Assembly: GCF_019264445.1 (NCBI RefSeq) | Contig: NZ_JAHVAB010000028.1 | Location: forward strand, 1-64,000 | DNA length: 64,000 nt | Direction of reading: 5' to 3' | Source of the DNA: Hydrogenophaga sp. | GTDB taxonomy: Bacteria > Pseudomonadota > Gammaproteobacteria > Burkholderiales > Burkholderiaceae_C | Shown here: piece after piece, positions 1 through 64,000 of the stretch | How positions within the stretch are numbered: position 1 is the stretch's first letter | How the letters are laid out: every line of letters begins with the position of its first letter | Notes under the pieces: model-generated | What the model was told of the DNA's origin: nothing | What the model saw: only the letters and a program-made list of their open reading frames with translations | Databases searched by the model: none | Program-made: the position numbers and the translations under genes

Positions 1-3
1 GTC

Positions 4-62
4 ACCCCCTCAAGGGGGCGGCACCAGCGGTCCGGCGAAGCCGGGTCCGCGGTGCCACTGGA
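4..62. repeat. Dispersed GC-rich repeat, copy A
   Basis: The segment contains the hairpin CCCCCTCAAGGGGG-like core followed by GGCACCAGCGG and a second short dyad (CCGGCGAAGCCGG-like). It aligns without gaps to the segment at 45276-45334, which differs at scattered positions only. It sits just upstream of ubiA, between genes. I infer a dispersed intergenic palindromic repeat; its function is unknown. Confidence 0.6.
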
Positions 63-89
63 TGAAGTCACCGCCCCCGGCCCCGCACC

Positions 90-962
90 ATGCTCACCTC
101 CGCTCCCCCCGCGCCTTCGCGCTTCGCGCTGTACCTGGACCTGATCCGCTGGAACCGCCCGGCCGGCTGGCTGCTGCTGCTCTGGCCTTCGCTGGGTGCG
201 CTGTGGGTGGCGGCAGGCGGCTTTCCCGGCTGGCACCTGCTGGCGGTGTTCACGCTCGGCACCATCCTCATGCGCAGTGCCGGCTGCTGCGTGAACGACG
301 TGGCCGACCGCGAGTTCGACAAGCACGTCAAGCGCACCGCGCAGCGCCCGGTCACGTCCGGCAAGGTGTCCACGCGCGAGGCACTCGCGGTCGGTGCGGT
401 GCTGGCGCTGGCGGCCTTTGGGCTGGTGCTTACCACCAACACGCCCACGGTGTGGATGTCGTTTGCGGCGCTGGCGATCACGCTGATCTACCCCTACGCC
501 AAGCGCTTCGTGTCCATGCCGCAGGCGGTGCTGGGCGTGGCCTTCAGCTTCGGCGTGCCCATGGCGTTTGCCGCCGTGCAGGCGCAGGTGCCGCTGCTGG
601 CCTGGGTGCTGCTCGCGGGCAACCTGTTCTGGGTGCTGGCCTACGACACCGAATACGCCATGGTCGACCGCGACGACGACCTGCGCATCGGCATGAAGAC
701 CTCGGCCATCACGCTCGGCGCCTACGACGTGCCGGCCGTGATCGCTTTCTACCTGATCTACCTCGCCATCTGGAGCGTGGCGCTCTGGGCCGTGGTGAAC
801 CCCGTGGTGTGGGCGGCCATGCTCGTGTTGGCGCTGGCCCAGGTGGCCTGGCACTTCCAGCTCATCAAGAGCCGCAGCCGCGAAGGCTGCTTCAAGGCCT
901 TCCGGCTCAACCACTGGCTGGGGTTCACCGTGTTTGCCGGCGTGGTGCTCGGCCTGCGCTAG
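90..962 (+). CDS. ubiA: 4-hydroxybenzoate octaprenyltransferase UbiA
   Basis: This is a 290-residue integral-membrane prenyltransferase of the UbiA family, which attaches the polyprenyl tail to 4-hydroxybenzoate in ubiquinone synthesis. The two Mg-binding aspartate-rich motifs are visible: NDVADREFD at residues 69-77 and [12 protein letters not shown] at 186-197. About eight hydrophobic helices surround them and the length is normal for the family. The chosen ATG gives an N-terminus that runs straight into the conserved [10 protein letters not shown] segment. The gene stands alone on the plus strand and converges on the dehydrogenase gene. BchG further on belongs to the same superfamily, but UbiA resembles the ubiquinone enzyme much more closely. 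Confidence 0.95.
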
Positions 963-977
963 CGCCGGGCAGGCGCT
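961..977. terminator. Short dyad between convergent genes
   Basis: AGCGCC, five-base loop, GGCGCT forms a 6-bp GC-rich stem that starts at the ubiA stop codon and lies between the convergent ubiA and dehydrogenase genes. It has no T-run, so it is at best a weak bidirectional terminator. Confidence 0.3.
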
Positions 978-986
978 GCGGGTCGA

Positions 987-1916
987 TCAGGCCGCCGCCG
1001 TGGCCTGGCTGGCCAGCACCGCCAGCAGGTTCTTCGCGGCGCCCACGCCCATGTTCACGTAGGCATCGCTGGTCACGCCGCCAATGTGGGGGCTGAGCAC
1101 GATGCGCGGCTGGCCCTGGAAGGGGTGGCCCTCCGTCATGGGTTCGACGGCAAAGCTGTCCAGCCCGGCGCTGCCGACCTGCCCCGACTGCAATGCCGCC
1201 AGCAGGTCGGCTTCGTCGATCAGGCCGCCGCGCGCGGTGTTCACCACGATCACACCGCGCTTGCATTGCGCCAGCGTCTGCGCGTTGAGCAGGCCCCGGT
1301 TGTCGTCGGTCAGCGGGCAATGCAGCGACACGGCATCGGACTCGCGCCACAGCGTGTCGAGGTCCACGGCGGTCACGTACGCAGGCAGGTGCTTCGCAAA
1401 GGGGTCAAAGCCGATCACGCGCATGCCCATGGCGTCTGCCATGCGGGCGAAGCGCAGGCCGATGGCGCCCAGGCCCACCAGGCCCACCGTGCGGCCGCCA
1501 AGCTCCAGGCTTTTGTGGGTCGCCTTGTCCCAGTGGCCGGCGTGCATGCGCGCGTCCAGCGACACCACGGACTTCGCGCAGGCCAGCAGCAGGGCCAGTG
1601 CCTGCTCGGCCACGGCCGCGGCGTTGGCCCCCGCCGCTGCCACCACCTGGATGCCGCGCGCCTGCGCGGCGGCCTTGTCGATGGTGTCGGTGCCGCTGCC
1701 GTGCTTGGAGATGACCTTGAGCGAAGGCGCCGCGTCCATCACGCTCGCGCCCACCTTGCCGTAGCGCACGATGATGGCCACCGGGTCGTGGCGCTGGCAC
1801 AGCGCGATGAGGTCTTCTTCGGTCGGCGCCTTGCCGGCGTAGACGATCTCGAAGTCCTGCAGCAGCTGCAACGCCTGGGGTGCGAGGTCTGCGCCCGTGA
1901 TGACGATGGTGTTCAC
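987..1916 (-). CDS. D-2-hydroxyacid dehydrogenase (SerA/GyaR-like family)
   Basis: The product is a 309-residue NAD-dependent D-isomer-specific 2-hydroxyacid dehydrogenase. The nucleotide-binding GLGAIG is at 148-153 and the catalytic triad residues are R229 (NTARGG), E258 and H277 (SPHIGG). I chose the GTG at 1916 because it overlaps the stop of the upstream gene as GTGA, a typical coupled start, and because the protein then begins NTIVITGADL, a normal family N-terminus. It is too short to carry the ACT domains of biosynthetic SerA. It forms a translationally coupled pair with the RraA-like gene, so it probably reduces or oxidises a small 2-oxo/2-hydroxy acid made or consumed by that enzyme. 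The substrate cannot be read from the sequence. Confidence 0.88.
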   Translation of the reverse strand: MNTIVITGADLAPQALQLLQDFEIVYAGKAPTEEDLIALCQRHDPVAIIVRYGKVGASVMDAAPSLKVISKHGSGTDTIDKAAAQARGIQVVAAAGANAAAVAEQALALLLACAKSVVSLDARMHAGHWDKATHKSLELGGRTVGLVGLGAIGLRFARMADAMGMRVIGFDPFAKHLPAYVTAVDLDTLWRESDAVSLHCPLTDDNRGLLNAQTLAQCKRGVIVVNTARGGLIDEADLLAALQSGQVGSAGLDSFAVEPMTEGHPFQGQPRIVLSPHIGGVTSDAYVNMGVGAAKNLLAVLASQATAAA

Positions 1917-2599
1917 AGCGTTTCCCCTTCCTTGAGCACACCGGCGGCGCGCAGCGCGGCCGGCAGCCACTTCGAGGCCGTGTCGCCGCGCGCGATCGCG
2001 TCCAGCCGTGCGGCTTCGTCGGCCACCTTCTTGTCGGCCAACGCCAGCATGGCGGGGGCCTTGAGGCGCTCGATCACCACCACGCCATCGGCGTCACCCA
2101 CCACCAGGTCGCCGGGATGCACGGTGGCGCCCCCGACCGAGATCGGGTGGTTGATGCGACCGGGCACGAACTTGGTGGGGCCGGCGGGGTTGAAGCCTGC
2201 GGCGAACACCGGGAACCCCAGGTCGAACAGCTCCAGGCGGTCGCGGATGGCGCCATCGATGACCACGCCGGCAATGCCGAGCTTCTTGCAGGCACTCAGC
2301 ATGAGCGTGCCCATCAGTGCGGCGGTCAGGTCGCCCTTGCCGTCCACCACGATCACGTCGCCCGGTTTCGCCAGGGCGATGGCGGCGTGGATCATCAGGT
2401 TGTCGCCGGGGCGCACCTCCACCGTGAAGGCCGGGCCCGCAACGGCCATCGAATGGTGCACAGGCGCCACGCGGGCATGCAGGGTGCCGCGGCGCCCGGC
2501 GACGTCGGCCAGGATGGCGGCCTGGTACGTGGCCGCCTTGGCCACCACATCGGGGGAAACGCGTTCGAACTCGCGAACGATATCGGGGAGCTGGCTCAT
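1913..2599 (-). CDS. RraA-like protein, probable 4-hydroxy-4-methyl-2-oxoglutarate-type aldolase
   Basis: This 228-residue protein belongs to the RraA/HMG-CHA aldolase fold. VIDGAIRD (residues 113-120) carries the DGxxRD pattern with R119 and D120, which in characterised class II aldolases of this family bind substrate and metal; GDLVVGDADGVVVI follows. That pattern argues for an aldolase or decarboxylase rather than an RNase E inhibitor, and so does the company of a hydroxyacid dehydrogenase and a carboxylate-binding protein. The stop overlaps the dehydrogenase GTG start by four bases. The gap to the upstream Bug gene is 36 bases, so all three are probably one mRNA. Confidence 0.82.
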   Translation of the reverse strand: MSQLPDIVREFERVSPDVVAKAATYQAAILADVAGRRGTLHARVAPVHHSMAVAGPAFTVEVRPGDNLMIHAAIALAKPGDVIVVDGKGDLTAALMGTLMLSACKKLGIAGVVIDGAIRDRLELFDLGFPVFAAGFNPAGPTKFVPGRINHPISVGGATVHPGDLVVGDADGVVVIERLKAPAMLALADKKVADEAARLDAIARGDTASKWLPAALRAAGVLKEGETL

Positions 2600-2635
2600 G
2601 GTCGGGGCTTTGAAACGGTGGAGGTGGGTGGGGGT

Positions 2636-3619
2636 TCAGTCGATGGTGGCGCCCGAGTCCTTGACGATCCGGCCCCAGCGCGGGATCTCCGACTTGATCA
2701 AGGCCGAGAACTGCTCGGGCGTGCCGCCGATCACGTCGCCACCGTCGGAGCGCAGCTTGGCCGCCACGGCGGGGTCGCGCAGCGCCTTGTTGAATTCGGT
2801 GTTGAGCGTGCGCACCACATCGGCGGGTGTGCCGGCGGGCGCGAGGATGCCGAACCAGGTGACGGCGTCAAAGTCCTTGTAGCCCGACTCGGCGAGCGTC
2901 GGCGTGTCCGGCAGCTCGCCCGAGCGCTTGATGGACGTGACCGCCAGCGCGCGCAGCTTCTGGTCGCGCACATGGCCCAGCAGCGTGGGCACGGAAGACA
3001 TGTACAGGTCGACCTGGCCGCTCATGACGTCGGTCATGGCCTGCGACGCGCCCTTGTAGGGAATGTGCTGCAGCTCGATGCCCGCCGTCTTCTGCGCCAG
3101 CTCGCTCGACAGGTGCGCGACCGTGCCGTTGCCGGAGTAGCCCAGGGTGAGGGTCTTGGGCTTTTTCTTGGCGGCGGCCACCACGTCGGCGAAGGTCTTG
3201 AAGGGCGACTGTGCGGCCACGGCGATCACGATCGGCGAGGACGAGAGCACCACCACGGGCGCGAAGTCCTTGATCGGGTCGTACGGCAGCTTGCTGTAGA
3301 GCGTGGGGTTGACCGCGAGGTTGCTGGTCTGGCCGATCACCAGCGTGTAGCCGTCGGGTGCGGCCTTGGCGACCGCGTCCACGCCGATGTTGCCGCCGGC
3401 GCCCGGGCGGTTGTCGATCACGATCGTCCACTTGAGGCTGTCGGTGAGCTTTTGCGCCACGGTGCGCGCGATCAGGTCGGTGCCGCCGCCGGGCGGGAAG
3501 GGCACGACCAGCCGGATCGGCTTGGACGGGTAGGCGGCTTGCGAGAAGGCGGTGGTGCCGGTGACGGCAAGGGCCAGCGCGAGGAGGGCGCGGCGGGTGG
3601 TGGCGTGCGGAAAGCGCAT
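2636..3619 (-). CDS. Bug-type tripartite tricarboxylate transporter solute-binding protein
   Basis: A 327-residue periplasmic binding protein of the Bug (TctC-like) family. The start at 3619 is set by an AGGAGA ribosome site and gives a clear signal peptide (MRFPHATTRR followed by a hydrophobic stretch to about residue 25, ending AFSQA). The mature protein opens with YPSKPIRLVVPFPPGGGTD, the family hallmark, and contains the typical NRPGAGGNIG loop. No tctA or tctB membrane genes are adjacent, as usual for the many orphan Bug proteins of Burkholderiales. It is the first gene of the leftward cassette and shares a promoter region with the IclR gene. The ligand is presumably a carboxylate handled by the two downstream enzymes. 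Confidence 0.9.
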   Translation of the reverse strand: MRFPHATTRRALLALALAVTGTTAFSQAAYPSKPIRLVVPFPPGGGTDLIARTVAQKLTDSLKWTIVIDNRPGAGGNIGVDAVAKAAPDGYTLVIGQTSNLAVNPTLYSKLPYDPIKDFAPVVVLSSSPIVIAVAAQSPFKTFADVVAAAKKKPKTLTLGYSGNGTVAHLSSELAQKTAGIELQHIPYKGASQAMTDVMSGQVDLYMSSVPTLLGHVRDQKLRALAVTSIKRSGELPDTPTLAESGYKDFDAVTWFGILAPAGTPADVVRTLNTEFNKALRDPAVAAKLRSDGGDVIGGTPEQFSALIKSEIPRWGRIVKDSGATID

Positions 3620-3706
3620 GGGTTTGTCTCCTGGGTTTTTTGCAATCGCCAGCCGTGCTGGCGGGCGGGGTTGGACTGTAGTGAGGGGTTTCGACGAATA
3701 CAATGC

Positions 3707-3725
3707 CGTTTCGTCAAACGAAACG
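3707..3725. promoter_or_regulatory. Perfect palindrome, probable IclR operator
   Basis: CGTTTCGT-CAA-ACGAAACG is a perfect 8-bp inverted repeat with a 3-base centre. It begins two bases after a TACAAT -10-like hexamer (3699-3704) and ends nine bases before the IclR start codon, so it would cover the transcription start. IclR-family proteins bind short A/T- and CG-rich palindromes in such divergent regions. I infer autoregulation and possible control of the divergent Bug cassette. Confidence 0.6.
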
Positions 3726-3734
3726 CGTACTGAC

Positions 3735-4535
3735 ATGCGAAACACCCACGCAGCGACATCCCCACGGCTTCAGGCGCGCGATGAAGAGGCCGAGAACAGC
3801 GGCCCGAGCACGGGCAGCGTCGTGGCCGTGCAGCGTGCCATGCAGTTGCTCGATGCGTTTGCCCTGGGCGAGGCCAAGCTCTCACTGGCCGACATCAGCC
3901 GGCGCTGCGCCATGCACAAGACGACCGCCTTGCGCATCCTGCGCACGCTGGCCGCCGCCAGCTATGTGGTGCCCTGCGAAAACGGTGCGTGGCGCCTGGG
4001 GCCGGCGGCGGGTTGGCTGGGCGCGCGCTACCAGTCGGGCTTCGATGTGCAGGACGTGGTGGAGCCGATGCTGCGCAAGCTGTCGAAGTCCACCCGCGAG
4101 AGTGCGGCCTTCTACGTGCGCGAAGGCGATGTGCGCACCTGCCTGATGCGCGTCGAGGGCGTGCAGCCCCTGCGCCACCATGCGCGCATGGGCGAGGCGC
4201 TGCCGCTGGACAAGGGCTCGCCCGGCCGGGTGATCCTCGCGTTTTCAGGCGAGCGCGGCGCTGCCTACGAGCGCATCCGGCAGCAAGGCTACTGCCTGTC
4301 CATCGGCGAGCGCGAGAAAGGGGTGGCCACGGTGTCGGCCCCGGTCTTTGGCGCGCACTGGAAGCTGCTGGGCTCGGTGTGCATTTCGGGCCCGGCCGCC
4401 CGGCTGACCGAGGACGTGCTCGAGATGCACGCGAAGGCGGTGATCAACGCGGCCAACGCCTTGTCGTACGCACTGGCGGGCAGTGTGTCGGCCAGCACAC
4501 CCACCGTGGTGTCGACCTGGCATCCGCCGTCTTGA
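3735..4535 (+). CDS. IclR-family transcriptional regulator
   Basis: A 266-residue IclR-type regulator: an N-terminal winged helix-turn-helix at about residues 30-85 (SVVAVQRAMQLLDAF, then LSLADISRRCAMHKTTALRIL) and a C-terminal effector-binding domain. I chose the ATG at 3735 because the longer upstream reading would run through the operator palindrome and the promoter. It is divergent from the binding-protein/aldolase/dehydrogenase cassette and is the obvious regulator of it, with an effector likely to be a substrate or intermediate of that pathway. The C-terminus converges on proC with a 12-base gap. Confidence 0.88.
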   Translation: MRNTHAATSPRLQARDEEAENSGPSTGSVVAVQRAMQLLDAFALGEAKLSLADISRRCAMHKTTALRILRTLAAASYVVPCENGAWRLGPAAGWLGARYQSGFDVQDVVEPMLRKLSKSTRESAAFYVREGDVRTCLMRVEGVQPLRHHARMGEALPLDKGSPGRVILAFSGERGAAYERIRQQGYCLSIGEREKGVATVSAPVFGAHWKLLGSVCISGPAARLTEDVLEMHAKAVINAANALSYALAGSVSASTPTVVSTWHPPS

Positions 4536-4547
4536 TGCGCGAGCGCT

Positions 4548-5375
4548 TCAGCGCCCGAACTCCCGCCCCAGTTCCTCCGCGCGCTTCTGCGCAGCGAACA
4601 GCGCCTCTTCAAACTTCGGCTTCACGCCCGCTGCGTCCATGGACGTGAGCGCGGCGTACGTGGTGCCGCCCTTGGACGTGACGCGCTCGCGCAGTGTCTG
4701 CGGCGGGGCGTCGGAGCGCTGGGCCAGGGTCGACGCACCCACGAAGGTGCCCACCGCGAGCTGGTAGGCCAGCTCGGGCGGCAGGCCCATGCGGGCGCCC
4801 GCGTCGCGCATGGCTTCGAGGAAATAGAACACGTAGGCCGGGCCTGAGCCGGAGAGCGCGGTCACCGCGTCCAGCTGCGGCTCGGTGTTCACCCACACCA
4901 GCTCGCCGGTGGTTTTCACCACCGCTTCAACGAGCGCCCGGTCGGCGGTGCTGGCGCCGTTGCGGGCGAAGAGACCCGTCATGCCCAGGCCCACCAGCGC
5001 TGGTGTGTTGGGCATGGCGCGCACGATGCGTTGCGTCTGCAGCCAGCCGGCCATGCTCTCGCTGGTGATGCCGGCGGCCACGCTCAGGTGCAGTGCGTTG
5101 GACAGATGAGGCTGGCTGGCGAGCGCGGCCTCCTTGAAGGTTTGGGGCTTCACCGCCCAGACCACGAGGTCTGAAGGGCGCAGATCCGCGCTGGCCGTGG
5201 CCAGCAGCGAGACGCCGGGGAACTGCTTGGCGAGCTTCTCGCGCTGCTCGTCCCAGGGTTCGACGATTTGCAGGGCGCCGGCCGGATGGCCCTGGCGCAG
5301 CAGGCCGCCGACGATGGCGCTGGCCATGTTGCCGCCGCCGATGAAGGTGATGGTGGGGTGGGTGGGTGTGTTCAT
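4548..5375 (-). CDS. proC: Pyrroline-5-carboxylate reductase ProC
   Basis: The 275-residue product catalyses the last step of proline synthesis, NAD(P)H reduction of pyrroline-5-carboxylate. The N-terminal Rossmann motif IGGGNMASAIVGGLL is at about residues 12-26, and the C-terminal domain has the family segments ALSGSGPAYVF and TSKGGTTYAAL. Length and order are normal. It lies downstream of glpK on the same strand (32-base gap), so it could be read through from the glycerol kinase message, though the pathways are unrelated. Confidence 0.95.
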   Translation of the reverse strand: MNTPTHPTITFIGGGNMASAIVGGLLRQGHPAGALQIVEPWDEQREKLAKQFPGVSLLATASADLRPSDLVVWAVKPQTFKEAALASQPHLSNALHLSVAAGITSESMAGWLQTQRIVRAMPNTPALVGLGMTGLFARNGASTADRALVEAVVKTTGELVWVNTEPQLDAVTALSGSGPAYVFYFLEAMRDAGARMGLPPELAYQLAVGTFVGASTLAQRSDAPPQTLRERVTSKGGTTYAALTSMDAAGVKPKFEEALFAAQKRAEELGREFGR

Positions 5376-5407
5376 CGCGCCATTGTCGCGCGCCGCTCAG
5401 CCGGACC

Positions 5408-6901
5408 TCAGGGCGCGATGGTCTGCCGCACCGCGTGTTCCCACTGCGCCATTTTTTCGGCAGCCCGCTCGCGCGAGAGCGTGGGGTGGAAGGTGCGTTC
5501 GGCGCGCCACTGCTTCGAGAGCTCGTCCAGCCCGCCGTACACGCCGCTGTGCAAGCCGGCCAGGTACGCCGCGCCCAGCGCGGTGGTCTCGATCACGGCG
5601 GGCCGCACCACCGGGATGCCCAGCAGGTCGGCCTGGATCTGCATCAGCAGGTTGTTGACACAGGCGCCGCCGTCCACCCGCAGCTCGCTCACCGGCACGC
5701 CACCGGCGGCCACGGCGTCGCGGCTCATGGCGTCGAGCAGGGCGGCGCTCTGAAAGGCAATGCTCTCCAGTGCGGCGCGCGCGATGTGCGCGATGGTGGT
5801 GCCGCGCGTGAGCCCGGTGATGCTGCCGCGTGCGTCGGGCTGCCAGTACGGCGCGCCCAGGCCGGTGAAGGCGGGCACCAGCACCACCCCGCCCGCATCC
5901 GGCACGCTCTCGGCGAGCGACTGCACCTCGCTGCTGGACTCGATGGCGCGCAGGCCGTCGCGCAGCCACTGCACCACCGCGCCGCCAATGAACACGCTGC
6001 CTTCGAGCGCGTACTGCGAGGGGCCCGATGGCTGCGCCGTGGCAGTGGTGATCAGCCCGTTCTGGCTGACCTGGAAGCGCTCGCCGGTGTGCATGAGCAT
6101 GAAGCAGCCGGTGCCGTAGGTGTTCTTGGCCATGCCGGCGGTGAAGCAGGCCTGGCCGAAGAGGGCGCTTTGCTGGTCGCCGGCCACGCCGCCGATTTCC
6201 AGCGGCGCGCCCAGCCATTCGGCCTGGATCTCGCCAAAGTGCGCGCTCGAGGGCAGGGCCTCGGGCATCAGGCTTTTCGGGATGTCGAGCAGGGCCAGCA
6301 GCTCGTCGTCCCACTGGCGGGTGTGCACGTTGAAGAGCATGGTGCGCGAGGCGTTGCTCACGTCGGTCACGTGGCGTGCGCCGCCGGTGAGCTGCCAGAT
6401 GAGCCAGCTGTCCACCGTGCCGAAGGCGAGCTCGCCGCGCTCGGCCGCCGCGCGCGCGCCGCTCACGTGGTCCAGCATCCACTTGAGTTTGGTGCCCGAG
6501 AAATACGCGTCGATGCGCAAGCCGGTTTTCTGCAGCACGGTGTCGGCATGGCCGGCTTCGCGCAGCGCGGCGCAGGTGCTTTCGGCGCGGCGGTCTTGCC
6601 ACACGATCGCGTTGCAGATGGGCTCGCCGGTTTTGCGGTTCCACAACAGGGTGGTCTCGCGCTGGTTGGTGATGCCCACGGCGGCGATCTGGTCGGCACG
6701 CAAGTGGGCCTGCTTCAGGGCATCGCGCGCGGTGGCCAGCTGGGTTTGCCACAGGTCAACCGGGTCGTGCTCCACCCAGCCGGGCTGCGGGTAGATCTGG
6801 CGGAACTCGCGCTGTGCCAGGGTCACGACGCGACCGGCGCGGTCAAACACGATGCTGCGGGAGCTGGAGGTGCCCTGGTCCAGGGCGAGCAGGTAGGTCA
6901 T
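5408..6901 (-). CDS. glpK: Glycerol kinase GlpK
   Basis: A 497-residue FGGY-family kinase that phosphorylates glycerol to sn-glycerol-3-phosphate in the cytoplasm. The start at 6901 gives the canonical N-terminus [20 protein letters not shown] with the phosphate-binding [16 protein letters not shown]-type sequence (GITNQRETT) and the C-terminal ATP-binding region ([15 protein letters not shown]) are present. It follows glpR by 20 bases on the minus strand and is divergent from the glycerol ABC importer, so imported glycerol is trapped here and then oxidised by GlpD. Confidence 0.97.
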
Positions 6902-6921
6902 GACGGTGCTTGAAAAGTCGG

Positions 6922-7713
6922 TCAGGCGGCGGTGAGGGCGGTGGTGTCTGCGCCGGCGCGCACGCACTCCACGTTGGCGTTGGCCAGCAGGTCGGCAAAA
7001 GGCGGTGGTGGTGGCAGGTCGGTGAAGACCACGTCGATGTCGTCCAGCCGCGCCAGTTCGACCATGGCGGGCCGGTTGAACTTGCTGTGGTCGGCGGCCA
7101 GCCACACCTCGCGCGACTGCTCGACGATGGCGCGCGCCACCTTGACTTCGCGGTAGTCGAAGTCGCGCAGCGTGCCGTCGGCCTCGATGCCGCTGATGCC
7201 GATCAGGCCGATGTCGACCCGGAACTGGCGCATGAAGTCCACGGTGGCCTCGCCCACGATGCCCTGGTCGGCGCCGCGCACCAGGCCACCGGCCACGATC
7301 ACCTCGCAGTCCGGGTTGGCGCTCATGAGCGAGGCGATGTGCAGGTTGTTGGTGATCACGCGCAGGCCGCGGTGACGCTGCAGTTCGCGCGCCACGGCCT
7401 CGATGGTGGTGCCGATGTTCATGATCAACGAACAGCCGTTGGGCACGCGGCGCGCCACCTCGCGCGCGATGCGCGTCTTGGCATCGGCCTGCATGGCCTG
7501 GCGCTGTCGGTAGGCGATGTTTTCAGTGGTGGAGCCGGGCAGCCGGACGCCGCCATGAAAGCGCGAGAGCAGACCGGCTTCGGCCAGCCGCTGCACATCC
7601 CTTCGCACGGTCTGCAGCGTGACGCCAAACCGCTCGGCCAGCGCCTCGATCGTCTGTGGACCGTGGGTGCGCACTTCGTCGAGCAGCTGCGTGTGGCGGG
7701 GGTTGAGGTTCAT
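6922..7713 (-). CDS. glpR: DeoR-family glycerol regulon repressor GlpR
   Basis: A 263-residue DeoR-type repressor. The start at 7713 ([14 protein letters not shown]) puts the helix-turn-helix at about residues 17-45 ([23 protein letters not shown]), the normal place; a longer reading would run into the control region. The C-terminal half is the sugar-phosphate-sensing fold with [11 protein letters not shown] and [15 protein letters not shown]. Its position between glpK and the importer operon supports glycerol-3-phosphate as inducer. Candidate operators lie in the adjacent 165-base divergent region. Confidence 0.92.
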
Positions 7714-7878
7714 CGGTGCGCGGGTCGTGGGCGAAAAAGACGGTTCGAACATAACGGAATTTGTTGGTGCCCCCGTCAGGGTAAATACCGAATAAAAAGG
7801 AACATAAACCAACAACATAATGATCGAAACGAATCGCCATCCGCGTCGGGATGTGCGCTTTTTCACACTGGGGACTGA
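7714..7878. promoter_or_regulatory. Divergent glpR/glpS control region with AACATAA repeats
   Basis: This AT-richer gap separates the two glycerol operons. AACATAA occurs three times: 7748-7754 (within TTCGAACATAACG), 7801-7807 and 7814-7820. The first copy matches the right half of the known E. coli GlpR operator consensus (AWCGAACATW); the other two are 13 bases apart. I infer GlpR binding sites controlling both directions. TAAATACCGAATAAAAA-type sequence near 7783-7800 could hold a -10, but I cannot fix a promoter. Confidence 0.5.
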
Positions 7879-8955
7879 ATGCAGCTGTCACTGGAGCACG
7901 TGGGCAAAACCGTGGGGCCCGCCGTCCACCTCTATCCGCAGAGCCTGAACCTCGCGCCCGGCGCGGTCACGGTGCTGCTGGGCGCCACCCAGGCCGGCAA
8001 GACCAGCCTGATGCGCGTGATGGCCGGGTTGGACATCGCCAGCACCGGGCGCGTGCGGGTGGACGGCGTGGACGTGACGCGCGTGCCGGTGCGCCAGCGA
8101 AACGTGGCCATGGTCTACCAGCAATTCGTCAACTACCCGTCGATGACGGTGGCGCAGAACATTGCGTCGCCCATGCGGCTGCGGGGCGACCGCGACGTGG
8201 ACCAGCGCGTGCGCGAACTCGCAGAACGCCTGCACATCGAGATGTTCCTGGACCGGCTCCCGGCCGAGCTCTCGGGCGGTCAGCAACAGCGTGTGGCGCT
8301 GGCCCGTGCGCTGGCCAAGCAGGCGCCCTTGATGCTGTTTGACGAACCGCTGGTGAACCTGGACTACAAGCTGCGCGAAGAGCTGCGCGAGGAGCTCACC
8401 CAGCTCTTCGCCACGAGCGATTCCACGGTGGTGTATGCCACCACCGAGCCCGGCGAGGCGCTGCTGCTGGGGGGCTACACCGCGGTCATGGACGCTGGCG
8501 AACTGCTTCAGTACGGCCCCACCGCCGAGGTGTTCCATGCGCCGGGCAGCATCCGGGTGGCGCGCGCTTTCAGCGACCCGCCGATGAACCTGATGGAGGC
8601 GCAGGCCGTGCCCGCAGGCGTGAAGGTGCAGGGCGGCGCCATCTGGCCGCTGCCCCTGCCGGCGAACGCACCCACGCGCCTCACGCTGGGCCTGCGCGCG
8701 GGCGGGTTGCGCGTGGTCGAGCGCCCCGGCGATGTCGCCATTGCAGGCCGCGTGGAGCTGGCGGAGATCGCCGGATCGGACACCTTCGTGCACGTGCACA
8801 CCGCCGTGGGCGAGCTGGTGGCGCAGCTCACCGGCGTGCACGACTGCCCGCTGGGTGACCCCATCACGCTGTACCTGCAGCCGCAGAGTCTGTTCGTCTT
8901 TGACGCCGAAGGCCCGCAGGTGCTGGCGCCCTCGCGCCACGGGAGGGTCGGCTGA
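7879..8955 (+). CDS. glpS: Glycerol ABC transporter ATPase GlpS
   Basis: A 358-residue ABC ATPase of the MalK/UgpC type with a C-terminal regulatory (TOBE-like) domain. Walker A is GATQAGKT at 35-42, unusual in having QA where most have GC; the Q-loop (MVYQQFVNYPSMTV), the signature LSGGQQQR and Walker B with LMLFDEP are intact. It is the first of two unequal ATPases in an operon whose order (ATPase, ATPase, permease, permease, small membrane protein, binding protein, glpD) matches the glpSTPQUV glycerol importer described in Rhizobium. It therefore probably powers glycerol uptake. Confidence 0.88.
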   Translation: MQLSLEHVGKTVGPAVHLYPQSLNLAPGAVTVLLGATQAGKTSLMRVMAGLDIASTGRVRVDGVDVTRVPVRQRNVAMVYQQFVNYPSMTVAQNIASPMRLRGDRDVDQRVRELAERLHIEMFLDRLPAELSGGQQQRVALARALAKQAPLMLFDEPLVNLDYKLREELREELTQLFATSDSTVVYATTEPGEALLLGGYTAVMDAGELLQYGPTAEVFHAPGSIRVARAFSDPPMNLMEAQAVPAGVKVQGGAIWPLPLPANAPTRLTLGLRAGGLRVVERPGDVAIAGRVELAEIAGSDTFVHVHTAVGELVAQLTGVHDCPLGDPITLYLQPQSLFVFDAEGPQVLAPSRHGRVG

Positions 8956-10027
8956 TGGCACGCATCGAACTTGACCTGGCGCACGCCTACAAGCCCAACC
9001 CGAAGGCGGATGAAGACTACGCACTGCTTCCCTTGCAGATGACCTTCGAGGACGGTGGCGCTTACGCGCTGCTCGGTCCTTCGGGCTGCGGCAAAACCAC
9101 CATGCTCAACATCATGTCGGGCCTGCTGGTGCCTTCCCACGGCAGCGTGCGCTTCGACGGGCAGGACGTGACGCGGCAGAGCCCGCAGCAGCGCAACATC
9201 GCGCAGGTGTTCCAGTTCCCTGTGATCTACGACACCATGACCGTGGCGCAGAACCTGGCGTTCCCGCTGAAGAACCGCCAGGTGCCCGAGGCGGAAATCA
9301 AGGCGCAGGTGGGCCGCATTGCGGAAATGCTGGAGATGAGCCACCAGCTCGACATGCGCGCCGCCGGCCTGTCTGCCGACCAGAAACAGAAGATCTCGCT
9401 GGGCCGCGGCCTGGTGCGCTCGGACGTGTCGGCCGTGCTGTTCGACGAGCCGCTGACCGTCATCGACCCGCACCTCAAGTGGCAGCTGCGGCGCAAGCTC
9501 AAGCAGATCCACCACGAGCTCAAGCTCACGCTGATCTACGTCACGCACGACCAGGTGGAGGCGCTCACCTTTGCCGACGAGGTCGTGGTGATGACGCGCG
9601 GACGCGCTGTGCAGGTGGGCGCGGCCAAGGCGCTCTTTGAGCGACCAGCGCACACCTTCGTGGGGCACTTCATCGGTTCGCCGGGCATGAACTTCCTGCC
9701 CGCCACGGGTGTGCGCGGCGGCTTGCTGGTGCTGGGGCATCCGCTGGCGCTCACCCATGGACAGGTGCTGCCCGAGGGCGAGCTCAAGCTCGGCATTCGA
9801 CCGGAGTACCTGGCCCTGGGCGCCGCCGGCGAGCCCAACACCCTGCCCGCCAAGGTCACGCGCGTGCAGGACATCGGCACCTACGTGATGGTGACCTGCG
9901 AAGCCGGCGAGCACCGCCTGAAATGCCGCCTGACCCCTGAAGTGCCCGCGCCGCAGCCCGGCGCGACCGTGCACCTGAGGCTGCTCGGCGAGCACACCTG
10001 CTTCTACCAGCATGAGGCCCTGATTTC

Positions 10028-10031
<4 letters not shown>
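8955..10031 (+). CDS. glpT: Glycerol ABC transporter ATPase GlpT
   Basis: The partner ATPase, also 358 residues. Walker A is a standard GPSGCGKT, and Walker B/D-loop read LFDEPLTVID. The signature is degenerate, LSADQKQ in place of LSGGQ, so of the two composite ATP sites one may be weak. The C-terminal domain resembles the regulatory domain of UgpC-like proteins. The ATG overlaps the glpS stop by one base (TGATG), and the stop overlaps glpP, so expression is coupled. The name follows the Rhizobium system and is unrelated to the enteric GlpT antiporter. Confidence 0.86.
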
Positions 10032-10913
<882 letters not shown>

Positions 10914-10921
<8 letters not shown>

Positions 10922-11726
10922 CCGCAGATTCAAGAAGAGGACGCTCTTCCTCATCGCTTACCTGGTCTTCGCGCTGCTGCCCATCTACTGGATGGTCAAC
11001 ATGAGTTTCAAGACCAACCAGGAAATCCTCTCGTCGTTTTCCCTGTGGCCGGCCGCGTTCACCTGGGACAACTACCGAACCATCTTCACCGACCCGTCGT
11101 GGTACTCGGGCTACATCAACAGCCTCATCTACGTGGGCATCAACACGGTGATCTCGCTCACCGTGGCGCTGCCGGCGGCCTACGCTTTCTCGCGCTACCG
11201 TTTCCTGGGCGACAAGCACGTGTTCTTCTGGCTGCTCACCAACCGCATGACGCCACCCGCCGTGTTTCTGCTGCCGTTCTTCCAGCTCTACACCACGTTG
11301 GGATTGATGGACACCCACATCGCGGTGGCCATGGCGCACCTGCTGTTCAACGTGCCGCTGGCGGTGTGGATTCTGGAAGGCTTCATGAGCGGCATTCCGC
11401 GCGAAATCGATGAGACGGCCTACATCGACGGCTACAGCTTCCCGCGCTTCTTCTTCACCATCTTCCTGCCGCTGATCAAGGCCGGCGTGGGCGTGGCGGC
11501 GTTCTTCTGCTTCATGTTCAGCTGGGTGGAGCTGCTGCTCGCGCGCACGCTCACCAGCGTGAACGCCAAGCCCATCGTGGCCACCATGACCCGCACCGTG
11601 AGCGCCAGCGGCATGGACTGGGCCACGCTGGCGGCGGCGGGTGTGCTGACCATCGTGCCGGGCGCCATCGTCATCTGGTTCGTGCGCCACTACATCGCCA
11701 AGGGCTTTGCCATGGGGAGGGTCTGA
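10914..11726 (+). CDS. glpQ: Glycerol ABC transporter permease GlpQ
   Basis: A 270-residue MalG-type permease, the second membrane subunit. I chose the ATG at 10914 because it gives a short basic N-terminus (MDNRRFKKRT) before the first helix and overlaps the glpP stop; a longer reading would sit inside glpP. The EAA loop reads IDETAYIDGYSFPRFFF at about residues 163-179. Not related to the phosphodiesterase also called GlpQ. Confidence 0.88.
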
Positions 11727-11727
11727 C

Positions 11728-12036
11728 ATGTTTGCGTGGATGGTCTGGACCACACCCGTGGCCGTTTTCTTCACCTGCATCGCGCTCATGCTGATCGGCA
11801 TGACCGTGTGGGAGCTCAAGTCGCCCACGGTTGAGCGCAAGGGATTTCTGCCACTGGTGACCACCCGCGGCGACCGCCTCTTCATCGGCCTGCTCGGCGC
11901 CGCGTACATCAACCTGGCGTTTGTGGGCCTGGCGGGCTGGCTCATGGAGTGGCTCTCGCTGGAGCAGGAGCCCAGCATCTGGATCGCCTTCGTGGCTTCC
12001 ATGGGCTGGCTGGCGCTGGTGCTGCGCAAAGGCTGA
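11728..12036 (+). CDS. glpU: Small membrane protein of the glycerol importer (DUF2160, GlpU-like)
   Basis: A 102-residue protein with three hydrophobic segments (about residues 5-28, 50-70 and 80-98) and a basic cytoplasmic loop between the first two (VERKGFLPLVTTRGDR). It begins one base after the glpQ stop. Its size and position match the small DUF2160 protein found in rhizobial glycerol importer operons (glpU). Its exact role is not known to me; it may be an accessory subunit of the transporter. Confidence 0.8.
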   Translation: MFAWMVWTTPVAVFFTCIALMLIGMTVWELKSPTVERKGFLPLVTTRGDRLFIGLLGAAYINLAFVGLAGWLMEWLSLEQEPSIWIAFVASMGWLALVLRKG

Positions 12037-12060
12037 ACGCTTTCACTCTCTTTGCGGTAT

Positions 12061-12110
12061 TCGGCCCGTTGCTTCCCCGGGGCCGAGACCTGTCACACAC
12101 CGGGGAAGCA
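12061..12110 (+). promoter_or_regulatory. Intercistronic hairpin with a mutually exclusive alternative
   Basis: The glpU-glpV gap can form an 11-bp perfect stem, TGCTTCCCCGG (12070-12080) with CCGGGGAAGCA (12100-12110), loop 19 bases. An alternative 7-bp stem pairs TCGGCCC (12061-12067) with GGGCCGA (12080-12086) and cannot coexist fully with the first. Strong hairpins before binding-protein genes usually protect the downstream mRNA so the binding protein is made in excess. There is no T-run, so it is not a classical terminator. Confidence 0.5.
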
Positions 12111-12129
12111 CACCGCTCGAGGAGACAAC

Positions 12130-13863
<1,734 letters not shown>

Positions 13864-13891
13864 TGTAGCGCGTCATTTTTTGTAGCAACCC

Positions 13892-13920
13892 GCCCTTTGC
13901 GCCAAAGAGGTGCAAAGGGC
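13892..13920 (+). promoter_or_regulatory. Hairpin between glpV and glpD
   Basis: GCCCTTTGC (13892-13900) pairs perfectly with GCAAAGGGC (13912-13920) around an 11-base loop. The following bases are CACTTTCTTT rather than a clean T-run, and glpD starts 14 bases later, so I read it as a processing or attenuation hairpin and not a full terminator. Confidence 0.45.
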
Positions 13921-13933
13921 CACTTTCTTTCCC

Positions 13934-15523
13934 ATGAAACGCGCAGAACTGCTTGAATCGCTGACCCGCCACGGTGTGTACGACCTGGCCGTCGTCGGCG
14001 GTGGTGCCACCGGCCTGGGCGTGGCACTGGACGCCGCGCTGCGCGGTTTCTCCGTCGTGCTGCTCGAGTCCCACGACTTTGCCGGCGGAACGTCGTCCCG
14101 GTCCACCAAGCTGTTGCACGGGGGCGTGCGCTACCTCGCCCAGGGCAACTTGTCCCTGGTGCGCGAGGCGCTGGCCGAACGGGCCACTGTGCTGCGCATC
14201 GCGCCCCATTTGGCGCAACCGCTGCCCTTTGTCATGCCGTCCTACCGCTGGTGGCAGACCCCTTTCTATGGCCTGGGCCTCAAGCTGTATGACCTGCTCG
14301 CAGGCGCCGCCGGTCTGGGCAGAACCGAATTCCTCAACCGCGCCGAGGCGCTTCAGGCCTTGCCGGGCGTGAACCCGGAAGGCTTGCGCGGCGGCGTCAA
14401 GTACTGGGATGGACAGTTCGACGATGCGCGACTGGCCTTGGCGCTGGCCCGCAGCGCGGAGGCTGCGGGCGCGCAGGTGCTCAACTACGCAGAAGTCACT
14501 GCGGTGAGCCAGCTCAGCGCAGGCGCACAGCCGCTCTCGGCGCTGCAAGTGACAGACCGGCGCACCGGCGCATCGATGGCGTTGCAGGCCCGTTGCGTGG
14601 TCAATGCCACCGGCGTCTGGGTGGACGCGCTGCGCGACCACACCCAGCCGGCGGCGAGTCAGGGGATGCCATCACGCATGGTCAGCCCCAGCCAGGGCGT
14701 GCATGTGGTGGTCGACCGAGAGTTCATGCCCGGTGGCCACGCCTTGCTGGTGCCCAAGACGCGAGATGGCCGCGTGCTGTTTGCCGTCCCGTGGCTGGGC
14801 AAGCTGGTGCTCGGCACCACCGACACCCCGCGGCGCGACCTGCCCCGTGAGCCCGATGCATTTGCCGAAGAGCTCGACTTCATCCTCAGCGAGGCCAGTC
14901 AGGCCTTGAGCCGACCCGTGCGCCGGGAAGACATCCGCAGCCTCTGGGTCGGCCTGCGCCCGCTGGTGGCGGCGCCCGAGGCCGCCGAAGGGGGCACCAA
15001 GGTGCTGTCGAGGGAGCACACCATCTTGGTCGACCCCAACGGGCTCGTCACGGTCACGGGCGGCAAATGGACCACCTACCGCGCGATGGCCGAGGACGTG
15101 CTTGAGCGTTGTTTCGATCATCAACTGCTGCCGCGCCGCTCGGGCGGCCAGAGTGCGCACCATGTCCTGATGGGCGCGGCTGCGGTCAGCAGTCCGGTGG
15201 TGCCCTTGCACGCTGCACCCGGCCCGCACCTGTACGGCACCGAGCAGGCTGCCGTGGCGGCCTGCCCCGGGCAGGCGGTGATGCTCGGCGCCGGCCTGAC
15301 CGAGGCCATGGTGCGCTACGCCGCCCGCTTCGAACATGCGCAGACCGTTGAGGACGTGCTGGCCCGCCGCTGGCGCGTCATCTTCCTGGACGCGGCCGAG
15401 GCGGCCCGCATGGCGCCGTTGGTGGCTGCCATCCTCGTTGAGGAGCTGGGCGCCGATCCAGAACTGGCAGCGTTTCAAGCGCTGTGTGCCCGGTATCTGC
15501 CTGCATCGACCAACACAGGTTGA
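13934..15523 (+). CDS. glpD: Aerobic glycerol-3-phosphate dehydrogenase GlpD
   Basis: A 529-residue FAD enzyme that oxidises glycerol-3-phosphate to dihydroxyacetone phosphate and passes electrons to quinone at the inner membrane. The FAD-binding Rossmann motif is VVGGGATGLGVALDAALRG at about residues 20-38, followed by the substrate-loop signature GGTSSRSTKLLHGGVRYL. I chose the ATG at 13934 (MKRAELLESL); upstream codons would lie in the hairpin. It ends the glycerol operon and its stop codon overlaps the -35 of the ribosomal promoter. Confidence 0.95.
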   Translation: MKRAELLESLTRHGVYDLAVVGGGATGLGVALDAALRGFSVVLLESHDFAGGTSSRSTKLLHGGVRYLAQGNLSLVREALAERATVLRIAPHLAQPLPFVMPSYRWWQTPFYGLGLKLYDLLAGAAGLGRTEFLNRAEALQALPGVNPEGLRGGVKYWDGQFDDARLALALARSAEAAGAQVLNYAEVTAVSQLSAGAQPLSALQVTDRRTGASMALQARCVVNATGVWVDALRDHTQPAASQGMPSRMVSPSQGVHVVVDREFMPGGHALLVPKTRDGRVLFAVPWLGKLVLGTTDTPRRDLPREPDAFAEELDFILSEASQALSRPVRREDIRSLWVGLRPLVAAPEAAEGGTKVLSREHTILVDPNGLVTVTGGKWTTYRAMAEDVLERCFDHQLLPRRSGGQSAHHVLMGAAAVSSPVVPLHAAPGPHLYGTEQAAVAACPGQAVMLGAGLTEAMVRYAARFEHAQTVEDVLARRWRVIFLDAAEAARMAPLVAAILVEELGADPELAAFQALCARYLPASTNTG

Positions 15524-15549
15524 CGCACGATCTGAGTTCATGCCATAAT
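15520..15549 (+). promoter_or_regulatory. Promoter of the rplN ribosomal operon
   Basis: TTGACG (15520-15525), an 18-base spacer and CATAAT (15544-15549) make a good sigma-70 promoter. Its -35 overlaps the glpD stop codon. The leader to rplN would be about 140 bases. Confidence 0.7.
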
Positions 15550-15555
15550 TCGCGG

Positions 15556-15575
15556 CTTCGCTTGAAAAAGCGGAG
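15556..15575 (+). promoter_or_regulatory. Leader hairpin of the rplN operon
   Basis: CTTCGCTT pairs with AAGCGGAG (one G-T pair) around a GAAA tetraloop, right at the expected 5' end of the rplN transcript. It could stabilise the message or take part in feedback control. The remaining leader to 15698 holds no gene that I can see. Confidence 0.4.
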
Positions 15576-15698
15576 AGCTATCTGCCCACCGAAGCGGGCT
15601 CGCAAGGCATTCTGTCTGGCAAGCCTTCAACGACGGGCCCAAGACTGATCACTCCCGGCCGTGGTGGCTGGGGGGATTCAAGTTGGGACTTAAATCAA

Positions 15699-16067
15699 AT
15701 GATTCAAACGCAATCTCGACTCGATGTTGCTGACAACACGGGTGCGAAGTCCGTGATGTGCATCAAGGTGCTCGGCGGTTCCAAGCGCCGTTACGCCAGC
15801 GTGGGTGACGTCATCAAGGTCACCATCAAAGAAGCTGCGCCCCGTGGCCGCGTCAAAAAAGGCGAGGTCTACAACGCTGTGGTGGTTCGCACCGCCAAGG
15901 GCATCCGTCGTCAGGATGGCGCCTTGATCAAATTCGATGGCAACGCAGCTGTGTTGCTCAACGCCAAGCTGGAGCCGATTGGCACCCGCATCTTCGGACC
16001 GGTGACGCGCGAGCTGCGCACCGAGAAGTTCATGAAGATCGTGTCGCTGGCACCCGAGGTTCTCTGA
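15699..16067 (+). CDS. rplN: 50S ribosomal protein L14
   Basis: The 122-residue sequence opens [20 protein letters not shown] and contains the L14 signature [21 protein letters not shown]14 sits at the subunit interface of the ribosome. It is the first gene of this unit: the upstream S10-operon genes (rplP, rpmC, rpsQ) are not here, and glpD takes their place. Confidence 0.98.
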
Positions 16068-16076
16068 GGAATCATC

Positions 16077-16397
16077 ATGAACAAGATTCGTAGTGGTGAC
16101 GAAGTCATCGTGATCGCCGGGCGCGACAAGGGCAAGCGCGGCAAGGTCGTGCTGCGCAGCGACGACAGCCGGTTGGTGGTCGAGGGCGTGAACCTCGTCA
16201 AGAAGCACGCCAAGCCCAATCCCATGAAGGGTATCGCTGGCGGCATCGTTGAAAAAACCATGCCTATTCACCAGTCCAACGTCGCCATCTTCAATGGCGC
16301 CACGGGCAAGGCGGATCGCGTGGGCATCAAGCTCCTGGCCGACGGCAAGAAAGTGCGCGTCTTCAAGTCCAGCGGCGAAGAAATCAAGGCGGCATGA
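16077..16397 (+). CDS. rplX: 50S ribosomal protein L24
   Basis: A 106-residue protein with the KOW motif near the N-terminus ([19 protein letters not shown]), an assembly initiator that binds 23S rRNA early. Nine bases after rplN. The stop overlaps an ATG just before rplE, giving a compact junction. Confidence 0.98.
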
Positions 16398-16399
16398 CC

Positions 16400-16939
16400 A
16401 TGGCACGTTTGCAAGAAATTTTCCGCGACACCATCGCTCCGGACCTCATGAAGAAGTTCGGCTACAAGTCGACGATGGAGGTCCCGCGCATCACCAAGAT
16501 CACGCTCAACATGGGTGTGAGCGAGGCTGTGGCTGACAAGAAGGTCATGGACAACGCAGTTGGCGACTTGACCAAGATCGCCGGGCAGAAGCCTGTGGTG
16601 ACCAAGGCGCGCAAGGCCATTGCGGGTTTCAAGATCCGCGAACAGCAGGCCATCGGCTGCATGGTGACCCTGCGTGGCGCCCGCATGTACGAATTCCTGG
16701 ACCGCTTCGTGACCGTGGCACTGCCCCGTGTGCGTGACTTCCGTGGTATCTCCGGCCGTTCTTTTGATGGTCGCGGCAACTACAACGTCGGCGTCAAAGA
16801 GCAAATCATTTTTCCTGAGATCGAGTACGACAAGGTTGATGCCTTGCGCGGTCTCAATATCAGCATCACGACGACCGCCAAGAACGACGAAGAGTGCAAG
16901 GCTCTCCTGGCTGGTTTCCGTTTCCCGTTCAAGAACTGA
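16400..16939 (+). CDS. rplE: 50S ribosomal protein L5
   Basis: A 179-residue 5S-rRNA-binding protein ([20 protein letters not shown]). Two in-frame ATGs occur, at 16394 and 16400. I chose the second because AAGG at 16387-16390 is correctly spaced only for it and because family members begin MARLQ. It follows rplX by two bases. Confidence 0.96.
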
Positions 16940-16947
16940 GGTGGCGC

Positions 16948-17253
16948 GTGGCTAAACAAGCACTACTCCAACGTGAACTCAAGCGCGAGAAGCTCGCGGC
17001 CAAGTTCGCCAAGAAATACACCGAGCTCAAGGCGACGTCCAGCGACGCCAAGAAAAGCGAAGAAGAGCGCGATGCCGCTCGCCTCGCGCTGCAAAAGCTG
17101 CCCCGCAACGCAAACCCGACCCGTCAGCGCAACCGCTGCGAGATCACCGGTCGTCCGCGTGGCACGTTCGCCCACTTCGGCCTGGCTCGCGCCAAGGTCC
17201 GTGAAATGGCGTTTGCCGGTGAAATCCCCGGTATCACCAAAGCCAGCTGGTAA
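16948..17253 (+). CDS. rpsN: 30S ribosomal protein S14
   Basis: 101 residues, starting at a GTG ([16 protein letters not shown]) preceded by GAGG. This is the long zinc-free form of S14: it lacks the paired CxxC motifs and has the conserved [20 protein letters not shown] segment. It helps assemble the 30S head. Confidence 0.97.
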
Positions 17254-17271
17254 GCACTAGGAGAACCACAA

Positions 17272-17667
17272 ATGAGCATGAGTGATCCTATTGCCGACAT
17301 GTTGACCCGCATCCGCAACGCACAGATGGTCGAGAAGGCCAGCGTGACGATGCCGGCATCCAAGGTCAAAGCCGCGATCGCCCAGGTCCTGAAGGACGAA
17401 GGCTATATCGACGGATTCCAGGTCAAGAGTGCCGACGGCAAGAACGAGCTTGAGATTTCCCTCAAGTACTACGCTGGCCGTCCGGTGATCGAGCGCATCG
17501 AGCGCGTGAGCCGTCCTGGTCTGCGCGTTTACCGTGGCCGCAACGCCATCCCTCAGGTCCAGAACGGTCTGGGCGTGGCCATCGTCACCACGCCTCAGGG
17601 CGTGATGACCGACCGCAAGGCGCGCGCCACCGGTGTGGGCGGCGAAGTCCTGTGTTACGTCGCCTGA
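17272..17667 (+). CDS. rpsH: 30S ribosomal protein S8
   Basis: 131 residues, [18 protein letters not shown] at the N-terminus and the C-terminal [18 protein letters not shown] that binds 16S rRNA. In E. coli S8 is the translational repressor of the spc operon by binding near rplE; a similar role here is possible but no S8 target mimic was established. Confidence 0.98.
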
Positions 17668-17689
17668 TGCGGGCATTGAGGAGAAACTG

Positions 17690-18223
17690 ATGTCACGTAT
17701 TGGAAAACTGCCCGTTACCGTCCCTGCCGGGGTGGAAGTCGCGGTCAAAGACAACCAGATCAATGTCAAGGGCGCCCTGGGTGCCCTGGCCCTGACGCAA
17801 AACGCGCTGGTCAAGATCGAAAACAACGCGGGCACGCTGACCTTTGCCCCCGTCGATGACTCTCGCGAAGCCAACGCCATGTCCGGCACCATGCGCCAGC
17901 TGGTGAACAACATGGTCAACGGCGTGAGCAAGGGTTTCGAGAAGAAGTTGACGCTGCTGGGTGTGGGTTACAAGGCCCAGGCACAGGGCAGCAAGCTAAA
18001 CCTGACGGTTGGCTACTCCCACCCTGTGGTGATGGACATGCCTGCTGGTATCAAGGTGGAAACCCCGACGCCGACCGAAATTCTGATCAAGGGTTCCGAC
18101 CGCCAGCGTGTGGGCCAGATTGCGTCCGAGGTGCGAGCTGTTCGCCCCCCTGAGCCTTACAAGGGCAAGGGCATCCGTTATTCGGATGAGAAGGTCGTGA
18201 TCAAGGAAACCAAGAAGAAATAA
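17690..18223 (+). CDS. rplF: 50S ribosomal protein L6
   Basis: 177 residues with the L6 duplication: [17 protein letters not shown] at the start and the signature [14 protein letters not shown] near the end. The ATG at 17690 follows GAGGAG. It sits near the factor-binding site of the large subunit. Confidence 0.98.
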
Positions 18224-18234
18224 GGATCAGGATC

Positions 18235-18600
18235 ATGTTGACCAAAAAAGAGCAACGTCTCCGTCGCGCCCGCCAGACGCGCATCCGCATTGCGCAACAA
18301 GGCGCCGTGCGCCTGAGCGTGAACCGCACGAACCTGCACATCTACGCCACTGTCATTTCCGACGACGGCAGCCGCGTGCTGGCTGCCGCTTCCACGGCAG
18401 AAGCCGAGGTGCGCGCGCAGATCGGTGGCGCTGGCAAGGGTGGCAACACCACCGCTGCTGCCCTGGTGGGCAAGCGCATTGCTGAAAAGGCCAAGGCTGC
18501 CGGCATCGAAAAGGTGGCCTTTGACCGTTCCGGTTTTGCATACCACGGCCGGGTGAAAGCCCTGGCAGATGCGGCCCGTGAAGCCGGTCTGCAGTTCTGA
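18235..18600 (+). CDS. rplR: 50S ribosomal protein L18
   Basis: 121 residues; basic N-terminus ([19 protein letters not shown]) and conserved C-terminal [20 protein letters not shown]. It binds 5S rRNA together with L5. Confidence 0.98.
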
Positions 18601-18618
18601 TCAGGCGGGATACACAAA

Positions 18619-19137
18619 ATGGCTAAATTTACGGCAAACATCAAGAACGAAGCGAACGAAGACGGTTTGCGCGAAAAGATGATCGCGATCAACCGCGTGA
18701 CCAAGGTGGTCAAGGGCGGTCGCATTCTCGGTTTCGCAGCGCTTACCGTGGTCGGTGACGGCGATGGCCGCGTTGGCATGGGCAAGGGCAAGGCGCGTGA
18801 AGTGCCAGTGGCTGTGCAAAAAGCCATGGAGCAAGCCCGCCGCAACATGATCAAGGTGTCGCTCAAGAACGGCTCCCTGCATCACAGTGTGCATGGCGAG
18901 CACGGCGCATCCAACGTGATGATGCTGCCGGCCGCCAAGGGTACCGGCATCATTGCAGGTGGTCCGATGCGCGCAGTGTTTGAAGTGCTGGGTATCACCG
19001 ACGTCGTTGCAAAGAGCCATGGTTCGAGCAACCCGTACAACCTGGTGCGCGCCACGCTGGACGCACTGAAGAACTCGACGACCCCTTCCGATGTGGCTGC
19101 AAAGCGTGGCAAGTCTGTCGAAGAAATTCTGGGTTGA
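18619..19137 (+). CDS. rpsE: 30S ribosomal protein S5
   Basis: 172 residues. The S5 double-stranded-RNA-binding motif begins [18 protein letters not shown], and [14 protein letters not shown] and [20 protein letters not shown] follow. It takes part in decoding accuracy and mRNA unwinding at the entry channel. Confidence 0.98.
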
Positions 19138-19148
19138 TTGGAGAGATC

Positions 19149-19331
19149 ATGACCACTCAAAACACCGTCAAGGTCCAATTGGTGCGCAGCCCCATTGGTA
19201 CCAAGCAATCTCACCGCGACACCGTCCGTGGCCTGGGTCTGCGCAAGCTCAATAGCGTCAGCGAGCTGCAGGACACGCCCGCTGTGCGCGGCATGATCAA
19301 CAAGATCAGCTACCTGATCAAGATCGTCTGA
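19149..19331 (+). CDS. rpmD: 50S ribosomal protein L30
   Basis: A 60-residue L30 ([19 protein letters not shown] then GLGLRKLNS). The ATG at 19149 follows GGAGAGATC. The gene is 11 bases after rpsE. Confidence 0.97.
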
Positions 19332-19345
19332 TCGGAGTCATTGAC

Positions 19346-19780
19346 ATGCAACTCAATACCATCAAGCCCTCTGAAGGCGCCAAGCATGCCAAGCGCCGCG
19401 TCGGTCGTGGCATCGGTTCGGGCCTGGGTAAAACAGCCGGTCGTGGCCACAAAGGTCAGAAGTCGCGTTCGGGCGGCTACCACAAGGTCGGCTTTGAAGG
19501 CGGCCAAATGCCCCTTCAGCGTCGCTTGCCCAAGCGCGGTTTCAAGTCGGCGCAGCTGCAGTTCAATGCAGAAGTGACTCTGAGCGACCTCAACGCGCTG
19601 TCGGTCACCGATGTCGATATGCTGGTGCTCAAGCAGGCGGGCCTCGTGCCGCACCTGGCCAAGCGCGTCAAGGTCGTCAAGACTGGTGAAATCTCGCGTG
19701 CTGTGACCCTCAAGGACATCGCAGCGACTGCCGGTGCCAAGCAGGCCATCGAAGCAGCCGGCGGTTCGCTGGCGGCCTGA
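19346..19780 (+). CDS. rplO: 50S ribosomal protein L15
   Basis: 144 residues with the glycine-rich N-terminal extension typical of L15 ([20 protein letters not shown], later [18 protein letters not shown]) that threads into 23S rRNA. A late assembly protein. Confidence 0.98.
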
Positions 19781-19803
19781 GTCCACACGAACGGGAAACA
19801 CCT

Positions 19804-21117
19804 GTGGCAACTGGTTCCGCGTCCCTGGCCAAAACTGGAAAGTTCGGCGACTTGCGTCGCCGACTCGTTTTCCTGTTGCTGGCCCTGGTGGTCTACCGTA
19901 TCGGGGCGCACATCCCTGTGCCCGGTATCGACCCCGCTCAACTGGCTCAATTGTTTCAGGGGCAGCAGGGCGGCATTCTGAGCTTGTTCAACATGTTCTC
20001 GGGCGGAGCGCTGTCGCGTTTCACCGTGTTCGCGTTGGGCATCATGCCGTACATCTCGGCTTCCATCATCATGCAGCTGATGACGTACGTGGTGCCCACG
20101 TTCGAGCAATTGAAGAAGGAAGGCGAGGCAGGTCGACGCAAGATCACGCAGTACACCCGTTATGGCACGCTCGCTTTGGCAATTTTCCAATCCATGGGTA
20201 TTGCTTTGGCGCTGGAAGGCTCTCCTGGTCTGGTGATTGATCCGGGCATGGGCTTCAGGCTGACCGCCGTGGTGAGCCTTGTGGCTGGGACGATGTTCCT
20301 GATGTGGCTGGGTGAGCAGATCACCGAGCGGGGTCTGGGCAATGGCATTTCGATCCTGATTTTTGCAGGTATCGCGGCTGGTTTGCCCAGCGCTGTTGGG
20401 GGCTTGCTTGAGCTCGTGCGCACTGGCGCGATGAATATTCTTGTCGCGATATTCATCATTGCGCTCGTGATCCTCGTGACGTATTTCGTGGTGTTCGTCG
20501 AGCGTGGCCAGCGCAAGATATTGGTTAACTACGCGCGCCGTCAGGTTGGCAACAAGGTCTATGGTGGGCAGTCGTCTCACCTGCCGCTCAAGCTGAACAT
20601 GGCCGGCGTGATCCCGCCCATCTTCGCTTCGTCGATCATTCTTCTGCCCACCACCGTGGTGAGCTGGGTAAGCACCGGCGACTCAACGCGTTGGCTCCGC
20701 GACATCGCTTCCGCCTTGTCGCCCGGGCAACCGATCTACGTGGCCCTGTATGCCGCTGCCATCGTCTTCTTCTGCTTCTTTTACACAGCGCTGGTGTTCA
20801 ACAGCCGCGAGACGGCGGACAACCTGAAGAAGAGCGGTGCATTCATTCCCGGCATTCGGCCAGGCGATCAAACAGCGCGCTACATCGACAAGATTCTGTT
20901 GCGACTGACTTTGGCCGGTGCCGTGTACATCACCGCGGTGTGTTTGCTCCCCGAGTTCCTGATCCTGAAGTACAACGTGCCGTTCTATTTTGGTGGCACT
21001 TCCCTGTTGATCATTGTGGTGGTCACCATGGACTTCATGGCGCAGGTTCAGAACTACATGATGTCGCAGCAATATGAGTCGCTGCTCAAGAAGGCCAATT
21101 TCAAAACAGCCCCTTGA
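19804..21117 (+). CDS. secY: Protein translocase channel subunit SecY
   Basis: 437 residues with ten transmembrane segments. Conserved features include [16 protein letters not shown] at the plug side, [17 protein letters not shown], and the cytoplasmic loop [21 protein letters not shown] that contacts SecA. It starts at a GTG at 19804, the only start consistent with the usual N-terminus. Together with SecE and SecG, encoded elsewhere, it forms the Sec pore used by PufC, GlpV and the Bug protein. Confidence 0.97.
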
Positions 21118-21126
21118 ACTTCGCTT

Positions 21127-21345
21127 ATGGCCAAGGACGACGTGATCGAGATGCAGGGAGAGGTTGTAGAGAACCTGCCCAATGCGACCTTCAGGGTCAA
21201 GCTCGAAAACGGTCACGTGGTACTGGGGCACATCAGCGGCAAGATGCGGATGCATTACATCCGGATCTTGCCTGGAGATAAGGTCAAAGTAGAGCTCACG
21301 CCCTACGACCTCACTCGAGCTCGAATCGTATTTCGCTCGAAGTGA
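21127..21345 (+). CDS. infA: Translation initiation factor IF-1
   Basis: 72 residues, a single S1-like OB fold ([20 protein letters not shown], ending [18 protein letters not shown]). The gene lies between secY and rpmJ, the usual betaproteobacterial place. IF-1 binds the ribosomal A site during initiation; the window also carries the initiator tRNA at the end of this operon. Confidence 0.98.
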
Positions 21346-21388
21346 ACGGTCAGTTGTTGAATGTTTTAGGAATTTCTAGGAGAAGACT

Positions 21389-21502
21389 ATGAGAGTTTCG
21401 GCTTCGGTCAAGAAAATGTGCCGCAACTGTAAGATCATCAAGCGGCATGGCGTTGTGCGAGTCATTTGCACCGACCCGCGTCACAAGCAGCGTCAAGGCT
21501 GA
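21389..21502 (+). CDS. rpmJ: 50S ribosomal protein L36 (zinc form)
   Basis: A 37-residue gene, start ATG at 21389 after AGGAGAAG. The zinc ligands C11, C14, C27 and H32 are all present (MCRNC and CTDPRH), so this is the zinc-binding form. It is easy to overlook because of its length. Confidence 0.96.
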
Positions 21503-21525
21503 TTGGTTAGTTAAGAGGACCCAAC

Positions 21526-21891
21526 ATGGCTCGTATTGCAGGCATCAACATTCCGCCGCACAAGCACGCCGAAATCGGCTTGACGGCAATCTTCGGTATT
21601 GGTCGCACCCGCGCTCGCAAGATCTGCGAGGCATGCGGTATCGACTATGCCAAGAAGATCAAGGATCTGAGCGACGCAGAACTCGAAAAGGTGCGCGACC
21701 AGGTCGGTACGTTCACGATCGAGGGTGACCTGCGTCGTGAGACCACCATGAACATCAAGCGTTTGATGGACATCGGTTGCTACCGTGGCTTCCGCCACCG
21801 CCGTGGTCTGCCGCTGCGTGGTCAGCGCACCAAGACCAATGCCCGTACGCGCAAGGGTCCCCGCAAGGCTGCCCAGTCGCTGAAAAAATAA
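21526..21891 (+). CDS. rpsM: 30S ribosomal protein S13
   Basis: 121 residues, [20 protein letters not shown] and the C-terminal basic tail [16 protein letters not shown] that reaches the P-site tRNA. First of the alpha-operon genes rpsM-rpsK-rpsD-rpoA-rplQ. Confidence 0.98.
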
Positions 21892-21909
21892 TCGGTTAGA
21901 AGGACCCTC

Positions 21910-22314
21910 ATGGCCAAGTCTCCCTCCAGCAGCGCATCTGCTCGCGTTCGCAAGAAAGTTCGCAAGAACGTGTCCGACGGCATTGCGCACGTGCACGCCT
22001 CGTTCAACAACACGATCATCACCATCACCGACCGCCAAGGCAACGCTTTGTCGTGGGCTTCGTCGGGTGGTCAGGGCTTCAAGGGCTCGCGCAAGTCCAC
22101 GCCGTTTGCCGCGCAGGTCGCGTCCGAAGTCGCTGGTCGCGCTGCCATCGAGCAGGGCATCAAGAACCTGGACGTCGAGATCAAGGGCCCCGGTCCTGGC
22201 CGTGAGTCGTCGGTGCGTGCATTGGGCGCATTGGGCATCCGCATCAATTCGATTGCCGACGTGACGCCTGTGCCGCACAACGGCTGCCGTCCGCAAAAGC
22301 GCCGTCGCATCTGA
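21910..22314 (+). CDS. rpsK: 30S ribosomal protein S11
   Basis: 134 residues; [20 protein letters not shown] and the C-terminal signature [18 protein letters not shown]11 lies on the platform of the small subunit. Its 3' end overlaps a promoter-like sequence, and a strong hairpin follows before rpsD. Confidence 0.98.
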
Positions 22315-22340
22315 CGCCCTGCCGCTGAACGCGGTACAAT
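22311..22340 (+). promoter_or_regulatory. Possible internal promoter before rpsD
   Basis: CTGACG (22311-22316), 18-base spacer and TACAAT (22335-22340) resemble a sigma-70 promoter at the end of rpsK. The predicted start is just before the hairpin at 22358, so transcripts from it would carry that hairpin in their leader. Confidence 0.45.
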
Positions 22341-22357
22341 CAAAGGCTTTTTTGAGC

Positions 22358-22386
22358 GCCACCGCAGTTGCCTGCGGTGGCATTTT
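22358..22386 (+). terminator. Intra-operon terminator or attenuator before rpsD
   Basis: GCCACCGCAG pairs with CTGCGGTGGC around a TTGC tetraloop, a perfect 10-bp stem, and ATTTTTG follows. This is a good intrinsic terminator placed between rpsK and rpsD, so it probably sets the ratio between the S13/S11 and S4/RpoA/L17 parts of the message. Confidence 0.7.
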
Positions 22387-22463
22387 TGCTAAGCCCACTG
22401 CCACCTTCAATGCAAGGCGGCTCCCGCAACAACTGGTTGCGGCAGTAAATCAAGGAACCCAAC

Positions 22464-23087
22464 GTGGCACGTTACCTCGGCCCCAAGGCCAAACTCTCCC
22501 GCCGTGAAGGCGCCGACCTGTTGCTCAAGAGCGCTCGCCGCTCGATCAGCGACAAGGCCAAATTCGACTCCAAGCCTGGTCAGCATGGCCGCACTTCGGG
22601 TCAGCGTACCTCCGACTTCGGCGTGCAGCTGCGCGAGAAGCAGAAGGTCAAGCGCACTTACGGCGTTTTGGAGCGCCAGTTCCGTCGCTACTTCGCAGAG
22701 GCAGACCGTCGCCGTGGCAACACGGGTGCCAACCTGTTGTTCCTGCTTGAGGCGCGTCTCGACAACGTGGTGTTCCGCATGGGCTTCGCCTCTACCCGTG
22801 CCGAAGCGCGTCAGATCGTGTCGCACAAGGCCATCACGGTGAACGGCCAGGCCGTCAACATCCCGTCGTACTCGGTCAAGGCCGGTGACGTGATCGCCGT
22901 GCGCGAGAAATCGAAAAAGCAAGGTCGCGTGATCGAGGCGCTCGAACTGGCCAAGCAGATCGGCTTCCCTGCTTGGGTTGAGGTGTCGGCCGAGAAGGTC
23001 GAAGGCGTTTTCAAGAAGTCGCCTGACCGCGATGAGTTCGGCTCCGACATCAACGAATCGCTGATCGTCGAACTGTATTCCCGTTAA
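22464..23087 (+). CDS. rpsD: 30S ribosomal protein S4
   Basis: 207 residues. [20 protein letters not shown] at the start and the S4 RNA-binding domain ([20 protein letters not shown], then [20 protein letters not shown]). In E. coli S4 represses the alpha operon; here the gene has its own long 149-base leader with a hairpin, which would be a suitable place for such control. Confidence 0.98.
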
Positions 23088-23180
23088 TTCCGTTCCCGGC
23101 CTGCATCCTTGCGGTGCGGTCGGGCCATGCTCCGTCTGCCTTATCGGTGTAACGAGCCGAGGGTCCTGAAGGAAGTTTGA

Positions 23181-24167
23181 ATGCTGAACAATCTGCTGAA
23201 GCCCAAGACCATCAATGTCGAGCAAGTCTCGACCAATCGCGCCAAAGTCACGCTCGAGCCCTTCGAGCGCGGTTATGGCCACACGCTGGGCAACGCCCTG
23301 CGCAGGGTTCTGCTGTCGTCCATGACCGGCCACGCGCCGACCGAAGTCACCATTGCAGGCGTCGTGCACGAGTATTCGTCGATCGACGGCGTGCAGGAAG
23401 ATGTCGTCAACATGCTCCTGAACCTCAAGGGCGTGGTGTTCAAGCTCCACAACCGCGACGAAGTCACGCTGAGCCTGCGCAAAGACGGAGAAGGCTTGGT
23501 CACGGCTGCTGACATCCAGACGCCGCATGACGTCGAGATCGTCAATCCAGGACATGTCATCGCCACGCTGTCGCAAGGCGCCAAGCTGGACATGCAGATC
23601 AAGGTCGAGAAAGGCCGTGGCTATGTGCCGGGCAGTTTGCGCCGCAACGACGACCAAACGCGCTCGATCGGTCGCATCGTGCTGGATGCATCGTTTTCGC
23701 CCGTCAAGCGCGTGAGCTATACGGTGGAAAGCGCTCGCGTCGAACAGCGCACCGACTTGGACAAGCTGGTGCTGGAAATCGAAACCAACGGATCGATTGG
23801 TCCGGAAGAAGCGGTCCGTGCGTCTGCCAAAATTTTGGTGGAACAGCTGGCGGTGTTCGCCCAGCTGGAAGGTGTCGAGCTTTCCGCTTTCGACGCCCCA
23901 GCACAGCGCAGCTCACAGCAGTTTGACCCGATCCTCTTGCGTCCAGTGGACGAGCTGGAGTTGACGGTGCGCTCGGCCAACTGCCTCAAGGCCGAGAATA
24001 TTTATTACATCGGTGACCTGATTCAGCGCACCGAGAACGAGCTTCTCAAGACCCCTAACCTGGGTCGCAAGTCGCTCAACGAAATCAAGGAAGTCCTCGC
24101 CTCGCGTGGCCTCACCTTGGGTATGAAGCTTGAGAATTGGCCACCCGCTGGCCTGGACAAGCACTGA
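23181..24167 (+). CDS. rpoA: RNA polymerase alpha subunit
   Basis: 328 residues. The N-terminal dimerisation domain carries [20 protein letters not shown] and the C-terminal DNA- and activator-binding domain [20 protein letters not shown] and [19 protein letters not shown]. Start at 23181 after GGAAG. A 93-base gap separates it from rpsD. Confidence 0.98.
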
Positions 24168-24175
24168 ACCGTTGT

Positions 24176-24196
24176 GTCTGGCTCTTAGGGCCAGAC
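24176..24196 (+). promoter_or_regulatory. Hairpin between rpoA and rplQ
   Basis: GTCTGGC (24176-24182) pairs with GCCAGAC (24190-24196), loop of seven bases. No T-run follows and rplQ starts 58 bases later; I read it as an mRNA processing or stability element. Confidence 0.35.
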
Positions 24197-24254
24197 TCGG
24201 ACGAACCTCCAGTACCTGACACGGCTGGGGGTAAAAAACTGAAAGGATCAAAAA

Positions 24255-24650
24255 ATGCGTCACGGACACGGACTTCGTAAACTCAACCGCACCAGCGAGC
24301 ACCGCCTTGCGATGCTTCGCAACATGATGAACTCGCTGCTCACGCACGAAGTCATCAAGACCACGGTGCCCAAGGCCAAAGAGCTGCGCCGCGTGGTCGA
24401 GCCCATGATCACCCTCGCCAAGGAACCCACGCTGGCCAACCGCCGCCTGGCATTTGACCGTCTGCGCGATCGCGATGTCGTCGTGAAGTTGTTCAACGAA
24501 CTTGGCCCCCGTTTCAAGGCCCGTCCTGGTGGCTATACGCGTATCCTGAAGATGGGCTTCCGTGTGGGCGACAACGCCCCGATGGCGCTCGTGGAACTGG
24601 TGGATCGTGCAGAAGACGCTGCACCAGCGGCTGACGCTGACAAAGCGTGA
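24255..24650 (+). CDS. rplQ: 50S ribosomal protein L17
   Basis: 131 residues; [20 protein letters not shown] and the C-terminal [19 protein letters not shown]. It ends the protein-coding part of the ribosomal operon; the initiator tRNA follows 17 bases later. Confidence 0.98.
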
Positions 24651-24667
24651 TAGAATATAAGGCTTGA

Positions 24668-24744
<77 letters not shown>

Positions 24745-24773
24745 ACCCAATCAAGCATCTGCTTGTCACTGAA

Positions 24774-24797
24774 GCCCTCGGAAACGAGGGCTTTTTT
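24774..24797 (+). terminator. Rho-independent terminator of the ribosomal/tRNA operon
   Basis: GCCCTCG, GAAA tetraloop, CGAGGGC and a run of six T form a textbook intrinsic terminator 30 bases after the tRNA. The bases from here to 24973 hold nothing that I can recognise. Confidence 0.92.
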
Positions 24798-24973
24798 GTT
24801 TTTGGCTGGCGTCGCGATCTGCGCCGAGAGATCTGTTGCGCGGAGGCGTTGCAGGCTTCTTTTTGAAGACTCGGCTGAACGGATGGCCATGTCGACCACC
24901 GAGCCAAGCGACGGTTGTCGCCATCAAAGTAGATGCCGAGTGCTTCGCCATGCTGATCGGCCCACGGGTTGGG

Positions 24974-25288
24974 TCAGGTCAAGGTGGCCGTTTTCGCAAC
25001 CAAGGCCTGGGCGGCTCTGCGTCGGGTTTGCCAGCGCTGCCTGAGGTAGGTGACATGGGCAGCGCCTGAGGCGGCGAGGCATCCTGCTCCCCAAGGCCAC
25101 GCTGCATCCTGAAGCGCGCAGCGCAGTGCCAGCATCAGGCACAAGCCGGACGCCAGATTCCACTGGAAATCTTTCGGTGTGATCCCCTGGGCGGTGATTC
25201 GGTGGTAGACCGCCAAGGCCAGCCATTCCACCAAGGTGATGGCGATGGCCGCATCTACCAGCCACGCGCCGTACCAGAGAGACGCCAC
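24974..25288 (-). CDS. Small membrane protein of the bchG-bch2-bchP operon, function unknown
   Basis: A 104-residue product that I do not recognise. It has about three hydrophobic segments (near residues 3-26, 43-60 and 65-80) and a basic C-terminal tail (LRQRWQTRRRAAQ). I chose the GTG at 25288 (VASLWYGAWLVDAA) because AAGGA lies six bases before it, whereas the upstream TTG would touch the Shine-Dalgarno. It follows bchP by 34 bases on the same strand and ends the operon, so a job near bacteriochlorophyll synthesis or membrane assembly is plausible. No cofactor or catalytic motif is visible. Confidence 0.6.
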   Translation of the reverse strand: MASLWYGAWLVDAAIAITLVEWLALAVYHRITAQGITPKDFQWNLASGLCLMLALRCALQDAAWPWGAGCLAASGAAHVTYLRQRWQTRRRAAQALVAKTATLT

Positions 25289-25322
25289 AGTCAATCCTTG
25301 CAGGCCATCTCGGCGTGCCGCT

Positions 25323-26540
25323 TCATACCCGCGCCAGCCCCAGCAGATGACCGACGTCTTTGAGGAAGATGCGCACGTGCGCCATCGGCTTCTTGCGGGT
25401 CAGGCGTTTGTTCATGTAGGAGTCAAACGTCAGCTGCTGCACATCGCGGTCTTCGCAGATCTTGACGAAGCGTTCCCGCCTCCGCTCGCTGCTGTACCAG
25501 AACCATTGCATCACGCCCAGCACACGGAACACGGTGCCATGCAACCTCATGAATTTCTTGCGCGCAAGGCGCAGTGCGGCGGGGTTGCCGCTCGTGAGCA
25601 TGGTCTGCGCTGCCTCGGCCGCCAGCTGACCACCGACCATGGCGTAGTAAATGCCTTCGCCAGACGCAGGCGCGACCACGCCGGCCGCGTCACCGGCCAG
25701 CACGACGTCGCGGCCGTTGTCCCAGCGCGGCAGCGGCTTCATGGGAATCGGTGCACCCTCGCGGCGCAATGTCTCTGCGCCGGCAAGACCGCACACATCC
25801 CGCATGTGCTGCACCGAGCCGCGCAGCGAGAAGCCTTTGTCCGCGCTGCCAGTGCCAATGCTCAGCGTGTCGCCGTGGGGAAAGACCCAGCCGTAGAAGT
25901 CGGGTGAGAAGCGGCCCTGGTAGTAGACGTCGCAGCGGCTGTCGTCGTAGTCGGCCGCTCGCTGTGTGGCCGCTGGCGCTTTCAGGATCTCGTGGTACGC
26001 GAACACGTAGCGTGTGCGCTCTGCGCCAGGCACGCCGCCCTGGCGGGCCACTTCCGAGCGGGCGCCGTCTGCGCCGACGACGCAGCGCGCGCGAACCATG
26101 CAGGGCAGGCCTTCGCCCAGCGCGCGGCGTTCCCGCACGGTGTAGTGGACCTCGGTGAGGCCCTCGGCATCGCGGGCCAGCGACACAAACTTGCCGGTGC
26201 GTCGCACGGCGCCCGCAGCCTGTGCGCGCACACGCAGCCATTCGTCAAAGCGGTCACGATCGACCATGCCGACAAAACCGTTGTCGATGGGAATGTCCAC
26301 CCGGTGGCTGGATGGGGCGATCATGCGCGCGCACCGCGCCTTGGCGACCAGGAGTTCGTCGGGGATCTCGAAGTCCTTGATCAGCCGTGGAGGAATTGCG
26401 CCACCGCAGGGCTTGACGCGCCCGGCCCTATCGAGCAGCAGCACCGAGCGGCCCAGGCGCGCCAGTTCGTGTGCCGCTGTAGCGCCTGCAGGCCCACCGC
26501 CCACCACCACCACGTCAAAGGTTTCGTTGCTAGTGTTCAT
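25323..26540 (-). CDS. bchP: Geranylgeranyl diphosphate/bacteriochlorophyll reductase BchP
   Basis: A 405-residue flavoprotein that reduces the geranylgeranyl tail of bacteriochlorophyll to phytyl. FAD-binding VVVGGGPAGATAAHELARLG is at about residues 11-30; GCGGAIPP-like CGGAIPPRLIKDFE and GDAAGVVAPASGEGIYYAM are family segments. The start at 26540 (MNTSNETFDV) is the first ATG that fits the family; upstream codons overlap the previous gene. It follows bch2 by four bases in the order bchG-bch2-bchP known from other purple bacteria. Confidence 0.95.
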   Translation of the reverse strand: MNTSNETFDVVVVGGGPAGATAAHELARLGRSVLLLDRAGRVKPCGGAIPPRLIKDFEIPDELLVAKARCARMIAPSSHRVDIPIDNGFVGMVDRDRFDEWLRVRAQAAGAVRRTGKFVSLARDAEGLTEVHYTVRERRALGEGLPCMVRARCVVGADGARSEVARQGGVPGAERTRYVFAYHEILKAPAATQRAADYDDSRCDVYYQGRFSPDFYGWVFPHGDTLSIGTGSADKGFSLRGSVQHMRDVCGLAGAETLRREGAPIPMKPLPRWDNGRDVVLAGDAAGVVAPASGEGIYYAMVGGQLAAEAAQTMLTSGNPAALRLARKKFMRLHGTVFRVLGVMQWFWYSSERRRERFVKICEDRDVQQLTFDSYMNKRLTRKKPMAHVRIFLKDVGHLLGLARV

Positions 26541-26544
26541 GCGA

Positions 26545-27900
26545 TCAGCCGCGTGGGGCTCCGATGGCCACACCAACGGTGCGGCTGGGTGATGCCGCCA
26601 CCGGTGTCGACGGCGGGGCGGAGATGCGCCACGCGAGCAGCGCCGCGGCGATGAAGGTCAGCGCCTCGAGCGCGAACACGAACGCATACGCCGTACCGGG
26701 GGACGAAATCAGGACGTGGGCAAGGTCGCTGGCACCGGTGCCCACAAGGCCACCGAGCCCGAACGCGATGGCCTGCGCTGCGCCCCAGAGGCCCATGCGC
26801 ACGCCCTCGCGGGAGCCCTGTCCTTCGTTGGCCAGCCGCATCATGGAGCCGATGGCGCCGATGGAAAAAGCACCATTCGCTGCACCCAGACCAAACACGA
26901 GCGCCTTGAGCGTGTCGCCTTGACCGCTCACGCCCGCCATGACCAGGCCGAAGAGCGCAAGGGCCGACGCGATGCAGCCGCCGATGGTCCAGCCGCGCAG
27001 GGAACCAAGCCAGCGCAATCGGGCGACGCGCGCGGCCAAGGCGCCCGACATCGCCACCAGCAGCATGCCGCACAGCACGCCCCCATGCTGCACGCCCGAG
27101 AGCTGCGTGGACGCGCCCGGGCTGTAGCCGAAAACGGTGCCGGCGAACGGTTCCAGGATCAGGTCCTGCGCGCTGTAGGCGAGCATGGAGACGAAGACAA
27201 ACACGGTGAAGCGCCGCGCGACCGGTTCCTGCCAGACCTCCGACAGGGCCCGCCGGAAGTCGGGCTTTGCCTCGTTGCGGTACAGCCCCTGGCCAGCGGG
27301 GGTGACATCGCCCTCCAGCCCGCGCAACGCCAGCACCGTCACCCCAAAGGCCAGCAGAGATACCGCTGAGGTCACCTGCAGCAGGCGCTCGGGTGAGTAC
27401 GGGTCCAGCCACTGGCCCGCCAGGCCAGCGGTGATGGCAAAGCCCGCGATCATCATCATCCAGACCAGGGTGGCGGCACCGCCCCGGCGGGCATCGGGCA
27501 CGCGCTTGGCCAGCATCACCAGCAGTGAGGTGCCGCTGGCGCTCACGCCCAGCCCGACCAGCGCAAAGCCGAGCACCGCCAGCGCCATGCCTGCAGGTCG
27601 GTGGGTCGCCATCCAGACGGTGGCCAGCGCGGCCACCACGCCACCCACGCCGAGCACCGCCATGCCGCCCAAGATCCAGGGTGTGCGACGGCCCCCGACG
27701 TCCGAGCCGTGCCCCATGCGCGGCCGTGCCATTTGCACCAGGTAGTGCAGCGCCACGAGAAAACCGGGCAGCAGCGCGGGCAGTGCCAGCTCGACCACCA
27801 TCACGCGGTTGAGGGTCGAGGTCGTCAGCACCACGATGGCGCCGAGCGACGCCTGCACCAGGCCCAATCGGGCAATGCTGGTCCAGCCAAAAGGCGTCAT
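26545..27900 (-). CDS. bch2: PucC-family MFS-like membrane protein (Bch2)
   Basis: A 451-residue protein with about twelve transmembrane helices, related to LhaA and PucC (LNRVMVVELALPALLPGFLV near the N-terminus, as also in LhaA at 40680). Such proteins help assemble or deliver bacteriochlorophyll to light-harvesting complexes; the copy between bchG and bchP is often called bch2 or ORF428. The start is an ATG overlapping the bchG stop by four bases, so the pigment-attaching enzymes and the putative carrier are translated together. Confidence 0.9.
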   Translation of the reverse strand: MTPFGWTSIARLGLVQASLGAIVVLTTSTLNRVMVVELALPALLPGFLVALHYLVQMARPRMGHGSDVGGRRTPWILGGMAVLGVGGVVAALATVWMATHRPAGMALAVLGFALVGLGVSASGTSLLVMLAKRVPDARRGGAATLVWMMMIAGFAITAGLAGQWLDPYSPERLLQVTSAVSLLAFGVTVLALRGLEGDVTPAGQGLYRNEAKPDFRRALSEVWQEPVARRFTVFVFVSMLAYSAQDLILEPFAGTVFGYSPGASTQLSGVQHGGVLCGMLLVAMSGALAARVARLRWLGSLRGWTIGGCIASALALFGLVMAGVSGQGDTLKALVFGLGAANGAFSIGAIGSMMRLANEGQGSREGVRMGLWGAAQAIAFGLGGLVGTGASDLAHVLISSPGTAYAFVFALEALTFIAAALLAWRISAPPSTPVAASPSRTVGVAIGAPRG

Positions 27901-28772
27901 GCCATCCCCCTCAAGGCAAAGGCGCTGACCATCATGCCGGCCACAAACAGCGGCACGCCGAACCCGCTGTACCAGAGCGCACGGGCCGACGGAGCGGCCA
28001 GGAAGCGCCGCATCAGCGCTCCCTGTGCCACCAGCAGGGCTGCCACGCCCGCCGCGTGGCCGGGTTGGTCCCAATGCATCAGCAGGCCTATCACCACCAC
28101 CTGCGGCAGCACCATGAACCAGCAGGCCACGCGTGCGGCCCGGTCCACGCCCAGCTGCACCGGCAGCGAGCGCACGCCCATCTGGCGGTCGCCCGCCACG
28201 GCCTTGAAGTCGTTGAGGGTCATGATCCCGTGGGTGCCCGCGCTGTACAGCGCGGCCAGTGCCAGGGACTCCCCGCCGGGCATGGCGCCGCCGGCCATCA
28301 CCGCGGCGCCCGTCACCCAGGCGATGCCCTCGTAGCTGATGCCGCAAGCGGCGTTGCCCCACCAGCCGTTTTCTTTCAGACGCACCGGCGGTGCGCTGTA
28401 GGCCCAGGCCAGCAGCAGGCCAAGCGCGGCGGCGCCGAACCCCCATGGGCCGAGCGCAAGCGCCACCAGCAAGGACACCGCGGTCCAGGCAATCGCGAGG
28501 TACAGGCCCCAATGACCAGGCATGCGACCCGAGGGAATGGGTCGCTGGGGTTCGTTGATGGCGTCGACGTGCCGGTCAAACCAGTCGTTGACGGCCTGGC
28601 TGGTGGCGCAGACCAGCGGACCGGCCAGCGCGATGCCCACGATGGCCAGCCACCACCGGTCCTGCAGCGATACCCCCGATGCGACCACGCCGCAGGCAAA
28701 CGCCCACATGGGGGGAAACCACGTGATGGGCTTGAACAGCTCGGTGACGGCCGACAGGGCAGGGCGTTGCAT
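27897..28772 (-). CDS. bchG: Bacteriochlorophyll a synthase BchG
   Basis: A 291-residue UbiA-superfamily prenyltransferase that esterifies bacteriochlorophyllide a with geranylgeranyl or phytyl diphosphate in the membrane. LFKPITWFPPMWAFACGVV near the N-terminus is diagnostic; the two aspartate motifs are NDWFDRHVD (62-70) and NDFKAVAGD (187-195). No Shine-Dalgarno precedes the ATG, and the predicted transcription start is next to it, so the mRNA may be leaderless. First gene of bchG-bch2-bchP. Confidence 0.96.
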   Translation of the reverse strand: MQRPALSAVTELFKPITWFPPMWAFACGVVASGVSLQDRWWLAIVGIALAGPLVCATSQAVNDWFDRHVDAINEPQRPIPSGRMPGHWGLYLAIAWTAVSLLVALALGPWGFGAAALGLLLAWAYSAPPVRLKENGWWGNAACGISYEGIAWVTGAAVMAGGAMPGGESLALAALYSAGTHGIMTLNDFKAVAGDRQMGVRSLPVQLGVDRAARVACWFMVLPQVVVIGLLMHWDQPGHAAGVAALLVAQGALMRRFLAAPSARALWYSGFGVPLFVAGMMVSAFALRGMA

Positions 28773-28779
28773 TCATTGG

Positions 28780-28821
28780 GTTTTACGCCTGACACTTTGT
28801 TGTGTCAATAGAGGTTGACAC
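28780..28821 (-). promoter_or_regulatory. bchG promoter with overlapping PpsR box
   Basis: On the minus strand TTGACA (28803-28808 on plus), 17-base spacer and TAAAAC (28780-28785) form a sigma-70 promoter. TGTCA-N8-TGACA at 28803-28820, an exact match to the PpsR/CrtJ consensus TGT-N12-ACA, covers the -35; with the flanking G and C it is a 6-bp inverted repeat. A second dyad, TGACAC-N6-GTGTCA at 28790-28807, shares its right arm. Repression by PpsR under oxygen is inferred. Confidence 0.75.
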
Positions 28822-28881
28822 TTCCGTGTGCCCGACCTGCCGGCCCTGTTCCTTCGCCCTGAACCGCGTGCGCCCGTCACC

Positions 28882-28910
28882 AAAAAAATCGAGCCCTCCT
28901 GGGGCTCGAT
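28882..28910 (-). terminator. Intrinsic terminator downstream of ppsR
   Basis: Read on the minus strand, ATCGAGCCC pairs with GGGCTCGAT (9 bp, five-base loop) and is followed by at least six T. It ends the ppaA-ppsR message 28 bases after the ppsR stop and isolates it from the bchG promoter. Confidence 0.9.
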
Positions 28911-28938
28911 GCTTCACGTGCGGCGCCTGCTGGCAGCA

Positions 28939-30381
28939 TCAGTGCACGTCGTCGCTGGTGCCTTCGATGATGCCGAAGCGGCGCAGCTTGATGTAGAGGC
29001 TTTGGCGTGAAAGCCCGAGCATCTCGGCCGCCGACGCGCGGTTGTCGCCCGTGAGCTCCAGGGCCGCCTCGATGCACAGCTGTTCGATCAGGTCGGTGGT
29101 TTCGCGCACGATGTCCTTGAGCGGCAGGCGGCCCACCAGCTCGGTCATCTGGCTGGCCGAACGCGGCAGCTCCTTGCTGGCGCGCGGGTCGTGGCTGAGC
29201 CGTCGGCCCATGTCGCGGATCGTGAAGCCCAGGCAAGGGTGTGCGCCGCCCACCACCGACACGGCCGACACCTCCACCTCCGAGTGCGAGCCGAACTCGC
29301 CGCGCAGCTGCGTGGCAAACAGCCGGACCGTGCCGTGCTGGCGCAGGTTGGACAGCAGAACGCGGAAGTCCACGCCTGTGCGCCCCAGCCAGCGGTCGAG
29401 CATCTCGCCGCGCGCCTGCTCTTCGGTGCTCAGCTGGCCCATGTCCAGGAACGCGCGGTTCACGCTGAGGATGCGCCCTTCGGTGTCGGTGACCACCAGC
29501 GCGTCGGGTGCCGACTCCATCACCTGCACCAACTGCTGGCGCGCCGCCGGCATGCTGAGTTCGCCCTCTTGCTGCCGCGTCACGCGCATCAGGAAAAACA
29601 GGCGGTTGTCCTGGCGGAACTGCGTGGCCGTGATGAACATCGGTTCGTTGCTGCCTGTCAGTCGAACCTGGCAGGGTTCGGCGCGGCCGGTGGCACGCAG
29701 CCGTTCCACCATGGATTGCACGTCTGTCAGGTGGTCGGGATGCAGGCTGTCGGCGAGCGACCAGCCGGGTTGACGCGCTGCATCGCCCAGCAGTTCGTAG
29801 GCGGCGGGGTTGGCTTCCTCCAGCTTGTCGATGTCGCCCTCGAAAATCAGCACCGGCTCGGACGCCATCTGGAACAGCAGGCGGTAGCGGGTCTCGATCT
29901 GCCGCAGGCGCCAGTAGTCGCGCTCCATGGTCTGCTGGGCCGTGACCAGGCGCTGCTGCAGCACCTCTTGTGGCCGCAGATCGCGACCAAACGCCACACT
30001 GCGCGCGCCGCCGCGGATGGGCGCCACCGAGTATGCAATCGGCAGATCCCCGCCGTCGTCCAGACGCTGGTTCACCTGGCGCCAGCGCACGCCGTCGGCG
30101 GTCAACGCGCCCTGGGTCTTGAGCAAGGCCTCGATCTTGGGTTGGCTTTCGGCGGTGACGGTCTGTGCCCACGACTTGCCCAGCCAGTGATGGCAACCGC
30201 TCTCCAGCATGTCTTCGCTGCCCAGGGCCATGTCGCGGATGATGCCCTCGTGGTCGAGGATCAGCACCACGTCTGCAGCGGCGGTGATCAGGTCAGCAAC
30301 GGCATCCCCGCTCATGTCGGCCAGGAGCGGGGCGGGGTTCAGAAACTGCCCCTTCACCATCGCTTGAATGCCCTGGGTCAT
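28939..30381 (-). CDS. ppsR: Photosynthesis gene repressor PpsR (CrtJ)
   Basis: A 480-residue redox-responsive repressor of bch, crt and light-harvesting genes. After an N-terminal domain it shows PAS domains (about residues 30-135, 165-270 and 285-400, e.g. DVVLILDHEGIIRDMALGSE and PDALVVTDTEGRILSVNRAF) and a Fis-type helix-turn-helix (NRASAAEMLGLSRQSLYIKL). Cysteines C237 and C436 lie where the redox-active pair of Rhodobacter PpsR/CrtJ is expected. The start at 30381 has GGAAGG upstream. It is downstream of ppaA, whose product is the known anti-repressor partner. Its probable targets are seen before bchG, ppaA and bchF. Confidence 0.95.
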   Translation of the reverse strand: MTQGIQAMVKGQFLNPAPLLADMSGDAVADLITAAADVVLILDHEGIIRDMALGSEDMLESGCHHWLGKSWAQTVTAESQPKIEALLKTQGALTADGVRWRQVNQRLDDGGDLPIAYSVAPIRGGARSVAFGRDLRPQEVLQQRLVTAQQTMERDYWRLRQIETRYRLLFQMASEPVLIFEGDIDKLEEANPAAYELLGDAARQPGWSLADSLHPDHLTDVQSMVERLRATGRAEPCQVRLTGSNEPMFITATQFRQDNRLFFLMRVTRQQEGELSMPAARQQLVQVMESAPDALVVTDTEGRILSVNRAFLDMGQLSTEEQARGEMLDRWLGRTGVDFRVLLSNLRQHGTVRLFATQLRGEFGSHSEVEVSAVSVVGGAHPCLGFTIRDMGRRLSHDPRASKELPRSASQMTELVGRLPLKDIVRETTDLIEQLCIEAALELTGDNRASAAEMLGLSRQSLYIKLRRFGIIEGTSDDVH

Positions 30382-30431
30382 CTGTGCCTTCCGGTATGTG
30401 AACGCAATAGCGTCTTGTGGTTGCCAGTGGC

Positions 30432-31373
30432 CTAGGGGCGCAAGCGGCTGGCAGCCACCAGTTTGTCGGCCTGCGAGGGAGCGTGCGCGCCGTGGGTGAT
30501 GATGGCGTCGGCCTGGATCTGCTCCCCGAACTCGGGGTGCAGCTGGAAAATAGGACCTCCGGCGATTATAGGGAGATGGGGGTTCTGGCTGACCTGGCGC
30601 ACCAGCTCCATGGCCGCCCGCAACCTGGGCACACCGGCCGCGCTGCCCAGCGAGAACCCCACCACGTCGTACCAGTCTTTCTGCACCATCGTGGCCGCCG
30701 AATCGGTGGCCAGGAAGCAGGTCACCACGTCCCAGCCCGCCCGGTGAAACAGCTCTGCCACGATGGACAGGCCAAAGGTATGTTGCTCGCCGGGGCAGGG
30801 CATGAGCAGGATGCGCTGGCGCTGCCCGCTCTGTGCGTCCTGGTCGAACTGGCTGGCGGCCGCACTGTTCTCCCGCAGCACCTTCTGCAGGCGGCCCAGG
30901 CCGACCGTGACTTCGGAAAAGGTGCACAGGTCGCGCTCCCACATCTCGCCCAGGTGCCGGGCTACCGGAGAGAGCAGCTCAAGAAAGATGGCCTCCGTCG
31001 GCACGCCCCGGTCGCGCAGCGCGATTACGCAGTCGCGCACCGCGCGGTCGTCCTCGTGCAGCACCAGCTCGGCAAACAAGGCCACGTCTTCGGGCGTGAC
31101 CCGCTGGTTGGTGGCGATGGGGGAAGACGCGCATTCCTCGGGAACACGGTGGGCCAGCATGAGCCGGGGAATGATCTCGTACTCGACAGCCTTGGACAGC
31201 AGCACCGCACGCAGGCCGTCTTCGTTGAGCGGCATGTCGACGGAGGAGCGCAGCAGCTCTTCGATGCCCGGCGGCACGCCCGCCGAGGCGAGGCCTTCGG
31301 CCCACTCGTCGGCAAACCGATTGGTCGGGGCGTCGGTCTCGTGCGGAGACCTTTCCCTTGAAAAAGAGCCCAT
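30432..31373 (-). CDS. ppaA: Cobalamin-binding photoregulator PpaA (AerR)
   Basis: A 313-residue PpsR partner. The C-terminal half is a B12-binding (SCHIC-type) Rossmann fold: RILLMPCPGEQHTFGLSIVA contains the histidine-bearing segment that coordinates cobalamin, then VVTCFLATDSAATMV, VVGFSLGS and LPIIAGGPIFQLHPEF. Two ATGs overlap; I chose the one at 31373 because AAGGAG is six bases before it and its frame encodes the whole domain. In Rhodobacter this protein modulates CrtJ in response to light through adenosyl- or hydroxocobalamin. It is divergent from bchF and upstream of ppsR. Confidence 0.92.
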   Translation of the reverse strand: MGSFSRERSPHETDAPTNRFADEWAEGLASAGVPPGIEELLRSSVDMPLNEDGLRAVLLSKAVEYEIIPRLMLAHRVPEECASSPIATNQRVTPEDVALFAELVLHEDDRAVRDCVIALRDRGVPTEAIFLELLSPVARHLGEMWERDLCTFSEVTVGLGRLQKVLRENSAAASQFDQDAQSGQRQRILLMPCPGEQHTFGLSIVAELFHRAGWDVVTCFLATDSAATMVQKDWYDVVGFSLGSAAGVPRLRAAMELVRQVSQNPHLPIIAGGPIFQLHPEFGEQIQADAIITHGAHAPSQADKLVAASRLRP

Positions 31374-31582
31374 CCATGTCTCCTTGCGCTGGTGCGCTAC
31401 TGCCGGTTCACGCAGGGGCCACGGTACTTTTGCCGGTGCTTTCTTACGGCCGCAAATGATTTGCGTCGGGGCATTTCCGCGCCGGATGGACGCCCTTCCC
31501 AAATCCGAGGCGCCTCCGACTGTGTCCGTTTGTACTGCTGACCACTGCGATCGTCAAAACATTTGTGAAGAAACCTGCAGGC

Positions 31583-31622
31583 ACTTTAGCTCGGGCCGTT
31601 TTGGTGTCAAGAAAAATATACG
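31583..31622 (-). promoter_or_regulatory. ppaA promoter with PpsR box 1
   Basis: On the minus strand TTGACA (31605-31610 on plus), 16-base spacer and TAAAGT (31583-31588) form a good promoter toward ppaA-ppsR. TGT-N12-ACG at 31605-31622 is one base short of the PpsR consensus and covers the -35, suggesting autoregulation. The rest of the 317-base ppaA-bchF gap (31374-31582) contains no gene that I can support. Confidence 0.6.
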
Positions 31623-31661
31623 TCAATTTAAATTGACACTTCCATCGGGAAGTTCTAAATT
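31621..31661 (+). promoter_or_regulatory. bchF promoter with PpsR box 2
   Basis: TTGACA (31633-31638), a 17-base spacer and TAAATT (31656-31661) form a near-ideal sigma-70 promoter about 30 bases from the bchF start. CGTCAATTTAAATTGACA (31621-31638) is the perfect palindrome GTCAATTTAAATTGAC with the PpsR spacing (only its first T is C) and covers the -35. Boxes 1 and 2 abut, so bound PpsR tetramers could block both directions. Confidence 0.75.
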
Positions 31662-31690
31662 GGGTTCCGCAGCCACAGGAGACATGACCG

Positions 31691-39947
<8,257 letters not shown>

Positions 39948-39975
39948 ACCGGCCCGACACACCAAGGCACACACC

Positions 39976-40683
39976 ATGGCCCACACCAATTACCTCGAAC
40001 GCCGCGAGCAGATCGAAACCTATTTCGACCGCACCGCCGCGCAAGCCTGGGAGCGCCTGACCTCCAATGCCCCGGTGGGCCGCATCCGCGCCACGGTGCG
40101 CGCCGGGCGCGACCAGATGCGCGGCACCTTGCTCTCGTGGTTGCCCCAGGACATGCGCGGTCTGCGCCTGCTCGATGCCGGCTGCGGCACCGGCGCGCTG
40201 GCCATGGAGGCCGCAGCGCGCGGCGCCGAGGTGGTGGCCATCGACCTCTCGCCCACGCTGGTGCAACTCGCGCGCGAGCGCCACCAGAGCCTGCCCGCCC
40301 ACTTGAGTGGCGGCCGCATCCACTTCACCTCGGGCGACATGCTCGACGAATCGCTGGGCCACTTCGACCACGTGGTCGCGATGGACTCGCTGATCCACTA
40401 CGACACGCCCGACATCGTGGCCGCGCTGGAGCGCCTCTCGCTGCGCACGCGCGGCAGCCTGCTCTTCACGTTCGCGCCGCGCACGCCGCTGCTGGCGGCC
40501 ATGCACAGCGTGGGGCGGCTGTTTCCGCGCAGCGACCGCTCCCCCGCGCTCACCCCTGTGGCACAGCCCCGGCTGCGGCAGGGCTTGCAAGAGAGCATCG
40601 GCGTGGCGTGCTGGCGCGAAGGCCGCAGCCTGCGCGTGGCCAGCGGCTTCTACACCTCGCAAGCCTGGGAGTGGACGCGGTGA
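39976..40683 (+). CDS. bchM: Mg-protoporphyrin IX methyltransferase BchM
   Basis: 235 residues with the SAM-binding motif LLDAGCGTGALAMEAAARGA at about 58-77. It methylates the C13 propionate of Mg-protoporphyrin before ring closure by AcsF. The ATG at 39976 (MAHTNYLERREQIETYF) fits the family better than the upstream ATG. The stop overlaps the lhaA GTG. Confidence 0.95.
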   Translation: MAHTNYLERREQIETYFDRTAAQAWERLTSNAPVGRIRATVRAGRDQMRGTLLSWLPQDMRGLRLLDAGCGTGALAMEAAARGAEVVAIDLSPTLVQLARERHQSLPAHLSGGRIHFTSGDMLDESLGHFDHVVAMDSLIHYDTPDIVAALERLSLRTRGSLLFTFAPRTPLLAAMHSVGRLFPRSDRSPALTPVAQPRLRQGLQESIGVACWREGRSLRVASGFYTSQAWEWTR

Positions 40684-42113
40684 ACCTGCAGCGCCTGCTC
40701 TCCCCCGCCTGGGCGATGAAGATCACCCAGCGGTATGTGCCGTTTGCCGACGCCGCGTCGAGCGAACTGCCGCTGGGCCGGCTGCTGCGCCTCTCGCTGT
40801 TCCAGCTGTCCATCGGCATGACGATGGCGCTGCTGGTGGGCACGCTCAACCGCGTGATGATTGTGGAGCTGGGTGTGCCGGCCTGGTGGGTGGCGCTGTC
40901 GGTGGCGCTGCCGCTGGTGTTTGCGCCGCTGCGCGCACTGATCGGCTACCGCAGCGACACGCACCCGTCTGCACTGGGCCTCAAGCGCATGCCCTACATG
41001 TGGATCGGCACCATCCTCATGTTTGGTGGCCTGGCCATCATGCCGTTTGCGCTGCTGCTGCTTTCGCTGCCTGCAGGCCACGGTGTGGAGGTCTGGGCCG
41101 GGCGCATCGGCGCGGCGCTGGCTTTCCTGCTGGTGGGTGCTGGCATGCAGATCACCCAGACCGCCGGCCTGGCGCTGGCGAGCGACATCTCGCCCGAAGA
41201 GAAGCGCCCGCGCGTGGTCGCCTTGCTCTACAGCACGCTGCTGCTGGGCATGATCGTGGGCAGCGCCTTGCTGGGCTGGGTGCTCACCGAATTCAGCCCC
41301 ACGCGGCTGGTGCAGGTGGTGCAGGGCTCGGCGGTGGTCGTGGTGCTGCTCAATGTGACCTCGCTGTGGAAACAGGAAGCGCGCGGTGCCCGGCGCGGTG
41401 CGCGGGCGCCCGACGGCTTCAGCCGCAGCTGGGCGCGCCTGATGGCCATACCGAAAATCCGCCGCTTCCTCTGGACCGTGGGCCTGGGCACGGTGGCCTT
41501 CAGCATGCAGGACGTGGTGCTCGAACCCTTCGGCGGCGAAGTGCTCGGCATGAACGTGGGCCTGACCAGCTCGCTCACCGCGATGAGCGCCGGTGGCGCG
41601 CTGCTGGCCTTTGCGATGTCGTCGCGCATCCTCTCGCGCGGCATGGACACCATCCGCCTGGCCGCCTCGGGCGCGCTGCTCGGGCTGCCGGCGTTTGCCT
41701 GCGTGATCTTCTCGGCCCCGCTGGACGCGCCCTGGCTGTTCCAGACCGGCGCGGCGCTGATCGGCTTTGCAGGCGGACTGTTCTCGGTCGGCATGCTGCT
41801 CACCGCCATGGAGCTGCCCGAGCGCGAACTCACCGGCCTGGTGCTGGGCGCCTGGGGCGCGGTGCAGGCCACGGCGGCCGGCGTGTCCATGGCCATCGGT
41901 GGCGTGCTGCGCGATGTGGTCGGCAGCCTGGCCACCGGCGGCTGGCTGGGCTCGGCGCTCAACTCGCCCGTCACCGGCTACAGCTTCGTGTTCCACCTCG
42001 AGATCTACCTGCTCTTCGTGGTGCTGATCGCCCTGGGCCCGCTGGTCCGGCGCAGCGCCAACACCGCTTCCCGTTCCGCTCACCCCATTGGCCTGGCCGA
42101 GCTGCCCGGCTGA
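40680..42113 (+). CDS. lhaA: LH1 assembly factor LhaA (PucC family)
   Basis: 477 residues, about twelve transmembrane helices, related to Bch2 at 26545 (shared LNRVMIVELGVPAWWVALSV). LhaA is needed for light-harvesting 1 assembly in Rhodobacter. The GTG at 40680 overlaps the bchM stop (GTGA) and gives VNLQRLLSPAW; an internal ATG at 40716 is the alternative. It leads into puhA. Confidence 0.92.
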   Translation: MNLQRLLSPAWAMKITQRYVPFADAASSELPLGRLLRLSLFQLSIGMTMALLVGTLNRVMIVELGVPAWWVALSVALPLVFAPLRALIGYRSDTHPSALGLKRMPYMWIGTILMFGGLAIMPFALLLLSLPAGHGVEVWAGRIGAALAFLLVGAGMQITQTAGLALASDISPEEKRPRVVALLYSTLLLGMIVGSALLGWVLTEFSPTRLVQVVQGSAVVVVLLNVTSLWKQEARGARRGARAPDGFSRSWARLMAIPKIRRFLWTVGLGTVAFSMQDVVLEPFGGEVLGMNVGLTSSLTAMSAGGALLAFAMSSRILSRGMDTIRLAASGALLGLPAFACVIFSAPLDAPWLFQTGAALIGFAGGLFSVGMLLTAMELPERELTGLVLGAWGAVQATAAGVSMAIGGVLRDVVGSLATGGWLGSALNSPVTGYSFVFHLEIYLLFVVLIALGPLVRRSANTASRSAHPIGLAELPG

Positions 42114-42154
42114 ACCTGCACTTTTTTGCCCGTCCCTCACCGAAGGAGAATCCC

Positions 42155-42916
42155 ATGGAAACAGGCGCCATCACCCAGTACGTCGACGTGGCACAGCTCG
42201 TGCTGTACGCCTTCTGGGCCTTCTTTGCCGGCTTGATCTACTACCTGCTGCGCGAGAACCACCGCGAGGGCTACCCCATGGCCCCGGGCCGCGAGAACGG
42301 ACCCAAGACCGACGGCTGGCCGGCCGTGCCCACACCCAAGGTCTACAAGCTCGCCAACGGCCACGAGGTGCTCTCGCCCGACCATGCGCGCGCCGACGGT
42401 GACTACAACGGCCAGCCCGCCCATGGCTGGATCGGCGCACCGCTGGAGCCGGTGGGCAACCCGCTGCTGGCCGGTGTGGGCCCGGGCGCCTGGGCCAAGC
42501 GCGCCGACGTGCCCGACATGACCTTTGAAGGCGAAGCCAAGATCGTGCCGCTGCGCGTGGCCGGCGACCACGGCGTGGCCGTGCAGGACACCGACCCGCG
42601 CGGCCTGCCCGTGATCGGCGCCGACCGCGAACAGGCCGGCACCGTCCGCGACCTGTGGGTGGACAAGTCGGAAATGATGTTTCGCTACCTCGAAGTGGGC
42701 CTGCCCAGCGGTGCCTCGGTGCTGCTGCCCATGACCTTCTCGGTGATCAAGCGCCACGGCGTGTTCGTGGACGCGCTGCTGGCCGAGCAGTTCGCCCTGG
42801 TGCCCACCACGCGCCACCCCGAGCAGGTGACGATGCTCGAAGAAGAAAAGATCACCGCCTACTACGGCGCCGGCACGCTGTACGCCACGCCCCAGCGCCA
42901 GGAGCCGCTGCTGTGA
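42155..42916 (+). CDS. puhA: Photosynthetic reaction centre H subunit
   Basis: 253 residues. A single N-terminal transmembrane helix (VLYAFWAFFAGLIYYLLREN at about 14-33) anchors a large cytoplasmic PRC-barrel domain that caps the L/M subunits and guides protons to QB. MAPGRENGPKTDGWPAVPTP and the barrel segment EAGTVRDLWVDKSEMMFRYL-like sequence are typical. The ATG follows GAAGGAG. puhB starts on its stop codon. Confidence 0.97.
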   Translation: METGAITQYVDVAQLVLYAFWAFFAGLIYYLLRENHREGYPMAPGRENGPKTDGWPAVPTPKVYKLANGHEVLSPDHARADGDYNGQPAHGWIGAPLEPVGNPLLAGVGPGAWAKRADVPDMTFEGEAKIVPLRVAGDHGVAVQDTDPRGLPVIGADREQAGTVRDLWVDKSEMMFRYLEVGLPSGASVLLPMTFSVIKRHGVFVDALLAEQFALVPTTRHPEQVTMLEEEKITAYYGAGTLYATPQRQEPLL

Positions 42917-43614
42917 ATGCGCACCACGAACACGAGTTCGAGGCCGCCCCCGGGCTGCCCGAACCGCTGCCGCGCGGTGAGCGCCTGATCTGGCAGGGCA
43001 GCCCCGACTGGGTGCAGCTCGCCGTGCATGCCTTCCATGTGCGCAAGCTCGCCATCTACTTCAGCGCCATGCTGGGGCTGCAGTGGCTCTACCTGCTCGG
43101 CGAGCCGCAGGCCGCCCTGCTCAAGCCGCTGCTGACCAGCGCGGTCATGGCGTCGCTGGCGCTGCTGTTGCTGGGTGTCACCGCCTGGTTTGCTGCGCGC
43201 ACCACGCTCTACACGCTCACCGACCGCCGCATCGTGATGCGCATCGGCGTGGTGCTCACGCTCACGCTGAACCTGCCGCTCAAGCAGATCGCGGGCGCGG
43301 CCTTCAAGCCCCAGGCCGGTGGCCACGGCGACATTGCCCTCACCCTGGCGGGCAAGGACCGCATCGCCTACCTCAACCTGTGGCCGCACGCACGCCCCTG
43401 GCAGCTGAAGAACCCGCAGCCCAGCCTGCGCTGCGTGCCCGGCGCCGCCGCTGTGGGCGAGCGCATCCAGCAAGCCTGGCTTGCCGCCCACCCGCAGGCC
43501 GCGGTCCTGGTGGGCATGCCCGAGGCCTCGCCGGTGGCTTCACCGGTGCAGGTTCCCGCGTCCACCCCCGTGGCGCGCCCGGTGCGCGAACGCGGCATGC
43601 CCAGCGCCGCCTGA
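42913..43614 (+). CDS. puhB: Reaction centre assembly protein PuhB
   Basis: A 233-residue membrane protein with a PH-like domain (GERLIWQGSPDW, then TLYTLTDRRIVMRIGVVLTL) and two or three hydrophobic helices. PuhB helps assemble the reaction centre in Rhodobacter. It starts at a GTG that overlaps the puhA stop as GTGA. The C-terminal 30 residues are Pro/Ala/Val-rich and probably disordered. Confidence 0.93.
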   Translation: MNAHHEHEFEAAPGLPEPLPRGERLIWQGSPDWVQLAVHAFHVRKLAIYFSAMLGLQWLYLLGEPQAALLKPLLTSAVMASLALLLLGVTAWFAARTTLYTLTDRRIVMRIGVVLTLTLNLPLKQIAGAAFKPQAGGHGDIALTLAGKDRIAYLNLWPHARPWQLKNPQPSLRCVPGAAAVGERIQQAWLAAHPQAAVLVGMPEASPVASPVQVPASTPVARPVRERGMPSAA

Positions 43615-43641
43615 TCCCTCACCACCGCCGAAGGTCTCGCC

Positions 43642-44091
43642 ATGCACACCCACAACGACTCCCCCCTCGGCCAGGGCACGCCCTGGCCCATCTGGGCGCT
43701 GGGCGGCCTGCTGCTGCTCACGCTGGCCGTGGTGGCCTGGCAGAGCCAGATCGGGGGCGGGCCGGTGAAAGACGACGTGCCTTCGGTGCAGTGGCAGCGC
43801 AGCCTGCGGTTTGAAGACCGGCCCAACGGCGACATCGCCGTGCTCGACGCCGCCAGCCAGCGCGAAGTGGCGCGCTTCCAGGGCGAGCAGGGCTTTCTGC
43901 GCGGCAGCCTGCGCGCGCTGGCCCGCGAACGCCAGCGCCGTGGCATGGGGCCGCAGGCCGCGTTTGAACTCACCGGCCACGTGGATGGCCGCCTGACCCT
44001 GCGCGACACCGCCACCGGCCAGCGCATCGCCCTCGAATCCTTTGGCCCCACCAACTCGGCTGTGTTCTCGCAGTTGCAGTGGGCGCAGTGA
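43642..44091 (+). CDS. puhC: Photosynthetic complex assembly protein PuhC
   Basis: 149 residues: one transmembrane segment at about 16-34 ([17 protein letters not shown]) and a periplasmic domain with [19 protein letters not shown] and [13 protein letters not shown], the PuhC signature. It is required for normal levels of the RC-LH1 core in Rhodobacter. 27 bases after puhB. Confidence 0.93.
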
Positions 44092-44119
44092 CCCCCCGTT
44101 TTTCTTCTGGAGCACCGCC

Positions 44120-45244
44120 ATGAGCACCACCACCGAAGACCGCACCGACGTCGAGACCGATCACGTCGCCCTGCTGATGGACGGCATGAAGAACGTCGAA
44201 AGCGCCACCGAACGCGCCGCCAAAAGCACCATGCTCACGCCGCGCTTCTACACCACCGACTTCAAGGCCATGGACGCGCTGGACGTCTCGCCCGTGCGCG
44301 CCGAGTGGGACCGCATGATGGCCGAGTACGAAGGCGACAACAACCAGGACCACTTCAAGCGCGACGCCGCGTTTGGCGAAGAGCTCAAGGTGCTGATGCC
44401 CCAGCTCTCGCCCGAGCTGCGCCAGGAGTTCATGGACTTCCTCATCAGCTCCTGCACCTCGGAGTTTTCGGGCTGCATCCTCTACAACGAGATCCGCAAG
44501 AACGTCAGCAACCCCGACATCAAGCAGCTGATGGCCTACATGGCGCGCGACGAATCGCGCCACGCCGGCTTCATCAACCAGTCGCTCAAAGACTTCAACC
44601 TCGGCATCGACCTGGGCAGCTTGAAGCGCGTGAAGGCCTACACCTACTTCAAGCCCAAGTACATCTTCTACGCCACCTACCTCAGCGAGAAGATCGGCTA
44701 CGCGCGCTACATCACCATCTTCCGCCAGCTCGAGCGCCACCCCGACAAGCGCTTCCACCCGATCTTTCGCTGGTTCGAGCGCTGGTGCAACGACGAATTC
44801 CGCCACGGCGAATCCTTCGCGCTGATGATGCGCGCCCAGCCGCACCTGCTCACCGGTGTGAACAAGCTCTGGATCCGCTTCTTCATCCTCGCCGTGTACG
44901 CCACCATGTACGTGCGCGACCACACGCGCCCCATGCTGCACGAGGCCATGGGCTTCAAGTCCACCGAGTACGACTACGAGGTGTTCCGCATCACCAGCCA
45001 GATCTGCCGCCAGGTGTTTCCGGTCGAGGTCGACATCGACCACCCCACCTTCCGCGCCTGCCTGGCGCGGCTGCTGTCGATCTCGCAGGCCAACGACCGC
45101 GCCGTGGCGCGCGGGGGCGTGGTCGGCGCGGTGCAGCGTGGTGTGTGTGCGGTCCAGGCTTTCTTCACCTTCGGCCGGCTGTTCCTCGTGCCGGTGAAGC
45201 AGCACGAGTTGCCCAAGGACATCCGGCTCGACCCCGTCTGGTGA
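44120..45244 (+). CDS. acsF: Aerobic Mg-protoporphyrin monomethyl ester cyclase AcsF
   Basis: A 374-residue di-iron monooxygenase that forms ring E (protochlorophyllide) with O2. Candidate iron ligands are visible in SEFSG (E115), DESRH (E145, H148) and NDEFRH (E226, H229). The ATG at 44120 follows TGGAGCA. Presence of this enzyme and absence of bchE in the window point to pigment synthesis in air or low oxygen. Its place between puhC and puhE is usual for betaproteobacterial clusters. Confidence 0.96.
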
Positions 45245-45275
45245 ACAATGAAACACCCCCGCCGCGCTGCGCGCG

Positions 45276-45334
45276 ACCCCCTCGAGGGGGCGACACCAGC
45301 CGTCTGGCAAAGCCAGCCCGGCGGTGTCTCTGGG
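45276..45334. repeat. Dispersed GC-rich repeat, copy B
   Basis: ACCCCCTCGAGGGGGCGACACCAG and the following GTCTGGCAAAGCCAGCCCGGCGGTG align base for base with 4-62, with a few substitutions that keep both dyads (compensatory changes TCCGGCGAAGCCGG to TCTGGCAAAGCCAG). It lies between acsF and puhE, breaking the otherwise tight operon by about 136 bases. Confidence 0.65.
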
Positions 45335-45380
45335 TGGGGCTCCTTCGCTCGTCGGCTGTTTGCCTACGAGGGCGACTGAC

Positions 45381-46226
45381 ATGACCGGGCTGTCCAGCTC
45401 CATCGCCGCGGCTGCGCTGTTTGCGCTGCTGTGCTGGTGGTTTGGCACCGGGGCCATCCTGTGGCTGGTGCGGCGCCCGCCGGCGGCCTTTCGCCGCAGC
45501 CTGGTGGTCTGCAGCGTGCTGCTGGCGCTCAGCCTCTGGACCACGCAGCTCAGCATGCAGGCGCAGACGGTGGGCAACGCCTACCTCGGCTTTGCCAGCG
45601 TGATCGTGATGTGGGGCTGGCACGAGCTGGCCTTTCTCACCGGCTCGGTCACCGGCCCGCGCCGCGTGCCGCTGGAGCCGGGGGCGCGCGGCTGGCAGCG
45701 CTTCAGCCAGTCCACGCAGGTGGTGATCTGGCACGAGCTCGCACTGCTGCTCAACTTCGGCGTGCTGGTGTGGATGCAGCAGGGCCAGCCCAGCCACGTG
45801 GCGCTGTGCACCTTTGCCGTGCTGTGGTGCATGCGCTTCTCGGCCAAGCTCAATCTTTTCTTCGGCGTGCCCGAAGTGGGCGAGCAGTACCTGCCGCGCC
45901 ACCTGGTCTACCTTGGCAGCTACTTTCGCAAGGGCCGCCTCAGCGCGTTCTTCTATCTCAGCGTGAGCGCCTCGTGCGCCGTGTGGGCCTGGATCGTGTG
46001 GGAAGTGGTGAGCGGCCGTGTGGTCGTGTCCACCGGCTGGGTGCTGCTGGCCAGCCTGCTGGGGCTGGCCATCGTCGAGCACGTGATCATGGCGTTTCCC
46101 ACGCCCATGCAGAAACTCTGGGGCTGGGCCATGTCGCGCAGCCCGGCGAGTGATCGCCATCCGCCTGCCGTGGTTGCCGCTGCAGCGCCGGTGCCGATCC
46201 AACCGGACCAGGCGCCCGCCGCCTGA
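45381..46226 (+). CDS. puhE: Photosynthetic complex assembly protein PuhE
   Basis: A 281-residue integral membrane protein (DUF3623) with about seven helices; GFASVIVMWGWHELAFLTG and LNLFFGVPEVGEQYLPRHL are diagnostic. In Rhodobacter PuhE limits bacteriochlorophyll accumulation and aids core complex assembly. The ATG at 45381 (MTGLSSSIAAAALFALL) is the first that avoids the repeat. Confidence 0.92.
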   Translation: MTGLSSSIAAAALFALLCWWFGTGAILWLVRRPPAAFRRSLVVCSVLLALSLWTTQLSMQAQTVGNAYLGFASVIVMWGWHELAFLTGSVTGPRRVPLEPGARGWQRFSQSTQVVIWHELALLLNFGVLVWMQQGQPSHVALCTFAVLWCMRFSAKLNLFFGVPEVGEQYLPRHLVYLGSYFRKGRLSAFFYLSVSASCAVWAWIVWEVVSGRVVVSTGWVLLASLLGLAIVEHVIMAFPTPMQKLWGWAMSRSPASDRHPPAVVAAAAPVPIQPDQAPAA

Positions 46227-46234
46227 ACGCCCTC

Positions 46235-47848
46235 ATGACCATCGCCACCGGTACCCTGCGCACGTCCGACGAATTCTGGCCGCCGCGCTCATCCGACGAA
46301 CCGCCTTCGGGCCCCGCCTCGCGCCGCCATGCGCACGCGCCGCACGCCATCGTGATCGGCAGCGGCTTTGGTGGCCTTGCCTCGGCCGTTCGCCTCTCGG
46401 CCAAGGGCTGGCGCGTGACGGTGCTGGAAAAGCTGGACGCGCCCGGCGGCCGCGCGTATGTGCACGAGCAGAACGGCCATGTGTTCGATGCGGGCCCGAC
46501 CATCATCACCGTGCCGTTTCTCTTCGACGAGCTGTGGGCGCTGGCGGGCAAGAAACTGAGCGACGACGTGGAGCTGCGCTCGCTCGACCCGTTCTACCAA
46601 ATCCGCTTTGACGACGGCGACGTCTTTCACTACAGCGGCGACCCGGACAAGATGCGCGCCGAAGTGCGCCGCATCAGCCCGGGCGATGCCGCCGGCTACG
46701 AGCGCTTCATGGCCGAGGCCGACCACTGCTACCGGCTGGGCTTCGAGGCGCTGGGGGCCAAGGCCTTTGACACCGTGGGCGACCTGCTCAAAGCCAGCCC
46801 GGCCATCTTCCGCATGCGCGGCTGGCGCAGCCTGCACGCGATGGTGGCCAGCCACCTCAAGCACCCCAAGCTGCGCATGGCGATGAGCCTGCAGAGCCTC
46901 TTGATCGGTGGCAACCCGTTTGCCGTCACCTGCATCTACAGCCTCATCAACGCGCTGGAGCGGCAGTGGGGCGTGCACTGGGCGGTGGGCGGCACCGGCA
47001 AACTGGTGCAGGGGCTGGCCCGGCTGCTGCAAGGTCAGGGCGGCACGCTGCGCTGCAACGCCGAGGTGCGCCGCATTGAAGTGGACCGGGGCCGCGCCAC
47101 CGGCGTCACGCTGGCCAGCGGCGAGCGCATCGCCGCGGACATCGTCGTCTCCAACGCCGACACCGCCTGGACCTACCGCCACCTGGTGGAGCCGCAGCAC
47201 CGCCGCCACTGGACCAACCACCGCATCGACAAGGGCCGCTACTCGATGAGCCTGTTCGTCTGGTACTTCGGCACCCACCGGCAGTACAGCGACGTGCCGC
47301 ACCACATGATGCTGCTCGGCCCGCGCTACAAGGAACTGCTCACCGACATCTTCCGCCGCCACAAGCTGGCCGACGACTTCAGCCTCTACCTGCACCGCCC
47401 CACCGCGAGCGACGCTTCCATGGCGCCCGCCGGGCACGACACCTTCTACGCGCTGGCGCCCGTGACCCACCTGGACAGCGGCACCGACTGGGCCACCCAG
47501 GCCGAGCCGATGCGCCGCGCCATCGCCGAGGTGCTGAACCGCACCGTGCTGCCCGGCTTCGAGCAGCACATCAGCGCCTCGCTGATCACCACACCGCAAA
47601 CCTTTCACGACCGCCTGCTCAGCTTCAAGGGTGCCGCCTTCGGGCTGGAGCCGCTGCTCATGCAGAGCGCCTGGTTCCGGCCGCACAACCGCAGCGAAGA
47701 CGTGGACGGCCTGTACATGGTCGGCGCCAGCACCCACCCCGGTGCGGGTGTGCCGGGCGTGCTGATGTCGGCCAAGGCGCTCGACTCGGTGGTGCCTGAC
47801 GCCACCACCTTTCTCGCAAGGACCGCCCATGAACGAACTGGCCGCTGA
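46235..47848 (+). CDS. crtI: Phytoene desaturase CrtI
   Basis: 537 residues. FAD-binding IVIGSGFGGLASAVRLSAKG starts at about residue 39 after an unconserved N-terminal extension; the C-terminal dinucleotide segment GASTHPGAGVPGVLMSAKAL is intact. It desaturates phytoene to neurosporene and/or lycopene, the branch point for spheroidene-type pigments made with CrtC, CrtD, CrtF and CrtA here. It follows puhE by eight bases and overlaps crtB by 20. Confidence 0.96.
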   Translation: MTIATGTLRTSDEFWPPRSSDEPPSGPASRRHAHAPHAIVIGSGFGGLASAVRLSAKGWRVTVLEKLDAPGGRAYVHEQNGHVFDAGPTIITVPFLFDELWALAGKKLSDDVELRSLDPFYQIRFDDGDVFHYSGDPDKMRAEVRRISPGDAAGYERFMAEADHCYRLGFEALGAKAFDTVGDLLKASPAIFRMRGWRSLHAMVASHLKHPKLRMAMSLQSLLIGGNPFAVTCIYSLINALERQWGVHWAVGGTGKLVQGLARLLQGQGGTLRCNAEVRRIEVDRGRATGVTLASGERIAADIVVSNADTAWTYRHLVEPQHRRHWTNHRIDKGRYSMSLFVWYFGTHRQYSDVPHHMMLLGPRYKELLTDIFRRHKLADDFSLYLHRPTASDASMAPAGHDTFYALAPVTHLDSGTDWATQAEPMRRAIAEVLNRTVLPGFEQHISASLITTPQTFHDRLLSFKGAAFGLEPLLMQSAWFRPHNRSEDVDGLYMVGASTHPGAGVPGVLMSAKALDSVVPDATTFLARTAHERTGR

Positions 47849-48947
47849 CTCTTTTTCACCGTCTGTGCGCACCATGCCCGCGGGCCTGCCGTCCGGTGCC
47901 GCAGGCGCGTTCGACCTGGAGGCCTGCAACGCGCTCATGCGCACCGGCTCCAAGACCTTCTTTGCCGCCAGCCGGCTGCTGCCCGTGCGCGTGCGCGCCT
48001 CGGCCATCGCGCTCTATGCCTTCTGCCGCGTGGCCGACGACATGGTCGATGGCGGGCGGCACAGCCTGGCCGATGCCATGGCGCTGCTGTCGCAGCGGCT
48101 GGATGCGGTCTACGCCGGCCAACCGCAAGACCCGGTGGAAGACCGCGCGCTGGCCGTGGTGGTGCAGCGCCACGCCCTGCCGCGCGCGCTGCTCGATGCG
48201 CTGCTCGACGGCTTCGCCTGGGACGCCGAAGGCCGCCGCTACGAGACGCTGGAAGACGTGCACGACTACGGCGCGCGTGTGGCCGGCAGTGTGGGCGCCA
48301 TGATGTGCTGGATCATGGGCGTGCGCCATGAGCAGGCCATGGCCCGCGCCTGCGAACTCGGTGTGGCCATGCAGCTGACCAACATCGCCCGCGACGTGGG
48401 CGAAGACGCGCGCAACGGGCGCCTGTACCTGCCGCGCCAGTGGCTGGCCGAGGCCGGCATCGACGCTGATGCGTGGCTGCAGAAACCCGTGTGCACACCT
48501 GCGCTGCAGGGCGTGATCGAGCGCCTGCTGCAAGAGGCGGACCGGCTCTACGCGCAGGCCACCGCCGGCGTGGCCATGCTGCCGCGCGACTGCCGCTCGG
48601 CCATCCTGGCCGCGCGGCACATCTATGCCGAAATCGGGCAGCAGCTGCGCCGCGACGGCCTGGACCCGGTGAGCCGGCGCGCGGTGGTGCCCACCTCGCG
48701 CAAGCTGGTGCTGCTGGCCTGCGCGGGTGTGCAGTCCGGCTGGCGGCAGCAGCCCGGGCCGGCCACGCCACCGCTGGCGGCCATTGCCTACCTGGTGGCG
48801 CACTGCGGCTGCAGCGCCGATGGCAAGGAGCCGCCAGCCACGTCCCGGCGCAGCGACATCGGCCGGGTGGGGTGGATGCTGGAGCTGATGGAACGCCTGG
48901 AGCAACAGCGCATGGACGAGGCGGCCCGCGCGCGGGTGGCGCACTGA
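47829..48947 (+). CDS. crtB: Phytoene synthase CrtB
   Basis: A 372-residue head-to-head isoprenyl synthase joining two geranylgeranyl diphosphates. The two Mg-binding motifs are DDMVD (70-74) and DVGED (189-193, in IARDVGEDARNGRLYLP). The C-terminal region past residue 300 is longer than in many family members and ends in a charged helix. It receives substrate from CrtE at the right end of the window. Confidence 0.96.
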   Translation: MNELAADSFSPSVRTMPAGLPSGAAGAFDLEACNALMRTGSKTFFAASRLLPVRVRASAIALYAFCRVADDMVDGGRHSLADAMALLSQRLDAVYAGQPQDPVEDRALAVVVQRHALPRALLDALLDGFAWDAEGRRYETLEDVHDYGARVAGSVGAMMCWIMGVRHEQAMARACELGVAMQLTNIARDVGEDARNGRLYLPRQWLAEAGIDADAWLQKPVCTPALQGVIERLLQEADRLYAQATAGVAMLPRDCRSAILAARHIYAEIGQQLRRDGLDPVSRRAVVPTSRKLVLLACAGVQSGWRQQPGPATPPLAAIAYLVAHCGCSADGKEPPATSRRSDIGRVGWMLELMERLEQQRMDEAARARVAH

Positions 48948-48963
48948 CGCAAGGAGCCGCAGC

Positions 48964-49122
48964 ATGGGGATCTGGCTCGAACTCGGCGTGTTCATCGTGG
49001 TGCTGCTCTGGGGCTTCTGGCAGCTGCGCGACGTGAAGAAAGCCCAGGCCCGCACCCGGGAAGAAAAGGCCCGGCGGGCTGCGCGCGACACGGCGGACAA
49101 GGCCGAACGCGACCCGCCCTGA
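48964..49122 (+). CDS. 52-aa single-helix membrane protein, function unknown
   Basis: A short gene: ATG at 48964, AAGGAG nine bases upstream, TGA at 49120-49122. The product has one N-terminal membrane helix (WLELGVFIVVLLWGFWQL, residues 4-21) and a highly charged tail (REEKARRAARDTADKAERD). It is 16 bases after crtB and ends the rightward unit. The layout resembles small membrane-anchored assembly or stability factors, but I do not recognise a family. Confidence 0.65.
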   Translation: MGIWLELGVFIVVLLWGFWQLRDVKKAQARTREEKARRAARDTADKAERDPP

Positions 49123-49138
49123 ACGCCTCGGCGGCGTT
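49122..49138. terminator. Dyad between convergent photosynthesis units
   Basis: AACGCC and GGCGTT pair around a five-base loop in the 19-base gap between the 52-aa gene and the hydrolase-like gene. Short, without a T-run; a weak bidirectional terminator at best. Confidence 0.35.
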
Positions 49139-49141
49139 GTC

Positions 49142-50026
49142 TCAGACCCCGTCCAGAAACGCCTGGTACTGCGCGCAGAACGCCTGCGGTTGTTCAAAGT
49201 ACGGCAGGGCGCCGGTCTGGAACACGCTGCCGTGTGCATGGGGCTTGCTGGTCAACAGCGACTTCTGCCCGTAGTCGGTGAAGTCCCCGCGCACGCCGTG
49301 CGACAACCAGACGGGCTGCGTGAGGCGCTCGTACACGGTCTGGATGTCGCGGCTGAAGAGACCGCCCGAGATAAACCGCAAGGGCGCGTGCTCGGCCCCG
49401 GGCTGCTGCGCGCTGGCCACGGCATGGCGCCACATGCGCTCATCGATGTGTTTCGAGCCCCAGGTCTTGTTCAAAAAGAAGCGGATCACGCCCGGCCGCG
49501 TCAGCCCCCTGAACAGCGCGCCACCCCAGCCCGGACCCTTCAGGGCCGCCAGCAGCCAGGGCATGGCCAGCGTGCTGCCGGGCGGGCCACGGCGTTGGTC
49601 CTTGCGGCCGAGGCCCGTGGGGCTGACCAGCGCCAGGCTGCGGAAGTGCGCGGGTGCTTCGGTGGCGGCGCGGGCCAGAAACTCGGTCGACAAGGACACG
49701 GCCAGCGCGTCGACGGCTGGGCTTCCCGTGCGCTCGCGGATCAGCGCCACGGCGTCGTGCAGCGCATCGGTCATCACGCGGGGCGTGTAGTCCCGGTCGC
49801 TGCGGTCGGAGAAGCCGTAGCCCGGCAGGTCGATGGAGCACACCGTGCGCGTGCGCTGAAAGTGCTCGTGCAGCGGGCGCACCTCGGCCGCCGAGGCGGC
49901 GGCATTCACGCTGTGGACCAGCAGCAGCGCGGGGCCGCTGCCCGCCACGTACAGGTTCACGGCGTGTCCGGCGCTCTGGAGCGTCAGGCGTTCGCCATTG
50001 AGGGCGGCTTCAAGTGGATGGGGCAT
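49142..50026 (-). CDS. Alpha/beta-hydrolase-fold protein, probably catalytically altered
   Basis: A 294-residue alpha/beta hydrolase fold (oxyanion-side GSGPALLLVHSVNAAASAAE, core DLPGYGFSDRSDRDYTPRVM). The nucleophile elbow reads AVSLS, keeping a serine but lacking both glycines of GxSxG. At the C-terminus, where active members have GH before the LPxxExP segment, this protein reads TGALPYFEQP, so the catalytic histidine appears to be alanine. It lies 18 bases after crtC at the end of the leftward puf/crt unit. It is not convincingly BchO. It may be a binding or scaffold protein in pigment metabolism, or use another histidine. Confidence 0.75.
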   Translation of the reverse strand: MPHPLEAALNGERLTLQSAGHAVNLYVAGSGPALLLVHSVNAAASAAEVRPLHEHFQRTRTVCSIDLPGYGFSDRSDRDYTPRVMTDALHDAVALIRERTGSPAVDALAVSLSTEFLARAATEAPAHFRSLALVSPTGLGRKDQRRGPPGSTLAMPWLLAALKGPGWGGALFRGLTRPGVIRFFLNKTWGSKHIDERMWRHAVASAQQPGAEHAPLRFISGGLFSRDIQTVYERLTQPVWLSHGVRGDFTDYGQKSLLTSKPHAHGSVFQTGALPYFEQPQAFCAQYQAFLDGV

Positions 50027-50044
50027 GGGTGGCGATTTTGCGCG

Positions 50045-50947
50045 CTAGCCGCGCCGGGGCATGCGCCACGGCAGCATGGCCTGCACGGCGGGCGACACCA
50101 GGCGCGGCACGTTCAGGGTTTCGTGAAAGCTCGTGACCTCTTCGCCCAGCAGCTGGCTGCGCAGCACGGCGCGCTGGTAGAAGGGCGTGTCCTCGAGCTG
50201 TTGCACCACGCTCACCGGCCCGTCGCTGCGCATGCGCCGGGGCAGGCGCCACGCGGTGCGCGCCAGGCGCTGCAGCGGGGGCGCTTCGAAGCGGGTGACG
50301 CGGCCGTCCGGGTGAAAGCGCAGGGCCAGCCGCCGGCCGTGGGGTTGGCCGGGTTCGACGTCGTAGATCACCGCGGTGCTGCCGTCGGCCAGCGGGCTGC
50401 GCGACCAGTCCCATTCCCGGAAGGCGCGGTCCACCGGCTCGCTGCCTTCGTTGCTGTCGAGGTAGGCGTGGCCGCTCCAGCGCAGCGCCGGGTGCTGCAG
50501 ATCCACCTCGATGCGGGCTGCGGGCGCCAGCGGGCCCCAGTGGTGGCGGCCATGGGGGTCGAGTGCGGTGCTGAAGGTGAAGAGCCGTTCGGGCACCACG
50601 CGCACGGTGCCCCGGATGCGGCGCGGCAGCGGCACGCCCACTTCGTCGATGTCGATGTTCAGCGCGTGCCCGTCCCAGCGCAGCTGGCTTGGGCCGATGG
50701 TGAAGCGGTCCGGTTCGCGGTGGCAGTGCGGCGCGCCGCGCTCGGTCATGCTCCAGCGTCCGGCGCCGGGGCTGTAGAGGGCGACGTTGAGTGCGTTGTG
50801 GTCGTCCGGGTTGCCGGGGCCCTTGCGGCGCGCCCACGCGTAGTAGGGCGAAAAAACGCTGCCGACAAATGCGATCAGGCTCAGGCCGTGTTGGCCGTCG
50901 TCGCTGAGGGCATCGAGGTACCACCAGAGGTAGCCGCCGGGTGCCAC
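50045..50947 (-). CDS. crtC: Carotenoid 1,2-hydratase CrtC
   Basis: The product (about 300 residues from this start) adds water to the psi-end of neurosporene or lycopene. VAPGGYLWWYLDALSDDGQH, FVGSVFSPYYAWARRKG, the NALNVALY segment and the WSRSPLADGSTAVIYDVE segment are conserved CrtC stretches. The start is uncertain: no ATG exists in this frame until far inside crtD. The nearest plausible start is the GTG at 50947 (V of AVAPGG), which lies 67 bases inside the 3' end of crtD and lacks a good Shine-Dalgarno. Family alignment suggests that a few more N-terminal residues could belong. Confidence 0.85.
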   Translation of the reverse strand: MAPGGYLWWYLDALSDDGQHGLSLIAFVGSVFSPYYAWARRKGPGNPDDHNALNVALYSPGAGRWSMTERGAPHCHREPDRFTIGPSQLRWDGHALNIDIDEVGVPLPRRIRGTVRVVPERLFTFSTALDPHGRHHWGPLAPAARIEVDLQHPALRWSGHAYLDSNEGSEPVDRAFREWDWSRSPLADGSTAVIYDVEPGQPHGRRLALRFHPDGRVTRFEAPPLQRLARTAWRLPRRMRSDGPVSVVQQLEDTPFYQRAVLRSQLLGEEVTSFHETLNVPRLVSPAVQAMLPWRMPRRG

Positions 50948-52455
50948 CGCCTGGTCAAACCGGGGCTGGCCATCAGCGCCTCGGCCGCGAACTGCCCCGA
51001 CAGGGTCGCCATCGGCACCCCGGGCCCCGGGTGCACGCTGCCCCCCGCCAGAAACAGGCCCGGCACCGGCGTGCTCGCCACCGGGCGGGCAAACGCCGAG
51101 CCCCAGCCGTGGCTCGCCTGCCCGTACAGCGCGCCGCCCGTGGCCGGGTACAGGCGGTGGAAGTCCGCCGGGGTCGTGCGCAGGGCGCCCGTGCTGTGGG
51201 GTGAGAGATGCAGGCCGCAGCGGCTCAGCAGCTGAAAGGCTTGAGTCTCGCATCGGTCAAGTTCCTCGTGGGTGATGTCTTGCTGGTCGCCCGTGGCAGG
51301 GGCGTTGACCAGGGCGAGCAGGCGCTCCGGCGCGCCGCCGGGGGGCGCAGACGCGGTGCCGCGGTCCTGTGCGCAGACGTAGACGGTGGGTGCTGCGGGC
51401 AGGCGGTGGTGGTCGAACACGTCGCTGAATTCGCGGGCGTACGGCGCTGTGCCGGGGTGCTGAAAAAACACGTTGTGGCGGTCCAGCGCCAGCGCGCCGG
51501 TGGGTGCGTTCAGGCTCCACGTGAGCGCCGAGAGCGAGCGCTGCGGTGCCCGCGCGGGCACGGCGCCTTGCACGGGTGCACCCAGCAGGCCGGTGCGCAA
51601 TGCGGCCGCGTCGCCATTGAAGACCACGCTGTCGGCCCGCAGCGTCTCGCCACCGGCCAGGCGCACGCCGCACACACGGCCGTGGTGCAGCTCGATGCGC
51701 TCGCAGCGCTGCCCGTAGCGAAACACGGCGCCGCGTGCGCGGGCGAGCCGCTCCAGGCAGGCCGCCAGCGCGTGCATGCCGCCGTCGATGGACCAGACAC
51801 CGTCCATCTCCACCTGGGCGATCAGCATCAGCGTGGCGGGGGCCTGCCAGGGCGACGAGCCGGTGTAGGTGGCATAGCGCGCAAACAGCTGGCGCAGGCG
51901 CGGGTCGGCGAACTGGCGGCCCAGGCTGCGCCAGAGGCTGGTGAGCGGCCCGAGCGCGGTGAGGATGGCCAGACCCTTCAGACCGATGTCGCGCGTCAGG
52001 CGCACCGGGTGGGGTTGGGGCTGGCGCATGTAGGGGGTTTCCAGCGTCTGGTACACGGCGCGGGCCTGCGTGCAGAAGCGGGTAAAGCGCTCTGCCTCTG
52101 CTGCGCCGGCGAAGCGGGCCACGGCGTCGAGCGATGCGGCCGGGTCGGCGTGCAGGTCGAGCTGGCTGCCGTCGTCCCACCAGTGGCGCGCCAGCACCGG
52201 CAGCGGCTGGATGCGCAGCTCGGCCTCCAGCGTGGTGCCCACGGCGGCAAAGAGCTGGTCGAACACCCAGCGCATGGTGAACACGGTGGGGCCGCTGTCG
52301 ACCGGCGCGCCGTTCACCTGCAACTGGCGCAGCTTGCCGCCGGGCGCTGCGCCGGCCTCGACCACCGTCACGTGCAGGCCTTGCTGCGCCAGGCGCAATG
52401 CGCAGGCGAGACCGCCCATGCCCGCACCCACGACGACGACGCGGTGGTCGCTCAT
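50881..52455 (-). CDS. crtD: Methoxyneurosporene/hydroxyneurosporene 3,4-desaturase CrtD
   Basis: 524 residues, CrtI family. FAD-binding VVVVGAGMGGLACALRLAQQ begins at residue 6, and the C-terminal GGSVHPGPGVPMATLSGQFA is conserved. The last 25 or so residues (TRRWHPAATSGGTSMPSATT) are low-complexity and come from the part that overlaps crtC in another frame, so they are probably non-essential. It introduces the C3,4 double bond in spheroidene synthesis. The start overlaps the crtA stop by four bases. Confidence 0.95.
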   Translation of the reverse strand: MSDHRVVVVGAGMGGLACALRLAQQGLHVTVVEAGAAPGGKLRQLQVNGAPVDSGPTVFTMRWVFDQLFAAVGTTLEAELRIQPLPVLARHWWDDGSQLDLHADPAASLDAVARFAGAAEAERFTRFCTQARAVYQTLETPYMRQPQPHPVRLTRDIGLKGLAILTALGPLTSLWRSLGRQFADPRLRQLFARYATYTGSSPWQAPATLMLIAQVEMDGVWSIDGGMHALAACLERLARARGAVFRYGQRCERIELHHGRVCGVRLAGGETLRADSVVFNGDAAALRTGLLGAPVQGAVPARAPQRSLSALTWSLNAPTGALALDRHNVFFQHPGTAPYAREFSDVFDHHRLPAAPTVYVCAQDRGTASAPPGGAPERLLALVNAPATGDQQDITHEELDRCETQAFQLLSRCGLHLSPHSTGALRTTPADFHRLYPATGGALYGQASHGWGSAFARPVASTPVPGLFLAGGSVHPGPGVPMATLSGQFAAEALMASPGLTRRWHPAATSGGTSMPSATTANTA

Positions 52456-53276
52456 GACCGGTGACCCTGTCGGCGTTGCACGGGCAGGTGGTGCACGCCG
52501 CCGCTGTCGGCGGGACCATCGCCCAGGTCGTTGGGCCGGGGCCACTGGCCTTGCTGTTCCAGGAGGCGCATGCGCACAAACAGGGACTCGGAGAAGTACT
52601 GGTCTTTGTAGGCCGCGGCCAGGGCCTGCTGGTGCGCGCCCTGGTGCGCATAGGCCAGCATCGAAGGCGTGTCTTGCCACAGGCTGAAGGTGCACTGCCG
52701 GATCAGCGGTATCTCGCCCAGGCCCATGGCCAGCGTGCAGCCGCGCGCCTGTTGCATGGCGGCATGCGCGGCCGGCGCATGGCGCCAGAAGGCCACCGCC
52801 TTGCCCGGGCGGATGCTGGCGCGCGTCAGCGCGGCCAGGGGCCTGGGGTCGGTGAACGAGGGGTCGTCGTTGGCGGCAATGCCATGCGCACCCAGCTGGG
52901 TGGCGGGTGTGACGCCCCAGGCCTCGCCATCCCACATCCCGCGGGCCGACACCACTTCGAGCATGCCGCACCAGAACTCGTCGGCGCGCTCGCGGTAGGC
53001 CTGCACGACGGGGCTGGAGAGAAAGGCGCGGGCGTGGTCGGCGTGGTCCATCAGCGTGATCAGGCCCTGGTGGCTCGGGCTGGGCCGCAGTCCGAAGCCG
53101 CCACCCGCGCCGCTGCCCATGACCTTGCAGAACATCAGGCCGGGGGTGGCCTTGAGCGGGCTGGGCCCTTGCACCAGGCGCATCCAGGCCCAGGACTGGT
53201 GCGGTCGCCGCACGTTGGCCAGCACCACCGTCACCACCCCGGAGAGCTTGACGAGGTGGTGGGCCGGGGTGCTCAT
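52452..53276 (-). CDS. crtA: Spheroidene monooxygenase CrtA
   Basis: A 274-residue heme-containing monooxygenase that adds the 2-keto group to spheroidene, giving spheroidenone in the presence of oxygen. LMGSGAGGGFGLRPSP-like KVMGSGAGGGFGLRPSPSHQ, SIRPGKAVAFWRHAP and CTFSLWQDTPSMLAYAHQ are diagnostic. Twelve bases after pufC and coupled to crtD by ATGA. Confidence 0.94.
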   Translation of the reverse strand: MSTPAHHLVKLSGVVTVVLANVRRPHQSWAWMRLVQGPSPLKATPGLMFCKVMGSGAGGGFGLRPSPSHQGLITLMDHADHARAFLSSPVVQAYRERADEFWCGMLEVVSARGMWDGEAWGVTPATQLGAHGIAANDDPSFTDPRPLAALTRASIRPGKAVAFWRHAPAAHAAMQQARGCTLAMGLGEIPLIRQCTFSLWQDTPSMLAYAHQGAHQQALAAAYKDQYFSESLFVRMRLLEQQGQWPRPNDLGDGPADSGGVHHLPVQRRQGHRS

Positions 53277-53288
53277 GGCGTCACCGCA

Positions 53289-54386
53289 TCACTGGGTGGC
53301 AGGAGCCGCCGCAGCGGGCGCGGCAGCGGGGCCGTCCGTGGGCGCGGTGGCCATCTTCTCGAAGGCGGTGCGCAGCGCGGCCAGGCCCGGCGAGTCTTTC
53401 AGCATCGGGGCGCCAAACACGGGCTTGTACGCGCCCTGGTGGCAGGTGGCGCAGTTGAGCTTGGCCACGTCGCCCAGCTCGCCCTTGCGGTTGGGCGGGA
53501 AGGTGTCGGTGAGCGGCAGCATGTGCTCGTTGTTGAGCGCCTGCACCATGCGGATGCCGTGGTACGCCGTGACGCGCTGCGGCGGGCCGCCTTCCCATTT
53601 GCCAAACGACTGCGTGGCGTGGCAGAAGGTGCAGTTCACCCCGAGCGAGGCCGACATGTGCGTCATGAGCGAGTAGGTTTTCTCGGTCTGCGCGATGCTG
53701 GCCTTGTGGTCGGTCGGAAGCGCCTTGGTCGCTGCCACGCGGATCGGTTCCTTGCCCAGAAGGTAGGACGAGAAGGGGTCGTAGGGCAGTGAGGCCAGCT
53801 TGACGCTGGACGCGGGCGTGTTCTGCCGCATCTTGTTGCCGATGAAGTCCGCGCCGGCGTTTTGCGGCACGGGCTTGAACCAGACGAACTTGGGCACCGG
53901 TTCCCCGCGGTGGCAGGTGAAGCAGGTCACGCCGGTGGTCGACACGTGGTTCTTCCAGTCGGCGTTGATGGTCTGCGTCATCTTGATCATGTCGCGCGCC
54001 ACCAGCTTGGTGTACAGGCTGTCGTCGGCAAAGTTGGCGGCGTTGTGGCAATGCACGCAACCCTTTTCAGGCGCCACCCATTGCGTCATGGAGGCCATCA
54101 GGTTGGTGAAGTCGCCCACGCTCAGGTGGCCCAGCACCTTCACGTTCTGGTACACGTCGCCGGCCTTGGGGCCTTCGGGCGAGGCGGGCGGTGGCGGGGC
54201 GGGGGGCTGGTTGGCCTCGATCACGCCTTCCATGATCCGCGGGTTGTAGACCTGGACCATGCCGGTGCCGCGGTAGCCGTTCTGCACTGTGTCCATGGGT
54301 GGGCGCTCGCAGGCCGTCAGCAGCACCAGGGAGCCCAGTGCCAGCAGGCGGAGCCAGCCAGAGGAGGTGATGTGCTTGGGGTTCAT
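53289..54386 (-). CDS. pufC: Reaction-centre tetraheme cytochrome PufC
   Basis: A 365-residue periplasmic lipoprotein and direct electron donor to the special pair. Signal peptide with lipobox LLTAC, lipidated C26. Four c-type heme sites: CVHCH (110-114), CFTCH (155-159), CTFCH (252-256) and CATCH (312-316). A proline-rich linker ([13 protein letters not shown]) follows the anchor and an Ala/Pro tail ends the protein. The start at 54386 overlaps the pufM stop by four bases. Confidence 0.97.
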
Positions 54387-55363
54387 TTCGCGCCTCCCGG
54401 GGTCAGGGCTGGGTCCATCACGGCTGGGAACACGTCGGGGTAGGGCGGCGCCACGCCATGCTTGATGGCCCAGAGGTACCAGTTGTCCACCACGGTGCCG
54501 CTCAGCAGGATGCCGATGCCGCCCACCAGCGGGCACAGCACGGCGAACCACCAGGCCCAGCGGTGGATGGATTCCATCGTGGCGTTGAAGCCCATGGTCC
54601 AGCGCCAGAACAGGGCCGCGCGCTCGCTGGCGGTGCCGCGGTCCACGATCTGCTCGATCTCGCGCTCGCCGCCAAAGCGGCTGACCGCAAGGATCGTGGC
54701 ACCGTGCATCGCGAACAGCAGCGTGGCGCCGTAGAGGAACGCGATCGAGAGCGCGTGGAACGGGTTGTAGAACAGGTTGCCGTAGCGCAGCGAGAAGGCC
54801 GCCGTCCAGTCCAGGTGCGGGAAGATGCCGAAGGGCACCGCCTCGCTCCACGAACCCATGAGCACCGGGCGGATGAAGCCCAGCACCAGGAACAGCCAGA
54901 TGGCGGCGGCAAAGGCCCAGGCCACGTGCGTGCCCATGCCGAGCTGGCGCGCGCGGGTGTAGGTGCGGGCCCACCACAACAGCACCGAAGCCGTGAGGAA
55001 GCCGCCGGCGATCAGCCACCAGCCGCCGTCGTTGAGCGGTGGCAGCGACAGCCCGTATTGCGCAGACGGTGGCTCCAGCGCGAGCCAGAACAGCTGCCGC
55101 ACGAACTGGATCGGGTCCCAGTTCACCGAGGCGAGCATGTTCAGGCCGATGATGTTGAAGGCCAGCACGCCGAAGATCAGCGAGGCGATGCCCAGTCCAC
55201 CCAGGTAGATCGGACCGATCTGGGCGTTGCCCAGGCGACCGAACAGGTGAACGATGGCCGGCTCCTTGCCGGTGCGCGGGCTGTTGCCATGCGGCAGCGG
55301 CACGCCGTGGTGCAGCGGCCCGGTGGCCTGCACGGTGGTGAAGAGGTTCTGGTATTGCGCCAT
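54383..55363 (-). CDS. pufM: Reaction centre M subunit
   Basis: 326 residues, five transmembrane helices. Ligand residues align one position after the Rhodobacter numbering: H183 (accessory BChl), H203 (special pair), H220 and H267 with E235 (non-heme iron). The C-terminus is longer than in Rhodobacter ([20 protein letters not shown]), as in species with a bound PufC. It follows pufL by 22 bases. Confidence 0.98.
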
Positions 55364-55385
55364 GGTGGTCTCCTCGTGTGGTTTC

Positions 55386-56225
55386 TTATTTCAAAGGCCA
55401 CTGGGCCCAGATCGGCATGTTCAGCCACCAGCCCCACCACTCGGGCCAGCCTCGGCTCCAGAACGGTCCGCTGATGACGATGCACAGCGCGCTGAAGAGC
55501 ACGGCGGCCAGCGCCAGGAACAGGCCCAGGCGGTGGATGCCCAGCGTGCCGATGGAGTAGCCGATGGTGTCGCGGAAGAAGGTGTCTTCGTGCTCGGGCG
55601 TCTTCACCACTTCGCCCTTCTTGGGGTTGGTGGCCGAGAGGATCAGCGAGCCGTGCAGCGAGAGCGCGAAGGTGGTGGCGAAGAAGAAGCTCACCGCGAT
55701 CATGTGCGCCGGGTTGTAGTGGAAGTGCAGGTACTGGTAGCCCACGTTGGACACCCAGTCGAGGTGGCTGAAGATGCCGTAGGGGAAGCCGTGGCCCCAG
55801 GCCCCGAGCAGCACCGGGCGGATCACCACCAGCGTCACGTAGGCCAGGATGGCCACACCGAAGGCGGCGGGCACGTGGTAGCCCATGCCCAGTTTTCGGC
55901 AGATCTCCACCTCGCGCAGCGCCCACGACACGAAGGCGCCGATGGCACAGACGGTGATGAGCTGCCACAGGCCGCCTTCCATGAGCGGCGCGAAGCGCAG
56001 GCCGTAGGACAGGTCGGGCGGTGCAATGCTGATCTGCCAGAGGTTCCAGGTGGGGCCTTGCGAGGCGCCCCAGAGGATCATGGCGGTGCCCAGAAACGCG
56101 AAGAAGAGCGTGGTGACGCCGAAGAAGCCGACGTAGAAGGGACCCACCCAGAAATCAAACAGGTCGCCGCCCAACAGGGTGCCGCCGCGGACGCGGTATT
56201 TTTTCTCGAAATTGAGCATGGCCAT
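55386..56225 (-). CDS. pufL: Reaction centre L subunit
   Basis: 279 residues, five helices. H154 (accessory BChl), H174 (special pair), H191 and H231 (iron) correspond to Rhodobacter H153, H173, H190 and H230; the [20 protein letters not shown] segment is nearly invariant. AGGAGGGTC precedes the ATG at 56225. A stable hairpin separates it from pufA. Confidence 0.98.
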
Positions 56226-56284
56226 GGTGCGACCCTCCTGACTCAGGTGGAGTTATGACGTCAAAGCGAATGGGGGGAGGGGCC

Positions 56285-56321
56285 CAGATGCTGCGCCGCC
56301 CGATGGGCACCGCAGCATCTG
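56285..56321 (-). promoter_or_regulatory. pufA-pufL intercistronic hairpin
   Basis: CAGATGCTGCG (56285-56295) pairs perfectly with CGCAGCATCTG (56311-56321); inside, GCCC (56298-56301) pairs with GGGC (56305-56308) around GAT, giving one long 37-base hairpin. There is no T-run. Hairpins at this place in Rhodobacter block 3' decay and keep the pufBA part of the mRNA abundant, which sets the high LH1 to reaction-centre ratio. Same role inferred. Confidence 0.8.
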
Positions 56322-56338
56322 CACACCTCGTGCGACGT

Positions 56339-56539
56339 TCAGGACGTCTTCGAAGGCGTTGCTGCGGGCATCGGTGCGAGTTGCGCCGAAGCTGCCGGGG
56401 CCTTTTTCGGGCCGTCGAGCCAGTTGAACTTGTTGGTGCTCAACAGGATCAGGTGAATCATGGCTGCGAGTGCAAACAGGAACACTGCCTGCGCGACCAT
56501 GGTACGGAGGGGGTCGAAAAGACGCCAGATTCTCCACAT
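56339..56539 (-). CDS. pufA: Light-harvesting 1 alpha polypeptide
   Basis: 66 residues: [20 protein letters not shown], the bacteriochlorophyll ligand H29 with A25 four residues before it, and W40 at +11 which tunes absorption. A C-terminal extension rich in Ala/Pro/Lys ([19 protein letters not shown]) is probably removed or disordered in the periplasm. SD AAGGAG lies eight bases upstream and touches the stop of the preceding 74-aa gene. Confidence 0.96.
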
Positions 56540-56551
56540 GATGTTTTCTCC

Positions 56552-56776
56552 TTAGATCAGTTGGGACATGACCGTGTAAACCGCGGCATGCACGCCCGAG
56601 AAAATGCTGGTCTTGTGTTCTGCGCCAGGCAGCCATTCCCGCCAGTGCATGCCCACCAGCTGGCCAAACAAGGCAGCCGAGAGCAGCAGCAGAAAGCACG
56701 GCACAAAGATCAGGACAAACGACAGCTTGTCTTCCCGGTGAGTGGGCTTATGGGTCTCATAAGACACGACGTTCAT
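56552..56776 (-). CDS. 74-aa single-helix protein between pufB and pufA, unassigned
   Basis: A gene inside the LH1 operon. ATG at 56776 with GGAGA seven bases upstream; TAA at 56552, 12 bases before pufA. A charged N-terminus (THKPTHREDK), one long membrane helix (LSFVLIFVPCFLLLLSAALF, residues 18-37, extending to 42), then a periplasmic part with HWREWLPGAEHK and a second amphipathic helix (SGVHAAVYTVMSQL). It lacks the A-xxx-H chlorophyll site of LH1 subunits. A faint PufQ-like pattern (HR..xL.F.LIF) is seen at the helix start, but PufQ normally precedes pufB. Could be a PufQ relative or an extra core-complex subunit analogous to PufX or protein W. Confidence 0.75.
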   Translation of the reverse strand: MNVVSYETHKPTHREDKLSFVLIFVPCFLLLLSAALFGQLVGMHWREWLPGAEHKTSIFSGVHAAVYTVMSQLI

Positions 56777-56815
56777 GGCAGTTCTCCAATCATGAAAAGT
56801 GAAGCCGGTCTTGAC

Positions 56816-56959
56816 TCAGAGCCAGGGCCGCCAGAACCACACCAGCGCATGGGCGACCACGGCAATCGCCGTGAACCCAATGAAGCCCTGGATGTAGTAC
56901 TGGTGGAACTCCTGAGCTTCCTCGTCGGTCAGGCCGGAAATCGATGTCCGTGTTGCCAT
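56816..56959 (-). CDS. pufB: Light-harvesting 1 beta polypeptide
   Basis: 47 residues. H19 and the bacteriochlorophyll ligand H37 (A33 at -4) with the typical [17 protein letters not shown] and the C-terminal [10 protein letters not shown]. The ATG at 56959 follows GAAGGAG. It is the first puf gene, 139 bases after bchZ, and is separated from pufA by the 74-aa gene, unlike the usual adjacent pufBA. Confidence 0.96.
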
Positions 56960-57055
56960 ACGAATGCTCCTTCTCAATAAGGCCGTGAGGCCTGCGTTGC
57001 GCCCGACCCGCGCAACCTGGGCAGCCGCGGCGAGATGCCACGACGTGGGGGTGAC

Positions 57056-57071
57056 CCGGCCTGCAGGCCGG
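57056..57071. promoter_or_regulatory. 16-bp perfect palindrome between bchZ and pufB
   Basis: CCGGCCTGCAGGCCGG is self-complementary over all 16 bases. A second dyad (AAGGCCGTGAGGCCT, near 56980-56994) lies nearer to pufB. They may form mRNA structures that separate the bchZ and puf segments after processing; no convincing promoter hexamers are seen in this gap. Confidence 0.4.
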
Positions 57072-57098
57072 AATCCGGATGGGGTGTGAGCCATGCGC

Positions 57099-58580
57099 TC
57101 ATGCGGGCTCTCCCAGGCCGAGTTCGCGGCCTGCGGTGTTCACGTGGGTGTCGCTCACGGCGCCATCGCCGCTGTCGCGCGCATGCTGTTCGGCGGCGTC
57201 GCGCAGCCGCTTGGCCACCGAGATCTGCACCAGCACCGGCTGGTTCGAGATGAGGGTGTGCAGGCGGGTCTGGGCGCTGTCTTCCCAGGGCGTGGCCAGG
57301 CCGGCGGCGGCGCCGCGTGCGAGCGTGGGGTCGACCTTGTCCATGTCGGTGCCCAGCGGCAGAATGTGGAACAGCGCGTCAAACAGCGCGTTGCACACCT
57401 CCTGGATCAGGTAGGTCGCGCCGCTGTAGCCCATGAAAGGCGTACCGGTGTGGCGGCGGATGATGGCGCCGGGGAACGAGGCCGGGATGAAGGCCGCGCG
57501 CATCGGGCCTGTGCTCCCCGCCTCGGCCAGGTACATGCGCTCGTTGTAGCTGCCAAACAGGATCAGCGGCGTCTGCGTTTTCACCAGCTCGCGCACGGCG
57601 GCGTTGTCGGTCTTTTCACCGGCCTTGCGCGAGACCGCAAAGCGGCAGGGCAGGCCCATCTCGGTGTCCAGGAAGTGCTGCAGGCCGCGTGCGTAGGTGC
57701 CGTTGGCCACCACCGCAAAACTCGCGGTGGCAAAAAAGTCTTGCGTGACCGAGCGCCACAGGTCCCACACCGGTTTGATGGTGGTGTGCTTCTCGCGCTG
57801 GATGAAGGGCTCGGGGTCCAGGCCCAGCAGCTCGCCGAGCGCGCGCAGGAATTTGGTGGTGCTGTGCAGGCCGATGGGCGCCTGCAGGTAGGGCCGGTCC
57901 AGCGCCTCGCAGAGCATGCGGCCGAACTCGCGGTACATGCAGATGTTCACGTCGGCCTCGACCAGGCGCGAGACTTCCGAGAGGTGGCTGCCCAGCGGGA
58001 ACACGAGGTTGATCTCCGCGCCGATGCCCTGCACCAGGCGGCGAATTTCGGCCAGGTCGCTGGGACCGTTGAACACGCCGTAGCTCGGGCCGATGATGTT
58101 GACGCGCGGCTTCTCGCCGGCAGGGCGCTCGGCCAATGGCTTGCGCGCCGGCACCTTCTTCATGCCGTATTCGCTCCAGAGCCAGAACATCGCGCGGTCG
58201 GCGCATTGCCACTGGTCTTCGTCGATGGTGCGCGGCAGGAAGCGCATGAGGTTGGTGCCTTCGGGCGTCACGCCGCCGCCGATCATTTCGGCAATCGACC
58301 CGGTGACCACCACGGCGGGCAGCTCGGGGTCGAGCACCGCGTGGGCGCGCTTCATCGAGCCTTCGGTGCCTTCACGGCCCAGCTGTTCTTCGGCCAGGCC
58401 GGTCACCACAATGGGCAGCTCGTGCGGCGGGAGCGCGTCGGTGTAGTGCAGCACGCTGGTGACCGGCAGGTTCTCGCAGCCCACCGGGCCGTCGATGACC
58501 ACCTGCAGGCCCTTGATGGCGGTGAACACATACACGGCACCCCAGTAGCCGCCGGCGCGGTCGTGGTCAAGCACCAACAT
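57099..58580 (-). CDS. bchZ: Chlorophyllide a reductase subunit Z
   Basis: 493 residues, nitrogenase-like. [20 protein letters not shown] with its cluster cysteine, [20 protein letters not shown] and [20 protein letters not shown] are conserved. With BchX and BchY it reduces the B ring of chlorophyllide to make bacteriochlorin. Overlaps bchY by 14 bases. Confidence 0.97.
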
Positions 58581-60114
58581 CTTGTGCCTCCCGCTTCTTC
58601 GCCGCCTTCTCGTTGAGCCGGCGCATTTCCTTGCGGAAGTTCGGGAACGGCCTGGGCACGTCTTCCCACACGCCGGCCTCGTCGCCCTGGCCCACGCCGC
58701 CGAAGAAATCCTTCATCGCATTGAAGCGGTGCTGGTTGCCCATGGCGGCGTTGACCACCTGGATCAGCGAGCCGGCGCCAGCCACGCCCATCAGCGGGCG
58801 CGCAGAAATCAGGTTGGTGTAGTAGAGCGAGGGCACGCAGGCTTCCTTTGCGGCCTGCACCACGGGCGTGGTGCCAATGGCCAGCTGCGGCTGGTATTCG
58901 TGCAGCGCGTCGAGGTCGTTTTCCAGCGAGGCGCGGAACTGCACCTGCACCCCCTTGGCGCGCAGCCAGGCCGCGTCGTGTTCGTTCCACGGCGTGGCCG
59001 GGCAGGCCGAGCCGACGTAGCGCAGGTCGGCGCCGCATTCCACCAGCAGGCGGCCCACCAGCAGCTCGGAGCCTTCGTAGCCGCTGAGGGTGATGCGGCC
59101 GTTGATCTTCTGTTGCGACAGCACGCCGCGGATCGCGGCGAGCGTCTGGTTGCGCGCGGTGTCGATCAGCGCCTGCGACACGCCGGTGGCAGCGCCAATG
59201 GCGCCCAGCCAGTCGTGCGTGCCGTCCACGCCGACCGGTGCCGAGCCCACGACAGGGCGGCCGGCCAGCTGGAACTCGCGGATGCTGGCGGTGTAGAACG
59301 GGTGGATGGCGGCGATCGCGCTGCCATCCAGCGCGGCGTACAGCTCGCGCCATTCGCGCGTGGGTGCGGTGGTGCCGACCGCGAGACCCATGGGCGCGAT
59401 CATCTGCGCGATCAGCATGGGGTCGGCCGGGAACATCTCGCCCAGCAGGGTGATCGTGGGCTGGCTGCTGCGCGCCTGGCGCGGTGCGGGCACGGGGCCG
59501 GCCAGCACTTCCTGCCGTGCGTATTTCAGCATCGCGGCGGTGAGCACATCCTTGGCTTCGGCGTGGGTCGGCACGCCGAAGCCGGGCACGTCGATGCCGA
59601 TGATGCGCACCCCGTTGATCGAGGCGGGGAGCAGCTGCAGCGGCACGCCGCTGGCGGTGGGCACGCAGAGGTTGATGATGACGATGGCGTCCAGCTGCGC
59701 TGGATCGGCCTGTGCGTGCACCGCCTCGCGGATGTCTTCGAACAGTTTGCCCGTCACCAGCGATTCGCTGTTGAACGGCACGTAGCCCACGCTGCGGCGC
59801 GCGCCGTAAAAGTGCGAGGTGAACGTGAGGCCGTACACGCAGCAGGCCGAGCCGCTGAGGATGGTGGCGGTGCGGCGCATGCGCAGGCCCACGCGCAGCG
59901 AGCCGAAGGCCGGGCACATGCTTTGGGGCTGGTCGTGCGGGCCGTTGTGTTCGCCCTTGGGGTAGTCCTGTGCGTACTGCGCCAGCACCTCGCTCTTGCC
60001 CGCCGATTTCGCAGCGGCCAGCAGCGTCTCGCCACCGGCGTGGCAGCCCATGCCGTCGCCTTCGATGGCGGTGGTGCCGGCGGGTGCAGGGATGATCGGG
60101 ATGACGGTGTTCAT
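58567..60114 (-). CDS. bchY: Chlorophyllide a reductase subunit Y
   Basis: 515 residues, partner of BchZ in the catalytic component. [20 protein letters not shown] and the [20 protein letters not shown] segment carry the cluster cysteines; [20 protein letters not shown] lies in the C-terminal half. 18 bases after bchX. Confidence 0.97.
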
Positions 60115-60132
60115 GGTGGGCGGCCGTGTGGC

Positions 60133-61140
60133 TCAGACCTCGTCGTAAACCACTTCGAGCGTGGGCTTGACGGTCTCGGTCTTGCCGCACATGTCGAACT
60201 CGGTGGCCGGCTCCAGCACCACGTCGCGCCCGACCGATGAGGCAGAGAAAAGGCCCAGCAGACCGTCTTGCGTCAGGGGGGACGGACGCATGGGAGATGA
60301 GGTGTCAACGTTGGCGGCGAGCTGGGCAAACAGGGGGCCCCAGACCGAGTCCGGACGACCGATGATTTCGTAGCTGGCGCTCTTGCGGCGGATGTCGTCG
60401 TCGGCCGGAATGACCGAGAGCACCGGGATGCCGACCTGGTCGGCAAAGGCCTGGGCTTCGCCGGTGCCGTCGTCGCGGTTGATCACCATGCCGGCCACGC
60501 CGACGTTGCCACCGAGCTTGCGGAAGTACTCCACTGCGCTGCACACGTTGTTGGCCACGTAGAGCGACTGCAGGTCGTTGGAGGCAACGACGATGACCTT
60601 CTGGCACATGTCGCGCGCAATGGGCAGGCCGAAGCCGCCGCAGACCACGTCGCCCAGGAAGTCGAGCAGCACGTAGTCGAAGCCCCACTCGTGAAAGCCC
60701 AGTTTTTCGAGCAGCTCGAAGCCGTGGATGATGCCGCGCCCGCCGCAGCCGCGGCCGACCTCGGGGCCACCGAGTTCCATGGCGTAGACGCCATCGCGCT
60801 TGAAGCAGACGTCGCCGATCTTCACCGGCTCGCCGGCCAGCTTCTTCTTCGAGGAGGTCTCGATGATGGTGGGGCAGGCGCGTCCGCCAAACAGCAGGCT
60901 GGTGGTGTCGCTCTTGGGGTCGCAGCCGATCAGCAGGACCTTCTTGCCCTGCTGCGCCATCATGTAGCTGAGGTTGGCCAGCGTGAAGCTCTTGCCGATG
61001 CCGCCCTTGCCGTAGATCGCGATGATCTGCGTTTCTTTCTTCACCTCGCCGGTGTGGACTGGATCGGGTTCGATGGCGGCTTCCTGGCGCAGCATGGCCT
61101 GGAAGTGAATCGGGTTGCTCTTGATGTCAGGGGCGTTCAT
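60133..61140 (-). CDS. bchX: Chlorophyllide a reductase iron protein X
   Basis: 335 residues, NifH-like ATP-driven reductase of BchYZ. P-loop GKGGIGKS at 44-51, followed by F where BchL has T; cluster cysteines in GRGCGGRG and GDVVCGGFG. Its ATG overlaps the bchC stop by one base (TGATG). The C-terminal 30 residues (TEFDMCGKTETVKPTLEVVY) are typical of BchX and absent in BchL. Confidence 0.97.
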   Translation of the reverse strand: MNAPDIKSNPIHFQAMLRQEAAIEPDPVHTGEVKKETQIIAIYGKGGIGKSFTLANLSYMMAQQGKKVLLIGCDPKSDTTSLLFGGRACPTIIETSSKKKLAGEPVKIGDVCFKRDGVYAMELGGPEVGRGCGGRGIIHGFELLEKLGFHEWGFDYVLLDFLGDVVCGGFGLPIARDMCQKVIVVASNDLQSLYVANNVCSAVEYFRKLGGNVGVAGMVINRDDGTGEAQAFADQVGIPVLSVIPADDDIRRKSASYEIIGRPDSVWGPLFAQLAANVDTSSPMRPSPLTQDGLLGLFSASSVGRDVVLEPATEFDMCGKTETVKPTLEVVYDEV

Positions 61141-62099
61141 CAGTGACTCCAGTCAAGGACCATCTTCAGACAGTGGGGATCACCGAAGGCGACCTCGTAG
61201 GCATCCCGCGCCTGTGAGGGCGTGTGGGTGTGGGTGATCAGGCCGTCGAGCGACAGGCGACCGGTGTTGACCAGCTCGGTCACGGCCAGCAGGTCGGCGC
61301 GCTTCCATTCGGCAGCGACGCGGATGCTGGCTTCGCGCATGAAGGCCGGCGCGTAGGCGAACGAAATGTCCTGGTGGTAGAAGCCGGCCAGCACCACTTC
61401 GCCGCCCTTGTCGAGCCGGGGAATGACCTTGTGCAGGATGCCGGCGTCGCCGCTCACGTCGTAGATGGCGCGGTAGTTCTTGCGGTCGTCGTCGTCGGGG
61501 TGCAGCACGGTGTAGCCGTCGGCGCCGTTCTGGCGCAGTGCTTGCGTTTCCCACACCACCGGGGCGGGGCCGCCGGCGGCCACGGTGAGGCGCGCGAGCA
61601 GCCGGCCCATGACGCCGTGGCCGACGATGAGGTCGGGCGGGGTGTCCGGGTCGCGGGTGCCGCCAAAGGTGACGGAGTGGTAGGCGGTGGCGGCCAGGGC
61701 CAGCAGCACCGCGTCGGCGCCTGAGCCTTGTGGGCCGGTTTCGTTCACGCGCACCACGCGGGCGGCGGGCACCACCAGCCGTTGGCCCGCGCCGCCAAAC
61801 AGGTTGTGCACGCCTTCAAAGCTGTAGGAGCCGGGCACGAACACCCGCTCGCCGATGGCCAGCGGCACGTCGCCGAGCGTGCGCACCACGCGGCCCACGG
61901 TTTCGTAACCGGGTACCAGCGGGTAGCCCATGCCGGGGAAGGGCGGCATGCTGCCGTCCCAGAGCAGGCGCTCGGTGCCGGTGCTGATGCCGCTGTACTC
62001 CACCTGCACCTCGATGTCGCCCGGCACCATGGCGCGCACCGGCAACGACTGCACCGACAGCTGGCAGGGGCTCTGGAAGACGATGGCGTCGGCGTTCAT
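61140..62099 (-). CDS. bchC: Bacteriochlorophyllide a dehydrogenase BchC
   Basis: 319 residues, medium-chain dehydrogenase fold lacking the usual zinc-cysteine cluster. VEYSGISTGTERLLWDGSMP, FPGMGYPLVPGYETVGRVV and the DLIVGHGVMGRLLARLTVAA Rossmann segment identify it. It oxidises the 3-hydroxyethyl group to acetyl, the step after BchF and BchXYZ. Coupled to crtF (ATGA) and bchX. Confidence 0.96.
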   Translation of the reverse strand: MNADAIVFQSPCQLSVQSLPVRAMVPGDIEVQVEYSGISTGTERLLWDGSMPPFPGMGYPLVPGYETVGRVVRTLGDVPLAIGERVFVPGSYSFEGVHNLFGGAGQRLVVPAARVVRVNETGPQGSGADAVLLALAATAYHSVTFGGTRDPDTPPDLIVGHGVMGRLLARLTVAAGGPAPVVWETQALRQNGADGYTVLHPDDDDRKNYRAIYDVSGDAGILHKVIPRLDKGGEVVLAGFYHQDISFAYAPAFMREASIRVAAEWKRADLLAVTELVNTGRLSLDGLITHTHTPSQARDAYEVAFGDPHCLKMVLDWSH

Positions 62100-63295
62100 G
62101 GGGCAGTGGCTCCGCTGGCGGTGGGCAGCGCGGCTTGCGCCCTCGACTTGCGCCCCACCAGCACCTGTGCGTGCAGTGGCATGGGGTTGGGCGCGAGTTC
62201 GATGTGGGTGAAGCCCGCTTGCGCCATCAGGTCGGACAGCGCCTGCGGGGTGCGCAGTCGGCCGCTGCCCATGGCCATCAGGTAGAAGTGGAAGTACGGG
62301 TCGATCGGGCTCTGGCCTTCGGCGTTGGCCATGGGCTCGGCCAGCACCAGCGCGCCGGCCAGCGGCAGGCTGTCGTGAATGGTGCGCAGCAGCTGGAGCA
62401 CGGTGGCGTCGTCGTGGTCGTGCGCCACGCGCACCAGCGTCACCAGGTCGGCGCCGCGCGGCAGCGGGTCGGTGATGAAGCTGCCGCCGTGGGTGGTGAT
62501 GCGCGCGCCCAGGCCCTGGCGGTCGAGCTGCTCGCGGGCCAGCTGCGCCACGGGTGGCAGGTCAAACAGGGTGCAATGCAGGTGAGGGTGGCGCTGCGCC
62601 AGCGCACCCACCCAGCCGCCCATGCCACCGCCGATGTCGAGCACGCGCTGGTGGTCAACGAAGGGGTAGGCGGCGAGCAGCTCGTCGATCACGAAGCGCT
62701 GCGAGGTCGACATCAGCGCGGAGTAGCGGCCGAAGCTGTCGGCGCTGGCGCCTTCGCGTTGCTGGTGCGGAGTGTAGGGCCAGTAGGTGTGCATCTGCGC
62801 CTGGTTCGGGTCGCGCAGCAGTGCGAGCGGGTCGCGCAGGTCTTCGTAGAGGGTGGCGTTGTGTTCGACCATCTCGCGGATGCCGGCGTGGGCAGCGACC
62901 GGTGCGCCCAGGCCCCCGAGGCCGTAGCGGCCCTGGCTGCGGCGGTCCATCAGGCCCATGGCCACGGCGGAGTCCAGCAGGCGCTGCAGGCTGGCTGCCT
63001 GCAGGCCGGTGAGGGCGGCCAGCTCGTCGAGCGTGCGCGGTGACTGCGACACGGTTTCCAGCAGCCGCAGCCGCACACAGGCCAGCAGCACCTGCGTGTG
63101 CACGAAGCCGGCCATGCAGGCAAACAGCCGGGCCGAGCGGCGGCGCACCAGCCAGCGCGTGAGGGCCGACCCCATGGCCCAGCGGTGCAGGACGGGGCTG
63201 GTGCTCCAGCGGTCGATCTGGGTGGCCAGGCGATCGCGCCAGCCACCGGTGGCGGCGGGCAGTTGCAGCGAAGCGGGGCTGTGTACGGCGTCCAT
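62096..63295 (-). CDS. crtF: Hydroxyneurosporene O-methyltransferase CrtF
   Basis: 399 residues. The C-terminal half is a SAM-dependent O-methyltransferase (RVLDIGGGMGGWVGALAQRH; catalytic-region VRVAHDHDDATVLQLLRTI), the N-terminal half a dimerisation domain. It methylates the 1-hydroxy group installed by CrtC. Eight bases after crtE. Confidence 0.95.
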   Translation of the reverse strand: MDAVHSPASLQLPAATGGWRDRLATQIDRWSTSPVLHRWAMGSALTRWLVRRRSARLFACMAGFVHTQVLLACVRLRLLETVSQSPRTLDELAALTGLQAASLQRLLDSAVAMGLMDRRSQGRYGLGGLGAPVAAHAGIREMVEHNATLYEDLRDPLALLRDPNQAQMHTYWPYTPHQQREGASADSFGRYSALMSTSQRFVIDELLAAYPFVDHQRVLDIGGGMGGWVGALAQRHPHLHCTLFDLPPVAQLAREQLDRQGLGARITTHGGSFITDPLPRGADLVTLVRVAHDHDDATVLQLLRTIHDSLPLAGALVLAEPMANAEGQSPIDPYFHFYLMAMGSGRLRTPQALSDLMAQAGFTHIELAPNPMPLHAQVLVGRKSRAQAALPTASGATAP

Positions 63296-63303
63296 AGGTG
63301 GCC

Positions 63304-64000
63304 TCAGGCAACGGTGCCGCGCAGCGGCGTGGCGTGGAAACCAGGCGCCTGCGGTCGCGCACGGGTGGCGATGCGCTGGCGCGTGTCGGGCGGGATCAGC
63401 CGCGCGGATTCCTGCAGCACCAGGGCGCGCATGGCGTCGCGGTGCGCGCAGTCGGGCACGGCGTCCACGGCCTCCTGCATGCGGTGCTGGAAGTAACCCA
63501 GGGCGCCTGCCAGACCGAGGTCGTCGGCCGCACTGGGGCGGTGGTGCTGCACGTCCTGGCCGCTGGGTTTGCCCAGCTCGTCGCTGCCAAGCATCACGTC
63601 GCGAATGTCGTCGGCCACCTGGTAGGCCTCGCCCAGGCAGTCGCCCAGGTTTCGCCAGGCCGAGGGGTCAGCGCCTGCGGCCTGCGCACCGGCGCAGGTG
63701 GCGGCCACAAAGAGGGCGCCGGTCTTGGCGCGCTGGTAGCGGCTGAGCGAGGCGCGGGGTTCGCATTCCCAGGCCTGGCCAGCCACGATGCCGTCGGGTG
63801 CGCCGGCGGCTGAGCAGAGGGTGCCGAGCAGGCCGCTCAGGCGTTCGGGGTGGCGGGCGCCCACGCGGGCCATGGCCTGGAACGCCATGACGATGAGCCC
63901 GTCGCCCGAGAGCAGGGCCAGCGGCTCGCCGTGCAGCTTGTGCACCGAAGGCAGGCCGCGGCGCAGGTCGGCGTCGTCAAAGCAGGGCATGTCGTCGTGC
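63304..64000 (-). CDS. crtE: Geranylgeranyl diphosphate synthase CrtE, 5' part missing
   Basis: The gene runs off the right edge; 232 C-terminal residues are visible. The first of the two aspartate motifs lies at the edge (HDDMPCFDDAD, 63967-63999), and the second is present as YQVADDIRDVML. It makes the C20 precursor for carotenoids and for the bacteriochlorophyll tail. The unit's promoter must lie beyond the window. Confidence 0.94.
   Translation of the reverse strand, partial: HDDMPCFDDADLRRGLPSVHKLHGEPLALLSGDGLIVMAFQAMARVGARHPERLSGLLGTLCSAAGAPDGIVAGQAWECEPRASLSRYQRAKTGALFVAATCAGAQAAGADPSAWRNLGDCLGEAYQVADDIRDVMLGSDELGKPSGQDVQHHRPSAADDLGLAGALGYFQHRMQEAVDAVPDCAHRDAMRALVLQESARLIPPDTRQRIATRARPQAPGFHATPLRGTVA

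Follow-up and report, generated by a model that had tools for sequence, protein, structure and literature searches.

The 74-codon gene that lies between pufB and pufA in a photosynthesis locus of Hydrogenophaga sp. almost certainly encodes a paralogue of the LH1 beta subunit, to judge from profile comparisons: one that has lost the ligand for bacteriochlorophyll (BChl) and has kept or acquired a conserved C-terminal helix. We tentatively propose, by analogy, that this ligand-less beta acts in LH1 biogenesis, with a role as a subunit of the RC-LH1 complex as a close rival. Beta-paralogue identity coupled with a biogenesis function is the best explanation as a whole, and one to which we give about an even chance. 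Three elements are new: the beta ancestry with ligand loss, the membership of a family shared with the gene found in the pufQ slot of other proteobacteria, and the alternation with a long form of beta in the bacterial family sampled. Together they would provide an origin and a testable role for an ORF left without a function in a model purple bacterium, and they predict that the core complex of freshwater phototrophs has a component or a helper that has so far escaped notice. They also indicate that a protein derived from the antenna can do without its pigment ligand and yet stay in step with the antenna across much of a bacterial order, and they suggest a possible origin of PufQ, whose role was long debated.

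The gene, its locus and its conservation

In the window (the whole stretch of 64,000 nucleotides that was analysed), the minus strand carries the gene order bchX-bchY-bchZ-pufB-ORF-pufA-pufL-pufM-pufC. The names pufB, pufA, pufL and pufM are based on family matches; the genes that we take to be bchX, bchY, bchZ and pufC are named from the usual gene order. All features given below are on the same strand. The ORF (56552..56776), delimited by the ORF list and profile searches, has an ATG start, 74 codons and a TAA stop, as the preliminary description had stated. Its product, MNVVSYETHKPTHREDKLSFVLIFVPCFLLLLSAALFGQLVGMHWREWLPGAEHKTSIFSGVHAAVYTVMSQLI, is an LH1-beta-like protein with Gln39 at the ligand site. 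The ORF also has its own Shine-Dalgarno sequence, as had been claimed: GGAG (56784..56787), read 7 nt ahead of its ATG. On its upstream side lie pufB (56816..56959), which encodes a short-form LH1 beta of 47 aa with the C-terminus WRPWL and matches Pfam LHC, and, 139 nt before pufB, bchZ (57099..58580). On its downstream side lie pufA (56339..56539; LH1 alpha, 66 aa, Pfam LHC match) and, by family match, pufL (55386..56225) and pufM (54383..55363), encoding reaction centre subunits L and M.

The junction with pufA is tight. The pufA Shine-Dalgarno sequence AAGGAG (56548..56553, by sequence reading) overlaps the ORF stop codon TAA (CTGATCTAAGGAGAAAACATCATG), so the earlier observation that the stop touches the pufA ribosome site holds, and the geometry is conserved: this Shine-Dalgarno sequence overlaps or abuts the ORF stop in 43 of 54 loci, and the gap from the stop to the pufA ATG is 10–17 nt in all 54. 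Judged from this arrangement, translational coupling of the ORF to pufA is probable. ORF74 of Roseateles depolymerans is reported to be co-transcribed with pufBA (PMC10037100), and output of the ORF product would be expected to be in proportion with PufA. Intergenic RNA folding placed a strong hairpin in the pufA–pufL gap (56286..56320; −51.6 kcal/mol for the intergenic RNA, z −2.7 against mononucleotide shuffles), which might form the 3′ end of the pufB-ORF-pufA mRNA or stabilise it. The C-terminus of PufA in the window (56339–56539) contains LAPMPAA and fits the motif [A/S]-[P/A]-[L/M/I]-P, which has been tied to binding of the PufC cytochrome (PMC9640540).

The gene is widely conserved. We sampled 399 genomes of the same bacterial family, of which 64 have pufL/pufM and are counted here as phototrophs. 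A profile search detected the ORF in 54 of these 64, always in the order bchZ-pufB-ORF-pufA-pufL-pufM; at E≤1e-3, 55 of the 399 genomes matched, the additional match being one long pufB. In its own genome the ORF is single-copy (E 1.5e-47). In an order-wide sample, 54 of 399 genomes matched the ORF profile at E≤0.01. Forty-four of the matches had E≤2.6e-15 and were spread over ten families besides the family of the window, and the remaining ten were pufB, upstream-gene (see below) or chance matches. Neighbouring genes were read for five of the ten further families, and all five have the pufB-ORF-pufA arrangement. When loci from all search routes were pooled (193 loci, some of them one genome reached twice), 191 showed this arrangement and the other two were truncated by contig ends. 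Homologues occur at loci named Limnohabitans, Rhodoferax, Rubrivivax, Piscinibacter and Hydrogenophaga; the closest named isolate is Hydrogenophaga flava, whose ORF is 91% identical. Candidatus Fonsibacter lacus is an alphaproteobacterium; one record under this title (L113) has a betaproteobacterial-type locus and is probably a mislabelled or contaminated bin.

The ORF is under purifying selection, with dN 0.044 and dS 0.246 against a 91% identical congener (dN/dS ~0.18) and dN 0.136 and dS 0.504 against a second congener (dN/dS ~0.27). Selection and the presence in most family phototrophs bear out the view of the preliminary description that this is a real gene. The idea of a non-functional relic or spurious reading frame could draw on the small size of the ORF and its lack of a Pfam family, and on nothing further; set against purifying selection, the gene order retained at every pooled locus not cut by a contig end and transcription in Roseateles (PMC10037100), it is scarcely credible.

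The preliminary description called the gene unassigned. This stands for its function, since no role is known for ORF2 of Rubrivivax gelatinosus or ORF74 (RD2015_RS05155) of Roseateles depolymerans, but the gene itself has already been described. ORF2 is located upstream of pufA (PMC12817894, which cites its 1994 description by Nagashima et al.), the locus tags put ORF74 between pufB and pufA (PMC10037100), and we infer from position and homology that both are the present gene. Accordingly placed homologues were found between pufB and pufA in two R. gelatinosus loci and one R. benzoatilyticus locus, and the Hydrogenophaga ORF shares the position, the length of ~74 aa and the homology that define this group. 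An ORF1 has been placed before pufB in R. gelatinosus (PMC12817894); our R. gelatinosus loci yielded no counterpart, every frame of the upstream or PufQ type scoring below 14 bits. In Roseateles depolymerans, a further gene (ORF77, RD2015_RS05175) lies between pufM and pufC by locus-tag order and is listed as also SP70-dependent (PMC10037100 Table 2). The window has pufC directly after pufM, with no room for a counterpart of ORF77.

Kinship with the LH1 beta subunit

Searches of PDB pointed to antenna proteins. With the ORF protein as a query, phmmer matched LH1 beta chains (best E 3.4e-7). A family profile, built from 44 of the 54 family ORF sequences after removal of near-duplicates, matched 45 distinct chains, the first 40 of which are all antenna chains (best E 1.5e-16), mostly named beta, with a few named antenna alpha/beta subunit or light-harvesting protein. 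Profile–profile comparison by hhalign gave a probability of 99.1% with long PufB (E 4e-19, 66 columns) and 97.1% with short PufB (E 5e-11). The score of 92.7 against long PufB compares with a maximum of 26.0 in 40 column permutations of the target, and that of 52.2 against short PufB with a maximum of 16.1 in as many. Permutations of long beta that preserved hydrophobicity reached at most 18.3 in 60 trials, far below the real score, and therefore hydrophobic composition does not explain the match. Moreover, the ORF profile also scores the adjacent pufB in many of the same genomes.

These results overturn the claim that the ORF is not a duplicated antenna gene. The observation behind that claim was correct, as ALFGQ occupies the site aligned with the LH1 A-xxx-H motif; homology extends across the transmembrane domain of LH1 beta and the histidine of the motif is absent. 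The loss of His is divergence and no argument against beta ancestry. Among the closest known proteins is long-form LH1 beta (for example chain B of PDB 8z81 and, from Rhodopila globiformis, chain B of 7xxf), which is collinear with the ORF protein over the transmembrane helix, the WRPWLPG turn and much of the tail. The ORF protein differs in having neither the ligand His nor the N-terminal signature of beta, GLT..EA.EFH.

Family databases were less sensitive. Pfam and NCBIfam scans assigned the window protein to no family; Pfam LHC matched 11 of the 44 family members (best 4.4e-6), the window protein not among them. Unrelated membrane families appeared at similar E-values in a few members (DMT_YdcZ 1.2e-5, DUF2567 4.9e-5), and Pfam on its own is weak evidence for LHC kinship. 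An origin from PufX or from PufA was rejected. PufX, named as an analogue in the preliminary description, gave hhalign probabilities of 0.8–3.4% with a score no higher than those of permuted targets, and the Pfam scan found it weakly in one of the 44 members (E 0.27). For PufA, the probability was 8–13% and the score 18.4, compared with a permuted maximum of 16.8. It is with PufA that ORF2 has been compared in the literature: it was aligned with PufA1 and PufA2, with 10.1–14.5% identity to PufA2 and the missing His noted, and section 8 of that article contains no comparison with PufB (PMC12817894). In the open-licence literature searched, we found neither the beta kinship of ORF2 or ORF74 in print nor a paper that tests the role proposed here.

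The protein is predicted to form helices at residues 13–48 and 58–73 (low-confidence model, mean pLDDT 62.6). The second helix is amphipathic, since only 0.96% of 5000 shuffles reach its hydrophobic moment, and across 138 family proteins the median rank of this moment is 3.7% (300 shuffles each). The long helix and amphipathic tail helix of the preliminary description are thus corroborated. By analogy with beta, the C-terminal helix would be periplasmic. The net charge flanking the first helix averages −0.3 before and +0.8 after it, values that do not by themselves support a beta-like membrane pose. A Foldseek search of PDB with the predicted model returned no match, a result that is uninformative because the model is a low-confidence two-helix chain.

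Conservation is concentrated in the C-terminal half. Among the 138 unique proteins, W45 is kept in 137, P50 in 137, G51 in 138, E53 in 134, V62 in 138, Y67 in 135 and S71 in 137, and the consensus of the tail reads WRxWLPGAE...S...GV..AVYT.MS. The BChl-ligating His site is occupied by Gln in 116 of the 138 and by Thr, Lys, Ala, Leu, Ser, Cys, Glu or Gly in 20; the remaining two have residues outside these types, and one of the two or both probably carry His, as L049 does, so that His occurs in at most two. Tryptophan is retained at +6 from the ligand site in 137 proteins and at +9 in 129.

Relatives in the pufQ slot and alternation with long beta

The pufQ slot is the position between bchZ and pufB. 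In a number of proteobacteria it holds a gene, referred to here as the upstream gene, which matches the ORF in hhalign with 98.5% probability (E 1.5e-15), permuted targets scoring far lower. Within the class, we found the upstream gene before pufB in the genomes G903 and G810, which belong to other orders, in the gammaproteobacterium Thiodictyon, where it is annotated only as hypothetical, and in G466, G583 and G613, all from a single further Burkholderiales family. Outside the class it is present in the alphaproteobacterium Methylobacterium aquaticum and in six genomes that are probably alphaproteobacterial (G1215, G1329, G1351, G1336, G1224, G1284). In a tree of 74 columns, unrooted and with long branches among the upstream genes, 22 ORF and 13 upstream rows (Thiodictyon and Methylobacterium included, G115 not) were separated from 37 PufB rows with 100/100 support. 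That the ORF and the pufQ-slot gene of other proteobacteria constitute one family is thus well supported at the sequence level. The ORFs group with the upstream genes rather than with PufB, which led us to reject a recent duplication inside Burkholderiales.

One genome of the window's own family, G115, has a family member in the pufQ slot (L089, C13:44399-44578) and none between pufB and pufA; this gene scores 43 bits against the upstream profile (E 5.0e-9). It strengthens the reading of the ORF as a displaced gene and has no bearing on the choice between a biogenesis factor and a subunit. A second, upstream family member at ≥14 bits was found in none of the 193 ORF loci, some of which are cut. 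We also screened 4 genomes from the family of G810 and 53 from that of G903, both sets taken irrespective of phototrophy; no upstream genes turned up beyond those two, the exception being one weak match (E 0.0066) with two stops. The upstream relative in G810 (L206/L212) has FAH at the ligand site, and the ligand His may survive in some members.

The preliminary description had also considered a displaced PufQ relative, which is right insofar as profile comparison, tree and the G115 gene relate the ORF to the occupant of the pufQ slot. Likeness to true PufQ is much fainter. PufQ has ~74 aa and one helix and belongs to the puf operon, and the nearest family of the ORF occupies its slot. However, the ORF itself stands after pufB, not between bchZ and pufB, and the window protein falls below the gathering score of Pfam PufQ (PF05398). 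In eight genomes searched, its own included, nothing exceeded that cut-off, and neither of two upstream relatives matched, whereas three true PufQs used as positive controls scored 59.8–137 bits. Direct hhalign comparison of the ORF with PufQ gave 43–50%, with a score of 24.3 against a permuted maximum of 15.0 and at most 19.2 in 60 hydrophobicity-preserving permutations. The upstream family came closer (83–90% over 63–65 collinear columns; 31.5 against 17.3, the best of 60 hydrophobicity-preserving permutations), and PufQ against PufB gave 0.4–6%. In a 65-row tree with eight Rhodobacterales PufQ sequences, ORF, upstream genes and PufQ were separated from PufB with 98/94.8 support, the PufQ branch being very long; a grouping of upstream genes with PufQ (96/22) is not established. 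It is possible, on these weak sequence matches, that true PufQ is a remote relative of the ORF family. According to published surveys, Chromatiaceae and Ectothiorhodospiraceae lack pufQ (PMC8877833), as do those NOR5/OM60 and Sphingomonadales clusters that a second study covered (PMC3176799). At another locus (L207 of G1041, 1003–1303), a frame before a long pufB is weakly similar both to the upstream profile (13.1 bits) and to PufQ (8.1 bits); it may be an intermediate between the two.

We next turn to the form of beta. Among 62 informative family phototrophs, beta is short in 55, of which 54 carry the ORF and one the pufQ-slot gene; in the other seven, both genes are missing and beta is long and tailed. 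The rule that a genome has the ORF, the pufQ-slot gene or a tailed beta thus holds in 62 of 62. Outside this set are G209, cut by a contig end, and G374, with no pufBA beside pufL. In the latter (L095, contig C3), the pufL match does not start until model position 65, and the search ahead of it revealed no pufBA; this puf operon reflects a rearrangement or misassembly. The beta of the seven ORF-less phototrophs has an intact AH motif and a tail of ~27 residues after WRPWL, and pufA comes next. Whole-genome searches of these seven with the ORF and upstream profiles found the long beta and otherwise weak matches only (E 0.01 or more), and the gene is therefore dispensable where beta is tailed. 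Conversely, PufB ends 1–4 residues past the last PW motif in 191 of 192 ORF loci with a readable pufB, the other one being unscored by the pattern. Outside the family the alternation is not exclusive, as several loci combine an upstream gene with a long beta; in four loci (L209, L210, L223, L275) beta is short and we found no relative within the stretch examined. By parsimony on a PufL–PufM tree, at least three changes are needed to account for the exchange of long beta with the pair of ORF and short beta. We do not claim repeated swaps because well-supported branches force only one and the end branch L094 is unreliable.

Possible functions of the ORF product

In the mechanism that we tentatively favor, the beta-like helix would enter the membrane next to PufA or the growing ring in the manner of a beta, taking up no pigment, with the tail in the periplasm. 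The conserved tail would bind a fixed partner, for example the machinery for assembly or pigment supply, or RC-LH1 on its periplasmic face, and pufA-coupled translation would keep the product proportional to alpha. The protein would then act in LH1 assembly or pigment supply. We favor biogenesis because kin of the ORF sit in the pufQ slot; the argument is one of analogy only, drawn from the shared gene slot and the weak PufQ likeness. PufQ itself is known to steer porphyrin flux in Rhodobacter sphaeroides, where its deletion lowers BChl and it co-precipitates with ferrochelatase (PMC5725709).

Somewhat less probable, in our estimate, is that the product is a stable, previously unseen subunit of the betaproteobacterial RC-LH1, either a blank beta at one ring position, which would create a quinone gap, or a multi-copy gamma-like helix between betas. 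That the gene is dispensable where beta is tailed, and that it belongs to the abundant pufBA transcript, would be expected of a structural subunit no less than of a factor. A beta-type helix, the coupling geometry with pufA and the co-transcription with pufBA in Roseateles (PMC10037100) are likewise what a subunit would have. The long beta of the seven ORF-less genomes suggests that the tail acts at or in the ring. Gamma-like helices are already known to stand between betas, with 11 copies in Rhodopila globiformis (PMC9640540). On the other hand, no solved chain in the profile search ranked above ordinary antenna chains and no ORF2 chain was seen, though betaproteobacterial RC-LH1 may not be among the solved complexes, and the combination of an upstream relative with a long beta in some other proteobacteria also speaks against a subunit.

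We consider it unlikely that the ORF represents PufQ proper in betaproteobacteria, with an action via ferrochelatase at the point where the haem and bacteriochlorophyll pathways diverge. The slot occupied by its closest relatives, the PufQ match of the upstream family and the joint split from PufB would agree with such a role. Nevertheless, the direct ORF–PufQ match reaches only 43–50%, PufQ gives no more than 0.4–6% against PufB and sits on a very long branch, the Pfam PufQ searches were negative, and the C-terminus of PufQ is predicted to be cytoplasmic, opposite to that of beta (PMC5725709). Least probable of the functional readings, and very doubtful, is that the product is still an antenna beta in which Gln, directly or via water, ligates a BChl of altered site energy. 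Gln can ligate chlorophyll in plant antennae, and both its predominance at the ligand site and the retained tryptophans at +6 and +9 would fit; a pigment site should not, however, tolerate the eight other residue types that replace Gln in 20 of the proteins.

A more speculative reading, which we think improbable as a whole, is that puf operons of Proteobacteria carry an overlooked family of fossil ligand-less betas that includes PufQ. The Burkholderiales member would have moved between pufB and pufA, become coupled to pufA and taken over the periplasmic tail lost by the antenna beta, and would serve as a blank beta in nucleating, capping or opening the LH1 ring. PufX, protein W, protein U and the gamma subunits are likewise small single-helix accessory proteins of RC-LH1. 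The likeness is one of functional analogy only, and PufX, the one of them that we compared by sequence, shows no sequence relation. The core structure of Halorhodospira halochloris reportedly features a "protein Q" and a "protein G".
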